This document shows, one piece after another, positions 1 through 44,281 of a DNA stretch of 44,281 nucleotides. A model generated the notes under the pieces. It was not told the origin of the DNA and ran no database searches. It saw nothing but the letters and a program-made list of their open reading frames with translations. The position numbers were made by a program, and so were the translations under genes. Position 1 is the stretch's first letter, and every line of letters starts with the position of its first letter. Origin of the DNA: Chloroflexota bacterium (lineage in GTDB: Bacteria; Chloroflexota; Dehalococcoidia; Lucifugimonadales; JADFKI01); NCBI GenBank assembly GCA_009840355.1, contig VXNZ01000004.1:1-44281 (forward strand), read 5' to 3'.

Positions 1-861
1 ATTCTGTGCCATCTCGTAGCCGTCCTGCTTGCGAATCGCTTGCAATACCTCGACCTTCTTGTTCCTGAGCGACTCGGAATCGGCGTTGTTCGGCGGTTCC
101 ATGGCAACCAAAGTCAGCAGCTGCAACAGATGATTTTGCACCATATCGCGCACGACGCCGGACTCGTCGTAGAATCCGCCGCGCTCTTCCACCGTAATCT
201 CCTCGGCAACGGTGATGCGCACATTGTCGATGTAGTTGCGATTCCACAGCGGCTCGAAAATCGCGTTCGCAAAGCGGAAGACCAGCAGGTTCTGCACCAT
301 GTGCTTGCCCAAGTAATGGTCGATGCGATAGACTTGGCTTTCGTCGAACACCTGCCCGACCAGATTGTCTAGCTCGACAGCGGAGCGCAAATCATTGCCG
401 AATGGTTTTTCGATGACGACCCTGCGCCAGCCCGTCGTCTCAGCCGCGAGACCCTGCGCCTTGATGTTTCTGACCGCAGTCTCGAATAGCCATGGCGCGA
501 TGGATAGGTAGAATAGCCAGTTCGCGGGAACATCCGCGCCGCCGTCGAGCGTCTGTAAACCTCGCTTCAGAATGCCAAGCCCGTCCGAAGTGCCAAGATC
601 GCCGCGAATGTAATGGATGCGGCTCGCGAACGCTCGCCAAGCGTCGCGCTGCGCCGCAAGATCGCGGAATTCGCTGACCTTGTTCCACATGAACTCGCGG
701 TACGAATCGCTGTTGAAGTCCGACCGCGCGAAGCAGACGACCCGCAGGTTGTCCGGTATGCGCTTGCGGTAAGTCAGCTCGAACAGCGCGGGCATCAGCT
801 TGCGCTGCGCGAGATCGCCCGTGCCGCCGAAGATGACGATGCTTGTGCTTGGCATGCCCAT
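1..861 (-). CDS. zwf: Glucose-6-phosphate dehydrogenase, C-terminus cut by window edge
   Basis: This enzyme oxidises glucose 6-phosphate to 6-phosphogluconolactone with NAD(P)+, the first step of the oxidative pentose-phosphate pathway in the cytoplasm. The first 287 codons are present and the rest lies left of base 1. The N-terminus (MGMPSTSIVIFGGTGDL) carries the Rossmann GGTGDLA loop. An EKPFG motif and the active-site block RIDHYLGK follow, then EEITVEERGGFYDESG and RDMVQNHLLQLL, all typical of the family. After DHYLGK most homologues have Glu; here it is His (DHYLGKHMVQN). The ATG at 861 overlaps the TGA of gnd in TGATG, so translation is probably coupled; a second ATG at 855 is possible. 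It is the last visible gene of the pgi-gnd-zwf block. The family call is very secure. Confidence 0.95.
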   Translation of the reverse strand, partial: MGMPSTSIVIFGGTGDLAQRKLMPALFELTYRKRIPDNLRVVCFARSDFNSDSYREFMWNKVSEFRDLAAQRDAWRAFASRIHYIRGDLGTSDGLGILKRGLQTLDGGADVPANWLFYLSIAPWLFETAVRNIKAQGLAAETTGWRRVVIEKPFGNDLRSAVELDNLVGQVFDESQVYRIDHYLGKHMVQNLLVFRFANAIFEPLWNRNYIDNVRITVAEEITVEERGGFYDESGVVRDMVQNHLLQLLTLVAMEPPNNADSESLRNKKVEVLQAIRKQDGYEMAQN

Positions 862-1769
862 CACTCAGTCCTGCGCACGCTGTGCCCGCCGAATTGGTTG
901 CGCATCGCGGCGAGCAGTTTCGCTCCGAACGGCGCATCCTGACGCGATCGAAAGCGCGCCTGCAACGACGCTGCGATAACAGGCATAGGCACGGCAAGGT
1001 CTATGGACTCTTCGAGCGTCCAGCGCCCTTCGCCGGAGTCTTCAACATACGCCTGTATGCCCGCCAGATCGCCGTCTTCATCCAGCGCCGCCGCGGTCAG
1101 ATCAAGCAGCCACGAGCGCACGACGCTGCCGTAGCGCCAGATATGCGCGACCTGCGCCAGGTCGAAGTCCATATCCTGCTTGGCTTCCATCAGCTCGAAG
1201 CCCTCGGCGAACGCTTGCATCATCCCGTACTCGATGCCGTTGTGCACCATCTTCACAAAATGCCCCGCTCCTGACGGCCCCACACGACCATAGCCAATAT
1301 TGTCGCCCGGTGCGAGCGTGCGAAATATCGGTTCGAGCCGCGCGTAGGCATCAGCATCGCCGCCGACCATCAGGCTATAGCCCTCTGTTAGCCCCCAAAT
1401 ACCGCCGCTCGTGCCGGCGTCCAACATCGAAATGCCGTGGGCTTGCAAGGCGTCGGCGCGGCGAATCGTGTCTTTGTAATTCGAATTGCCGCCGTCGATT
1501 ACAGTATCACCCTCGGATAGCGCGCCGGATAGGGCATCTATCGTGCTGTCTGTAGTGTCGCCAGCCGGCACCATCACCCACACCGCGCGAGGCGGCGCAA
1601 GCAGCGACACAAGCTCTTCGATGGAACCTGACGAGACCGCGCCGCCACTCTTAGCCGCTCGACGAGCGGATTCATCCCGGTCGAACACGACAACCCGATG
1701 CCCGTTGCGCAGCAAGCGCAAGGTCATATTGCCGCCCATTCGCCCAAGCCCAATCATTCCAAGTTCCAA
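861..1769 (-). CDS. gnd: 6-phosphogluconate dehydrogenase, decarboxylating, short form
   Basis: Oxidative decarboxylation of 6-phosphogluconate to ribulose 5-phosphate in the cytoplasm. The predicted protein has 302 residues, the length of the short GndA-like form (about 300) rather than the 470-residue E. coli type. Visible features are the N-terminal nucleotide loop GMIGLGRMGGNM, the substrate motif GGNSNYKDT, the segment MLDAGTSGGIWG, and the catalytic Lys/Asn region HFVKMVHNGIEYGMMQ. The open frame extends back to 1979, but a TTG at 1769 preceded by GGAGGA at 1777-1782 (7-nt spacing) fits the start of the Rossmann fold, so I chose it. The longer reading would also overlap the end of pgi. 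It lies 34 nt after pgi and overlaps zwf by one base, indicating one operon. NAD versus NADP preference cannot be read confidently. Confidence 0.94.
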   Translation of the reverse strand: MELGMIGLGRMGGNMTLRLLRNGHRVVVFDRDESARRAAKSGGAVSSGSIEELVSLLAPPRAVWVMVPAGDTTDSTIDALSGALSEGDTVIDGGNSNYKDTIRRADALQAHGISMLDAGTSGGIWGLTEGYSLMVGGDADAYARLEPIFRTLAPGDNIGYGRVGPSGAGHFVKMVHNGIEYGMMQAFAEGFELMEAKQDMDFDLAQVAHIWRYGSVVRSWLLDLTAAALDEDGDLAGIQAYVEDSGEGRWTLEESIDLAVPMPVIAASLQARFRSRQDAPFGAKLLAAMRNQFGGHSVRRTE

Positions 1770-1803
1770 GATGCTATCCTCCGGAATGCGAAATTCATGC
1801 GCG

Positions 1804-3408
1804 TCAGTCAAGGCAGTTCGCCAAGTCGAATATAGTCTGCGCCGCATCGCGTGGCAGATTGATACGTGCGACCGGACGACCCAGCGCGGCAAGCGCATTA
1901 AGGTCGCCCTGTGCCTGCGCCGCGGCGAGCGTGCGGAATGTGAACGCCGCGTCAGGTATTGTAACATCGGCGCCGTCAAGCTGCGTCAATTGCAGAAACA
2001 ACCCGTTCCCCGCGCCGCCCTTGTGCAACTGCCCAGTGGAATGCAGGTAGCGCGGTCCGTAGGCGAACGTAGTAGCAATACCACATGCCGCGCTAATCTT
2101 GCCGCGCAGGCGATCAATCGCAGATTCCAATTCAACAGTCGGTTTAGCGAATGCGGTAATGGCGAGATAGTCCCCGTCGCACACTTCGTTTATCAGTGCA
2201 ACCAGCGAGCCAACGGTATCTATCGATGGCGCTATTCCCGTAGTGTGGTAGTCGGCGAGCAGGCGCTCGGTGTTGTCCTTTGCGCTCTGCACATCCGGCT
2301 GATCGAATGGGTGAATGCCGATCAGACTGCCAGCGACCGCGGTGGCAAACTGCCAGCGAAAGAACTCGCCGCCGATGTCGTGCCTGTCTTCCAGCGTCAA
2401 CCTGACAGCAGGAATACCGGCAGACTCAACACGGTCGATGTACGAGTCAGTGTCCGCCGTATCATCGCCATTCAGCCGCGCATAGACGAACAACCTGTCA
2501 TCACCGATGGCATCGACATCGAGGGACGGCTCGCCCGCAATCGGCACGATTCCGCTGCCATCTTTGCCCGTGCTTTCCGCCAAGAGCTGCTCTACCCACA
2601 ATCCAAAGCCGTCAAGCGAAGGCGTCGAGACGACGGTCAGCTTGTCGCGACCGGCTACGGCATTCGTGCCGATGAAAGCGCCAAGCCACGCGCCCGGGTT
2701 ATCCCGCGCAGGTATGCCCGGAGCGCACGCAGCGCCCATCGCAACTACGCGATCCAGCAGCGCGGCGATGTCAATGCCTATCAGAGCCGCAGGCACAAGG
2801 CCAAACAGCGATTGCGCCGAGTATCGCCCGCCAATGTCTGCCGGGTTCGTGAAAACGTGCCGGAATCCTTGCTCTTCCGCCAAGCGCTCTAGCGCCGTGC
2901 CGGAATCGCATATCGCTGCGAAATGCTGTCCGGCGTCGGCAGCGCCAAGTTCGCGTTCGACTTCGGCGCGGAAGTAGCGATAGAGCATATTCGGCTCAAT
3001 GGTCGTGCCGGACTTGGACGCGACGATGAACAAAGTCTTGGTGCAATCAATAGCCTGCGATGCCTCCGCGATGGTATCCGGAATCGTGGTGTCCAGCACC
3101 AGCAGTTCCGGGTATCCGTCCGCGCTGCCGAACAGGCGCTGCAGTGCCAACGCGCCAAGGCTGCTGCCACCCATTCCCAGCAGAACGACAAGTCTATAGC
3201 CGTCGCCCTTCACTTCATCCGTGAAGGCTTGCAATTCAGCGACACGCCCGCGCATTTCGCCCGCAACGGTGAGCCAGCCGAGCCTATCAACAATCTCCGA
3301 CGGATCGGACTTCCAGACGGTATGGTCGCGCTGCCAAATACGCTGCGGCACTTGCCGACTGTCCAAGTCGGCTATCGCGCTGGCTACAGAGTCTATGAGG
3401 CTGCTCAT
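1804..3408 (-). CDS. pgi: Glucose-6-phosphate isomerase
   Basis: Interconverts glucose 6-phosphate and fructose 6-phosphate. The protein has 534 residues. Family motifs are GMGGSSLGA (about 79-86), SKSGTT (131-136, the phosphate-binding loop), ESTGKDG, FDQPDVQSAKDNT and HSTGQLHKGG near the C-terminus. This sequence type is the one often fused behind transaldolase in Tal-Pgi proteins of Chloroflexi and actinobacteria. Here the transaldolase half is absent: the gene starts at ATG 3408 and the upstream sequence is a divergent promoter region. It leads the block pgi-gnd-zwf, so one transcript would supply the hexose-phosphate pool and both dehydrogenases of the oxidative pentose-phosphate route. 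The call is secure from motifs. Confidence 0.94.
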   Translation of the reverse strand: MSSLIDSVASAIADLDSRQVPQRIWQRDHTVWKSDPSEIVDRLGWLTVAGEMRGRVAELQAFTDEVKGDGYRLVVLLGMGGSSLGALALQRLFGSADGYPELLVLDTTIPDTIAEASQAIDCTKTLFIVASKSGTTIEPNMLYRYFRAEVERELGAADAGQHFAAICDSGTALERLAEEQGFRHVFTNPADIGGRYSAQSLFGLVPAALIGIDIAALLDRVVAMGAACAPGIPARDNPGAWLGAFIGTNAVAGRDKLTVVSTPSLDGFGLWVEQLLAESTGKDGSGIVPIAGEPSLDVDAIGDDRLFVYARLNGDDTADTDSYIDRVESAGIPAVRLTLEDRHDIGGEFFRWQFATAVAGSLIGIHPFDQPDVQSAKDNTERLLADYHTTGIAPSIDTVGSLVALINEVCDGDYLAITAFAKPTVELESAIDRLRGKISAACGIATTFAYGPRYLHSTGQLHKGGAGNGLFLQLTQLDGADVTIPDAAFTFRTLAAAQAQGDLNALAALGRPVARINLPRDAAQTIFDLANCLD

Positions 3409-3450
3409 GGTTGATACCCGCTTGTCGTATCTGACTGCTTCGATATTGCC

Positions 3451-3479
3451 ATTGTAGGCATTGGAGGGTAGAGATTCAA
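3451..3479 (-). promoter_or_regulatory. Sigma-70-like promoter for pgi-gnd-zwf
   Basis: On the minus strand, TTGAAT (3479-3474), a 17-bp spacer and TACAAT (3456-3451) lie about 40 nt upstream of the pgi ATG. The spacing is ideal and both hexamers are close to consensus. It is divergent from the MFS gene promoter at 3518-3547. Confidence 0.55.
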
Positions 3480-3517
3480 TCCAGTTGAGAAATCGCTTGG
3501 CATGTACAAGTAATTCT

Positions 3518-3547
3518 TTGCGCCAGTGTTCGGTGCGCGAGTATAAT
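3518..3547 (+). promoter_or_regulatory. Sigma-70-like promoter for the MFS gene
   Basis: TTGCGC (3518-3523), an 18-bp spacer and a perfect TATAAT (3542-3547) lie in the divergent region between pgi and the MFS transporter. The leader to the preferred ATG at 3674 would be about 120 nt. Confidence 0.45.
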
Positions 3548-3673
3548 TCCTCGCAATGAATTGTCAGATTACCAATCTACGTCTTCGAGCGACCGTTGCG
3601 ATTCGTTAGAAGGCGTGGGCTAGGGCGTACAAGCACAGGCAGCCCGCCTCCTCCGTCACGAGGGCGATGGCTG

Positions 3674-4894
3674 ATGCCGTGGTCTGCGCTCGCGTACGGC
3701 GACTACCGCATGCTGTGGCTGTCCGGCGTGGCGCAGATGCTCACGATGCAGATGCGAACGCTGGTCAGCGCCGTGTGGCTGTATGAAGCCACCGGATCGG
3801 GCCTGCAATTGGGGTTGCTTGGAGGCGTGCAACTGCTGGTGCAACTTCCGGCAATCCTGTACGGTGGCGCGCTTGCCGATCAAATCGACCGCAAGAAGCT
3901 GATGGCATACACGCAGCTCGTCAGCGTTGTGCTCATCGGCGTGATGACAGTGCTCGCGGCAACCGACAGCCTGCGCCCTTGGCACATCTACGCTGTGACC
4001 GCCATCCTGAGTGTGTCCAGCACACTGGGCAATCCGTCGCGTTCAGCGTTGACCGCGAATGTCGTGCCGCGCTCGCACCTGATGCACGCCGTAGCGCTGA
4101 ACACCGCGACTTTCCAGATTGGCGCAGTCGCGGCACCGCTGGCGTTCTCCGCAGCCGTGTATCTGCTCAACAACAACTACGCCTACATATTTGGCATTAC
4201 GACGCTCATAGCGCTGCCGAGCGTTGTAATGCCGCTGCTGATTCGCACTTCGGGCATTCCGCAGAACAGGCAGCAGGAAGGCTCGGTCATCAAGCGCATC
4301 ATCGACGGCTTCCGATACGTCAAAGGGCATCCCATATTGCCCGGCTTGTATGCGATGGACATCGGCGTAACCATCGTTAGCCATTACCGGCAGATATTGC
4401 CGCTATTCGCGGACAGGCTGTTCAAGGGCGGCGCGGTTACCGTAGGCTACATGAACGCTGCGAACTCGGCAGGTGGCATACTCGGCACATTCTCGGTGCT
4501 GTTCCTGACGAACTTTCGGCGCAAGGGCATGATGGTCGTCATAGCCACGCTGATATACGCGTCACTGCTCATCGCGCTCGGCTTCACCACAGCGCTGTGG
4601 CTTGGGCTGATAATTCTTGCCGGGCTTGGCGCATCGGACGCCGTAGGAATGGCTACGCGCCAGACGACAGTGCAGCTCACCACATCGGACAACATGCGAG
4701 GACGCGCCGTCAGCTTCTCGTCCGTGTCTGCCATGACCGCGAACAACCTTGGCACACTCGAAGTCGGGGTGATGTCCGACCTAATCGGCGCGGACAACAC
4801 GCTGATACTCGGCGGCGGCATCGGCATCGCCGTCGTGCTGATAGTGTGGTTGACAGTGCGCGGCATAAGAGAGTATCGCTATCCGGACGACTAA
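3674..4894 (+). CDS. MFS transporter, EntS-like exporter family
   Basis: An integral membrane secondary transporter of about 406 residues with the alternating hydrophobic segments of a 12-helix major facilitator. Early residues (MPWSALAYGDYRMLWLSG) match the usual start of the enterobactin-exporter or 'transmembrane secretion effector' branch. GGALADQIDRKKLM is the loop 2-3 signature (G-x-x-x-D-x-x-x-R-R/K). NPSRSALTANVVPRSHLMHAVALN is the segment typical of this branch. The open frame begins at TTG 3596, but the extra 26 residues are Arg/Pro-rich and unlike the family. ATG 3674, with GAGG about 10 nt upstream, is the more likely start. A second protein of the same branch is encoded at 26739-28076 and shares the NPSRQAL/MNAVALN-type segment. 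The substrate is unknown. Confidence 0.87.
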   Translation: MPWSALAYGDYRMLWLSGVAQMLTMQMRTLVSAVWLYEATGSGLQLGLLGGVQLLVQLPAILYGGALADQIDRKKLMAYTQLVSVVLIGVMTVLAATDSLRPWHIYAVTAILSVSSTLGNPSRSALTANVVPRSHLMHAVALNTATFQIGAVAAPLAFSAAVYLLNNNYAYIFGITTLIALPSVVMPLLIRTSGIPQNRQQEGSVIKRIIDGFRYVKGHPILPGLYAMDIGVTIVSHYRQILPLFADRLFKGGAVTVGYMNAANSAGGILGTFSVLFLTNFRRKGMMVVIATLIYASLLIALGFTTALWLGLIILAGLGASDAVGMATRQTTVQLTTSDNMRGRAVSFSSVSAMTANNLGTLEVGVMSDLIGADNTLILGGGIGIAVVLIVWLTVRGIREYRYPDD

Positions 4895-4910
4895 TTGATT
4901 CCTTGACTAA

Positions 4911-4946
4911 TTCGCCAACATCGCGAATTCTGCTATAGTATAGAAT
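4911..4946 (+). promoter_or_regulatory. Possible promoter for the sulfurtransferase gene
   Basis: An AT-rich stretch TATAGTATAGAAT (4934-4946) supplies good -10 sequences in an otherwise GC-rich gap. The -35 is weak: TTCGCC (4911-4916) sits 17 bp before TATAGT, while the better TTGACT (4903-4908) is 25 bp away. Only the -10 region is convincing. Confidence 0.35.
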
Positions 4947-4986
4947 ACAAGGTTCGGTACGATTCACTCACGCTAGAGGCAACGAT

Positions 4987-5832
4987 ATGACGACTCAGGG
5001 ATACGCGAACCCAGACATTTTGGTTGACGGCGACTGGCTCGAAGCCCGATTGGACAACTCCGACATTCGCATCGTCGATTGCGATCCGTATGACGCTTAC
5101 GGCAGGGCGCACATAAAGGGCGCGGTGGGCATTCCGGTACACCATTACATCAAGGAGCCGGGCTACGATGGCGACCCACGCGGAAATCCGCTAGTCGCGC
5201 CGCCGGACACGATGAAAGAATTGATGGAGCGCATGGGCATCGGCGACGATACTCTCGTCGTCTCATACGACAGCAACGGCGGATTGTGGTCAACCCGTTT
5301 CTGGTGGGTGCTCAACTACTACGGGCACACGAATGTAAAGGTGCTCAACGGCGGCTGGAAGAAGTGGTACGACGAAGGCCGCCCCACATCCATCAGCGCG
5401 GCGGCGGACGCGGGTGTTACATTCACGCCGCGCGCCAACGACAGCCTCGTCTGCACGCTGGACTACGGCGTCGCCAATGTGGGCAACGACGATGTAGTGT
5501 TCCTTGATGTGCGCTCGGACGGCGAGTGGGACGGCAGCAATTCGCGCGGCAACGCCCGCGCGGGCAGAATCCCCGGCGCCGTTCACCTTGAATGGCTGAA
5601 CTTCATCACTGACGACAGTCATCAGACTATCAAGCCTGCGGACGAACTACGGGCGATGCTCGCCGAGGTGGGCGCGACGCCGGAAAAAGAAATCATCACC
5701 TATTGACAGGGCGGCATCCGTGCGGCGCACGGCGTGTTCATCCTGAAGCTGCTCGGATACGACCGGGCGCGAAATTACGACGGCTCTATGGGCGAGTGGG
5801 CAAACCGTGAAGGCACGCCGCTCGTCGTCTAG
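4987..5832 (+). CDS. Selenocysteine-containing sulfurtransferase (rhodanese-type), in-frame TGA read as Sec
   Basis: Two-domain thiosulfate/3-mercaptopyruvate sulfurtransferase, 281 residues when TGA 5704-5706 is read through to TAG 5830-5832. That is the normal length of the SseA/CysA-type family. The N-terminal rhodanese domain (about 9-135) is catalytically dead, with Asp95 in the loop YDSNGG, as is usual for this family. The C-terminal domain (about 165-281) has FLDVRSDGEWDGS and the active loop IITY-U-QGGIRAAHG, followed by YDGSMGEWANR. Relatives have Cys where TGA stands (YC-x-x-G), so codon 240 is very probably selenocysteine, the residue that would carry the persulfide sulfur. A hairpin 17 nt after the TGA could be the SECIS. 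GAGG precedes ATG 4987 by 8 nt. Standard gene finding would stop at 5706 and lose the active site. A sequencing error or nonsense mutation is possible, but a second Sec-type gene in the window makes that unlikely. Confidence 0.85.
5704..5732 (+). promoter_or_regulatory. Sec codon and candidate bacterial SECIS in the sulfurtransferase gene
   Basis: TGA at 5704-5706 is followed by a perfect 6-bp stem, CCGTGC (5718-5723) and GCACGG (5727-5732), closing loop GGC. The loop begins 17 nt after the TGA, inside the 16-37 nt range described for bacterial SECIS elements, and has G at its first position. It lacks the common GU loop pair, so support is moderate. Confidence 0.5.
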
Positions 5833-5870
5833 GCGCAGTTCATCAGACATATTTCAGATGCAAGTGAAGG

Positions 5871-5912
5871 TGCAGCGTTTCCTCTTACCTGAAAAGGAAA
5901 CGCTGTATTTTC
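5871..5912 (+). terminator. Intrinsic terminator after the sulfurtransferase gene
   Basis: A perfect 10-bp stem, CAGCGTTTCC (5873-5882) and GGAAACGCTG (5896-5905), with a 13-nt loop, is extendable by G-U and U-A pairs to 12 bp and is followed by TATTTT. It lies 40 nt after the TAG at 5832. It supports the idea that the gene really ends there and not at the internal TGA. Confidence 0.75.
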
Positions 5913-6058
5913 GCAGTGCAGTATCGCTAACAGGGCACAGTCAATGCGATGTTGGCGCTTTTCACTCATCCTTCGTAGCCTTCTCAAGTCTCCCTCCCGT
6001 CAAGAAGTAAGGGATTCTTCCCTATGCTAACGCGACTACTGCAGATACGGACTACTCA

Positions 6059-9817
<3,759 letters not shown>

Positions 9818-10029
9818 CGACTAGAGTGACGAGAATCTCGTCAATGTCTCGCGCCTTTACTTCCCATTAAGTGGCAAAGGGACAATCGGCGCGGCATCAA
9901 CTTGGCGCTGCGCATCTGCAACCTGACTCTCAGCCCTTCTTGCTCGGAATAACACAGTTTAGAAGAGCGCGGGGACAGACGAAGCGCACGCGGCAAGAGC
10001 ATAACGCCTGTCGTTGTCTTTACCCGGGC

Positions 10030-12348
10030 TCACGGCTCCACCACCGTTAGCGTAAAGAACGAATCGTCCTCGTTGCTACAGTTGTCCTCGTCGTCGCAGG
10101 CGCTTAGGTAAACCGTCGTCGTGCCCATGTTGGACGCCTTCAGCCGCAAGACGCCCGTGTTCGTGATGCTGCTGCCAATCGCCAAATACGGCTTATCAAC
10201 CTCGAAGAAGTAATCTACTATCAGGTCATCGTCCGGATCATCAAAGACTAGCGACACGTCCAGAACTTCCAACTCACCGACGGCAAGGGTCCTGTCCCGC
10301 AGTGCGCCCACAACATCCGGCCCTTTATTCAGCTCTTCATCCGGATCGGTAACGAACAGCACAAATGTCAGATCGGAGAAATCGCTGCAGCCCGCGTAGC
10401 TGCAAGCCCGCACCGACACCACGCTTCTGCCCTTTTCCGTGCCTTCTAGTGTGAGAATGCCTGCCCGCGAGATGTCGCTTTCCTCGGCAACTTCGGGCTT
10501 CTGCAGAATGTAGTCGTAGCGCGTGACTCGGTATCGCTCCGGCGCCTCGAACGAGTCGCTCACTGAGACATCAATCGACCTTCCTAATTTCACGGTTTGG
10601 TCAGGTACTTTGCCCACGACTGTCGGAGGCATTCGCGGCGGCTCAGTCACATCAAGGCGGAATAGCAATTTTTCGCTGACAGCAGTACTCTTGCCATCGC
10701 TCGCGCTAAGGGAAACAAGCGTAAAGCCCATCGACAAGCCTGTAGCATACAAAATGCCCGTGGCGGCGTCCGTGCGTAGTGCGGCGACCTTGCCGTCCGA
10801 ATGCCAGACCGGATACTCCGCAATCGCCTCGCCGTCAGGGTCATCGAACAGCGTTGAAACATCAATCGAAATCGTCTCCCCTACACGGGTCGTATGGTCG
10901 TCGATGATTCCGGCCGCGACCGGCGGATTGTTGGGCGGCGGCAGTATTGTGAGCGTGAATCGCAACGCGTCCGCGATGCCGCCGCACCCGTGCGAGTCGC
11001 AGGCGCTGACTGACACTGCCGTATCGCCTTCCCGCACGCCTACAAGTTCTACGATGCGACGAAATCGGTCAACGCTGCCCGTTGCAAATTCGCCGTCGTC
11101 AATGTACAACTGATAGCCGATAATCTTGTCGGCCTCAAAGTCCCAAAATGCCCGCGCCAGAGGTGCCGCAATTGTCTCGCCCACACGCACTTGCTGATCG
11201 CCGATACCGCTGACTGCCTGCGGCGGCCGATTACGATATACAACATTCACCAGAACCGCCACATTGTCCGTCTCAGAACATTCCCCTCCGACACACAAGT
11301 TCAACGCAATCCAAGACTCCCCTTCACTGATGCCTGTAACCGTCAGCAGCCCGGTATATGTGTCAATATCCCCTTGTACGACAGAAGTATCGCTTACTAT
11401 TGCCCTGTAGCGTAGCGCGCCATCGCGCTGCGTGTCCGCGAATGTCTTCGACGCGTCCAATACAAGCGATTCACCAACCAAGACCGTATGCCCACCAATG
11501 GCTGCGGGAATTTCCGGCTCACTGGTAGGAATAGGAGCTGGCGCAGGTGTGCTAACTTGCGTCGCAGTCGGAATGGCTGTAACGGCAACTGCCGTAGGCG
11601 TAGATTGCTGCACTATTACGGTTGGTTGCACCGTGCTAGTCGGAGTCGGGGTAGGTGCCAGCGGCACGCGCGTGGTTGGCATTGGCGTGGGTGTAGTTCC
11701 CACGATGACACTTGCAGCGGGCGTTGCGACAACCGTAAGCGAAACCGTTGGCGTAGGGGAACTCACAGGCGTTTGCGCAACTCGAGTTGGCAGGGCAGGC
11801 GGAGTCGGCAAGCCTCCGGTCAGCGGCTGCACCGGCGCAGTCGTCGGCAATGGCGTGGCTGTGGGCTGCGCGGTCGCAATAAGGTCGGCAACCCGCAGGG
11901 ACTCCGAAGGTGCGCCGACCACTTCGACAAGCCAGTTGCCATCGTCCTGCTTTCTGGCGGCGAAGTTGTACGCTTGGTCGTTTATGCTGGCGTTCTGCGC
12001 TTCAAGGACCGTCGTAGCGTTGAGGAATAGGAAGGAAGCCGTGCCGGACTCATCAACGCGAAACTCTTCTGTGGTGGCAGGATATGTGCAACTATCGCCC
12101 GGCGAAACGACCTGCCCTACCCGACAGTCAGTTGACGCTTCAGAATCGCTGCTGGTAGCAGAAGGGGTCTGAGAGGTCAGTTGTGGCGAAGTTTGCGCTG
12201 AATCAGACTGCTCTACCTCTAGCGCGGATGCGCCGTCCGCCGACGGCGTGCCGGGCAATACCGGCGGCGTTTCGCGTGTGCATGCCGACAGCAGAAATAC
12301 CGCAAGCAATAGCGACAAGAGTGGTGCGGAGTGAATTGAGTGCTTCAA
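10030..12348 (-). CDS. Large lipoprotein with five Ig-like repeats
   Basis: Predicted surface lipoprotein of 772 residues. The signal peptide ends in lipobox LLSAC with acceptor C23. A Ser/Thr-rich linker and a small domain (about 75-165) containing CTYPATTEEF follow. Next is a long Pro/Thr/Val stalk (about 165-290). Five tandem domains of about 90-100 residues fill the rest. Four begin with a Pro-Pro-x-Val-like turn and a D-x-x-x-x-V/L-G-E/R segment, as in NRPPQAV, NNPPVAA and RMPPTVV. Each ends in a T/V-x-V-S-x-x-A-C/S strand, resembling cadherin-like or Ig-like surface repeats. Paired cysteines near the repeat ends (ACDSHGC, ACSYAGC, ACDDEDNC) suggest disulfides. The start is TTG 12348 with GAGGA just upstream. 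Adhesion or a cell-surface structural role is an inference; no enzymatic motif is visible. Confidence 0.8.
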   Translation of the reverse strand: MKHSIHSAPLLSLLLAVFLLSACTRETPPVLPGTPSADGASALEVEQSDSAQTSPQLTSQTPSATSSDSEASTDCRVGQVVSPGDSCTYPATTEEFRVDESGTASFLFLNATTVLEAQNASINDQAYNFAARKQDDGNWLVEVVGAPSESLRVADLIATAQPTATPLPTTAPVQPLTGGLPTPPALPTRVAQTPVSSPTPTVSLTVVATPAASVIVGTTPTPMPTTRVPLAPTPTPTSTVQPTVIVQQSTPTAVAVTAIPTATQVSTPAPAPIPTSEPEIPAAIGGHTVLVGESLVLDASKTFADTQRDGALRYRAIVSDTSVVQGDIDTYTGLLTVTGISEGESWIALNLCVGGECSETDNVAVLVNVVYRNRPPQAVSGIGDQQVRVGETIAAPLARAFWDFEADKIIGYQLYIDDGEFATGSVDRFRRIVELVGVREGDTAVSVSACDSHGCGGIADALRFTLTILPPPNNPPVAAGIIDDHTTRVGETISIDVSTLFDDPDGEAIAEYPVWHSDGKVAALRTDAATGILYATGLSMGFTLVSLSASDGKSTAVSEKLLFRLDVTEPPRMPPTVVGKVPDQTVKLGRSIDVSVSDSFEAPERYRVTRYDYILQKPEVAEESDISRAGILTLEGTEKGRSVVSVRACSYAGCSDFSDLTFVLFVTDPDEELNKGPDVVGALRDRTLAVGELEVLDVSLVFDDPDDDLIVDYFFEVDKPYLAIGSSITNTGVLRLKASNMGTTTVYLSACDDEDNCSNEDDSFFTLTVVEP

Positions 12349-12397
12349 AATCCTCGAAATTTACGGCTACTACACTATTAGCTCGACAACTTCTAGG

Positions 12398-12427
12398 ATT
12401 ATAAAGACACGAAATTGAGAATTTCAA
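12398..12427 (-). promoter_or_regulatory. Promoter for the Ig-repeat lipoprotein
   Basis: On the minus strand, TTGAAA (12427-12422), an 18-bp spacer and a perfect TATAAT (12403-12398) lie about 50 nt before the TTG start at 12348. Confidence 0.55.
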
Positions 12428-12483
12428 GGAAGTAAATTGACGGTTCGCAGCCGCAAGGGGCGAATTTTGCGCAAGTGCCAGCG

Positions 12484-13610
12484 CTATACTCTCGCTTCGT
12501 CAATGAATTCGCACAATGAATCGCCAAATTCACGGCGCTGCCAGTTGCGGACTGGTTCGCTATGCATTTCATACTCGCACGCAGCCTCGTTGGCTGCGAT
12601 CCGTTCAAGGCTTGCGGCGGGCCAGACTAGTGCTGGATCGATTTCTAAATCCTGTCCAACTTCGAGCCGCCACTGCTTTAGGCGGCGAAGCATCTTGCGA
12701 GCTGCCTCGCGATGCCTGAATGACCTGGCGGGCGGCCACGCTTCGCCGGTATGCGTGGACGCTCGACTGGGTCGTCTTCCAGGCCAATCGCAATCGCGCT
12801 TCGCAAGGATGACCGACGTCTGCCATAGGCGTAACTGCCGATTCCCTTGATTTCGGATATGTCGCACTCCGGGTCTTCGGCTATTGCCACCATCGCGGCA
12901 TCCGAGAACACCTTGAATGGTGGACGGTCACGCATTATCGCCTCGTCTTCTCGGAAATCGTGCAGCGCGCGCAGGATTGCCAGCTCCCGTCCATTCAGCG
13001 CCTTGCTGCCCTTAACCAACAGGAAGGCGTGTTCGGCATCGACGTGCGTAAAGCGCACATTGGCAAGGCGCTCGCATTCCTCGCGCACCCAATCGACCCT
13101 TCCCAGTTCGTCGAGGCGATCGTGAAGAAAGTACGCGAGGCGTTCGAGATGCCTCACATCCTCTGCCGCGTACTCTCGCAGCTCACCTGTTATCGGGCGC
13201 ACCGTCCAGTCCGCCCTTTGCAGCTTCTTTTCTTTAGGAATGTCAACATCGAGGCAATCCTTGAGCAGCGCGCCAAGACCAAGTCGTGTGTGTCCGCAGA
13301 ATGCCGCAGCGATGCTGGTATCGAAGAGCGGATCGATATGAAACGACCAATCCCTATCCAGACTTCGTACATCGTAGTCGGCGGAGTGGAAAATCTTCAC
13401 CACATCCGGCGAAGCAAGCAGTACACCAAGCGGCGACATGTCGTCTATGGCGATGGGATCGATGAGAAATACCCGGTCAGCAAATCCGAGCTGAACGAGA
13501 CAGACATGCTCCGGATAACGGTGAAAGCCATTCGCCTCAAGGTCAACTGCCACGCGGGGTTGTGTCAGCGCAATATCGACAAGCGCCGCCAATTGCGAGT
13601 CGCTTGCAAT
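12484..13610 (-). pseudogene. rnd: Ribonuclease D with HRDC domains, frameshifted
   Basis: 3'-5' exoribonuclease of the DEDD family that trims tRNA precursors. The exonuclease domain is complete: AVDLEANGFHRY (DxE), HSADYDVRSL and YAAEDVRHL (second Asp plus Tyr/Asp). It is followed by an HRDC-type region (ALNGRELAILRALHDFREDEA). This frame stops at 12678. A second frame, ending at 12484, then continues the family with REAARKMLRRLKQWR and VRNWQRREFGDSL, which looks like the second HRDC domain. The frames join near 12715-12740, consistent with one missing base. I see no slippery heptamer, so this is a mutation or assembly error rather than programmed shifting. The start is unresolved. The open frame runs back through the tRNA gene, so the true start lies between about 13590 and 13680; ATT 13610 or TTG 13592 are candidates. 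Placement just behind tRNA-Asn suggests co-transcription. Confidence 0.75.
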
Positions 13611-13681
13611 CGACTGCGGGACAGACTCTGGCGTGCGTGCACTTATCGTAGGTGCCTTCCGCTTGGTGGGGATGGGATATC

Positions 13682-13756
13682 TGGCTCCGCAGGTAGGATT
13701 CGAACCTACGACCGATCGGTTAACAGCCGATTGCTCTACCACTGAGCTACTGCGGA
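13682..13756 (-). tRNA. tRNA-Asn (anticodon GTT), CCA encoded
   Basis: All cloverleaf parts pair on the minus strand. The acceptor stem is TCCGCAG with CTGCGGA, the D-arm GCTC/GAGC, and the anticodon stem ATCGG/CCGAT around loop CTGTTAA (anticodon GTT). The T-arm is GTAGG/CCTAC around TTCGAAT. The discriminator is G at 13685, followed by an encoded CCA at 13684-13682. Confidence 0.96.
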
Positions 13757-14058
13757 GCGCTTGCCAAACCGCCGCTGGTAAGCGATGGTTACAGCCCGAC
13801 TCATGATAACACTTGCCCAATCGTGCGGACAAGGTATTGAGCGATTTTGTCATCGGTCTCAATGACGGCGATTAGCAGCGTGTCAATTTGAACTGTGTAA
13901 TTCGAGCTAAGGCTGCTCAAGTTCGTGAACGGTTAGGCGCGACGATTCTGGATTCCTCGCTTTGCTCGGAACGACAAGAGCGAGAAAATCAAGTATGCAA
14001 ATAATCGGCGGCTGGTCGGCTGATGACAGTGCACAGGGCAGGAAAATCGCCACCGGCG
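13757..14058. other. Intergenic region between tRNA-Asn and the DUF4340 gene
   Basis: About 300 nt without a convincing gene. It contains one half-element of a dispersed palindromic repeat at 13948-13978 (see the repeat entry). No clear promoter or RNA was recognised; short open frames here lack family features. Confidence 0.5.
13948..13978. repeat. Dispersed palindromic repeat, half-element copy 1
   Basis: The core GATTCCTCGCTTTGCTCGGA followed by ACGACA matches, with a few changes, the segments at 22539-22568 and 29550-29577. Internal pairing around CGCTTTGCTCG forms a small hairpin. Such sequences are typical of intergenic REP-like elements. Confidence 0.55.
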
Positions 14059-15000
14059 CTACTGGCCCGGCGCGGCGATAAAGTCGTCGAGCGTCAGTAG
14101 AAGGCCGGAAGCGGCACGAGCGCCCATCAGGAACACGTTTGGTCTTCGCGGTGTGGTGGCGTAGAGTGATAGATCGTCTCGCGGCAGCAGGCGGACGCGC
14201 GTGGTCGGGTAGCCTGAATCTTCGTTGGTGATGATGCGCACCGATATGCCCTGCGGTCCCGTGAAGTTCAGGTTTTCTGTTTCCTGCTCCGGCGCGAATC
14301 CGCTGGCGATGAACCCTTCGAGCGTGCCAAGCACGGCGTTGACAGCGAACACATTCGCCGGTTCTAGGATGTCCGCGCTCTCTGCTATCCAGCCGCGTTC
14401 AACTCGGCGCAGTACGAAACTGCCGTCGGGGTACTCATACTCGATTGCTTCGATAGCGTCACGGGGGATGCTCGTCACAACGGGGTCGCGCCAGCCGTCT
14501 GCGCTGGAATCGAAGATGTTCCCGAATGGGCAGGGAATGGCATACACTTCGTTGCGCGCGGGCTTGCGCAGGTAGCACAGCCGCACTTCCTGCGACCAAT
14601 TGCCGACGATGAACTCTTCCTGCTTGAATTCGCCCAGCCAGAACGCCACATTGACGCCCTGCCCTTCCAGCACGCCCATTCGCTCGTGGCTCGCGGGATT
14701 GCGGGCGACCAACTGCGCGCCGTCTATGTCGGCAGCCGCAGTCCAAAGCTGGTTAAGTTTCGGCACGAACGCGTTCTCGCGCTCGACCTGCCAGACATCG
14801 TTAATCTTGTCCAATCTGGCTTCACTGCCAACAGGTGCGGGCGCGGTTATGGTAACGCGGTCGATGACGTCCGGCGATACGGGCAGTATGCCCTCGAGCG
14901 TAAGTTCGCTCGAGCCGGCGGCAATCAGCCGTATCACCAGCCCGACGACGCCAATCGCGATCAAGGCTATGAGGACATAGCCTACCTGTTTACTCCCCAC
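14059..15000 (-). CDS. DUF4340 membrane-anchored protein of the Gld-type exporter
   Basis: A 313-residue protein with one N-terminal membrane anchor (about 6-28, VGYVLIALIAIGVVGLVIRL) and a mostly beta extracytoplasmic body. The layout and repeated short phrases of the type W-x-V/I-x-R/E and L-x-R-V-E-R-G-W match DUF4340 proteins. These commonly follow GldG-like genes in ABC-2 operons. Its start overlaps the end of the GldF/GldG fusion gene by 11 nt (14990-15000), so translation is probably coupled. DUF4340 has no settled biochemical role; a periplasmic or wall-side accessory subunit of the transporter is the usual inference. Two cysteines (LCYL and IPCPFG) could pair. Confidence 0.8.
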   Translation of the reverse strand: MGSKQVGYVLIALIAIGVVGLVIRLIAAGSSELTLEGILPVSPDVIDRVTITAPAPVGSEARLDKINDVWQVERENAFVPKLNQLWTAAADIDGAQLVARNPASHERMGVLEGQGVNVAFWLGEFKQEEFIVGNWSQEVRLCYLRKPARNEVYAIPCPFGNIFDSSADGWRDPVVTSIPRDAIEAIEYEYPDGSFVLRRVERGWIAESADILEPANVFAVNAVLGTLEGFIASGFAPEQETENLNFTGPQGISVRIITNEDSGYPTTRVRLLPRDDLSLYATTPRRPNVFLMGARAASGLLLTLDDFIAAPGQ

Positions 15001-17365
15001 GAATGTACGTCCTTAACCCTTTTCTACGCCGTGTAACGTAGCGGATAATGCCTAGCGCGATGAACACAATCGGAATGCCCGCGACATTCGCCAACTGCAC
15101 AACGCTGCGGTGCGTCGGCGAGCTGAATGTCAGGTTGCGCGTCGTAATGACCTTGGAGCGAATCTCCGCCAAGTTCTCTTCCTGCGCGAGCCAGTCGATT
15201 AGGTTCAGACCGAGTGCGAGATTTTCCTGCGCCTGATTGACGAACGGGTCGGTGAGCCAGTCCGAGTCGCCGACGACCACCAGCCTGAACGCGCTTGCGC
15301 CGTTCTGCCGCGCTTCAAGCGATTCAATTGCCACACCCATGTCGCTCTCGAAAAGCTGACGGTCGGTTACATCCAGCTGCTCGGATTCAGGTGATACATC
15401 GCCATACGCATAGTCAACCGAGGCGAACGGGGATGTGCGCATTAGTGGGATCACTTCGACATTGCCGACCTGCGAGTCGGTGATGCCCAGCGAACTCGAC
15501 CACGGCATCAGAACGGATTCGACATCGCCCGCAACTTTGCGGTCAACGGTCGGCACGCGCGGCCAATACGGATACGGCAGCATCACGGTGCCGAGCGTAA
15601 TCGTCTCGTTCGAGCGCAAGTCGAATACGAGATTATCTTCTACCAAAATGCCATACGGTTCCAGGAAGTCGCCGAAGTGGAACTGATTGGGGAATGCCGC
15701 CATCTGCTGCGGCGTTACGAATACGGGATCGACGAGCGCCAGCAATTTGCCGCCGTTCTGCAGGTAGGCGTTTATCGCTTCGTATTCCTGCGCCGACATG
15801 CGCTGCGTCGGGCCGGCGACGACGAGCACATCAACTCCGGTCAAATCCAGCGGCGTCTCGCCGTCGGACGGCAGCTCGGCTAGGTTGTATTGCTGCGAAA
15901 GCAGTCTGCCCAGTTCCCTAAAATTCTCTTCCAGCGGCTTTTCGCCATGCCCTGTCAAGAACGCGATGGTCTTGCGTTCGACATCCTGCTGCAACATATT
16001 GTAGGCGAGCGTGGCAACGCGATACTCGAAGCCGTCAAGCGAGCGAATGAACGGTATGACCTCGCGCCTGTCGGTGTATGTCATCGCCAAGCCTAAGAAG
16101 CCGTTCTTGATTTCCAAGCCGTTTGGAGTCTGCACATTGAACTGCTGCGGCTCGATGCCCGCTAGCTGTGCCTTGCGCGCCGTGTCCTGCGCCTCACGAT
16201 AGGCGTTGTTCGCGGATGTCAGCGCGGTCTGTGCGGCGAGAGCGGTTTCTTCGCTGTCGGCGTTCAGCACGGCGTCTTGCGCGCTCTCCAACGCCCGCTG
16301 CGCCTGTTCTAATTCCTGAAAATCTAGGAAGCGCCGCACCAGCGTTACATCGCCGGAATTGCCCGCAAGGTCTTCGAGAAAGTCGTTGATGTCCCGGGCA
16401 ACTAGGTCAACCTGCACCGGCGGGTCTGCCGATTCGTACAATTCTATGGTCAGCAAGTCGTCCAAGCCGGACAGAATCTGTTCTGTTCCGTCGCTGAGCG
16501 TGTACACCTTGTCGGCGGTCAGGTCTAGGCGCCCCTTCACGGATGCGCCGAACCAGCCGACAAGGATGCTCAATACTATGAGCGCGGCGGTGCCGAGCTG
16601 CAAGTTGCGATACTGTATTGTGCGATGGCTAAGCGTCCGTCCGCGTACGCTCAAGAATGTCGCGCTGAGGAATGTCGATACGATTGCCACGAAATACAGC
16701 ACATCGCGCAGGTCGATTACCCCGCGCGCGATGCTGGAGAAGTGCGTGACCGGGCTGAGCGATTGGAGCAGCGTGGCGAACTGCCCAGGCAGCGTAACGC
16801 CGACCGCGTCCAAACCCAGCAGCATCAGCACGAGTGTTACGAACAGCCCTAAAATGAACGACACAATCTGATTGCGCGTCAGGCTGGATGTGAACAGCCC
16901 GATGGACACCAACGACGCTGCCAAGAATATGCTGCCGATGTACTGCGCGACAATCGCGCCCCAGTCTAGGTTGCCCGCCGTCATCAACGACAGCGGTATG
17001 CCGATGGTGGACAGAACCGCGATAGTGACGAACGCGAGCCCCGCTGTGAATTTGGCGAGAAGTATGACCCATCCTTGAATGGGCTGAGTCAGCAGGATTT
17101 CCAGAGTGCCGTCGCGCTGCTCTTCGGCGAGAAGGCGCATCGTGGCGGCGGGCACAAGCAGTGCGAGCAGCCACGGGATAGACGGACTTTCCACGGCGAA
17201 GTCCACCGTGAACAACGGGCGTAACGACGCCTCAGATGTTACGAATGCGGAGCGAAAGAAAGACCACGAAAGCAGCGCGAGAAATACTACAATGAGAATG
17301 TAGCCCGTGGGCTGGTCAAAGTAGCCTTTCAGGTCCTTTCGGATGAGCGCGCGGAAAGATCGCAT
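14990..17365 (-). CDS. ABC-2 permease fused to a GldG-like extracytoplasmic protein
   Basis: A fusion of 791 residues. Residues about 1-245 form an ABC-2 type permease with six hydrophobic helices. It starts MRSFRALIRKDLKGYFDQPTGY and contains LLAEEQRDGTLEILLTQPI, the phrase typical of GldF/NosY-like permeases. A seventh helix (about 258-277) leads into a GldG-like domain (about 280-755). That domain has DLTADKVYTLSDGTEQIL, FLTGHGEKPL, VDVLVVAGPTQ, GGKLLALVDP and VVVGDSDWLTD. A C-terminal helix (about 760-782) and a basic tail end the protein. In gliding Bacteroidetes gldF and gldG are separate genes; here they are one polypeptide. An Ala-rich coiled stretch (about 350-395) is inserted in the GldG part. 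It sits 3 nt after the ATPase gene and overlaps the DUF4340 gene. The substrate is unknown. Confidence 0.88.
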   Translation of the reverse strand: MRSFRALIRKDLKGYFDQPTGYILIVVFLALLSWSFFRSAFVTSEASLRPLFTVDFAVESPSIPWLLALLVPAATMRLLAEEQRDGTLEILLTQPIQGWVILLAKFTAGLAFVTIAVLSTIGIPLSLMTAGNLDWGAIVAQYIGSIFLAASLVSIGLFTSSLTRNQIVSFILGLFVTLVLMLLGLDAVGVTLPGQFATLLQSLSPVTHFSSIARGVIDLRDVLYFVAIVSTFLSATFLSVRGRTLSHRTIQYRNLQLGTAALIVLSILVGWFGASVKGRLDLTADKVYTLSDGTEQILSGLDDLLTIELYESADPPVQVDLVARDINDFLEDLAGNSGDVTLVRRFLDFQELEQAQRALESAQDAVLNADSEETALAAQTALTSANNAYREAQDTARKAQLAGIEPQQFNVQTPNGLEIKNGFLGLAMTYTDRREVIPFIRSLDGFEYRVATLAYNMLQQDVERKTIAFLTGHGEKPLEENFRELGRLLSQQYNLAELPSDGETPLDLTGVDVLVVAGPTQRMSAQEYEAINAYLQNGGKLLALVDPVFVTPQQMAAFPNQFHFGDFLEPYGILVEDNLVFDLRSNETITLGTVMLPYPYWPRVPTVDRKVAGDVESVLMPWSSSLGITDSQVGNVEVIPLMRTSPFASVDYAYGDVSPESEQLDVTDRQLFESDMGVAIESLEARQNGASAFRLVVVGDSDWLTDPFVNQAQENLALGLNLIDWLAQEENLAEIRSKVITTRNLTFSSPTHRSVVQLANVAGIPIVFIALGIIRYVTRRRKGLRTYIRGE

Positions 17366-17368
17366 CGG

Positions 17369-18382
17369 TTATTCGTTGTCCTCCGAGCTTTGCGCCTGCT
17401 GCCCGGCGGCAGTCAGCGACACAAACACATCCTCCATCCGCGCGCGGTCTTCACGCAGTTCCCACAGCACCCAGTCGCGCTGTTTGGCGAGGCGGAATAT
17501 GTCCGGACGCAGATCGGTCGAGTTGCCGTCCGCCGTAATCGTGTAGCGCTTTCTGCCGTCCACCGATTCGTGGCGCTCGATATCAGCCACTCCGTCTAGC
17601 GCGGTTAGCGGTCGTTCCACATCGTTGCCCTCAACTTCGATGTGCACCGTGCGGATGCCCTGAGCGCGCTCCAGCAGTTCCTTCACCGTGCTATCGGCGA
17701 CCAGCTTGCCGCGGCTGATGAGCAGGATGCGCTCGCAGGTGTTCTCCACTTCCTGCATCACATGCGTGCTGAGCATCACCGTGCGCTCCTGCCCAAGCGA
17801 TCGGATGAGATCGCGGATGGTCAGGCGCTGGTTCGGGTCAAGCCCTTCCGTCGGCTCGTCAAGAATGAGGATGGACGGGCGATGCACAATCGCCTGCGCC
17901 AAGCCGACGCGCTGCTTGTACCCCTTGGAGAGCTGGCCGATTGGACGCATATAGACATCCTGCAAGCCTGTCTCTTCAACCGTCTGCGCGATGTTCTCGC
18001 GCCTGCCCTGCTTGGTCAGTCCGCGCAGGTCGGCGACGAAATCGAGGTACTCGCTTACCAGCAGATCGGCGTAAACGGGGTTGTTTTCGGGCAGATAGCC
18101 AATTCGTTCGCGCGTGGCGATGTCGTGGTCTTTCGTGTCAAGACCGTCGATGTTAATGCCGCCGACATCGGGCGTGTAAAACGAAGTGAGCATACGCATC
18201 GTGGTCGTTTTACCGGAGCCATTCGGCCCCAGAAAACCCACGACTTCGCCCTTCCTGACGCTGAAAGTTAGGTCGTTCACCGCCGCAAGTTCGCCGAAGA
18301 ACTTAGACACGCCGCTGACTTCGATGCTCACATCGGCACCGTTACTCGCGCTAGTTTTAGTATTCTGCTCGGCAGTCGTCAT
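17369..18382 (-). CDS. ABC transporter ATP-binding protein, GldA-like
   Basis: ATPase subunit of the ABC-2 exporter encoded by the next two genes. The 337 residues contain Walker A GPNGSGKTT (52-60), the Q-loop region around LPENNPVY (where Gln is replaced by Glu-Asn, as is common in this branch), the signature LSKGYKQRVGLAQA (151-164), Walker B ILILDEPTEGLDP (171-183) and the switch His in STHVMQEVE. The C-terminal 90 residues form the extra domain found in GldA/CcmA-like ATPases. ATG 18382 begins the operon ATPase - permease/GldG - DUF4340, with very tight spacing throughout. Family membership is secure; the exported substrate is not known, and gliding motility should not be assumed. Confidence 0.93.
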   Translation of the reverse strand: MTTAEQNTKTSASNGADVSIEVSGVSKFFGELAAVNDLTFSVRKGEVVGFLGPNGSGKTTTMRMLTSFYTPDVGGINIDGLDTKDHDIATRERIGYLPENNPVYADLLVSEYLDFVADLRGLTKQGRRENIAQTVEETGLQDVYMRPIGQLSKGYKQRVGLAQAIVHRPSILILDEPTEGLDPNQRLTIRDLIRSLGQERTVMLSTHVMQEVENTCERILLISRGKLVADSTVKELLERAQGIRTVHIEVEGNDVERPLTALDGVADIERHESVDGRKRYTITADGNSTDLRPDIFRLAKQRDWVLWELREDRARMEDVFVSLTAAGQQAQSSEDNE

Positions 18383-18492
18383 AACCTAGTGCCTCCACAG
18401 AGTTGAACGCCAATATCCCGGAACGGTTAGCAGTCAAACACCACTCTGAACAATTCAGGCGGGCACACCCTTCTCTCGCGTCCCTGCGAAGA

Positions 18493-18521
18493 ATTATATC
18501 AAATGTAATTCGCGCGAACAA
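18493..18521 (-). promoter_or_regulatory. Promoter for the GldA-like operon
   Basis: On the minus strand, TTGTTC (18521-18516), a 17-bp spacer and perfect TATAAT (18498-18493) lie about 110 nt before ATG 18382. The -35 overlaps the T-tract of the groEL terminator immediately upstream. Confidence 0.45.
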
Positions 18522-18547
18522 AAAGGGGCAGGCACAACACCTGCCCC
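18519..18547 (-). terminator. Intrinsic terminator of groEL
   Basis: On the minus strand, GGGGCAGG (18547-18540) pairs perfectly with CCTGCCCC (18532-18525) across a 7-nt loop and is followed by TTTTTGT. It lies about 25 nt after the groEL stop at 18573. Confidence 0.88.
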
Positions 18548-18572
18548 GGTTTCCGCGATACCGCCGTTAAGC

Positions 18573-20174
18573 CTAGTCGTCGTAGGGCGCAGGCAGCTTC
18601 GGCGGGTTCAGCTCGGTGATGAGCGATTCGGTGGTGAGAATCATGCCCGCAACGCTCGCCGCGTTCTCTAGCGCCGACCTGACGACCTTCGTCGGGTCAA
18701 CGATACCCAGTTCGAACATGCTGCCGAACACACCATCCTCCGCATCGAAGCCGTAGTCGCCCTCGCCTCTGCGTACATCGTCCAGCACGACCACGCCGCT
18801 GTAGCCGGCGTTGTCCGAAATCAGCGTGAGCGGAGCTTCGGTGGCGGCGAATGTGATGTCCGCGCCGGTTCGCACATCGCCCTCCGCGTCTATCTCGCCA
18901 CGTCCTGCTTGCGATGCGCGGAGCAATGTAGTACCGCCGCCGGGCACAATGCCTTCTTCCATAGCCGCGCGCGTTGCCGATAGTGCGTCTTGCAAGCGGT
19001 CGCGCTTCTCGCGCAACTCGATCTCCGTCGCCGCGCCAACCTTCAGGATGGCGACACCGCCCGAGAGTTTGGCTGCTCGCTCTTCAAGCTTTTCGCGGTC
19101 GTAGTCGGATGTGGTTTCCAACGCCTGCTGTCGAATCTGGTGGATACGCGCCTCGATGTCCTGCGGATTCCCCGTGCCTTCGACGAATGTCGTGTCGTCC
19201 TTGGTGGCGATTACCTTGCGGCAGCGTCCGAGGTCTTCAATCGTGGCGGAGTCCAGGCTGCGGCCGATTTCGGCGCTGATAACATTCGCGCCGAACAAGA
19301 TCGCCATGTCGTCGAGGATCGCCTTGCGCCGCTCGCCGAAACCGGGCGCCTTCACAGCGAGCGCGTTAAGGTTGCCGCGCAGCTTGTTGACGACCAGCGT
19401 CGCGAGCGCCTCGCCATCGACATCCTCAGCGATGATGACGATGTTTCGGCTGACCGCGCTCATCTGTTCAAGAAGCGGAAGGATGTCGGAAATCGAAGAA
19501 ATCTTCTCGGATGTAAGCAGGATGTACGGCTCGTCAATTTCAGTCGCCAATTTGTCCTGGTCGGTTACGAAGTACGGCGAGAGATAGCCGCGGTCAATGT
19601 CCATACCTTCGACATACTCGGTCTCGTAGCCCATCGTCCGTGACTCTTCGACAGTGATGGTGCCCTGCGCGCCGACCTTGTTCAGCACATCGGCGATGAG
19701 TGTCCCCATCTCGTCTTCGTGCGCCGCAAGCACCGCAATTTGCCGTATCTGCTCGTAGCCGGACACAGGCACGGACATATTCGCTATCTCAGATTTCATC
19801 AGATCGACCGCGAGGTCGATGCCTGTCTTGAGCGCCATCGGGTTCGCGCCGGCTGCCATATTCTTGAAGCCCTGCTGAATGATGCTCTGCGCGAGAATGG
19901 TCGAAGTCGTAGTGCCGTCGCCTACCACGTCGTTTGTCTGGCTGGCGGCAACCTTGACTAGCTGCGCGCCCATATTCTCGAACGGCTCTTCAAGCTCGAT
20001 TTCCTTGGCGATGGTAACGCCGTCGCTGCAAATCTGCGGCGGACCAAACTCTTGGTCAAGCACCACGTTGCGCCCGCTCGGTCCCAGTGTGGACCCTACC
20101 GCTCTCGCCAGCGTTCCTATTCCATCGAGTAGCTGCCGCCATGCTTCTTCTCGGTCTCGAAACTGCTTCGCCAT
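18573..20174 (-). CDS. groEL: GroEL-type chaperonin, divergent and solitary
   Basis: 60-kDa chaperonin of 533 residues. The ATP-site motifs are intact: TLGPSGRNVVL (29-39), D51 in SDGVTIAKEIELE, GDGTTTSTILAQ with D86, and the DALSATRAAMEEGIVPGGGTT block. Several features are unusual. The N-terminus reads MAKQFRDREEAWRQLLDGI, the equatorial segment after GGGTTLLRA is shortened, and the C-terminus ends LPAPYDD instead of the Gly-Gly-Met tail. No groES lies on either side, and no CIRCE operator (TTAGCACTC inverted repeat) is visible upstream. It therefore looks like a specialised or additional paralogue rather than the main groESL pair. AGAGGTG sits 5 nt before ATG 20174. It is monocistronic, with its own promoter and terminator. 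Confidence 0.93.
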   Translation of the reverse strand: MAKQFRDREEAWRQLLDGIGTLARAVGSTLGPSGRNVVLDQEFGPPQICSDGVTIAKEIELEEPFENMGAQLVKVAASQTNDVVGDGTTTSTILAQSIIQQGFKNMAAGANPMALKTGIDLAVDLMKSEIANMSVPVSGYEQIRQIAVLAAHEDEMGTLIADVLNKVGAQGTITVEESRTMGYETEYVEGMDIDRGYLSPYFVTDQDKLATEIDEPYILLTSEKISSISDILPLLEQMSAVSRNIVIIAEDVDGEALATLVVNKLRGNLNALAVKAPGFGERRKAILDDMAILFGANVISAEIGRSLDSATIEDLGRCRKVIATKDDTTFVEGTGNPQDIEARIHQIRQQALETTSDYDREKLEERAAKLSGGVAILKVGAATEIELREKRDRLQDALSATRAAMEEGIVPGGGTTLLRASQAGRGEIDAEGDVRTGADITFAATEAPLTLISDNAGYSGVVVLDDVRRGEGDYGFDAEDGVFGSMFELGIVDPTKVVRSALENAASVAGMILTTESLITELNPPKLPAPYDD

Positions 20175-20233
20175 CTATGACACCTCTTCGCTGGATGTGT
20201 TGCAGAACTATGAACTCAATATCATCTATTACA

Positions 20234-20263
20234 ATTATACAAGGCACCGCTATTCGCTGCCAA
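20234..20263 (-). promoter_or_regulatory. Promoter of groEL
   Basis: On the minus strand, TTGGCA (20263-20258), an 18-bp spacer and TATAAT (20239-20234) lie 60 nt upstream of the groEL ATG. It is close to the sigma-70 consensus; no CIRCE or other inverted repeat overlaps it. Confidence 0.6.
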
Positions 20264-20341
20264 CAGAAATCGGAAACGGAGCCGTTGGCGCGCTATCTTG
20301 CTTATCTTGTGTATCGCTTCAGGTTCTTTGATGTAGATTCT

Positions 20342-21208
20342 CTACTGATGCACGGCGTTTCCGGCTCCGCCACCTGCCGCAATCGCCTCACCGGTTATCG
20401 CGCCGGCCTTGGGCGATGCAATGAACGCCGCTACATAGGCTACTTCCGATGCCTCGATGATGCGGCCAACGGCGATGCCGGACGCGACCTGCGCTTCCAC
20501 TTCGGCGCGCGTCGTGCCTTCGCGCTGAGCCTGCGCTTCGTACATCGGGACTGACCGCTCGGTTATCGTCGTGCCGGGATGTATGACATTCACGGTTATG
20601 CCAAACTGACCAAGTTCGGCGGACATTGTCTTCGTCATGTGCACCAGCGACAGGTTGCGCAGACCGCTGTATGTGCCTGCGTTTCGCGCCGCCAAGCCGC
20701 CTATGTTGATGATGCGTCCCCAACCTGTGCGCCGCATGTGCGGAGCAGCCGCCTTCGCGCAGCGCAGGTAGCCGACGACCTTGGTGTCGATGTCGATTAG
20801 CAGGTCGTCGGTATTCGCGTATTCCAAGCCGCCGCCGACCAAGCCGCCGGGCGCCGCCGCATTGTTGATGAGAATATCGATGCCGCCAAGCTCCTCAGCG
20901 GCGATGGCGACCAAATTTCGCACATCCTCATCGCTGGTGGTGTCCGCCTGCATGGTGACGAGCCGTCTGCCTGAATTTGACATTTCGTAGCGTCTGGCGC
21001 TGCGACCGGGTCCGAAAGGTCGTGGAAATGCGGTTGGGCTACCCATGAGCGCCGCAAGCTCGCGTCCCGTCGTATTGAGCGTGTCCTGATTGCGCGCGGC
21101 AATGGCAATGTCAACGCCCTCTTTGGCAAGTTCCACCGCAATCGCCTTGCCTATGCCGCGGCTGCTGCCGGTTATGAGCGCCTTCTTGCCAACGAGTTCC
21201 AAGTCCAT
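20342..21208 (-). CDS. SDR family protein with altered catalytic residues
   Basis: Short-chain dehydrogenase/reductase fold, 288 residues. The dinucleotide loop is TGSSRGIG (13-20) and the NNAA motif is at 115-118. The catalytic set is altered. The motif normally YxxxK reads Y180-SGL-R184, and the Ser expected about 13 residues before Tyr is Gly (NIGGLAARNAGTY). A stretch at about 56-82 (SPTAFPRPFGPGRSARRYEM) is longer than in typical SDRs. The C-terminal part (VIHPGTTITERSVP) is normal. ATG 21208 follows GGAGAG. It is followed by groEL in the same direction, but groEL has its own promoter. It may be a reductase with an Arg substitution, or a non-catalytic member. The substrate is unknown. 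Confidence 0.85.
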   Translation of the reverse strand: MDLELVGKKALITGSSRGIGKAIAVELAKEGVDIAIAARNQDTLNTTGRELAALMGSPTAFPRPFGPGRSARRYEMSNSGRRLVTMQADTTSDEDVRNLVAIAAEELGGIDILINNAAAPGGLVGGGLEYANTDDLLIDIDTKVVGYLRCAKAAAPHMRRTGWGRIINIGGLAARNAGTYSGLRNLSLVHMTKTMSAELGQFGITVNVIHPGTTITERSVPMYEAQAQREGTTRAEVEAQVASGIAVGRIIEASEVAYVAAFIASPKAGAITGEAIAAGGGAGNAVHQ

Positions 21209-21225
21209 AGTTCTCTCCTCTGTCG

Positions 21226-21274
21226 TTCAAATTGTCCCTTTCCCTTGACGAGGGAAGGTTAGGATTGGGGGTGT
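21226..21274. repeat. Dispersed intergenic repeat, family 2, copy 1
   Basis: CCCTTGACGAGGGAAGGTTA with flanks resembles CCATTGACGGGCGAAGGTCA near 30117. TTCCCT and AGGGAA pair around TGACG to form a small hairpin. It lies between the SDR and hydrolase genes. Confidence 0.4.
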
Positions 21275-21322
21275 GAGCGGATTCTTGTACATCGTGCCAT
21301 CCGCCCAGCCCATTGGCATTCG

Positions 21323-22357
21323 TCATAGATATTCGTCGAAAAAGTCAAACGCTTTGTTCGCGGCGAAGGCGTGTCCGCCGGGATGAATGTCCGCCCAGAG
21401 ACTTTCAGACGCGCCCGCCGCAGCATAAATCGGCTTGACGCCTTCGTAGCCCTTCAGTAAGTCTTCAATCGGAAATGTCGTGTCGTGGACGCCCATCTCA
21501 AGCAGCAGCGGACGAGGCGCGATGAGTCCGGCGATGTCGTGCGTATCCAAGTATCGATAGATTTCCGGCACGATCTGCGATCCGCAAAAGTCCGCGTCCG
21601 CTATGCCGAAGCCCGCCCACGGATTGACATAGCCCATAATGTCCGCCGCCTTGATTCGCGGCTCGATTGCCGCAGTGAAGGTAGTCATCGTGCCGCCCTG
21701 CGACAGTCCCATCATGCCGATTCTGTCGGGATCGACTTCCGGCCTGCCTTGCAAGTAATCTATGCAGCGCATCATATCCCAAATGTTCAGCGTCAGCGTG
21801 TACACGCCCATAATCGCGCCGCGCACGAAGTTGACATTGCACCTGTCACGGCCGGGATATGGGTCCGCGCCGTCCGCTCGCTCGCCGAAGCAGCGCAGGT
21901 CAGGGCTGATGGTGAGATAGCCTCTGCGCGCCATCTGCTCGGCGTAGTTGTAGTTGTGCCGCGCCATATTCTCGCGCAATGGAGCGGACGATGCGTTGCC
22001 CGCGACAGGCTCTTTGCCAAACGGACCATGACCGTGGCTGCAAAGTATCGCCGGCGCGCTGCCATTGTGCGGCATGCCGGCAGGCTTCAGCACCACGCAC
22101 GGCACGGACATGTGCTCTTCCGAGTCGAATACTACGCGCTCGCGAATAATGCCGTCTTCTTCGACTGAGTAGATGACTTCCGCCGCAAGATCAACCGGCT
22201 CAGGAAAATCGCCCAGCAGTTCAAGCAATTTTGCCTGCGCGACAGCGCGCCACTCCAGCCAATCAGCCAGCGTTTCGCCACAAAACGACATTCGCGGCGT
22301 CCAACACTCGGCACGGCGATTGAAGTAGTCGATCATGGAAAAGTTGCGGCGCGCCAA
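21323..22357 (-). CDS. Alpha/beta hydrolase, dienelactone-hydrolase or acetylxylan-esterase-like
   Basis: Serine hydrolase of 344 residues. A helical N-terminal region (about 1-60) precedes the core. The core has an oxyanion strand ending LCSHGHG (105-111), nucleophile elbow GLSQGG with S219, a probable acid at D292 in GVHDTTFPIED, and H329 in HPGGHAF. The segment SPDLRCFGERADG after the oxyanion strand is typical of large Abhydrolase_7-like or deacetylase-like members. Start TTG 22357 has GGGAG 6 nt upstream; ATG 22336 is an alternative. It lies upstream of the SDR gene (21208) in the same orientation, 114 nt apart, so the two may be co-transcribed. The substrate is unknown, probably an ester. 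It is cytoplasmic, with no signal peptide. Confidence 0.85.
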   Translation of the reverse strand: MARRNFSMIDYFNRRAECWTPRMSFCGETLADWLEWRAVAQAKLLELLGDFPEPVDLAAEVIYSVEEDGIIRERVVFDSEEHMSVPCVVLKPAGMPHNGSAPAILCSHGHGPFGKEPVAGNASSAPLRENMARHNYNYAEQMARRGYLTISPDLRCFGERADGADPYPGRDRCNVNFVRGAIMGVYTLTLNIWDMMRCIDYLQGRPEVDPDRIGMMGLSQGGTMTTFTAAIEPRIKAADIMGYVNPWAGFGIADADFCGSQIVPEIYRYLDTHDIAGLIAPRPLLLEMGVHDTTFPIEDLLKGYEGVKPIYAAAGASESLWADIHPGGHAFAANKAFDFFDEYL

Positions 22358-22538
22358 TGTGAACTCCCATCAGCAAGAAATCAGCCCCTAGACGCGCGCA
22401 AATCATATCATATTAAAGTGCGGCGCACAGGGAACAGGTGTCGGCGGATTATTCAGGGTCTTTCGGTTATCGCCCTACACGGAGTGAAGGAACTAAAATC
22501 TAGGCAAACAAACAAGATTTACCACAGTCAGCGATTTC

Positions 22539-22568
22539 AGATTTCTCGCTACGCTGGAAATGACAAGG
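22539..22568. repeat. Dispersed palindromic repeat, half-element copy 2
   Basis: AGATTTCTCGCTACGCTGGA followed by AATGACA closely matches the element at 29550-29577 and resembles 13948-13978. Confidence 0.55.
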
Positions 22569-22633
22569 AAGTAGTGCGGAGCATCGTGGCAAAGAAAATG
22601 TAATCAAAAGGCCTTCCAGCCGCTCGCCTCAAC

Positions 22634-22662
22634 TTGGCACTTCGCACTCCGAACGATATAAT
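22634..22662 (+). promoter_or_regulatory. Strong sigma-70-like promoter for the esterase gene
   Basis: TTGGCA (22634-22639), exactly 17 bp, then TATAAT (22657-22662). Same -35 hexamer as the groEL promoter. The leader to ATG 22746 would be about 75 nt. It may also drive the UGSC pair downstream. Confidence 0.65.
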
Positions 22663-22745
22663 CGTGCGAAATACAGGTTCAACCGCGCCGATAATTAAAG
22701 TAATGACATTTACAAGGCATAGAACTAGCAGAACAGGAGAACAAC

Positions 22746-23648
22746 ATGGCAAGCGCACAACTGCAGGAACTACTGGAGATGTTCGCGGAACGCGCGGCGA
22801 TATTCGCGGAGACGCCTCCGTCGCTGGAAGAGCGGCGCGCGGGCATCAACATGATGGGCGCAAGATTTGAGGACCTCGACGGCATCTTCATTGAAGCGAT
22901 TGATGCGGATGGCGTACCCGCAGAATGGGTGACGACAGCCGATGCAGGCAACGGCGCGATTCTCTATCTGCATGGAGGCGGCTATGTCATGGGTTCCACG
23001 AAGAGCCATCGTGGCATGGCGGCGAATCTGTCGCGTGCAAGCGGTTGCCGTGTGCTGACAATCGATTACCGGCTCGCGCCGAAGCACAAGCATCCCGCGC
23101 AGGTGGAAGACGCGCACACCGCATACCGCTGGATGCTGAAAAACGGCGCAGACCCATCGACGACCATCGTGGCGGGCGATTCCGCAGGCGGAGGTCTCAC
23201 AGTTGCCACGCTGCTCTCGGCGCGAGACGCCGGCGACCCGCTGCCTGCCGCAGGTGTGTGCATATCGCCGTGGGTTGATATGGAAGGCGCCGGCGAGTCC
23301 ATGAAGACGAAAGCAGGCGTGGACCCGACGGTCTCGGAGGCTGGTTTGCTGGACATGGCGTCGCAATTTCTGGGCGACGGCAACAGGCGCGATCCACTCG
23401 CCGCGCCACTATACGCCGACCTTACCGGACTTCCGCCGCTGCTTATTATCGTCGGCACCGCGGAAGTACTGCTCGACGATGCGGTGAGATTGCACGAGAA
23501 GGCCGAAGCAGCCGGCGTGAACAGCAGACTGGAAATCTGGGAAGACATGGTGCACATCTGGCCCTGGTTCGCGCCGTTCCTGCCCGAAGGTCAGCAAGCG
23601 ATGGAGCAGATGGGCGATTTCATCAAGGAACAGGTCGGCGCGGCGTAG
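22746..23648 (+). CDS. Alpha/beta hydrolase, hormone-sensitive-lipase family esterase
   Basis: Cytoplasmic carboxylesterase of 300 residues. The HSL-family oxyanion motif HGGGY is at 76-80 (LYLHGGGYVMG), the nucleophile motif GDSAGG has S146, the acid is probably D244 or D245 in GTAEVLLDDA, and the His is H270 in WEDMVHIWPWF. The segment VLTIDYRLAPKHKHPAQVEDA is diagnostic of this family. ATG 22746 has GGAG 6 nt upstream and a strong promoter further up. It is followed after 108 nt by the UGSC pair on the same strand, with no obvious terminator between, so a three-gene transcript is possible. The ester substrate cannot be predicted. Confidence 0.92.
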   Translation: MASAQLQELLEMFAERAAIFAETPPSLEERRAGINMMGARFEDLDGIFIEAIDADGVPAEWVTTADAGNGAILYLHGGGYVMGSTKSHRGMAANLSRASGCRVLTIDYRLAPKHKHPAQVEDAHTAYRWMLKNGADPSTTIVAGDSAGGGLTVATLLSARDAGDPLPAAGVCISPWVDMEGAGESMKTKAGVDPTVSEAGLLDMASQFLGDGNRRDPLAAPLYADLTGLPPLLIIVGTAEVLLDDAVRLHEKAEAAGVNSRLEIWEDMVHIWPWFAPFLPEGQQAMEQMGDFIKEQVGAA

Positions 23649-23756
23649 CTTTGGAGAGAAAGCATCGCTATACGACACACGGCACTAGGCATACGGCATC
23701 AGGCATTGGTCGGCGGACACCGGCGGCGAGCGACAGCCGCCGGAGAATGGCAGCAG

Positions 23757-24776
23757 ATGAGCAATCTTACATCGGCGAGAGTCCGGCACACGGACTATGA
23801 AGACGCGCAAGAGTATTACATGTCCGAAGGAATCGGTGACGGCTTGCCCGTCGTGCCGCCCACCGAGGCGAAAGTCCACGCGATGCTCGACTATGTGGGG
23901 ATGCAGCCGTCCGACGTCATAGCCGAAGAGGGCGTGCGCGGCGTCAACTTCACCGCGGAGAAGGTCGCCATCAACGCGGTTATGGCAGGATGCAAGCCCG
24001 AGTATATGCCGGTCGTCGTGGCGGCAGTGCAAGCGGTATCCGAAGGGCCGTTCAACTTCCACGCGAACAGCACATCGACCAATGGCGTGGGCGTGCTAGT
24101 CATCGTCAGCGGCGACATCGCCAAGCGCATCGGCATCAACTCCGGCACCGTTGCCATGGGACACGGATTCCGAGCGAATGCCACCATCGGACGCGCGATG
24201 GGGCTAATCAAGATTAATGCCTACGGTTCTGTGCCGCACGGAATGGACAAGAGCACTTTCGGGCATCCCGGCAAGTATTCGTTCTGCTTCGCAGAGAACG
24301 ATGATATTATACCATGGGAACCACTGCGCGTTGAGAAGGGATACGCCGACTCGGACAGCACGGTAACGGTGTTCGCCGCGAACTCGCCCGTGCAGGTGAA
24401 CACACAGAACGAAAGCGCGCCCGAAGATTTCCTAAGCATTGCGGCGGACGCTTCGATAGTGCTGGGTGAGCGGCACTCCGAATTCGTGCTCGTGCTCAGC
24501 CCAGAGCTGATGAACTATATTCGACATGCCGGCTGGTCGAAACAGCGCATCAAGGATTTCGTGCTAGAACGCGGCACGCGCACGGGACGAGAGCTGAATG
24601 AAAAGCACCGCCGCATAACGCTGTACAAGGGCGACGACCTCGACAGGCGCATCCCGGTCGTCTCAAGCACGAACGAGATAACCGTCGTTGGCGCGGGCGG
24701 CGATGCAGGTCCTTTCGCGATGCTAATCGGCGCGTGGGGTGATGTCATATCCATCACCAAGAAAATCCAAACATAA
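23757..24776 (+). CDS. Conserved protein of unknown function, upstream partner of the UGSC selenoprotein
   Basis: A 339-residue soluble protein with no signal peptide and no catalytic motif that I can name. It begins with a polar region (about 11-60) including EGIGDGLPVVPPTEAKV. A small-residue-rich block follows, MAGCKPEYMPVVVAAVQAV (76-94), with Cys79, then NSTSTNGVGVLVIVSGDIAKRIG (104-126). A Gly-rich stretch GTVAMGHGFRANATIGRAMGL (130-150) and SFCFAENDD with Cys177 come next, then an alpha/beta C-terminal part ending GAGGDAGPFAMLIGAWGD (312-329). The start ATG 23757 has GGAG 11 nt upstream; TTG 23706 is less likely. The selenoprotein gene starts 11 nt after its stop, so the two are almost certainly one operon. 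As I recall, UGSC-family genes often have such a partner. A shared redox or C-S bond reaction is an inference only. Confidence 0.75.
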   Translation: MSNLTSARVRHTDYEDAQEYYMSEGIGDGLPVVPPTEAKVHAMLDYVGMQPSDVIAEEGVRGVNFTAEKVAINAVMAGCKPEYMPVVVAAVQAVSEGPFNFHANSTSTNGVGVLVIVSGDIAKRIGINSGTVAMGHGFRANATIGRAMGLIKINAYGSVPHGMDKSTFGHPGKYSFCFAENDDIIPWEPLRVEKGYADSDSTVTVFAANSPVQVNTQNESAPEDFLSIAADASIVLGERHSEFVLVLSPELMNYIRHAGWSKQRIKDFVLERGTRTGRELNEKHRRITLYKGDDLDRRIPVVSSTNEITVVGAGGDAGPFAMLIGAWGDVISITKKIQT

Positions 24777-24787
24777 AGGTGAACGCA

Positions 24788-25324
24788 ATGGCGCAACAAA
24801 ATGAACTGGTTACACTAGACCCGCGCGGCAGCAGCACGCACGAAGACACAGGCATCGCAACCCGACCCGCAAGTTTAGATGGGTTGGTCATAGGGCTGCT
24901 GTCGAACAACAAGCCGAACTCCGAACTGCTGCTGCGCGATGTCGCGGGCTTAGTCGGCGAGCAGTATGCCATCAAGGAAATCGTAGAGGCGAACAAGGGC
25001 AGCCATCGCGTCCCTGCGCCGCCGGAGATGATTGCCGACCTTGCGGAACGGTGCGATGTGGTGATTACCGCAACCGCTGAATGAGGGAGCTGCACATCCT
25101 GCTGTATGCAGGACGCAGCATCACTCGAAAGGCTGGGTATTCCCTGCTCCGTGCTGGTAACGAAGCCGTTCAACACGCAGGCGCGCGCCATGACGAACCT
25201 GCTGGCGATGCCGGGCTACGAATACGCCGTCATAGGACATCCAATGGGTAGTCTGACCGAAGAAGAGGTTATGGCGCGAGCGCAGGAAGCCTTCCCGCAA
25301 ACGCTAAGCCAGCTAATACGCTAG
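24788..25324 (+). CDS. UGSC-family selenoprotein, in-frame TGA read as Sec
   Basis: Reading TGA 25082-25084 as selenocysteine gives a 178-residue protein ending at TAG 25322-25324. The motif is U99-G-S-C102-T-S-C105-C106, the defining U/C-G-S-C signature of what NCBI annotation calls the UGSC family (seleno)protein. Family features on both sides agree: LLSNNKPNSELLL (about 36-48), a PAPPEMI block and ERCDVVITATAE just before the Sec, then DAASLERLGIPCSVLVTKPF after it. Coding continues in the same frame for 79 codons beyond the TGA. A hairpin beginning 12 nt after the TGA makes a good SECIS. ATG 24788 has AAGGTGA 5 nt upstream; GTG 24779 is possible. The Sec plus three nearby cysteines suggests redox or selenenylsulfide chemistry. 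The biological reaction is not known. Confidence 0.9.
25082..25119 (+). promoter_or_regulatory. Sec codon and candidate bacterial SECIS in the UGSC gene
   Basis: TGA 25082-25084 is followed by a two-part hairpin. The outer stem is GCTGC (25089-25093) with GCAGC (25115-25119). The inner stem is TCCTGC (25097-25102) with GCAGGA (25108-25113). They are separated by a 3x1 internal loop and close on loop TGTAT. The apical loop starts 18 nt after the TGA and contains the GU dinucleotide usual in bacterial SECIS. Confidence 0.75.
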
Positions 25325-25387
25325 TCGCGCGTATCTCCATCTATTTCCAGTACCGCACTACATTCGCAGCGAATCGTTGGCGATAGA

Positions 25388-26371
25388 TCAGCGATTCGCT
25401 GCGACGAATTCGCGCACTTCCGACATCGACGGCATCGCCGCAGTGTCGCCGTGCCGTGTGCAAGTCAGCGCGCCACACACATTCGCCACTTCAAGCGCGT
25501 GTTCGAGCATCGGCGCGCGCGCTGCCGCGTCAAGTCCCAGGTAACCGCGCCCATCCGACCACTCAAGAATGCCACCAAGCAGCCCCGCGACGAATGCGTC
25601 CCCTGCCCCTACCGGATCGACCACATCGACGGTGTATCCTGTGTGCTCAAGCAGATTTGCGCCATCGAACGCAACCGCGCCTTCCATCCCGCGCGTTACA
25701 ACGACTAGACCGCCGTTCATGGCTTGGAAGTAGCGCGCGTATTCTTCCGCGCTCCAATCCCAGCTCCAAATTGCCTCCGCTTCATCGTGTCCCAGCTTGA
25801 ATATGTCGGCGTATTTCACCATGCGCTCAAGTACCGGCCGACATTCCGCAGGCGACCACAACTGCTCGCGGTAGTTTAGGTCGAAGCTGACGGTGATTGC
25901 GCTGTCTCGCGCATACTGCATTGCTTGCATCACAGCATCGTGGCAGGTGTCGCTGAGCGCCGGCGTGATGCCCGTAACATGCAGAATATCCGCGTCTTGC
26001 AGATGCGGCTGGACATCGGAGAATGTCAAGCGGCTCGCCGCGCTGCCATTGCGAAAGTAAGTCTTGAAATGCTCGCCGTCTTTGTGATGATTCAGGTACG
26101 AGATGCCGGTCTTCTCGCCGGGGTGTCGCTGAGCCTTTACGCAAATCCGTCCGTCCAATTCGTCAAGCACGAACTTGCCTGCTTCGTCGTCGCCCAGCCT
26201 GCTGACCCACACCGCTTCCACTCCTGCGACACTTAGTTTCTGCAGTCCGACGGCGACATTGGACTCAGCTCCGGCGCAATCCAGCATATACGCGCCTTCA
26301 TCACCATAGACGCCAATGAAGTCCGCGTTGTATTGTCCCATTGTTTCACCAAATGTCAGGAACTTCGTCAT
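25388..26371 (-). CDS. PfkB-family carbohydrate kinase, 2-keto-3-deoxygluconate-kinase-like
   Basis: ATP-dependent sugar kinase of 327 residues. Family motifs are the N-terminal sugar-site region TFGETMGQY and CAGAESNVAVGL (32-43), the glycine/arginine phrase SRLGDDEAGKFV, and the C-terminal signature DPVGAGDAFVAGLL (252-265) with catalytic base D258. The NYREQLW and FKLGHDEAEAIW phrases resemble 2-dehydro-3-deoxygluconokinases, so a KDG or related keto-sugar acid is the best guess; ribokinase- or fructokinase-like substrates are not excluded. The open frame extends to 26461, but ATG 26371 with GAGG 6 nt upstream starts at the usual family N-terminus. It is convergent with the UGSC gene, 63 nt away. 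Confidence 0.88.
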   Translation of the reverse strand: MTKFLTFGETMGQYNADFIGVYGDEGAYMLDCAGAESNVAVGLQKLSVAGVEAVWVSRLGDDEAGKFVLDELDGRICVKAQRHPGEKTGISYLNHHKDGEHFKTYFRNGSAASRLTFSDVQPHLQDADILHVTGITPALSDTCHDAVMQAMQYARDSAITVSFDLNYREQLWSPAECRPVLERMVKYADIFKLGHDEAEAIWSWDWSAEEYARYFQAMNGGLVVVTRGMEGAVAFDGANLLEHTGYTVDVVDPVGAGDAFVAGLLGGILEWSDGRGYLGLDAAARAPMLEHALEVANVCGALTCTRHGDTAAMPSMSEVREFVAANR

Positions 26372-26432
26372 CTGCTGCCTCGAGCGCCGCTGGAGTGTGA
26401 TGGGTATGAATGTGATGGGTGTGATAGGGGCA

Positions 26433-26461
26433 TTATTATTGCAAGCGATGTTGATAATCAA
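26433..26461 (-). promoter_or_regulatory. Promoter for the PfkB kinase gene
   Basis: On the minus strand, TTGATT (26461-26456), a 17-bp spacer and TAATAA (26438-26433) lie about 60 nt upstream of ATG 26371. Confidence 0.45.
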
Positions 26462-26588
26462 GTGGCGTTAGTTGCGATTGCGTTGGCATAAAGCTTACAC
26501 TGCAAAGCAAATCCTGAAATATGCTGCACATATCAGGCAGTTCAAGTCACCACCACTAGGCTATGTTGACAGTCCATTATTACATCCT

Positions 26589-26690
26589 GTCATTCCTGCG
26601 AAAGCAGGAATCCAGTGCTTGCAAACGGTGTCAATGAGACAAAAGGGGCCACATTCTGAGCATCTGGATTCCCGTTTTCACGGGAATGAC
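26589..26690. repeat. Inverted-repeat element with 27-bp palindromic ends
   Basis: The left end (26589-26615) contains GTCATTCCTGCGAAAGCAGG and the right end (26664-26690) is its imperfect reverse complement, with CCCGTTTTCACGGGAATGAC. The ends flank a 48-bp unrelated core. Each end also forms its own hairpin (TCCTGCGAAAGCAGGA, CCCGTTTTCACGGG). Very similar sequences recur between genes in many bacteria and behave as REP-like or miniature mobile repeats. No coding capacity. Confidence 0.8.
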
Positions 26691-26738
26691 GCAAATGTCC
26701 ACACAACATAGAATGCCTGACTTAGAAGGACATAGATA

Positions 26739-28076
26739 TTGGCACAGGACGCGATAAGGGCGCCAGCCGCACCTGCCACGCAGACGGCAGCGCAGCCAAA
26801 AACGGCTCCGCCTGCTGCCGATGCGCCACGCCGACGACGCGGTAGCCGCAGAGATTCGATACTGTCGTCGCCGATATTCGAGACGCTGCAGATTTCCGAT
26901 TTCCGCTGGATATGGGTCGGGTCGTTCATCTCGTTTATGGCGATGAACATGCAGATGATAACGCGCGGCTGGCTGGTTCTGCGTCTGGAGAACGACTCGC
27001 CACTCGCGCTGGTTCTGGTCATGGTGTCGTTTGCCGCGCCTATGACGATAGTATCGCTGGTTGGCGGCGCGTTGGCCGACCGATTCCCCAAGAAGAATCT
27101 CGTTATCATCAGCCAGACCGTGAACGCCGTATTGACCTTTATTTTGGCAATGCTGGACGCGAGCGGCACAATATGGTTTGGCGCAGTGCTCATCATCGGC
27201 GTGCTAAACGGCTCGATGATGGCAATAAACATGCCTAGCCGTCAAGCGCTCATCTCGGACATCGTGCCGGAAACCAAGCTGATGAACGCCGTCGCACTCA
27301 ACAATTCCGCGATGAACCTGACACGCATTGTCGGTCCGGCGGTGGCTGGCTTTCTCATCATATTCATCGACACATCGGGCGTGTTCTATCTCATTTCGTT
27401 CATCTACGTGTTTGCCGTGCTGTCTCTGTTCATGGTGAAGACGAACACCGTGCAGGCGCGGAAGGATGCGAAGAAGAGCGTAGGCAAGGACATATTCGAG
27501 GGACTGCGCTATGTGTGGGCAGACATGCAGCTGCGCGGGCTGATAATGATGGCGTTCCTGCCGTCGTTATTCGGCTTCACGCTATTCGCGCTGCTGCCCG
27601 TCTGGGCGCGCGAGGCGCTGAACGTCAACTCGTCCGACCTCGGCATCCTGATGACGATGATGGGCGTTGGCGCGCTAATCGGTACGCTTGGGCTGGCAGG
27701 AGTACGCGGGTTCAACAGGCGTGGCATGCTGCTTCTAGGCTGCGGCGTAACTTGGGGAATAGCGCTGATTGCTTTGGCAAACTCCATGATATTCCCGGTC
27801 GCCATGCCGTTCCTGCTCATAATCGGGCTGATAAGCAGCGTTCACATGTCGCTGAATATGACACTGACGCAGCTAATCGCCGCGCCGGAAATGCGCGGTC
27901 GCGTGATGAGCATCATGATGATGACATTCGGCTTAATGCCCATCGGCGCGCTCCCCTTCGGCACAATCGCCGAGTATATCGGCACCGCAAACGCGCTGAC
28001 GATAAGCGGCGCGATGCTCTCGCTGCTGATACTCGCATTCGCATTCGCGTATCCGGCGTTCAGACGGATTGAATAG
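26739..28076 (+). CDS. MFS transporter, EntS-like exporter family, second copy
   Basis: A 445-residue major facilitator. An unusual N-terminal tail (about 1-45) is rich in Ala/Pro/Gln and then Arg (PRRRRGSRRD), probably cytoplasmic. The membrane core follows, opening SDFRWIWVGSFISFMAMNMQM. GGALADRFPKKNL is the loop 2-3 motif, and NMPSRQALISDIVPETKLMNAVALNN is the branch-specific segment. Twelve hydrophobic helices are visible. It shares this architecture and several motifs with the MFS protein at 3674-4894, including MRGRVMS/MRGRAVS near helix 11, so the two are paralogues. Start TTG 26739 is supported by AGAAGGA 8 nt upstream. The substrate is unknown; export of a small organic molecule is an inference. 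Confidence 0.88.
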   Translation: MAQDAIRAPAAPATQTAAQPKTAPPAADAPRRRRGSRRDSILSSPIFETLQISDFRWIWVGSFISFMAMNMQMITRGWLVLRLENDSPLALVLVMVSFAAPMTIVSLVGGALADRFPKKNLVIISQTVNAVLTFILAMLDASGTIWFGAVLIIGVLNGSMMAINMPSRQALISDIVPETKLMNAVALNNSAMNLTRIVGPAVAGFLIIFIDTSGVFYLISFIYVFAVLSLFMVKTNTVQARKDAKKSVGKDIFEGLRYVWADMQLRGLIMMAFLPSLFGFTLFALLPVWAREALNVNSSDLGILMTMMGVGALIGTLGLAGVRGFNRRGMLLLGCGVTWGIALIALANSMIFPVAMPFLLIIGLISSVHMSLNMTLTQLIAAPEMRGRVMSIMMMTFGLMPIGALPFGTIAEYIGTANALTISGAMLSLLILAFAFAYPAFRRIE

Positions 28077-28153
28077 CGGCGACTTCACAACCACACTACA
28101 AGCACATAGAGCGGGCTTATCCAACACAGTGCTAAATCGTTGCACAGCGAACG

Positions 28154-28170
28154 CTCATAACCCTTATGAG
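28154..28170. repeat. Small perfect hairpin, CTCATAA-CCC-TTATGAG
   Basis: A 7-bp perfect inverted repeat with a 3-nt loop in the gap between the MFS and phosphotriesterase-like genes. No T-tract follows, so it may be an operator rather than a terminator. Confidence 0.35.
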
Positions 28171-28286
28171 GCTTGCTCCGCATTCAGTCCCACGCCCACA
28201 GGTTCGCCTGCAAGCCATTGCCGCATTGAGCAACAGGCACCCCGCATGCTACCCTTGCCCGACCACGATGTGAAAGGAGAGAGCAC

Positions 28287-29336
28287 ATGCCATCCACCGA
28301 ACTTCGAGGTTTCGCGCAGACTGTTCTGGGAACGATCAACCCTTCCGAACTGGGACCGACGACCACGCACGAGCATCTGTACATCGACTTTTCCTTTATG
28401 TATAGGCCGCCGCAAGACGCACTGACTGATCTTGCGGATGCGCCAATTGCTATGGAAAATCTCGGCTGGATTCGACACAACCACTATAGTAACCACGCAA
28501 ACTTGCAGCTGATGGATGTGGACACGGCAATCTCGGAGGCGGCGCTGTACAAGAACGTGGGAGGCGGCACAATTGTCGATGTGACCACGATTGGCATTGG
28601 AAGGAACGCTACCGCATTAGAGCGAATCTCGCGCGAAGCCGGCGTGCATGTGGTCATGGGTGCGGGCTTCTATGTCGATGCCGTGCTGCCCGACGACATG
28701 CACCAGCGCACTGTGGATATTGTCGCGCAGCGCATCATCGACGACATCCGCAACGGTGTGGACGGCACGGGCATAAGGGCTGGCATCATCGGCGAGATCG
28801 GCTGCTCTTGGCCTCTGACTGACAACGAGCGACTGTCTCTACGGGCGTCTGCGCTGGCGCAGCAGGAAACGGGCGCCGCGATTTCGATTCACCCGGGCCG
28901 ACACCCGGACGCGCCAGCCGAAATACTGCAAGCCTTGGCGGACGGTGGCGCCGACATCGAGCGCGTCGTCATCGGGCATTTGGACAGGACGATTTTCGAC
29001 ATGGAACGGCTGCGCGCGGTCGCGGCGTCCGGTTGCTACCTCGAATGGGACCTATTCGGCAGCGAAGGGTCATACTACCCATTGGCGGACTTGGACATGC
29101 CAAGCGACGCGCAGAGGCTAGGCTACATCAAGCGTATGTGCGACGAAGGATACGCTACCAAGATTGTCGTAGGGCAGGACATTTGCACTAACCACCGGCT
29201 CGCGCGATACGGCGGTCATGGCTACGGACACATCTTGGAGAACATCGTCCCCAGGATGCGGCGCAAGGGCTTTGCGGAAGACGACATCGACGCGATAACG
29301 GTGCGCAATCCGGCCGATGTGCTGACTTTCGTGTAA
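28287..29336 (+). CDS. Phosphotriesterase-like amidohydrolase
   Basis: Binuclear metal hydrolase of the phosphotriesterase family, 349 residues. Metal ligands are all visible: H28 and H30 (THEHLYID), bridging E170 (GIIGEIGCSW, Glu in place of the carbamylated Lys of classical PTE), H202 (SIHPGRH), H231 (IGHLDRT) and D298 (VVGQDIC). The opening phrase VLGTINPSELGPTTTHEHL is also typical. Members hydrolyse phosphotriesters, lactones or related esters; substrate choice here cannot be told from sequence. ATG 28287 has GGAGAG 5 nt upstream. It lies 210 nt after the MFS gene on the same strand; that gap contains a perfect 7-bp hairpin (28154-28170) but no clear promoter. Confidence 0.93.
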   Translation: MPSTELRGFAQTVLGTINPSELGPTTTHEHLYIDFSFMYRPPQDALTDLADAPIAMENLGWIRHNHYSNHANLQLMDVDTAISEAALYKNVGGGTIVDVTTIGIGRNATALERISREAGVHVVMGAGFYVDAVLPDDMHQRTVDIVAQRIIDDIRNGVDGTGIRAGIIGEIGCSWPLTDNERLSLRASALAQQETGAAISIHPGRHPDAPAEILQALADGGADIERVVIGHLDRTIFDMERLRAVAASGCYLEWDLFGSEGSYYPLADLDMPSDAQRLGYIKRMCDEGYATKIVVGQDICTNHRLARYGGHGYGHILENIVPRMRRKGFAEDDIDAITVRNPADVLTFV

Positions 29337-29428
29337 GCTGCCGCCTAAACTACGGCCTGTCCAACCGGACGGGTGTGTGCGTCAGCGAATTTGACCCCTT
29401 CCAATCCTTTCTCCTCTGCGAGAAAGAA

Positions 29429-29448
29429 CTCAGTCTAGCTAGACTGAG
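29429..29448. repeat. Perfect 20-bp palindrome
   Basis: CTCAGTCTAG followed directly by its exact reverse complement CTAGACTGAG, with no spacer. It lies between convergent genes. No T-tract follows. A dimeric regulator site or cruciform is possible. Confidence 0.8.
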
Positions 29449-29490
29449 ACGATTTCACGAATCCTGATGTCGTCATTTCGCACTGTTTTT

Positions 29491-29577
29491 GTCATTCCGA
29501 ACGCAGTGAGGAATCTGAAATTATTGCACGCAAACCCGTTTCCGCCCTTAGATTTCTCGTTTCGCTCGAAATGACAG
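29491..29577. repeat. Dispersed palindromic repeat, complete two-ended copy
   Basis: The left end is GTCATTCCGAACGCAGTGAG followed by GAATCT (29491-29516). The right end is AGATTTCTCGTTTCGCTCGA followed by AATGAC (29550-29575), an imperfect reverse complement. The core is 33 bp. The right end matches the half-elements at 22539-22568 and 13948-13978. Confidence 0.7.
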
Positions 29578-29603
29578 AGAGAAATTGCACTTGCGACGTC
29601 TTC

Positions 29604-30005
29604 TTAGACTAGAACGCCGAAGCCGGATTTGGTGCAAATCTCGACGCGATTACCTTCGGTGTCCGATATGAAGAAGACGCGCTGCCCGTCGTTGCGGACG
29701 CCGATTTCGGGGCTTTCGATCTTTACGCCCTTTTCCTTCAGCAGCTCGTAGGCAGTGTCTATGTCGTCCACCTCGAACGCGCCGTGGTGCGACGGCTCGG
29801 ATATGCCGTCCGCGTTTTCTATGAGATGTACCATCGTGCCGCTCGGCAGCTGCAGCCAAATGATATGCTCGCTGTCCACCGCGCTCGGAATCTGCTTGAC
29901 GCCCAGCACATCCACCCAAAAGCGTGTCGCGCGTTCCTTGTCGATGACGTTGTATGTCAGATGATTGACCGCCGTGAGCCTAACCGGCTGTTCCGCTAGT
30001 ACCAT
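29604..30005 (-). CDS. VOC (glyoxalase/bleomycin-resistance fold) protein
   Basis: Small metalloenzyme-fold protein of 133 residues with two beta-alpha-beta-beta-beta modules. The first begins VNHLTYNVIDKERATRFWVDVLGV, with His near residue 15 as a likely metal ligand. The second includes HHGAFEVDDIDTAYELLKEKGV and ends DTEGNRVEICT, where Glu is the usual last metal ligand. Members include glyoxalase I, dioxygenases, epimerases and resistance proteins; this sequence cannot be assigned to one. ATG 30005 is preceded by AGGAGGG. It is divergent from the substrate-binding protein gene. Confidence 0.88.
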   Translation of the reverse strand: MVLAEQPVRLTAVNHLTYNVIDKERATRFWVDVLGVKQIPSAVDSEHIIWLQLPSGTMVHLIENADGISEPSHHGAFEVDDIDTAYELLKEKGVKIESPEIGVRNDGQRVFFISDTEGNRVEICTKSGFGVLV

Positions 30006-30104
30006 ATTGCCCTCCTACTTAACCGACTTCGCGACGCCTCGCGAGCATTGAAGTGTGAATTCGCAGCAAATTCTACCACGACAGCGAGTGCTATGTTGAC
30101 AGAC

Positions 30105-30150
30105 GATTTGTCTCTTCCCCATTGACGGGCGAAGGTCATGATGAGCGTGA
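30105..30150. repeat. Dispersed intergenic repeat, family 2, copy 2
   Basis: CCATTGACGGGCGAAGGTCA with flanks resembles the element near 21236. Divergent copies; assignment is tentative. Confidence 0.3.
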
Positions 30151-30168
30151 TTGCAGAACAACATCAGA

Positions 30169-30196
30169 TTGACTTTCAAGATTGCTGTGATATATT
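30169..30196 (+). promoter_or_regulatory. Promoter for the substrate-binding protein gene
   Basis: TTGACT (30169-30174), a 16-bp spacer and TATATT (30191-30196). The leader to ATG 30256 is about 55 nt. Confidence 0.5.
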
Positions 30197-30255
30197 TGAC
30201 CCGCACGAAAGAATTGGAAAATACCGATTTCAAGGGACTAGCGATTGGAGATATT

Positions 30256-32076
30256 ATGCGACGCATCCCACTTGTTCTGGTATTCGGCTCGATATTAGTA
30301 ATGATCGCCGCATTGGCTTGCGGCTCTGCGCCTACTGAGACCGCACCGGCTGCCGCGGCGCCTCAAGCGCCGGCAGCAGCAGCGCCTGCACCGGCGCCTG
30401 CACCGCAGGCACCGCAAGCGCCGCAGCAGCCTGCCGCACCTGCAGCTCCCGCGCCCGCAGCGCCTGCCGCGCCTGCAACAGCGCCGCAGGCATTCAGCCC
30501 TGCGCCGCCAACAGGCAGAACAATCGCCACACCCGTCCGTCGCGAAGCGATGGAAGCCGCGCCGGCGACCGGACCGAAGTCGGGCGGCATTCTACGCTGG
30601 ACACCGCAAGCGTCGGTGGCGAATCTCGACCCTACGCGCCAGACATCGTTCGTAACGCACTCGATCGTCCACCAGTGGTACGACTACCCGTTCGGCTGGA
30701 ACTTGGACAGGGTCGCGCAGGAGCAGATGGTGGACACATGGTCGGTGAACGACGAAGCCACCGAGTACACCTTCTCGCTGCGTGACGGACTTGCATTCCA
30801 CGACGGCGATCCGGTTACCAGCGAGGATGTAACCGCATCCATACTGCGCTGGAAGACGACGCCGGGCTTGCCGGGCACGCTCTGGGACCTCGCCGACGAA
30901 CCGACAGTCGAAACCATCGACGACCAGACATTCAAGCTCGCACCGGGCAAGCCGTTCGGTCTGTGGATACCCTTCTGGGTGTCTCTGCCCACCTATGTCA
31001 TGCCGAAAGAAGTCGTCGAACCGCTGTCGATTTCCGACATCATGACCGAGTACAACGGCTCCGGTCCATTCAAGTATGTCGAGTGGATTCCTGGCAACCG
31101 CGTGGTGATGGACCGGAACGAGAACTACAACCCGCGTTCTGACGAGCCGAACGGCGACGCCGGCGCGCGCATCGCTTATGTTGACCGCGTAATTAACCTT
31201 GAAGTGCCGGACGCTGCGACAAAGCTCGCCGCGCTGCAGACGAAACAGACAGACTTTGCGGAAGGCTTGCCAAACGACTTCTACGACACCATCGTCAACT
31301 CGCCGGGCATCAAGGCGGTCGTGATCCCTCAGTGGGCGCGTCCGCAGCTCGGCACGAACAAACGCAACCCGCCGCTGACCAGCCCGAAGGCGCGACTCGC
31401 CATTCAGGCGGCAACAGACCCGGAAAAGTATCTCCGGGCCGCTTACGGCGCGCCTGACCTTTGGGATCTGGGACCCTGCCTTTGGGCATGCGGCGCGCAG
31501 TGGGGCAGCGATGTCGGCTCCACCGAATACTACGAAGTTGACCTAGAGAAGGCGCGCGCTCTCTGGCAGGAAGCGGTCGCCGAGACTGGCTTCGACGGCA
31601 AGCTCGTGTTGCTTACGAACACCGACTACTCCGACTTCTACGCATCCGCGCTGATAACTAAGGAGGTTCTGGAGTCCCTTGGCGCTGAGGTCGATTTCCA
31701 AGTCAGCGACTGGGCGACGGTCATTTCGCGCAAGGAAGCGGCGAATGCGAGAGAGACAGTTGAAGAAGGCGACTGGCACTTCTACCACACTTGGGGCGGC
31801 CCGCTTGACCCGATTACGGATTCCGCCATTGGGCAGTCTTGGAACGGCGGCTACCACAACGAGAAGGTCATTCAGCTGCGCGACGACTTCCTGAACTCCA
31901 CTTCGCTCGACGAGGCGAAGGCGATAACCGAGGAGATTCAGCGAGTGTATTTCGAGGAAGACCCGGCAACCATAATGTACGGCTGGTTCAAGTTCGTGGT
32001 CGCAATGCAGGAAGATGTGGAGGGCTATGTGCCGCACAAGCGCATCCTGATGCAAGGCTTGTGGCTGGACAGATAG
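30256..32076 (+). CDS. ABC transporter substrate-binding lipoprotein, family 5 (peptide/nickel type)
   Basis: Extracytoplasmic solute receptor of 606 residues. The signal peptide ends at LAC with C22 as the lipid acceptor. A striking low-complexity Ala/Pro stalk (about 27-85) precedes the family-5 fold. That fold starts GGILRWTPQASVANLDPTRQTS and contains WSVNDEATEYTFSLRDGLAFHDGDPVTSEDV, the family's central signature. It continues through NSPGIKAVVIPQWARPQLGTN. ATG 30256 (GGAG 5 nt upstream) gives a proper signal peptide; the longer frame back to 30151 does not. The two permease genes follow, so this is a DppA/OppA-like importer for peptides, opines, glycosides or similar. The ligand is unknown. 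Confidence 0.93.
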   Translation: MRRIPLVLVFGSILVMIAALACGSAPTETAPAAAAPQAPAAAAPAPAPAPQAPQAPQQPAAPAAPAPAAPAAPATAPQAFSPAPPTGRTIATPVRREAMEAAPATGPKSGGILRWTPQASVANLDPTRQTSFVTHSIVHQWYDYPFGWNLDRVAQEQMVDTWSVNDEATEYTFSLRDGLAFHDGDPVTSEDVTASILRWKTTPGLPGTLWDLADEPTVETIDDQTFKLAPGKPFGLWIPFWVSLPTYVMPKEVVEPLSISDIMTEYNGSGPFKYVEWIPGNRVVMDRNENYNPRSDEPNGDAGARIAYVDRVINLEVPDAATKLAALQTKQTDFAEGLPNDFYDTIVNSPGIKAVVIPQWARPQLGTNKRNPPLTSPKARLAIQAATDPEKYLRAAYGAPDLWDLGPCLWACGAQWGSDVGSTEYYEVDLEKARALWQEAVAETGFDGKLVLLTNTDYSDFYASALITKEVLESLGAEVDFQVSDWATVISRKEAANARETVEEGDWHFYHTWGGPLDPITDSAIGQSWNGGYHNEKVIQLRDDFLNSTSLDEAKAITEEIQRVYFEEDPATIMYGWFKFVVAMQEDVEGYVPHKRILMQGLWLDR

Positions 32077-32133
32077 CGCATTCCGATAAAGTTCATACGG
32101 CGCTAACACGCTGAAACACAATTCGAGCAACAG

Positions 32134-32170
32134 AGCGGGGGTGCGGCAGAATTGCGGCGCTCCCGCTTTT
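32134..32170 (+). terminator. Terminator or attenuator between receptor and permease genes
   Basis: AGCGGG (32134-32139) pairs with CCCGCT (32162-32167). Five more pairs, two of them G-U, continue inward, and TTTT follows. It probably lowers expression of the permeases relative to the receptor. Confidence 0.6.
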
Positions 32171-32179
32171 GAGTATAAT
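32152..32179 (+). promoter_or_regulatory. Promoter for the permease genes, nested in the terminator
   Basis: TTGCGG (32152-32157), a 16-bp spacer and a perfect TATAAT (32174-32179). The -35 and spacer lie inside the 3' half of the terminator hairpin. Confidence 0.45.
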
Positions 32180-32241
32180 CTCACCGACCAAACTACTAAC
32201 TGATTGACCGGCCAGTTAATTGACCGTTTGAGGACGAAATA

Positions 32242-33183
32242 GTGGCACGCTACGCGCTGCAACGACTACTGGCAATGTTCCCCGTACTGCTAGTGGTGGC
32301 GGTTGTTACATTCTCGCTGATTCACATCACGCCCGGCGATCCCGTGGCGCTAATGGCGGGCGACGAAGCGACGCCGGAGCAAAAAGAGGCGATCCGCAAG
32401 GACATGGGCTTGGACAAGCCCATATACGAGCAGCTGGTTATTTACTTCGCGGACATTCTTCGGGGCGACTTGGGCGAATCCATATTCAGCAAGTTCAAGG
32501 TGACCGAGCTAATCAAGCAACGGCTCGAACCAACCCTGTTCATCGCGCTGTTCTCGCAGCTGGTGGCAATCGTCATCGCCATACCGCTGGGCATACTCGC
32601 GGCGTGGAAGGCGAACACGTGGATCGACCGCGTGGTGATGGTCATCGCCGTGCTGGGGCTTGCGATACCGTCGTTCTGGCTTGGCGCGAACCTGATTTGG
32701 GTGTTCTCGGTCAAACTGCACTGGTTCCCCGCGATCGGCTATGTGCCAATCACTGAGGGGATCGTGCCGTGGATAAAGTCCATCACGCTGCCGTCCATAT
32801 CGGTTGGGTTCATATCGGCGGCGCTTATAGCGCGAATGACGCGCGCCAGCATGCTCGAAGTGCTGCGCGAAGACTACGTGCGAACGGCGCGCGCCAAAGG
32901 ATTGGGCGAGACCGTCGTACTGCTACGCCATGCGTTCAAGAACGCCTCTATTCCAGTTGTAACGATTATCGGCATCGGCATCGCGGGCCTAGTGTCCGGC
33001 CTTGTCGTAACAGAGGCGATATTCGCCATTCCGGGCGTCGGGCGGCTGATTGTGGACGCAGTTACGCGCCGCGACTACCCCGTGATTCAAGGCGTCATAC
33101 TGATGGTTACCGTCGCGTATGTGCTAATCAACCTCATAGTTGACCTAATCTACGGCTACCTCGACCCGAGGATACGATACTGA
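32242..33183 (+). CDS. ABC transporter permease, DppB/OppB type
   Basis: Inner-membrane permease of 313 residues. The N-terminus MARYALQRLLAMFPVLLVVAVVTFSLIHITPGDPV is typical of the DppB/OppB branch. LGLDKPIYEQ-like sequence and six hydrophobic helices follow. The cytoplasmic coupling (EAA) loop is REDYVRTARAKGLGETVVLLRHAFKNA. The protein ends VDLIYGYLDPRIRY, as usual. Start GTG 32242 has GAGGA 8 nt upstream. Its TGA (33181-33183) overlaps the ATG of the next permease, so they are translationally coupled. It forms the channel with the next gene and is fed by the receptor upstream. No cognate ATPase gene follows. Confidence 0.95.
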   Translation: MARYALQRLLAMFPVLLVVAVVTFSLIHITPGDPVALMAGDEATPEQKEAIRKDMGLDKPIYEQLVIYFADILRGDLGESIFSKFKVTELIKQRLEPTLFIALFSQLVAIVIAIPLGILAAWKANTWIDRVVMVIAVLGLAIPSFWLGANLIWVFSVKLHWFPAIGYVPITEGIVPWIKSITLPSISVGFISAALIARMTRASMLEVLREDYVRTARAKGLGETVVLLRHAFKNASIPVVTIIGIGIAGLVSGLVVTEAIFAIPGVGRLIVDAVTRRDYPVIQGVILMVTVAYVLINLIVDLIYGYLDPRIRY

Positions 33184-34088
33184 TGGCGACAGAAGAGCGA
33201 ATTGAGGCTGGCGCGATTCCGCAGCGCGGCATCCGAGAGCGCAGCCGCGAGAGGCTGATAGCGTTCCAGTACACGATGCGGGGCAACCCGAACATGGCGC
33301 TCGGTCTGTTCATCCTCGTGCTCGCGCTGCTGATGGCGATATTCGCACCGTTGATTTCCACCGACGATCCACAGGCGCTCGACCCTGTCAACCGGCTGAA
33401 AGGTCCGTCCGGCGAAGCGTTCTTCGGCACGGACAGCGTCGGGCGCGATGTGTTCTCGCGCACGATATACGGCAGCCGGTTGTCCCTGGCAATCGGAGCG
33501 TCCGTCACCATCGCGACAATATTCATCGGCGTGGTGATCGGCATCGTCGCGGGCTATTACAAGATGGTGGACAACATCGTGATGCGCTTCATGGACGGGC
33601 TGATGGCGTTCCCGTCGTTCCTACTGGCGATAGCGTTGGTAGCATTGCTTGGAGCGAGCTTCCAGAATGTTGTGATAGCGCTGTCCGTAGTGGAAACGCC
33701 GCGCGTCGTGCGCATCGTGCGCGGCTCTGTGTTAAGCCTACGAGAGCGGCAATATGTCGAAGGTGCGCTGGCAGTAGGCGCTAGACCGCTGCGAATCCTA
33801 GCAACACACATCTTCCCAAACCTAGTCGCGCCGCTGACCGTGCAAGCGACCTACGTCTTCGCGCTCGCGATTCTCGTCGAAGCGGGGCTAAGCTTCCTTG
33901 GCGCGGGCGTGCCACCGTACATCCCCAGCTGGGGCAACATGATGGGCGACGCCAAGCTGTTCATGCAACTAGCAGTCTGGACGATCTTCTTCCCGGGGCT
34001 GTTCCTATCTCTAACCGTCCTAGGCGCAAATCTGCTAGGCGACGGACTGAGAGACACTCTGGACCCACGACTGCGCGGCACGGGGTAA
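33183..34088 (+). CDS. ABC transporter permease, DppC/OppC type
   Basis: Second channel subunit, 301 residues. A cytoplasmic N-terminus is followed by NPNMALGLFILVLALLMAIFAPLIS, and HPLGTDxxGRDVFSR-like sequence appears as FFGTDSVGRDVFSRTIYGSR, diagnostic of the DppC/OppC branch. Later come the EAA loop RERQYVEGALAVGARPLRILATHIFPN and the C-terminal phrase GDGLRDTLDPRLRG. The gene ends 9 nt before the stop of the convergent ASPIC/VCBS gene at 34098. DppD/DppF-type ATPases that would normally follow are missing here, so the transporter must use ATPases encoded elsewhere or shared ones. Confidence 0.95.
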   Translation: MATEERIEAGAIPQRGIRERSRERLIAFQYTMRGNPNMALGLFILVLALLMAIFAPLISTDDPQALDPVNRLKGPSGEAFFGTDSVGRDVFSRTIYGSRLSLAIGASVTIATIFIGVVIGIVAGYYKMVDNIVMRFMDGLMAFPSFLLAIALVALLGASFQNVVIALSVVETPRVVRIVRGSVLSLRERQYVEGALAVGARPLRILATHIFPNLVAPLTVQATYVFALAILVEAGLSFLGAGVPPYIPSWGNMMGDAKLFMQLAVWTIFFPGLFLSLTVLGANLLGDGLRDTLDPRLRGTG

Positions 34089-34097
34089 GCACGCCCT

Positions 34098-36236
34098 CTA
34101 TCCCTGCGGCTCAACAATCTCCATCACCTGATTGGCAGCTACATTCTGCAATGTCTGCACAACGCCGCTAGGCCAGCGTATCTCGATATTGTCCACAACA
34201 GTCGCACCCCCAAGCCCAAACTCCAACTCAAGGCTGTCCATTGACAGGTAGCTGGAACCGGCGATGACTTCTTGCACTTGGACGTGAGGATGCCCTCCGC
34301 CATTAGGACGTGTCGTAACATACACGCGCGCGCCGACCGCATCCGCGTTGCTGCCCGTGCCATCGATTGCCATGCGCCCCTTCAGCCGCAGCGTCAGCCA
34401 ATTGCTGTCGCCGCCGCCGTTTAACCACAGGAACATCGGCCCCGGCGCATCTCGTGTTGGCGCCGCGCCTGCCATCGGGTCGAATGGACCGGAGAATATC
34501 GGCCCGCTGCTATTCGTCGCGATAAGGTCGGTGTAACCGTCGCCGTTCAGGTCACCGTGCGCCAGCCCCTTGCCATTCTCGTGCAGAGCGGTGTCGATGC
34601 GGCGGACCTTAAGCAGCACCGGGTTGTCCTTCGCCGCATCGTCGTCCTCCAAGCCTTCGTAGTTCACGCGCGAAATGTCGAGCAGGCGCACGCGAACGGT
34701 AATGTCTTCAAACGAGCCGTCGCCAAGACCGCGCAGCATTCGCCCCGCCGCCGGAAAGACCTGCCCGCCCGGTCCCTCGCCTCTGCCGAGCGTCGAACCG
34801 AACCAGTACAAGTCCTGATAGCCATCGTTGTCGTAGTCGAGGAATGTCGTCCCGAAGCCGAAATCGTACGCGGCGAGACCGGTCGGAACATGGTGTGCCT
34901 TGTTGAACACAGACGCATCAAGCGACTCCGGTGGCAGCCATTCGCTCGGCGCGACATCGGTAACGGACGCGACATCCAGCAGTTTGCCGCCGCCGTCGTT
35001 TCGCAGCAGGAAGTGCGCGCAGGTGCCCCAGCGAAATCTGCCAACATACTCGCAGTTGCCGCGCGGTTCTTCGACCGGCTCCTGCAGAAGCGGGTGAAAG
35101 CCGATGTTCGTGGAAAACACATCAAGATCGGCGTCGGCATCGTAGTCGCCAACCGCAAAGCCCATCCATGAGCCTGCGAGGTCAATGCCCAGTTCCCGCG
35201 CGACAGGCGCGAATCGCACTTCGTCCGTCGTCGAATCGTTGCGGAACAGGTGCATACGGTCGCCGTCGTTGGCGACGAACAGGTCTGGGTCGCCGTCATC
35301 GTCGTAGTCGAAGAACGCGACGGCGTGCGTCTGACCCGTTGGCTCGCCTGCGCGGTTGCCCATGTCGTCCACGCTCGCGGGATCGTAGCCCTCGAACTTT
35401 GCGCCCGTTACAGGATGTTCATGGACGACATGCGTGCCGTCCGGGTTAATCATCGTTATCTGCGGACCGGCGACGCCCGCGGCATGCGCGATTTCGGTGA
35501 ATGTCAGGTTGCCGCTGTTCAAGTAGAGAACATTGTAGTGCCCAGGATGGTTATAATCGGAAAATGTGCGAAAATCGTTATCCATGATGTTGCCAACATA
35601 GATGTCAAGCCAGCCGTCGCCGTTGACATCCGCGCAAGCGATGCCAGTCGCAGAGCGCACATTCACGCCATCACCGAACGCCGACTGCGTGATGGTACGG
35701 AATCCGCCATTGCCATTGTTAAGAAACAAGCTGTCGATGTTGCCCTGCTGCTGCGAGCGAAAGCCCAAGCCGTCGTCCGGATTGCCCCAAGCGCCGACAT
35801 ACAAGTCTTGAAAGCCGTCATTGTTCAGGTCGCATGCGACGACGCCGGTGCTGTGGCTGTCGGTCGCCTGAACGCCCGAGCTCGCCGCAACATCGGTGAA
35901 TGTGGCATCGCCATCGTTGCGGTAAAGGCGATTCGGCTCGCCGCCGTGCGAAGTTACATAGAAGTCCAAATCGCCGTCGCGGTCGTAATCGAAAACGGCG
36001 ACTCCGGGCCGGTCATTCCAAAGCTGAAAGTCACCGCCCAACGCCGTACTCGCAACATTAGTGAACGGCGTGACCTGTGTTGTCGGCGCGGCGGGCGTGT
36101 TGCCGGCAGTGGATTCAGACGAAGATGAAAGTACAATTGGTTGAGACTGCTCATCGGCCGGCGCAATGAAAGAGCAGCCCAATATCGCCCAAATCAGGGC
36201 GATGAGGGCGAAGGGTTGACGGATGTTCCTGCACAT
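34098..36236 (-). CDS. ASPIC/UnbV and VCBS-repeat lipoprotein (CRTAC1-like), first copy
   Basis: Exported protein of about 712 residues. The signal peptide (MCRNIRQPFALIALIWAILGC) has lipid acceptor C21. Multiple FG-GAP/VCBS-type repeats follow, each with a calcium-binding D-x-D-x-D-G-x-x-D phrase: DYDRDGDLDFY, DLNNDGFQDLY, DVNGDGWLDIY, DYDDDGDPDLF, DYDNDGYQDLY and DLNGDGYTDLI. They predict a beta-propeller. The C-terminal 110 residues are an ASPIC/UnbV domain (GARVYVTTRPNG, EVIAGSSYLSMDSLELEFGLG, IEIRWPSGVVQTL). The start is ATG 36236; GTG 36242 is possible. A TATAAT at 36257-36252 lies so close that the transcript would be almost leaderless. The function is unproven; binding of a ligand or surface partner is an inference. 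Confidence 0.9.
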   Translation of the reverse strand: MCRNIRQPFALIALIWAILGCSFIAPADEQSQPIVLSSSSESTAGNTPAAPTTQVTPFTNVASTALGGDFQLWNDRPGVAVFDYDRDGDLDFYVTSHGGEPNRLYRNDGDATFTDVAASSGVQATDSHSTGVVACDLNNDGFQDLYVGAWGNPDDGLGFRSQQQGNIDSLFLNNGNGGFRTITQSAFGDGVNVRSATGIACADVNGDGWLDIYVGNIMDNDFRTFSDYNHPGHYNVLYLNSGNLTFTEIAHAAGVAGPQITMINPDGTHVVHEHPVTGAKFEGYDPASVDDMGNRAGEPTGQTHAVAFFDYDDDGDPDLFVANDGDRMHLFRNDSTTDEVRFAPVARELGIDLAGSWMGFAVGDYDADADLDVFSTNIGFHPLLQEPVEEPRGNCEYVGRFRWGTCAHFLLRNDGGGKLLDVASVTDVAPSEWLPPESLDASVFNKAHHVPTGLAAYDFGFGTTFLDYDNDGYQDLYWFGSTLGRGEGPGGQVFPAAGRMLRGLGDGSFEDITVRVRLLDISRVNYEGLEDDDAAKDNPVLLKVRRIDTALHENGKGLAHGDLNGDGYTDLIATNSSGPIFSGPFDPMAGAAPTRDAPGPMFLWLNGGGDSNWLTLRLKGRMAIDGTGSNADAVGARVYVTTRPNGGGHPHVQVQEVIAGSSYLSMDSLELEFGLGGATVVDNIEIRWPSGVVQTLQNVAANQVMEIVEPQG

Positions 36237-36373
36237 AGTCACACTTGCGCCATTATAACATCCAAGCCTTACAATGAACGATAGCCAATTCTCTGCATCC
36301 AACTTGCGATATGATTGCGATTCGCGCCTGCAATATACGCCACAGATTGACCCAACCTAATCATCCATGGATT

Positions 36374-38650
36374 ATGAAAACAACGATGCGCCAGGCCATA
36401 GCCTTCACGCTAATTCTTGCGTTATTCGCAAGTCTATCTTGCACATCGCAAAGTCGTGCTACCACAACGACTCCGGTCGCCACGATTCCGGCGACAGCCA
36501 CGCCCGTGGCAGATAGCAAATCCGAGCACGCTGACATCGCCGCGTACTGCACGAACTTGCGCAACAGCGGCGATCCGTTCTTCGGCACGCAGCAGCGCGA
36601 AAGGCTGACGGCGGAGTTGGAACATCCAACCTTCCCTACCCTGTCTTGGCACATCAGCATTACGCGGGAGTTAGCGCGAGACCACTTGCGATTTGGCGAT
36701 GCGAGCGAGGCAATACGCCTGCTATCGGATGCGCTGCACATCGAGCGGCAGGAGAATCCGGAGGTGCGGCACGAAGCGGAACTGCTGGAAGAATTGGCAA
36801 TCGCAAGCATGAAGATGGGCGAGTTGGACAACTGCGTTAGTCCCGACGGGCGGCTGATATGCGCGCTGCCATTGGACGCCAATCTTGCACATGCGGACAA
36901 GCGAGGGGCAAGCGGCGCAGTGGAATACCTGACGCAATTGATGGAGATTGAAGCGGACGACTTTCACAAGAATATTCGAGCGATTTGGCTGCTGAATGTG
37001 GCGCACATGGCGTTGGGGACATATCCGGGCGGCGTGCCAAGTGAATACAGAGTCGCGCCGGACACACTGCAGTCCGAATACGACATCGGCAGGTTCAAGG
37101 AAATCGCGCCGTACGCCGCGCTGTACGCGGTCAACACAGCGGGCGGAAGCATTGTCGATGACTTCGACAATGACGGGCTGCCGGATGTGATGACTTCCAC
37201 ATGGGACCCGTGCGAGCCAATCGCTTACTACCGCAACAAAGGCGATGGCACATTCGCAGACTTCAGCGAGAAGGCGGGCTTGTCCGGGCAGCTGGGCGGG
37301 TTGAATATAACGCAAGCGGACTACGACAACGACGGCTGGATTGATGTGCTGGTGATGAGGGGCGGCTGGATGAAGGCGCGCGGGCAGATGCGAATGTCGC
37401 TTCTGCGCAATAGCGGCGATGGAACTTTCAGAGATGTTACGGAATCCGCCGGGCTTGCCAAGCCTGCCTATCCGAGCCAGAGCGCGGCGTGGGCGGACTA
37501 CGACAATGACGGCGATTTGGACCTGTTCTCCTGCAACGAATCGACGCGCGAGGCGGGCGTAGAGTCAACGGCGCTGATGTTTCCAAGCCGGCTATTCCGC
37601 AACGATGGCAACGGACGCTTCGAGGATGTGGCGCAGGATGCTGACGTGCAGAACTGGCGGTACTGCAAGGGCAGCGCGTGGGGCGACTACGACAACGACG
37701 GCGACGCGGACCTGTACGTCTCCAATTTCGGCGAAGATAATCGGCTATACCACAACAACGGCGACGGCACTTTCAGCGATGTGGCGGCCGAATTGGGAAT
37801 TACCGCGCCATCCGACAGCTTCGCCACATGGTTCTGGGACTACAACAACGACGGCTGGCTCGACATATTCGTCGCCGGATATGGCGAGGACATCGAAGAC
37901 GTGGCGGCAGACTACATGGGCGTGAAGAACGACGGCACTAGACCGCGCCTATATCGCAATCTGGGAGGGGTGGGTTTCGAGGATGTAACGCGTGAGAGCG
38001 GTCTATGGCGTGTGCATCTCTCTATGGGCGCAAACTTCGGCGACTTGGACAACGACGGCTATTTGGACATCTTCCTCGGCACCGGCGCGCCGTCCTATGA
38101 CGCACTCGCGCCCAATATGGCGTATAGAAACCATGCGGGCAAGCGATTCCAAGATGTTACATTCTCCGGCGGCTTCGGGCATTTGCAAAAAGGACACGGC
38201 GCGTCGTTTGGCGACTTGAACAACGACGGCGACCAAGACCTATTCGTGCAGATTGGCGGCTTCTATCCCGGCGACGGTTTCGTGAACGCGCTGTACGAGA
38301 ATCCCGGGCACGGCAACCACTGGCTATCGGTCAAGCTTGTCGGCAGCCAGTCGAACCGCGCCGCCATAGGCGCGCGCGTCAGGATTACGGTCGTGGATGC
38401 GGACGGCACCCGGCGCAGCATATATTCGACCGTCAGCAACGGCAGCAGCTTCGGCGCATCCACGCTGACGCAAGAAATCGGACTAGGGCGGGCACAAGAG
38501 ATTGCGTCGCTGGAAGTACACTGGCCCGCATCCAGGATACGGCAAGACTTCAGGAATGTGCCGCTCGACAGCCACATCAGCATACGCGAAGGCGCAAACG
38601 ACTACGACATTCTGGACTTGCCGCCAGTGCCGCTCGGCGTCGGTCCGTGA
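36374..38650 (+). CDS. ASPIC/UnbV and VCBS-repeat lipoprotein with helical N-terminal domain, second copy
   Basis: A 758-residue exported protein. The signal peptide ends at LSC with acceptor C23. Residues about 50-260 are helical and look like TPR-type repeats (WHISITRELARDHLRFGDASEAIRLLSDAL, LEELAIASMKMGELDNC), an arrangement known in some CRTAC1-like proteins. VCBS/FG-GAP calcium repeats follow: DFDNDGLPDVM, DYDNDGWIDVL, DYDNDGDLDLF, DYDNDGDADLY, DYNNDGWLDIF, DLDNDGYLDIF and DLNNDGDQDLF. The end is an ASPIC/UnbV domain (GARVRITVVDADG, SSFGASTLTQEIGLG, LEVHWPASRIRQDF). ATG 36374 gives the proper signal peptide. It is divergent from the first copy and tail-to-tail with the NCS2 gene, 18 nt apart. 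The function is unknown. Confidence 0.9.
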   Translation: MKTTMRQAIAFTLILALFASLSCTSQSRATTTTPVATIPATATPVADSKSEHADIAAYCTNLRNSGDPFFGTQQRERLTAELEHPTFPTLSWHISITRELARDHLRFGDASEAIRLLSDALHIERQENPEVRHEAELLEELAIASMKMGELDNCVSPDGRLICALPLDANLAHADKRGASGAVEYLTQLMEIEADDFHKNIRAIWLLNVAHMALGTYPGGVPSEYRVAPDTLQSEYDIGRFKEIAPYAALYAVNTAGGSIVDDFDNDGLPDVMTSTWDPCEPIAYYRNKGDGTFADFSEKAGLSGQLGGLNITQADYDNDGWIDVLVMRGGWMKARGQMRMSLLRNSGDGTFRDVTESAGLAKPAYPSQSAAWADYDNDGDLDLFSCNESTREAGVESTALMFPSRLFRNDGNGRFEDVAQDADVQNWRYCKGSAWGDYDNDGDADLYVSNFGEDNRLYHNNGDGTFSDVAAELGITAPSDSFATWFWDYNNDGWLDIFVAGYGEDIEDVAADYMGVKNDGTRPRLYRNLGGVGFEDVTRESGLWRVHLSMGANFGDLDNDGYLDIFLGTGAPSYDALAPNMAYRNHAGKRFQDVTFSGGFGHLQKGHGASFGDLNNDGDQDLFVQIGGFYPGDGFVNALYENPGHGNHWLSVKLVGSQSNRAAIGARVRITVVDADGTRRSIYSTVSNGSSFGASTLTQEIGLGRAQEIASLEVHWPASRIRQDFRNVPLDSHISIREGANDYDILDLPPVPLGVGP

Positions 38651-38668
38651 TTGCGCTGCCCGCCTCCC

Positions 38669-40402
38669 TTACGCTTGCTCAACCGTAATCGTGATTACGT
38701 CGATGCCGTGGTATTTCTGGTGGCGCACGGACGACGCATAGTGCAGCAGCAGGCGGTACGATACCTCGTGCTCATCCGGCACCGGCGGCAGATCGTTGAG
38801 ATACGCCAGCTGGTCTTCCATATTCTGGCCTTCTAGCGCAGTAACGAATTCCAATTCGATGGTTCTGCCATCGCGCCGCGCAAACAGCACCAGATTGCGA
38901 CGGCTGTCCGAGTCAGACTCCGTCGACTCTTTCAGCAACACGGTCAACGCCTCTTCACCGGCAGCTAACAGTCTGTCGGCTGACTCGGAATTCCAGTGCC
39001 CGGCGGAGGCGGTCTCGCGCAGGAAGGATCCGATCTCCGGCAACGCATCTTCGCTGAACTGCGTGGTCAGGCGCTTGCGGCGCGGTCCAGTCAAGTTCAG
39101 GAACAGCATCAATACGATTGCCACGATTGTGCCGGACGTCATGCCGTTGCTGAGCAGCACGTCCACGAATCCGGTGAGCAAATCCGGGAATATGACCTTT
39201 AGCTGAAAGCCCGTGCCGAGCCAGAACGCCAGACCTATCACCATCGCCTTGCGATAGTCCACGCCATCCTGCATCACCATTCGCATGCCCTGCACGAACA
39301 GCATCACTATCAGGATGGTGAAGTACGCGGCGGCTACCGGCGGCGGGATGGCGATGAGTAGCGCTGTCGCCTTTGGCAGGAATGCGAGTATCAAGAATAC
39401 GACGCCTATCGCGATTCCTACTCGCCGCGACGCCACGCCGGTTACCTCCACAAGCGAAACGCTCGACGAATATGTGGTATTAGGTAGCGTGCCGAGCAAG
39501 CCGGATAGCAGATTGCCCACGCCATCCGCGTTTAGCGCACCCTGTACCACGCGGAAGTCCGTTGCGCGGCGAGTACGGCGCGATACCTGCTGCACAGCAA
39601 CGCCATCGCCGACCGTCTCCATTGCGCCGACCAGGGTAACGACCACGAACGCAGGCAGCAGCGCCCAGAACTCGACCCCGGGCGTTAATTCAATGCCGGG
39701 CCATGTGCCGAGCGGCACTCCGAACCACGCCGCGTCGATGATGGCTTCCGTGTCGTACAAGCCGAACGGAGCAGCGACCAGGCAGCCGATGACGATGCCG
39801 ATTATAGGGGACCACAGGCGCATTGACGGCGGCGCACGCATCACCATCACCGCGATAACCACAAGCGTCACGATCGCGGCAATTGGCGCGGCTATCGGTG
39901 AAGAGCCTTCCGGCACATCGGTCAGCAAGTCGAAAACGAGGGGCATTACCGTTACGGCAATCAGCAATATGACCGTGCCGGTTACCAGAGGCGTGAATAT
40001 GCGGCGCAGCAGCGACAGACGAGACGCCAACAGGAACTGGAAGAGCGAGGAGACGATAATCAGCGTCGCCATCGTTGCGGGACCGGCGTTTGCAAGCGCG
40101 GCGACACACACGGCGAAGAACGCGCCCGATGTGCCCATCACGAGCACATGCCCAGCGCCGATTCGCCAGACTCGCGCAGCCTGCAAGAAAGTGGAAATAC
40201 CGCTGACGACGAGCGTGGCGAATATCGCCCAAGGGATGTAACTTTCGGACACCCCGGAGATGCGGATGACTATCACGACGGCGAGGACGACGGCCGCCAA
40301 GTTGATGAGCGCGGCTTGAACGCCGGCGCCAATGACAATTAGAAGCGGTGGATTTTCATCCGGTTCGTAGCGGATGCTAGCGTTCGTCTGGGTTGTAGCC
40401 AA
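38669..40402 (-). CDS. NCS2 (xanthine/uracil-type) permease with an extra C-terminal cytoplasmic domain
   Basis: Membrane transporter of 577 residues. Residues about 15-435 form the NCS2 core with about 14 hydrophobic segments. Conserved phrases include GTSGAFFAV, ELTPGVEFWALLPAFVVVTLVGAMETVGDGVAVQQVSRR and LNADGVGNLLSGLLGTLPNTTYSSSVSLVEVTGVASR, the signature region. The last 139 residues (about 439-577) are soluble. They contain SADRLLAAGEEALTVLLKES and a beta region (RRNLVLFARRDGRTIELEFV), reminiscent of an RsbW-type GHKL domain with a degenerate N-box. TTG 40402 has GAGGTG 6 nt upstream. It lies 15 nt after znuB, so it is probably in the zinc operon. The nucleobase substrate is likely but unproven. 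Confidence 0.87.
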   Translation of the reverse strand: MATTQTNASIRYEPDENPPLLIVIGAGVQAALINLAAVVLAVVIVIRISGVSESYIPWAIFATLVVSGISTFLQAARVWRIGAGHVLVMGTSGAFFAVCVAALANAGPATMATLIIVSSLFQFLLASRLSLLRRIFTPLVTGTVILLIAVTVMPLVFDLLTDVPEGSSPIAAPIAAIVTLVVIAVMVMRAPPSMRLWSPIIGIVIGCLVAAPFGLYDTEAIIDAAWFGVPLGTWPGIELTPGVEFWALLPAFVVVTLVGAMETVGDGVAVQQVSRRTRRATDFRVVQGALNADGVGNLLSGLLGTLPNTTYSSSVSLVEVTGVASRRVGIAIGVVFLILAFLPKATALLIAIPPPVAAAYFTILIVMLFVQGMRMVMQDGVDYRKAMVIGLAFWLGTGFQLKVIFPDLLTGFVDVLLSNGMTSGTIVAIVLMLFLNLTGPRRKRLTTQFSEDALPEIGSFLRETASAGHWNSESADRLLAAGEEALTVLLKESTESDSDSRRNLVLFARRDGRTIELEFVTALEGQNMEDQLAYLNDLPPVPDEHEVSYRLLLHYASSVRHQKYHGIDVITITVEQA

Positions 40403-40417
40403 TCAGGCACCTCACAT

Positions 40418-41248
40418 CTAGTCTCTGGTTCTAGGCCACTTGACTCTGTACAGCGCAGCTGCGGCGAACAAGCCGGTGGACAGCAGCGCCATCGTGGGGC
40501 CCGAAGGCAGGTCGGCGTAATAAGACAAGTACATCCCTGCTACCGCTGATGATGCGCCCACTATCGCGCCCACAAACATCATTCCCACGAAGCGCCTTGC
40601 AATCAAATAGCCGGTCGCGGCGGGCGTGATTAGCATCGCCATCACAAGCACAATTCCTGCCGCCTGAATGCCTATGACTACCACTAGCGCCAGGAATCCC
40701 AGCAGAACATATTCGACTACGCCCGTTCTGATTCCTGCCGCCGAAGCGCCAATCTCGTCAAATGTGGTAAATACTAATTGCCGATGGAATATGTATAAAC
40801 CTATCACGACAAGCACCGCTAGGACAACCGAAACATACACATCGGTTTGGGTAACGCCGAGAACTTGCCCAAGCAGCAGGTCTTCGATCCTCACATTAAT
40901 GCTGTCGCTCGCCTTGGAGAGCATAACCATGCCGAGCGCGAACATTCCCGCGAACACGATGCCGATGGATGTGTCTTCGCTGATGCCGGTGTGCCTGCTC
41001 ACCGTGCCCATCAGCAACGCGACAACCACGCCGGCAGGCACCGCAGCGAAGAACGGGCTGATGCCAAGAAGGAACGCCACGACCATGCCCGGCAATACGG
41101 AGTGAGCAAGGGCGTCTCCCAAGAATGAGCGTCCGCGCGTAACGACATACGCGCCAATGATCGGGCACATGACGCCGACAAGCACCGACACAATGAGGGC
41201 GCGCACCATGAAGCTATACTGGAGGGGGTCAAAGATGTAGCCGAGCAC
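40418..41248 (-). CDS. znuB: Zinc/manganese ABC transporter permease
   Basis: Membrane subunit of a metal ABC-3 importer, 276 residues with about eight or nine helices. The opening FDPLQYSFMVRALIVSVLVGVMCPIIGAYVVTRGRSFLGDALAHSVLPGMV is the family signature, and SLAHS-like DALAHS is conserved. The middle AAGIRTGVVEYVLLGFLALVVVIGIQAAGIVLVMAMLITPAATGYL is the coupling region. Start GTG 41248 has GGAGC 7 nt upstream. It follows znuC by 19 nt and is followed by the NCS2 gene after 15 nt. The His-rich receptor at 42197-44131 makes zinc the likely substrate, though manganese is possible for the family. Confidence 0.93.
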   Translation of the reverse strand: MLGYIFDPLQYSFMVRALIVSVLVGVMCPIIGAYVVTRGRSFLGDALAHSVLPGMVVAFLLGISPFFAAVPAGVVVALLMGTVSRHTGISEDTSIGIVFAGMFALGMVMLSKASDSINVRIEDLLLGQVLGVTQTDVYVSVVLAVLVVIGLYIFHRQLVFTTFDEIGASAAGIRTGVVEYVLLGFLALVVVIGIQAAGIVLVMAMLITPAATGYLIARRFVGMMFVGAIVGASSAVAGMYLSYYADLPSGPTMALLSTGLFAAAALYRVKWPRTRD

Positions 41249-41267
41249 AGGACATGCTCCGATAAAG

Positions 41268-42008
41268 TTACCGCGCTGTCTGAATCTCGAAACTCCGCGC
41301 CCCGTACAGGTCTGCGATCAGCTCCGGAGAAAATGTCTCTTCAGGCGAACCGTAGGCATGCAAGTTGCAGTTGATGCAGAGCAGCTTGTCGAAGCGCTCC
41401 ATCACATCCGTCAGGTCGTGCGTTGCGAGCATAACGATCCTGCCGGCGACGCAGCAAGTGCGAAGCAGATCGAGTATGCCCTCTTCCGCGCCTACATCGA
41501 CTCCGCTGAGTGCCTCGTCAAGCAGGATGACGCTCGCCTCCTGCGCAAGCGCGCGGGCGATGCAGACACGTTGTCGTTGGCCGCCGGACAGGTCGGTTAC
41601 CAGAGAAGAGCGCCGCTCCCACATCCCAACTTGGTTGAGGCACATGCGCACCATTTCCTTGTCGCGTCTGCCTAGCCAGCCCAGCCAGCTGTTGCCATTC
41701 GTGTATCTGCCCATCGATACGACGTCGAACACCGTCGCCGGGAACTGCCAGTTCATCGTTTCAGACTGCGACACATACGCCACATCACCCTTGCCGTTCA
41801 GCGACCCTTGAAACTCGATGCCGCCTTCGCAGGGGGGCAGTATGCCGGCAAGCGTCTGGAATAGCGTACTCTTGCCTCCGCCACTTGGGCCTATCACGCC
41901 TATCATCGTTTCGGGCTCGACCTCGAAGTTCAGGTCTTCCAGCACAATATGACCGCCGCGTTCGACTGACAAGTCTTCTATGACAAGTCGGGGACTGTAC
42001 GGACTCAT
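41268..42008 (-). CDS. znuC: Zinc/manganese ABC transporter ATP-binding protein
   Basis: ATPase of the metal importer, 246 residues from ATG 42008. It carries Walker A GPSGGGKST, a Q-loop in VSQSETMNWQFPATV (typical of the metal family), the signature LSGGQRQRVCIARAL, Walker B VILLDEALSG and the switch His in ATHDL. The Walker B following residue is Ala where most have Pro (DEPFxG). The open frame extends back to 42194, but the extra region does not resemble the family. GGAGGG lies about 10 nt before ATG 42008. It sits between znuA (188 nt upstream, with no strong terminator in the gap) and znuB (19 nt downstream). Confidence 0.92.
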   Translation of the reverse strand: MSPYSPRLVIEDLSVERGGHIVLEDLNFEVEPETMIGVIGPSGGGKSTLFQTLAGILPPCEGGIEFQGSLNGKGDVAYVSQSETMNWQFPATVFDVVSMGRYTNGNSWLGWLGRRDKEMVRMCLNQVGMWERRSSLVTDLSGGQRQRVCIARALAQEASVILLDEALSGVDVGAEEGILDLLRTCCVAGRIVMLATHDLTDVMERFDKLLCINCNLHAYGSPEETFSPELIADLYGARSFEIQTAR

Positions 42009-42196
42009 GTCATTTGCCCTCCCGAAAGGCGCCGTCACCCGCCCGAGTGCTCCCAGCCCAACTTCACCAATTCCGGTCGCGTAATTGTGAACGGTTGGAC
42101 GGACAGCATTATCTGAGCCGTAATCATGGCAGAATGGGCCGCCATCGGGGAGGGTAACCGATGAACGACCCATGTTTGGAAATAGTCGAATCAATT

Positions 42197-44131
42197 CTAC
42201 TTCAACGCTTCAACAATGGTGTTGACATTTGCGCGGAACATGCCGACATAGGTACTCGCCTCGCCGTCGGCTGCGAGCGATTCGGAATATAGACTGTGCA
42301 ACGAAATGCCGGTCTCGTCCGCAATGGCTTTGGCGACTCGATCGCTTATGGTAGTCTCACTGAATATGGCAGACACGCCGTAGGCTTCGATGTCGTCGCT
42401 CAGCTTCGCTATCTCAGCAGGCGTCGGCTCCACTTCCGTCGTCCACGGCAGGATGGTGCCTACAACTTTGAAATCATACACATGCGCGAAATACCCAAAG
42501 GCTTCGTGCGTGGTAACTAGCAGCCTGTGGTCTTCCGGTATCGTGCCGAGTTGCTCTTCCGACCAATGGTGCAATTTGTCCAGCTCCGCGTTGTACGCGG
42601 TTGCGTTTGCCATATAGGTATCGGCGCCGGCTGGGTCGAGAACAGACAGGCGAACCGCGACGTCGGTTAAGGCGACCTGCACCCGAACAAGGTCGTGCCA
42701 GAAGTGCGGGTCGAACTCGCCGTGGTCGTGACCATGATGGTCGTCATGACCATGATCATCATGGTCGTCGTGATCGCCTACCACTTCAAGGGCGACATGG
42801 TCAATCTCTTCTATCGTCATCATAGCGTCGAACTGGCCGGCTTCCGCCTGCTCGAGAATCTCATGTATCTCGTGCTCCCAGTCTTCCTCGTGAGCGTGCC
42901 CTTCCTCTTCTTCCGCTGCCTCCATGAGATGCTCAATCTCATGGACGCCTTCCTCCGCGCTTATGTGGCCGTCCTCAACTTCGTGAACGACATCGAGAAT
43001 ATCCATGGCAAGGGCCTCGCCGTGGTCATCATGATCGTCATGAGCATCGTGTTCGTCGTGGCCATCCATCTCTTCGTGGGCGATATGATCAATCTCTTCG
43101 ATCGCCTTCATAGCGTCGAGTTCGCCGGCTTCTGCCTGCGCGACAATCTCGTGGATCTCGTGCTCCCATTCTTCCTCGTGAGCGTGATCATGCCCCGCCT
43201 CTTCTTCCGCCGCCTCCATAAGCTCGTGGATCTCATGGATGCCTTCATCCGCGCTTATGTGACCGTCCTTAACTTCATGAGCGACATGGAGAATTGCCGC
43301 AACAAGGGACTCGCCGTGGCCATCGTGTTCGTCTTCAGGGCCATGATCATCGTGATCCATCGCCATCGCCTCTCCGCTTTCATGGACGATGTGATCAATC
43401 TCTTCGATCGCCATCATAACGTCGTACTGGCCGGCTTCCGCCTGCTCGATCAACTCAAGGGCATGGTCTTCCCAATGCTCTTCTTCCCCATGACCGTGGC
43501 CGTGGTCGTGTGCTTCTTCCTCTTCCATCGCATGTTCGATTAGTTCATGAATTTCGTGCAAGCCCTCGTCAGCGCTTATGTGCCCGTCCTCAACTTCGTG
43601 GACGACATCGAGAACCGCGTTAGCAAGGGACATCCCGGCTCCAGCATGCGGGTCTTCGAACGGGATTGGATCGACGAGCTCCGCCAACGCAACGATGGCA
43701 GATTCGTCTGCCGCAGCGGTATGCAGCAAATCGTCGAGCCAGGACGCTTCTAGCCCCAAACCGACGGGCAGCACCAGATCGGCATCCGCGACTGTTGCGA
43801 CATCTCGCGGAGTAGGCTGATATAGATGCGGGTCGGCGCCTGCGGGAAGCAGGCTGATAACATTGACCCTGTCGCCGCCGATGTTACTTACCCAGTCGGC
43901 AGTGATGCTCATGGTCGTCACAATGGTGAGGGGTTCGGGTTCGGGAGTTGGCGCCACAGTGGGTGCAACGGTCGGAGCCGCCGTAGCTGCGGGAGCCGTT
44001 GTCGGCGCGGCGGCCTGTTGCGGGGGCGCAGGTTCAGTAGCACCATCAGAGCAGGCGACGAGAATCATTAGAGCGAACAGGCTTAAAGCCAAGACCCCCG
44101 CCGGGAATGCTTTCTTGATAGTTTGTATCAT
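42197..44131 (-). CDS. znuA: Zinc ABC transporter substrate-binding lipoprotein with a giant His-rich repeat insert
   Basis: Receptor of the metal importer, 644 residues against about 300 for typical ZnuA. The signal peptide has lipid acceptor C27, followed by an Ala/Pro/Thr stalk (28-67). The receptor fold is split. The N-lobe (68-160) has first ligand H102 in DPHLYQPTPRD. The C-lobe (472-644) has DPHFWHDLVRVQVAL with H476, VTTHEAFGYFA with H542, and SETTIS with E592. Between them, residues about 168-471 replace the usual short His-rich loop. They form three tandem repeats (periods of 107 and 98 residues), each with two similar units: xVVHEVxDGHISAxEGxHEIxxLM and ExxEQAEAGQxDxMMxIEEIDHI. The units are joined by His/Asp/Glu linkers such as DHDDHDDHGHDDHHGHDHGE (453-472). 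It leads the operon znuA-znuC-znuB. Zinc is the most likely ligand; manganese cannot be excluded. Confidence 0.92.
   Translation of the reverse strand: MIQTIKKAFPAGVLALSLFALMILVACSDGATEPAPPQQAAAPTTAPAATAAPTVAPTVAPTPEPEPLTIVTTMSITADWVSNIGGDRVNVISLLPAGADPHLYQPTPRDVATVADADLVLPVGLGLEASWLDDLLHTAAADESAIVALAELVDPIPFEDPHAGAGMSLANAVLDVVHEVEDGHISADEGLHEIHELIEHAMEEEEAHDHGHGHGEEEHWEDHALELIEQAEAGQYDVMMAIEEIDHIVHESGEAMAMDHDDHGPEDEHDGHGESLVAAILHVAHEVKDGHISADEGIHEIHELMEAAEEEAGHDHAHEEEWEHEIHEIVAQAEAGELDAMKAIEEIDHIAHEEMDGHDEHDAHDDHDDHGEALAMDILDVVHEVEDGHISAEEGVHEIEHLMEAAEEEEGHAHEEDWEHEIHEILEQAEAGQFDAMMTIEEIDHVALEVVGDHDDHDDHGHDDHHGHDHGEFDPHFWHDLVRVQVALTDVAVRLSVLDPAGADTYMANATAYNAELDKLHHWSEEQLGTIPEDHRLLVTTHEAFGYFAHVYDFKVVGTILPWTTEVEPTPAEIAKLSDDIEAYGVSAIFSETTISDRVAKAIADETGISLHSLYSESLAADGEASTYVGMFRANVNTIVEALK
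42716..43630 (-). repeat. Tandem repeat region inside znuA
   Basis: Three imperfect in-frame copies of about 295-320 nt encode residues 168-472 of the receptor. The marker tripeptide DGH recurs at residues 182, 289 and 387. The high His/Asp/Glu content also produces a long hydrophobic antisense frame, which is a by-product. Confidence 0.85.
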
Positions 44132-44182
44132 CTGTGATCAGCTCCGTAGATTCAGTCTCATGTCCAACTTGACAAGGGGACA

Positions 44183-44211
44183 ATCATACAGGAGCGTCGC
44201 CGTCACTGCAA
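44183..44211 (-). promoter_or_regulatory. Promoter of the zinc operon
   Basis: On the minus strand, TTGCAG (44211-44206), a 17-bp spacer and TATGAT (44188-44183) lie about 50 nt before ATG 44131. Confidence 0.45.
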
Positions 44212-44243
44212 CTGTTTCGAAATTAAGAAACTGTATCAGTTTC
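44209..44243. promoter_or_regulatory. Candidate metal-regulator operator
   Basis: A 7-3-7 inverted repeat, GAAACTG-TAT-CAGTTTC (44227-44243), lies just upstream of the -35. A third half-site, AACTGTTTC (44210-44218), overlaps the -35. The AT-rich ends and the position suit a Fur/Zur-type repressor site, but no consensus for this organism is known to me. Confidence 0.45.
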
Positions 44244-44281
44244 AAATCAGGACAAGGATTAGTCTCAATTTGTTTGTAGTG

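Follow-up and report, generated by a model that had tools for sequence, protein, structure and literature searches.

A UGSC-family selenoprotein and its near-obligate partner as a candidate thioredoxin-dependent reductase with distant likeness to GrdB

Introduction

In glycine and proline reductases, a selenocysteine (Sec) of the GrdB type is thought to attack the alpha carbon of the substrate, after which a thiol cleaves the C–Se bond and a selenenylsulfide is formed (PMC10298544). For the fluoroacetate reductase FarB/FarE, Sec attack on the C–F bond has been proposed, with a partner subunit that carries no pyruvoyl group (PMC10838667). The UGSC proteins are already known as a selenoprotein family without an assigned function, and a preliminary description of the locus studied here agrees with the literature we searched in stating that no reaction has been assigned to them. 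A 2008 study (PMC2398784) notes a fusion of UGSC with a protein called Unknown_1, which may be the 339-aa partner protein described below. Here we analyse a UGSC gene and its partner from a Chloroflexota genome, in a window that comprises a whole stretch of 44,281 nucleotides.

A UGSC gene with a Sec codon and a SECIS element

The partner and UGSC genes lie on the same strand (Table 1), separated by the 11-nt gap that had been noted earlier, and an alternative in-frame TTG start at 23706 would lengthen the partner to 356 aa. The alpha/beta hydrolase gene upstream is probably the first gene of the transcription unit and is a lineage-specific neighbour that lies outside the conserved module. The order hydrolase–partner–UGSC is kept in a close relative (locus L087), and a second copy of the pair, on contig C14 of the same genome, has no alpha/beta hydrolase gene.

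Table 1. Coordinates of the features of the UGSC locus in the window.
Feature	Position	Strand	Basis
Alpha/beta hydrolase, 300 aa (Abhydrolase_3, HSL-like)	22746..23648	+	PF07859, E 1.8e-57
Partner protein, 339 aa	23757..24776	+	ORF from ATG to stop; AlphaFold model
UGSC selenoprotein, 178 aa with Sec99	24788..25324	+	PF24696 and NF041046 matches
UGA codon (Sec99), end of beta3 / start of alpha3	25082..25084	+	
Cys102 codon	25091..25093	+	Cys in 72/73 homologues
Bacterial SECIS hairpin (mRNA)	25089..25119	+	Fold and covariation

As the preliminary description had it, the UGSC frame is interrupted by a single in-frame TGA, at residue 99, within the sequence ATAEUGSCTSCCMQD. The product matches PF24696 (E = 2e-51, 175 bits against a cut-off of 25) and NF041046 (135 bits against a cut-off of 125) on both sides of this codon. 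Across 73 UGSC sequences, residue 99 (U or C), G100, F128, H151 and P152 are invariant, and K42, K70, C102, D109 and an acidic residue at position 98 are nearly so. The UxxCxxC arrangement, a feature of GrdB and PrdB, is present in the window protein as U99, C102 and C105; residue 105 is Cys in 45 of the 73 homologues and residue 106 is Ser in 67. Conservation therefore upholds Sec99 and Cys102 from the active group proposed earlier, but not Cys105 and Cys106, and Cys102 is the probable resolving cysteine of a UxxC motif.

The alternation of U and C that was expected at residue 99 is seen in several lineages. Cys99 is found in Natrialba, Candidimonas and an Acetobacteraceae genome, as well as in plasmid-borne copies from Natrinema, Halalkalicoccus, Arthrobacter, Roseovarius and Variovorax, and at least three separate Sec/Cys changes are needed on the UGSC tree. 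Plasmids of Sporomusa termitida (L172 6320-8044) and Vibrio europaeus (L174 6404-8089) encode UGSC–partner-like fusions with Met in place of Sec/Cys (ALGDMGTS and ALADMGTS, respectively). Both fusions adjoin aconitase X and DUF126 genes and are probably a non-redox offshoot; a hydroxyproline lead taken from this context was dropped because the two fused relatives have Met at the Sec/Cys site. A plasmid of Paracoccus ferrooxidans carries a TGA-type UGSC gene (L176 6369-6938) beside a partner gene, with selB about 3 kb further on, and this UGSC gene is apparently annotated as two small hypothetical proteins.

Downstream of the TGA, the mRNA folds into a hairpin with a lower helix (25089-25093 paired with 25115-25119), an apical stem (25097-25102 with 25108-25113) and a UGUAU loop (25103-25107). 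The hairpin recognized in the preliminary description thus stands, although its apical stem starts 12 nt past the TGA rather than 18. Its minimum free energy is -20.0 kcal/mol (z = -3.4), and 1 of 200 dinucleotide shuffles was as good. Pairing in the apical stem reaches 94.9% over 56 distinct UGA genes, among which 24 double-sided changes were counted. None of 500 shuffles matched this degree of covariation, so the hairpin is not a product of chance; slid controls drop to 11–54%. Furthermore, the G and U of the loop are invariant across UGA homologues.

The genome that contains the window (3.28 Mb, 97.4% complete, 4.3% contamination) scores above the cut-offs for selA (531 bits), selB (342), selD (390) and tRNA-Sec (66). 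The selA, selD and tRNA-Sec (selC) genes lie on contig C14 and selB on C25, so all four components that were to be checked are present and a lack of Sec machinery is excluded. The selD gene (C14:129387-130307) itself has one in-frame TGA.

Judged from its sequence, we take the UGSC frame to encode a true selenoprotein. The earlier claim to this effect is borne out by the U/C alternation, the TGA shared at the same residue by about 95% of UGSC copies from many genomes, the covarying SECIS element and the Sec machinery. The last three, along with the clustering of sel genes with the pair in Alphaproteobacteria described below, make it scarcely credible that the TGA is a sequencing error or the true stop of a decaying gene, and nothing was found in favour of that reading.

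A near-obligate partner

Among 400 genomes of the phylum, UGSC was found in 41, the partner in 41 and both in 40, with UGSC alone in one genome and the partner alone in another (Fisher p = 9e-53). The roughly 95 UGSC places in these genomes have exactly one TGA in all but four cases, two of which are fragments. Co-occurrence of UGSC with selA carries little weight, as 80% of the genomes sampled from the phylum have selA; in two of the 41 UGSC genomes (G161 and G318), selA was not found at E = 1e-60.

Searching 84,980 species genomes with a partner alignment yielded at least 582 relatives, and the best 80 were used. They span bacteria and haloarchaea, with members in Chloroflexota, Pseudomonadota, Rokubacteria, Binatia, Nitrospinota, Acidobacteriota, Myxococcota, an actinobacterium, Natrialba and others. 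For these best 80 of at least 582, UGSC lies within 1.5 kb in 75 loci, downstream of the partner in 63 and upstream in 12, with one on the opposite strand. Two of the remaining five loci have UGSC within 2 kb, and two of the last three are near a contig end. The partner is a near-obligate companion of UGSC, and the association that the preliminary description had proposed to check is confirmed by both samples.

The partner matched no Pfam or NCBIfam family, and its closest named relatives are SAR202/Dehalococcoidia proteins (91% identity in SAR202 bin90). Its conserved set comprises D28, G29, P31, N73, A77-G78-C79, R139, N141, G145-R146, N154, E180 and W187, and strict invariance across 75 partners is found for D28, G29, P31, A77-G78, G145-R146, N154, E180 and G195. 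Cys79 is kept in 73 and Cys177 in 68 of the 75. The earlier idea that one of these cysteines is a counterpart of the UGSC active group holds as far as their conservation goes, but neither is required, as each is replaced in some partners; Cys79 is Ala in a fused paralogue from the same genome as the window pair.

The AlphaFold model of the partner is confident, with a mean pLDDT of 95.6. Foldseek matches to class I fumarase and cyclic amide hydrolases are weak (best E 2e-4, TM about 0.27), the best VIA-align hit has a Z of 5.3 over about 80 residues, and the fold was not assigned. A search of solved structures by sequence with UGSC, the partner and GrdB returned no significant match. The partner was also rejected as a homologue of GrdE/PrdA or GrdB on the basis that no similarity was detected, including between its profile and two GrdE proteins, and it has no PF09338 match.

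The window genome has four UGSC genes, each with a TGA. The second pair, on C14, has the partner upstream of UGSC; contig C39 carries a natural UGSC–partner fusion of 553 aa; and the UGSC gene at C46:77671-78117 has no partner nearby. A fourth partner gene (C19:74523-75545; L179 6515-7600) has no UGSC nearby, and these two orphans could pair in trans. About 4.3 kb from the C39 fusion lies a gene for a thioredoxin-reductase-like protein with an N-terminal glutaredoxin-like domain (L007 14560-15780; motifs CPDC and CATC).

Predicted fold and kinship with GrdB

The likewise confident AlphaFold model of UGSC (mean pLDDT 92.7) alternates strand and helix five times, giving a five-stranded beta/alpha arrangement with Sec after the third strand, a topology judged from the order of secondary-structure elements. 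Structural searches matched the model to flavodoxin-, receiver- and B12-binding-like domains; this arrangement is widespread and is not evidence of function. UGSC is predicted to have a flavodoxin/Rossmann-like alpha/beta fold rather than a thioredoxin-like one. Indeed, the model does not have the thioredoxin topology (beta-alpha-beta-alpha-beta-beta-alpha, in which the redox motif sits at helix 1), although the UGSC fold is called thioredoxin-like in PMC2398784 and this is implied in PMC13188914.

GrdB proteins were read through their own TGA for profile comparison, as PF07355 stops at the Sec codon. Using hhalign, UGSC profiles aligned with GrdB at E = 2e-8 (probability 95.4%) and 1e-7 when built from 26 sequences and at 7e-8 (94.6%) and 3e-7 when built from 73; a second GrdB set, the source of the 1e-7 and 3e-7 values, gave probabilities of 94.3% and 93.2%. 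Sec was aligned on Sec in every run. These E-values are pairwise, and hence shuffled, reversed and masked controls were included: 30 column-shuffled GrdB profiles scored 11–21 and a reversed one 16, compared with 58 for the real alignment, and masking the motif left a score of 35 (E = 3e-4, probability 39%). When the UGSC profile was compared with 838 proteins, GrdB filled the first 15 places (best E 1.5e-5).

The likeness is remote and lies mainly in some 80–90 residues from Sec to the C-terminus. With hits allowed up to E = 10, neither the window UGSC protein nor any of its 26 homologues gave a direct PF07355 match, and the window genome has no PF07355 protein. Taken together, the profile alignments show UGSC and the Sec domain of GrdB (PF07355) to be distantly homologous. 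Short GrdB-like genes also occur in Chloroflexota (loci L064-L080, for example L066 and L069), most with a TGA at a U-P-x-C/U-x-x-C motif; this TGA lies immediately beyond the PF07355 match, a consequence of the Pfam model stopping at the Sec codon.

Thioredoxin links and gene neighbourhood

An N-terminal thioredoxin-like domain was recognized by inspection on about 21 of the 80 partners (the best 80 of at least 582). These domains have a CxxC motif and a Val-Pro cis-proline site, align with Arthrobacter TrxA and match thioredoxin and AhpC/TSA models, some of them weakly. Genes for the thioredoxin system also lie close to the pair: in Arthrobacter sp. ERGS1:01, trxB-trxA-partner-UGSC are consecutive, Roseovarius has partner-UGSC-trxB, Variovorax has trxB near the pair, and trxB-like genes are at most 2.1 kb away in Candidimonas, Sheuella and a Dehalococcoidia genome. 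Such adjacency or fusion is found in a minority of UGSC–partner loci.

In Henriciella sp. (L123 3966-11843), the gene order is selA, selB, a thioredoxin–partner fusion, UGSC and a flavoprotein–SelD fusion, with nearly the whole selenium system packed round the pair. A Roseobacter, a second Henriciella and an uncultured alphaproteobacterium have selA and selB in roughly the same position.

Recurrent neighbours of the pair are alpha/beta hydrolases, SDRs, TctC and MFS transporters, CoA-transferases and amidohydrolases. Neighbours this diverse do not point to a particular substrate. They suggest a portable module used in different catabolic contexts, and the presence of several UGSC copies per genome would fit this.

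The UxxC motif, the fused or adjacent thioredoxin and thioredoxin reductase, and the grouping of UGSC with thioredoxin-like redox proteins in PMC13188914 and PMC2398784 would also suit a thiol/selenol defence oxidoreductase, wherein UGSC is a thioredoxin-fed peroxidase or disulfide reductase and the partner a docking or peroxide/disulfide-binding protein. We consider this unlikely, though worth keeping in mind, as the UGSC model is not thioredoxin-like, the nearest relatives found act on carbon, and peroxidases do not usually depend strictly on a large conserved partner. Moreover, hydrolases, SDRs, carboxylate transporters and CoA-transferases predominate among the neighbours, whose 25 commonest families include neither peroxiredoxin nor catalase. 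The reductant wiring is likewise compatible with a reductase that detoxifies or scavenges inorganic or metalloid substrates, such as arsenic, mercury or selenium species, and uses Sec as ligand or reductant. This alternative appears very improbable, given that metal-resistance genes are not among the recurrent neighbours and the homology is to carbon-attacking enzymes.

Discussion

The pair is best read as a thioredoxin-driven reductase whose Sec attacks a substrate carbon, because UGSC keeps the nucleophile and the UxxC motif, has a new partner, is linked to thioredoxin and has precedents in GrdB and FarB. On sequence grounds, the pair may be a two-component thioredoxin-dependent reductase in which Sec99 and Cys102 attack a C–X bond of a partner-bound substrate, a proposal to which we give an even chance. 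Its parts differ in strength: feeding by thioredoxin is well supported and quite probable, substrate binding by the partner is likely, and C–X cleavage, suggested by homology, is evenly poised. UGSC and its partner presumably form a physical complex, and we infer both the attack of Sec on carbon and the nature of the bond and substrate. The redox or reductase character assigned to the pair in the preliminary description is supported by thioredoxin fusion and clustering and by the GrdB homology. As a whole, that interpretation is supported in part; it did not include the GrdB homology, the links to thioredoxin, the Rossmann-like fold or the genome's three additional UGSC copies.

According to this reductase model, UGSC would be the nucleophile subunit, with Sec99 at the end of beta3 backed by Cys102, and with K42, K70 and H151 near the same C-terminal sheet edge, as placed from secondary structure. 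The partner would be the substrate-binding subunit, holding a small substrate with a carboxylate or carbonyl group. The selenolate would attack a carbon with a leaving group (C–N, C–S, C–O or C–halogen) to give an Se-organyl intermediate, from which a thiol would free the reduced product and leave a Sec–Cys selenenylsulfide. Thioredoxin, free or fused to the partner, would then regenerate the selenolate together with thioredoxin reductase.

More tentatively, UGSC and its partner could represent a class of Sec-dependent, thioredoxin-driven C–X reductases that are pyruvoyl-free counterparts of the glycine and proline reductases and are present in several copies per genome for different substrates. 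It is possible, with similar reserve, that such a class belongs to largely non-fermentative marine, soil and halophilic microbes and uses a new substrate-binding family. If true, the Sec-based carbon-bond reduction of Stickland fermenters would be widespread in other lineages, including haloarchaea, which use Cys in place of Sec. The analysis offers a testable function for one of the commonest unassigned selenoprotein families of water and soil bacteria, and the GrdB link, the partner and the likely thioredoxin reductant give a short list of assays.

Comparison with known systems places the window protein in the UGSC family (PF24696/NF041046) through its full-length match, UGSC motif and Sec. 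The papers on this family give no function; to it are added here a partner, GrdB homology, thioredoxin wiring and a predicted Rossmann-like fold. The near-obligate partner, the GrdB homology, the fold correction and the thioredoxin wiring were not found in the literature searched, which covered papers open without subscription. GrdB of glycine reductase and PrdB of proline reductase have the same order of features from Sec to the C-terminus (DxVI, UG(S/T)C, E..GIP and HP). Like UGSC, they have a Sec nucleophile in a two-component enzyme, and glycine reductase shares thioredoxin-fed reduction. In contrast to GrdB, UGSC lacks the N-terminal part and a PF07355 match and has a partner of a different family, and no gene for the pyruvoyl subunit GrdE/PrdA was found beside the UGSC–partner pair. 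FarB/FarE resembles the UGSC pair in that a Sec subunit of the GrdB type is joined by another that lacks a pyruvoyl group, and in its proposed direct C–X attack (PMC10838667). However, FarB and FarE are true GrdB/GrdE homologues of anaerobes, whereas the UGSC partner is not a detectable GrdE homologue. Our best reading is that the UGSC pair would work like the glycine/proline reductase family without being a member of it.
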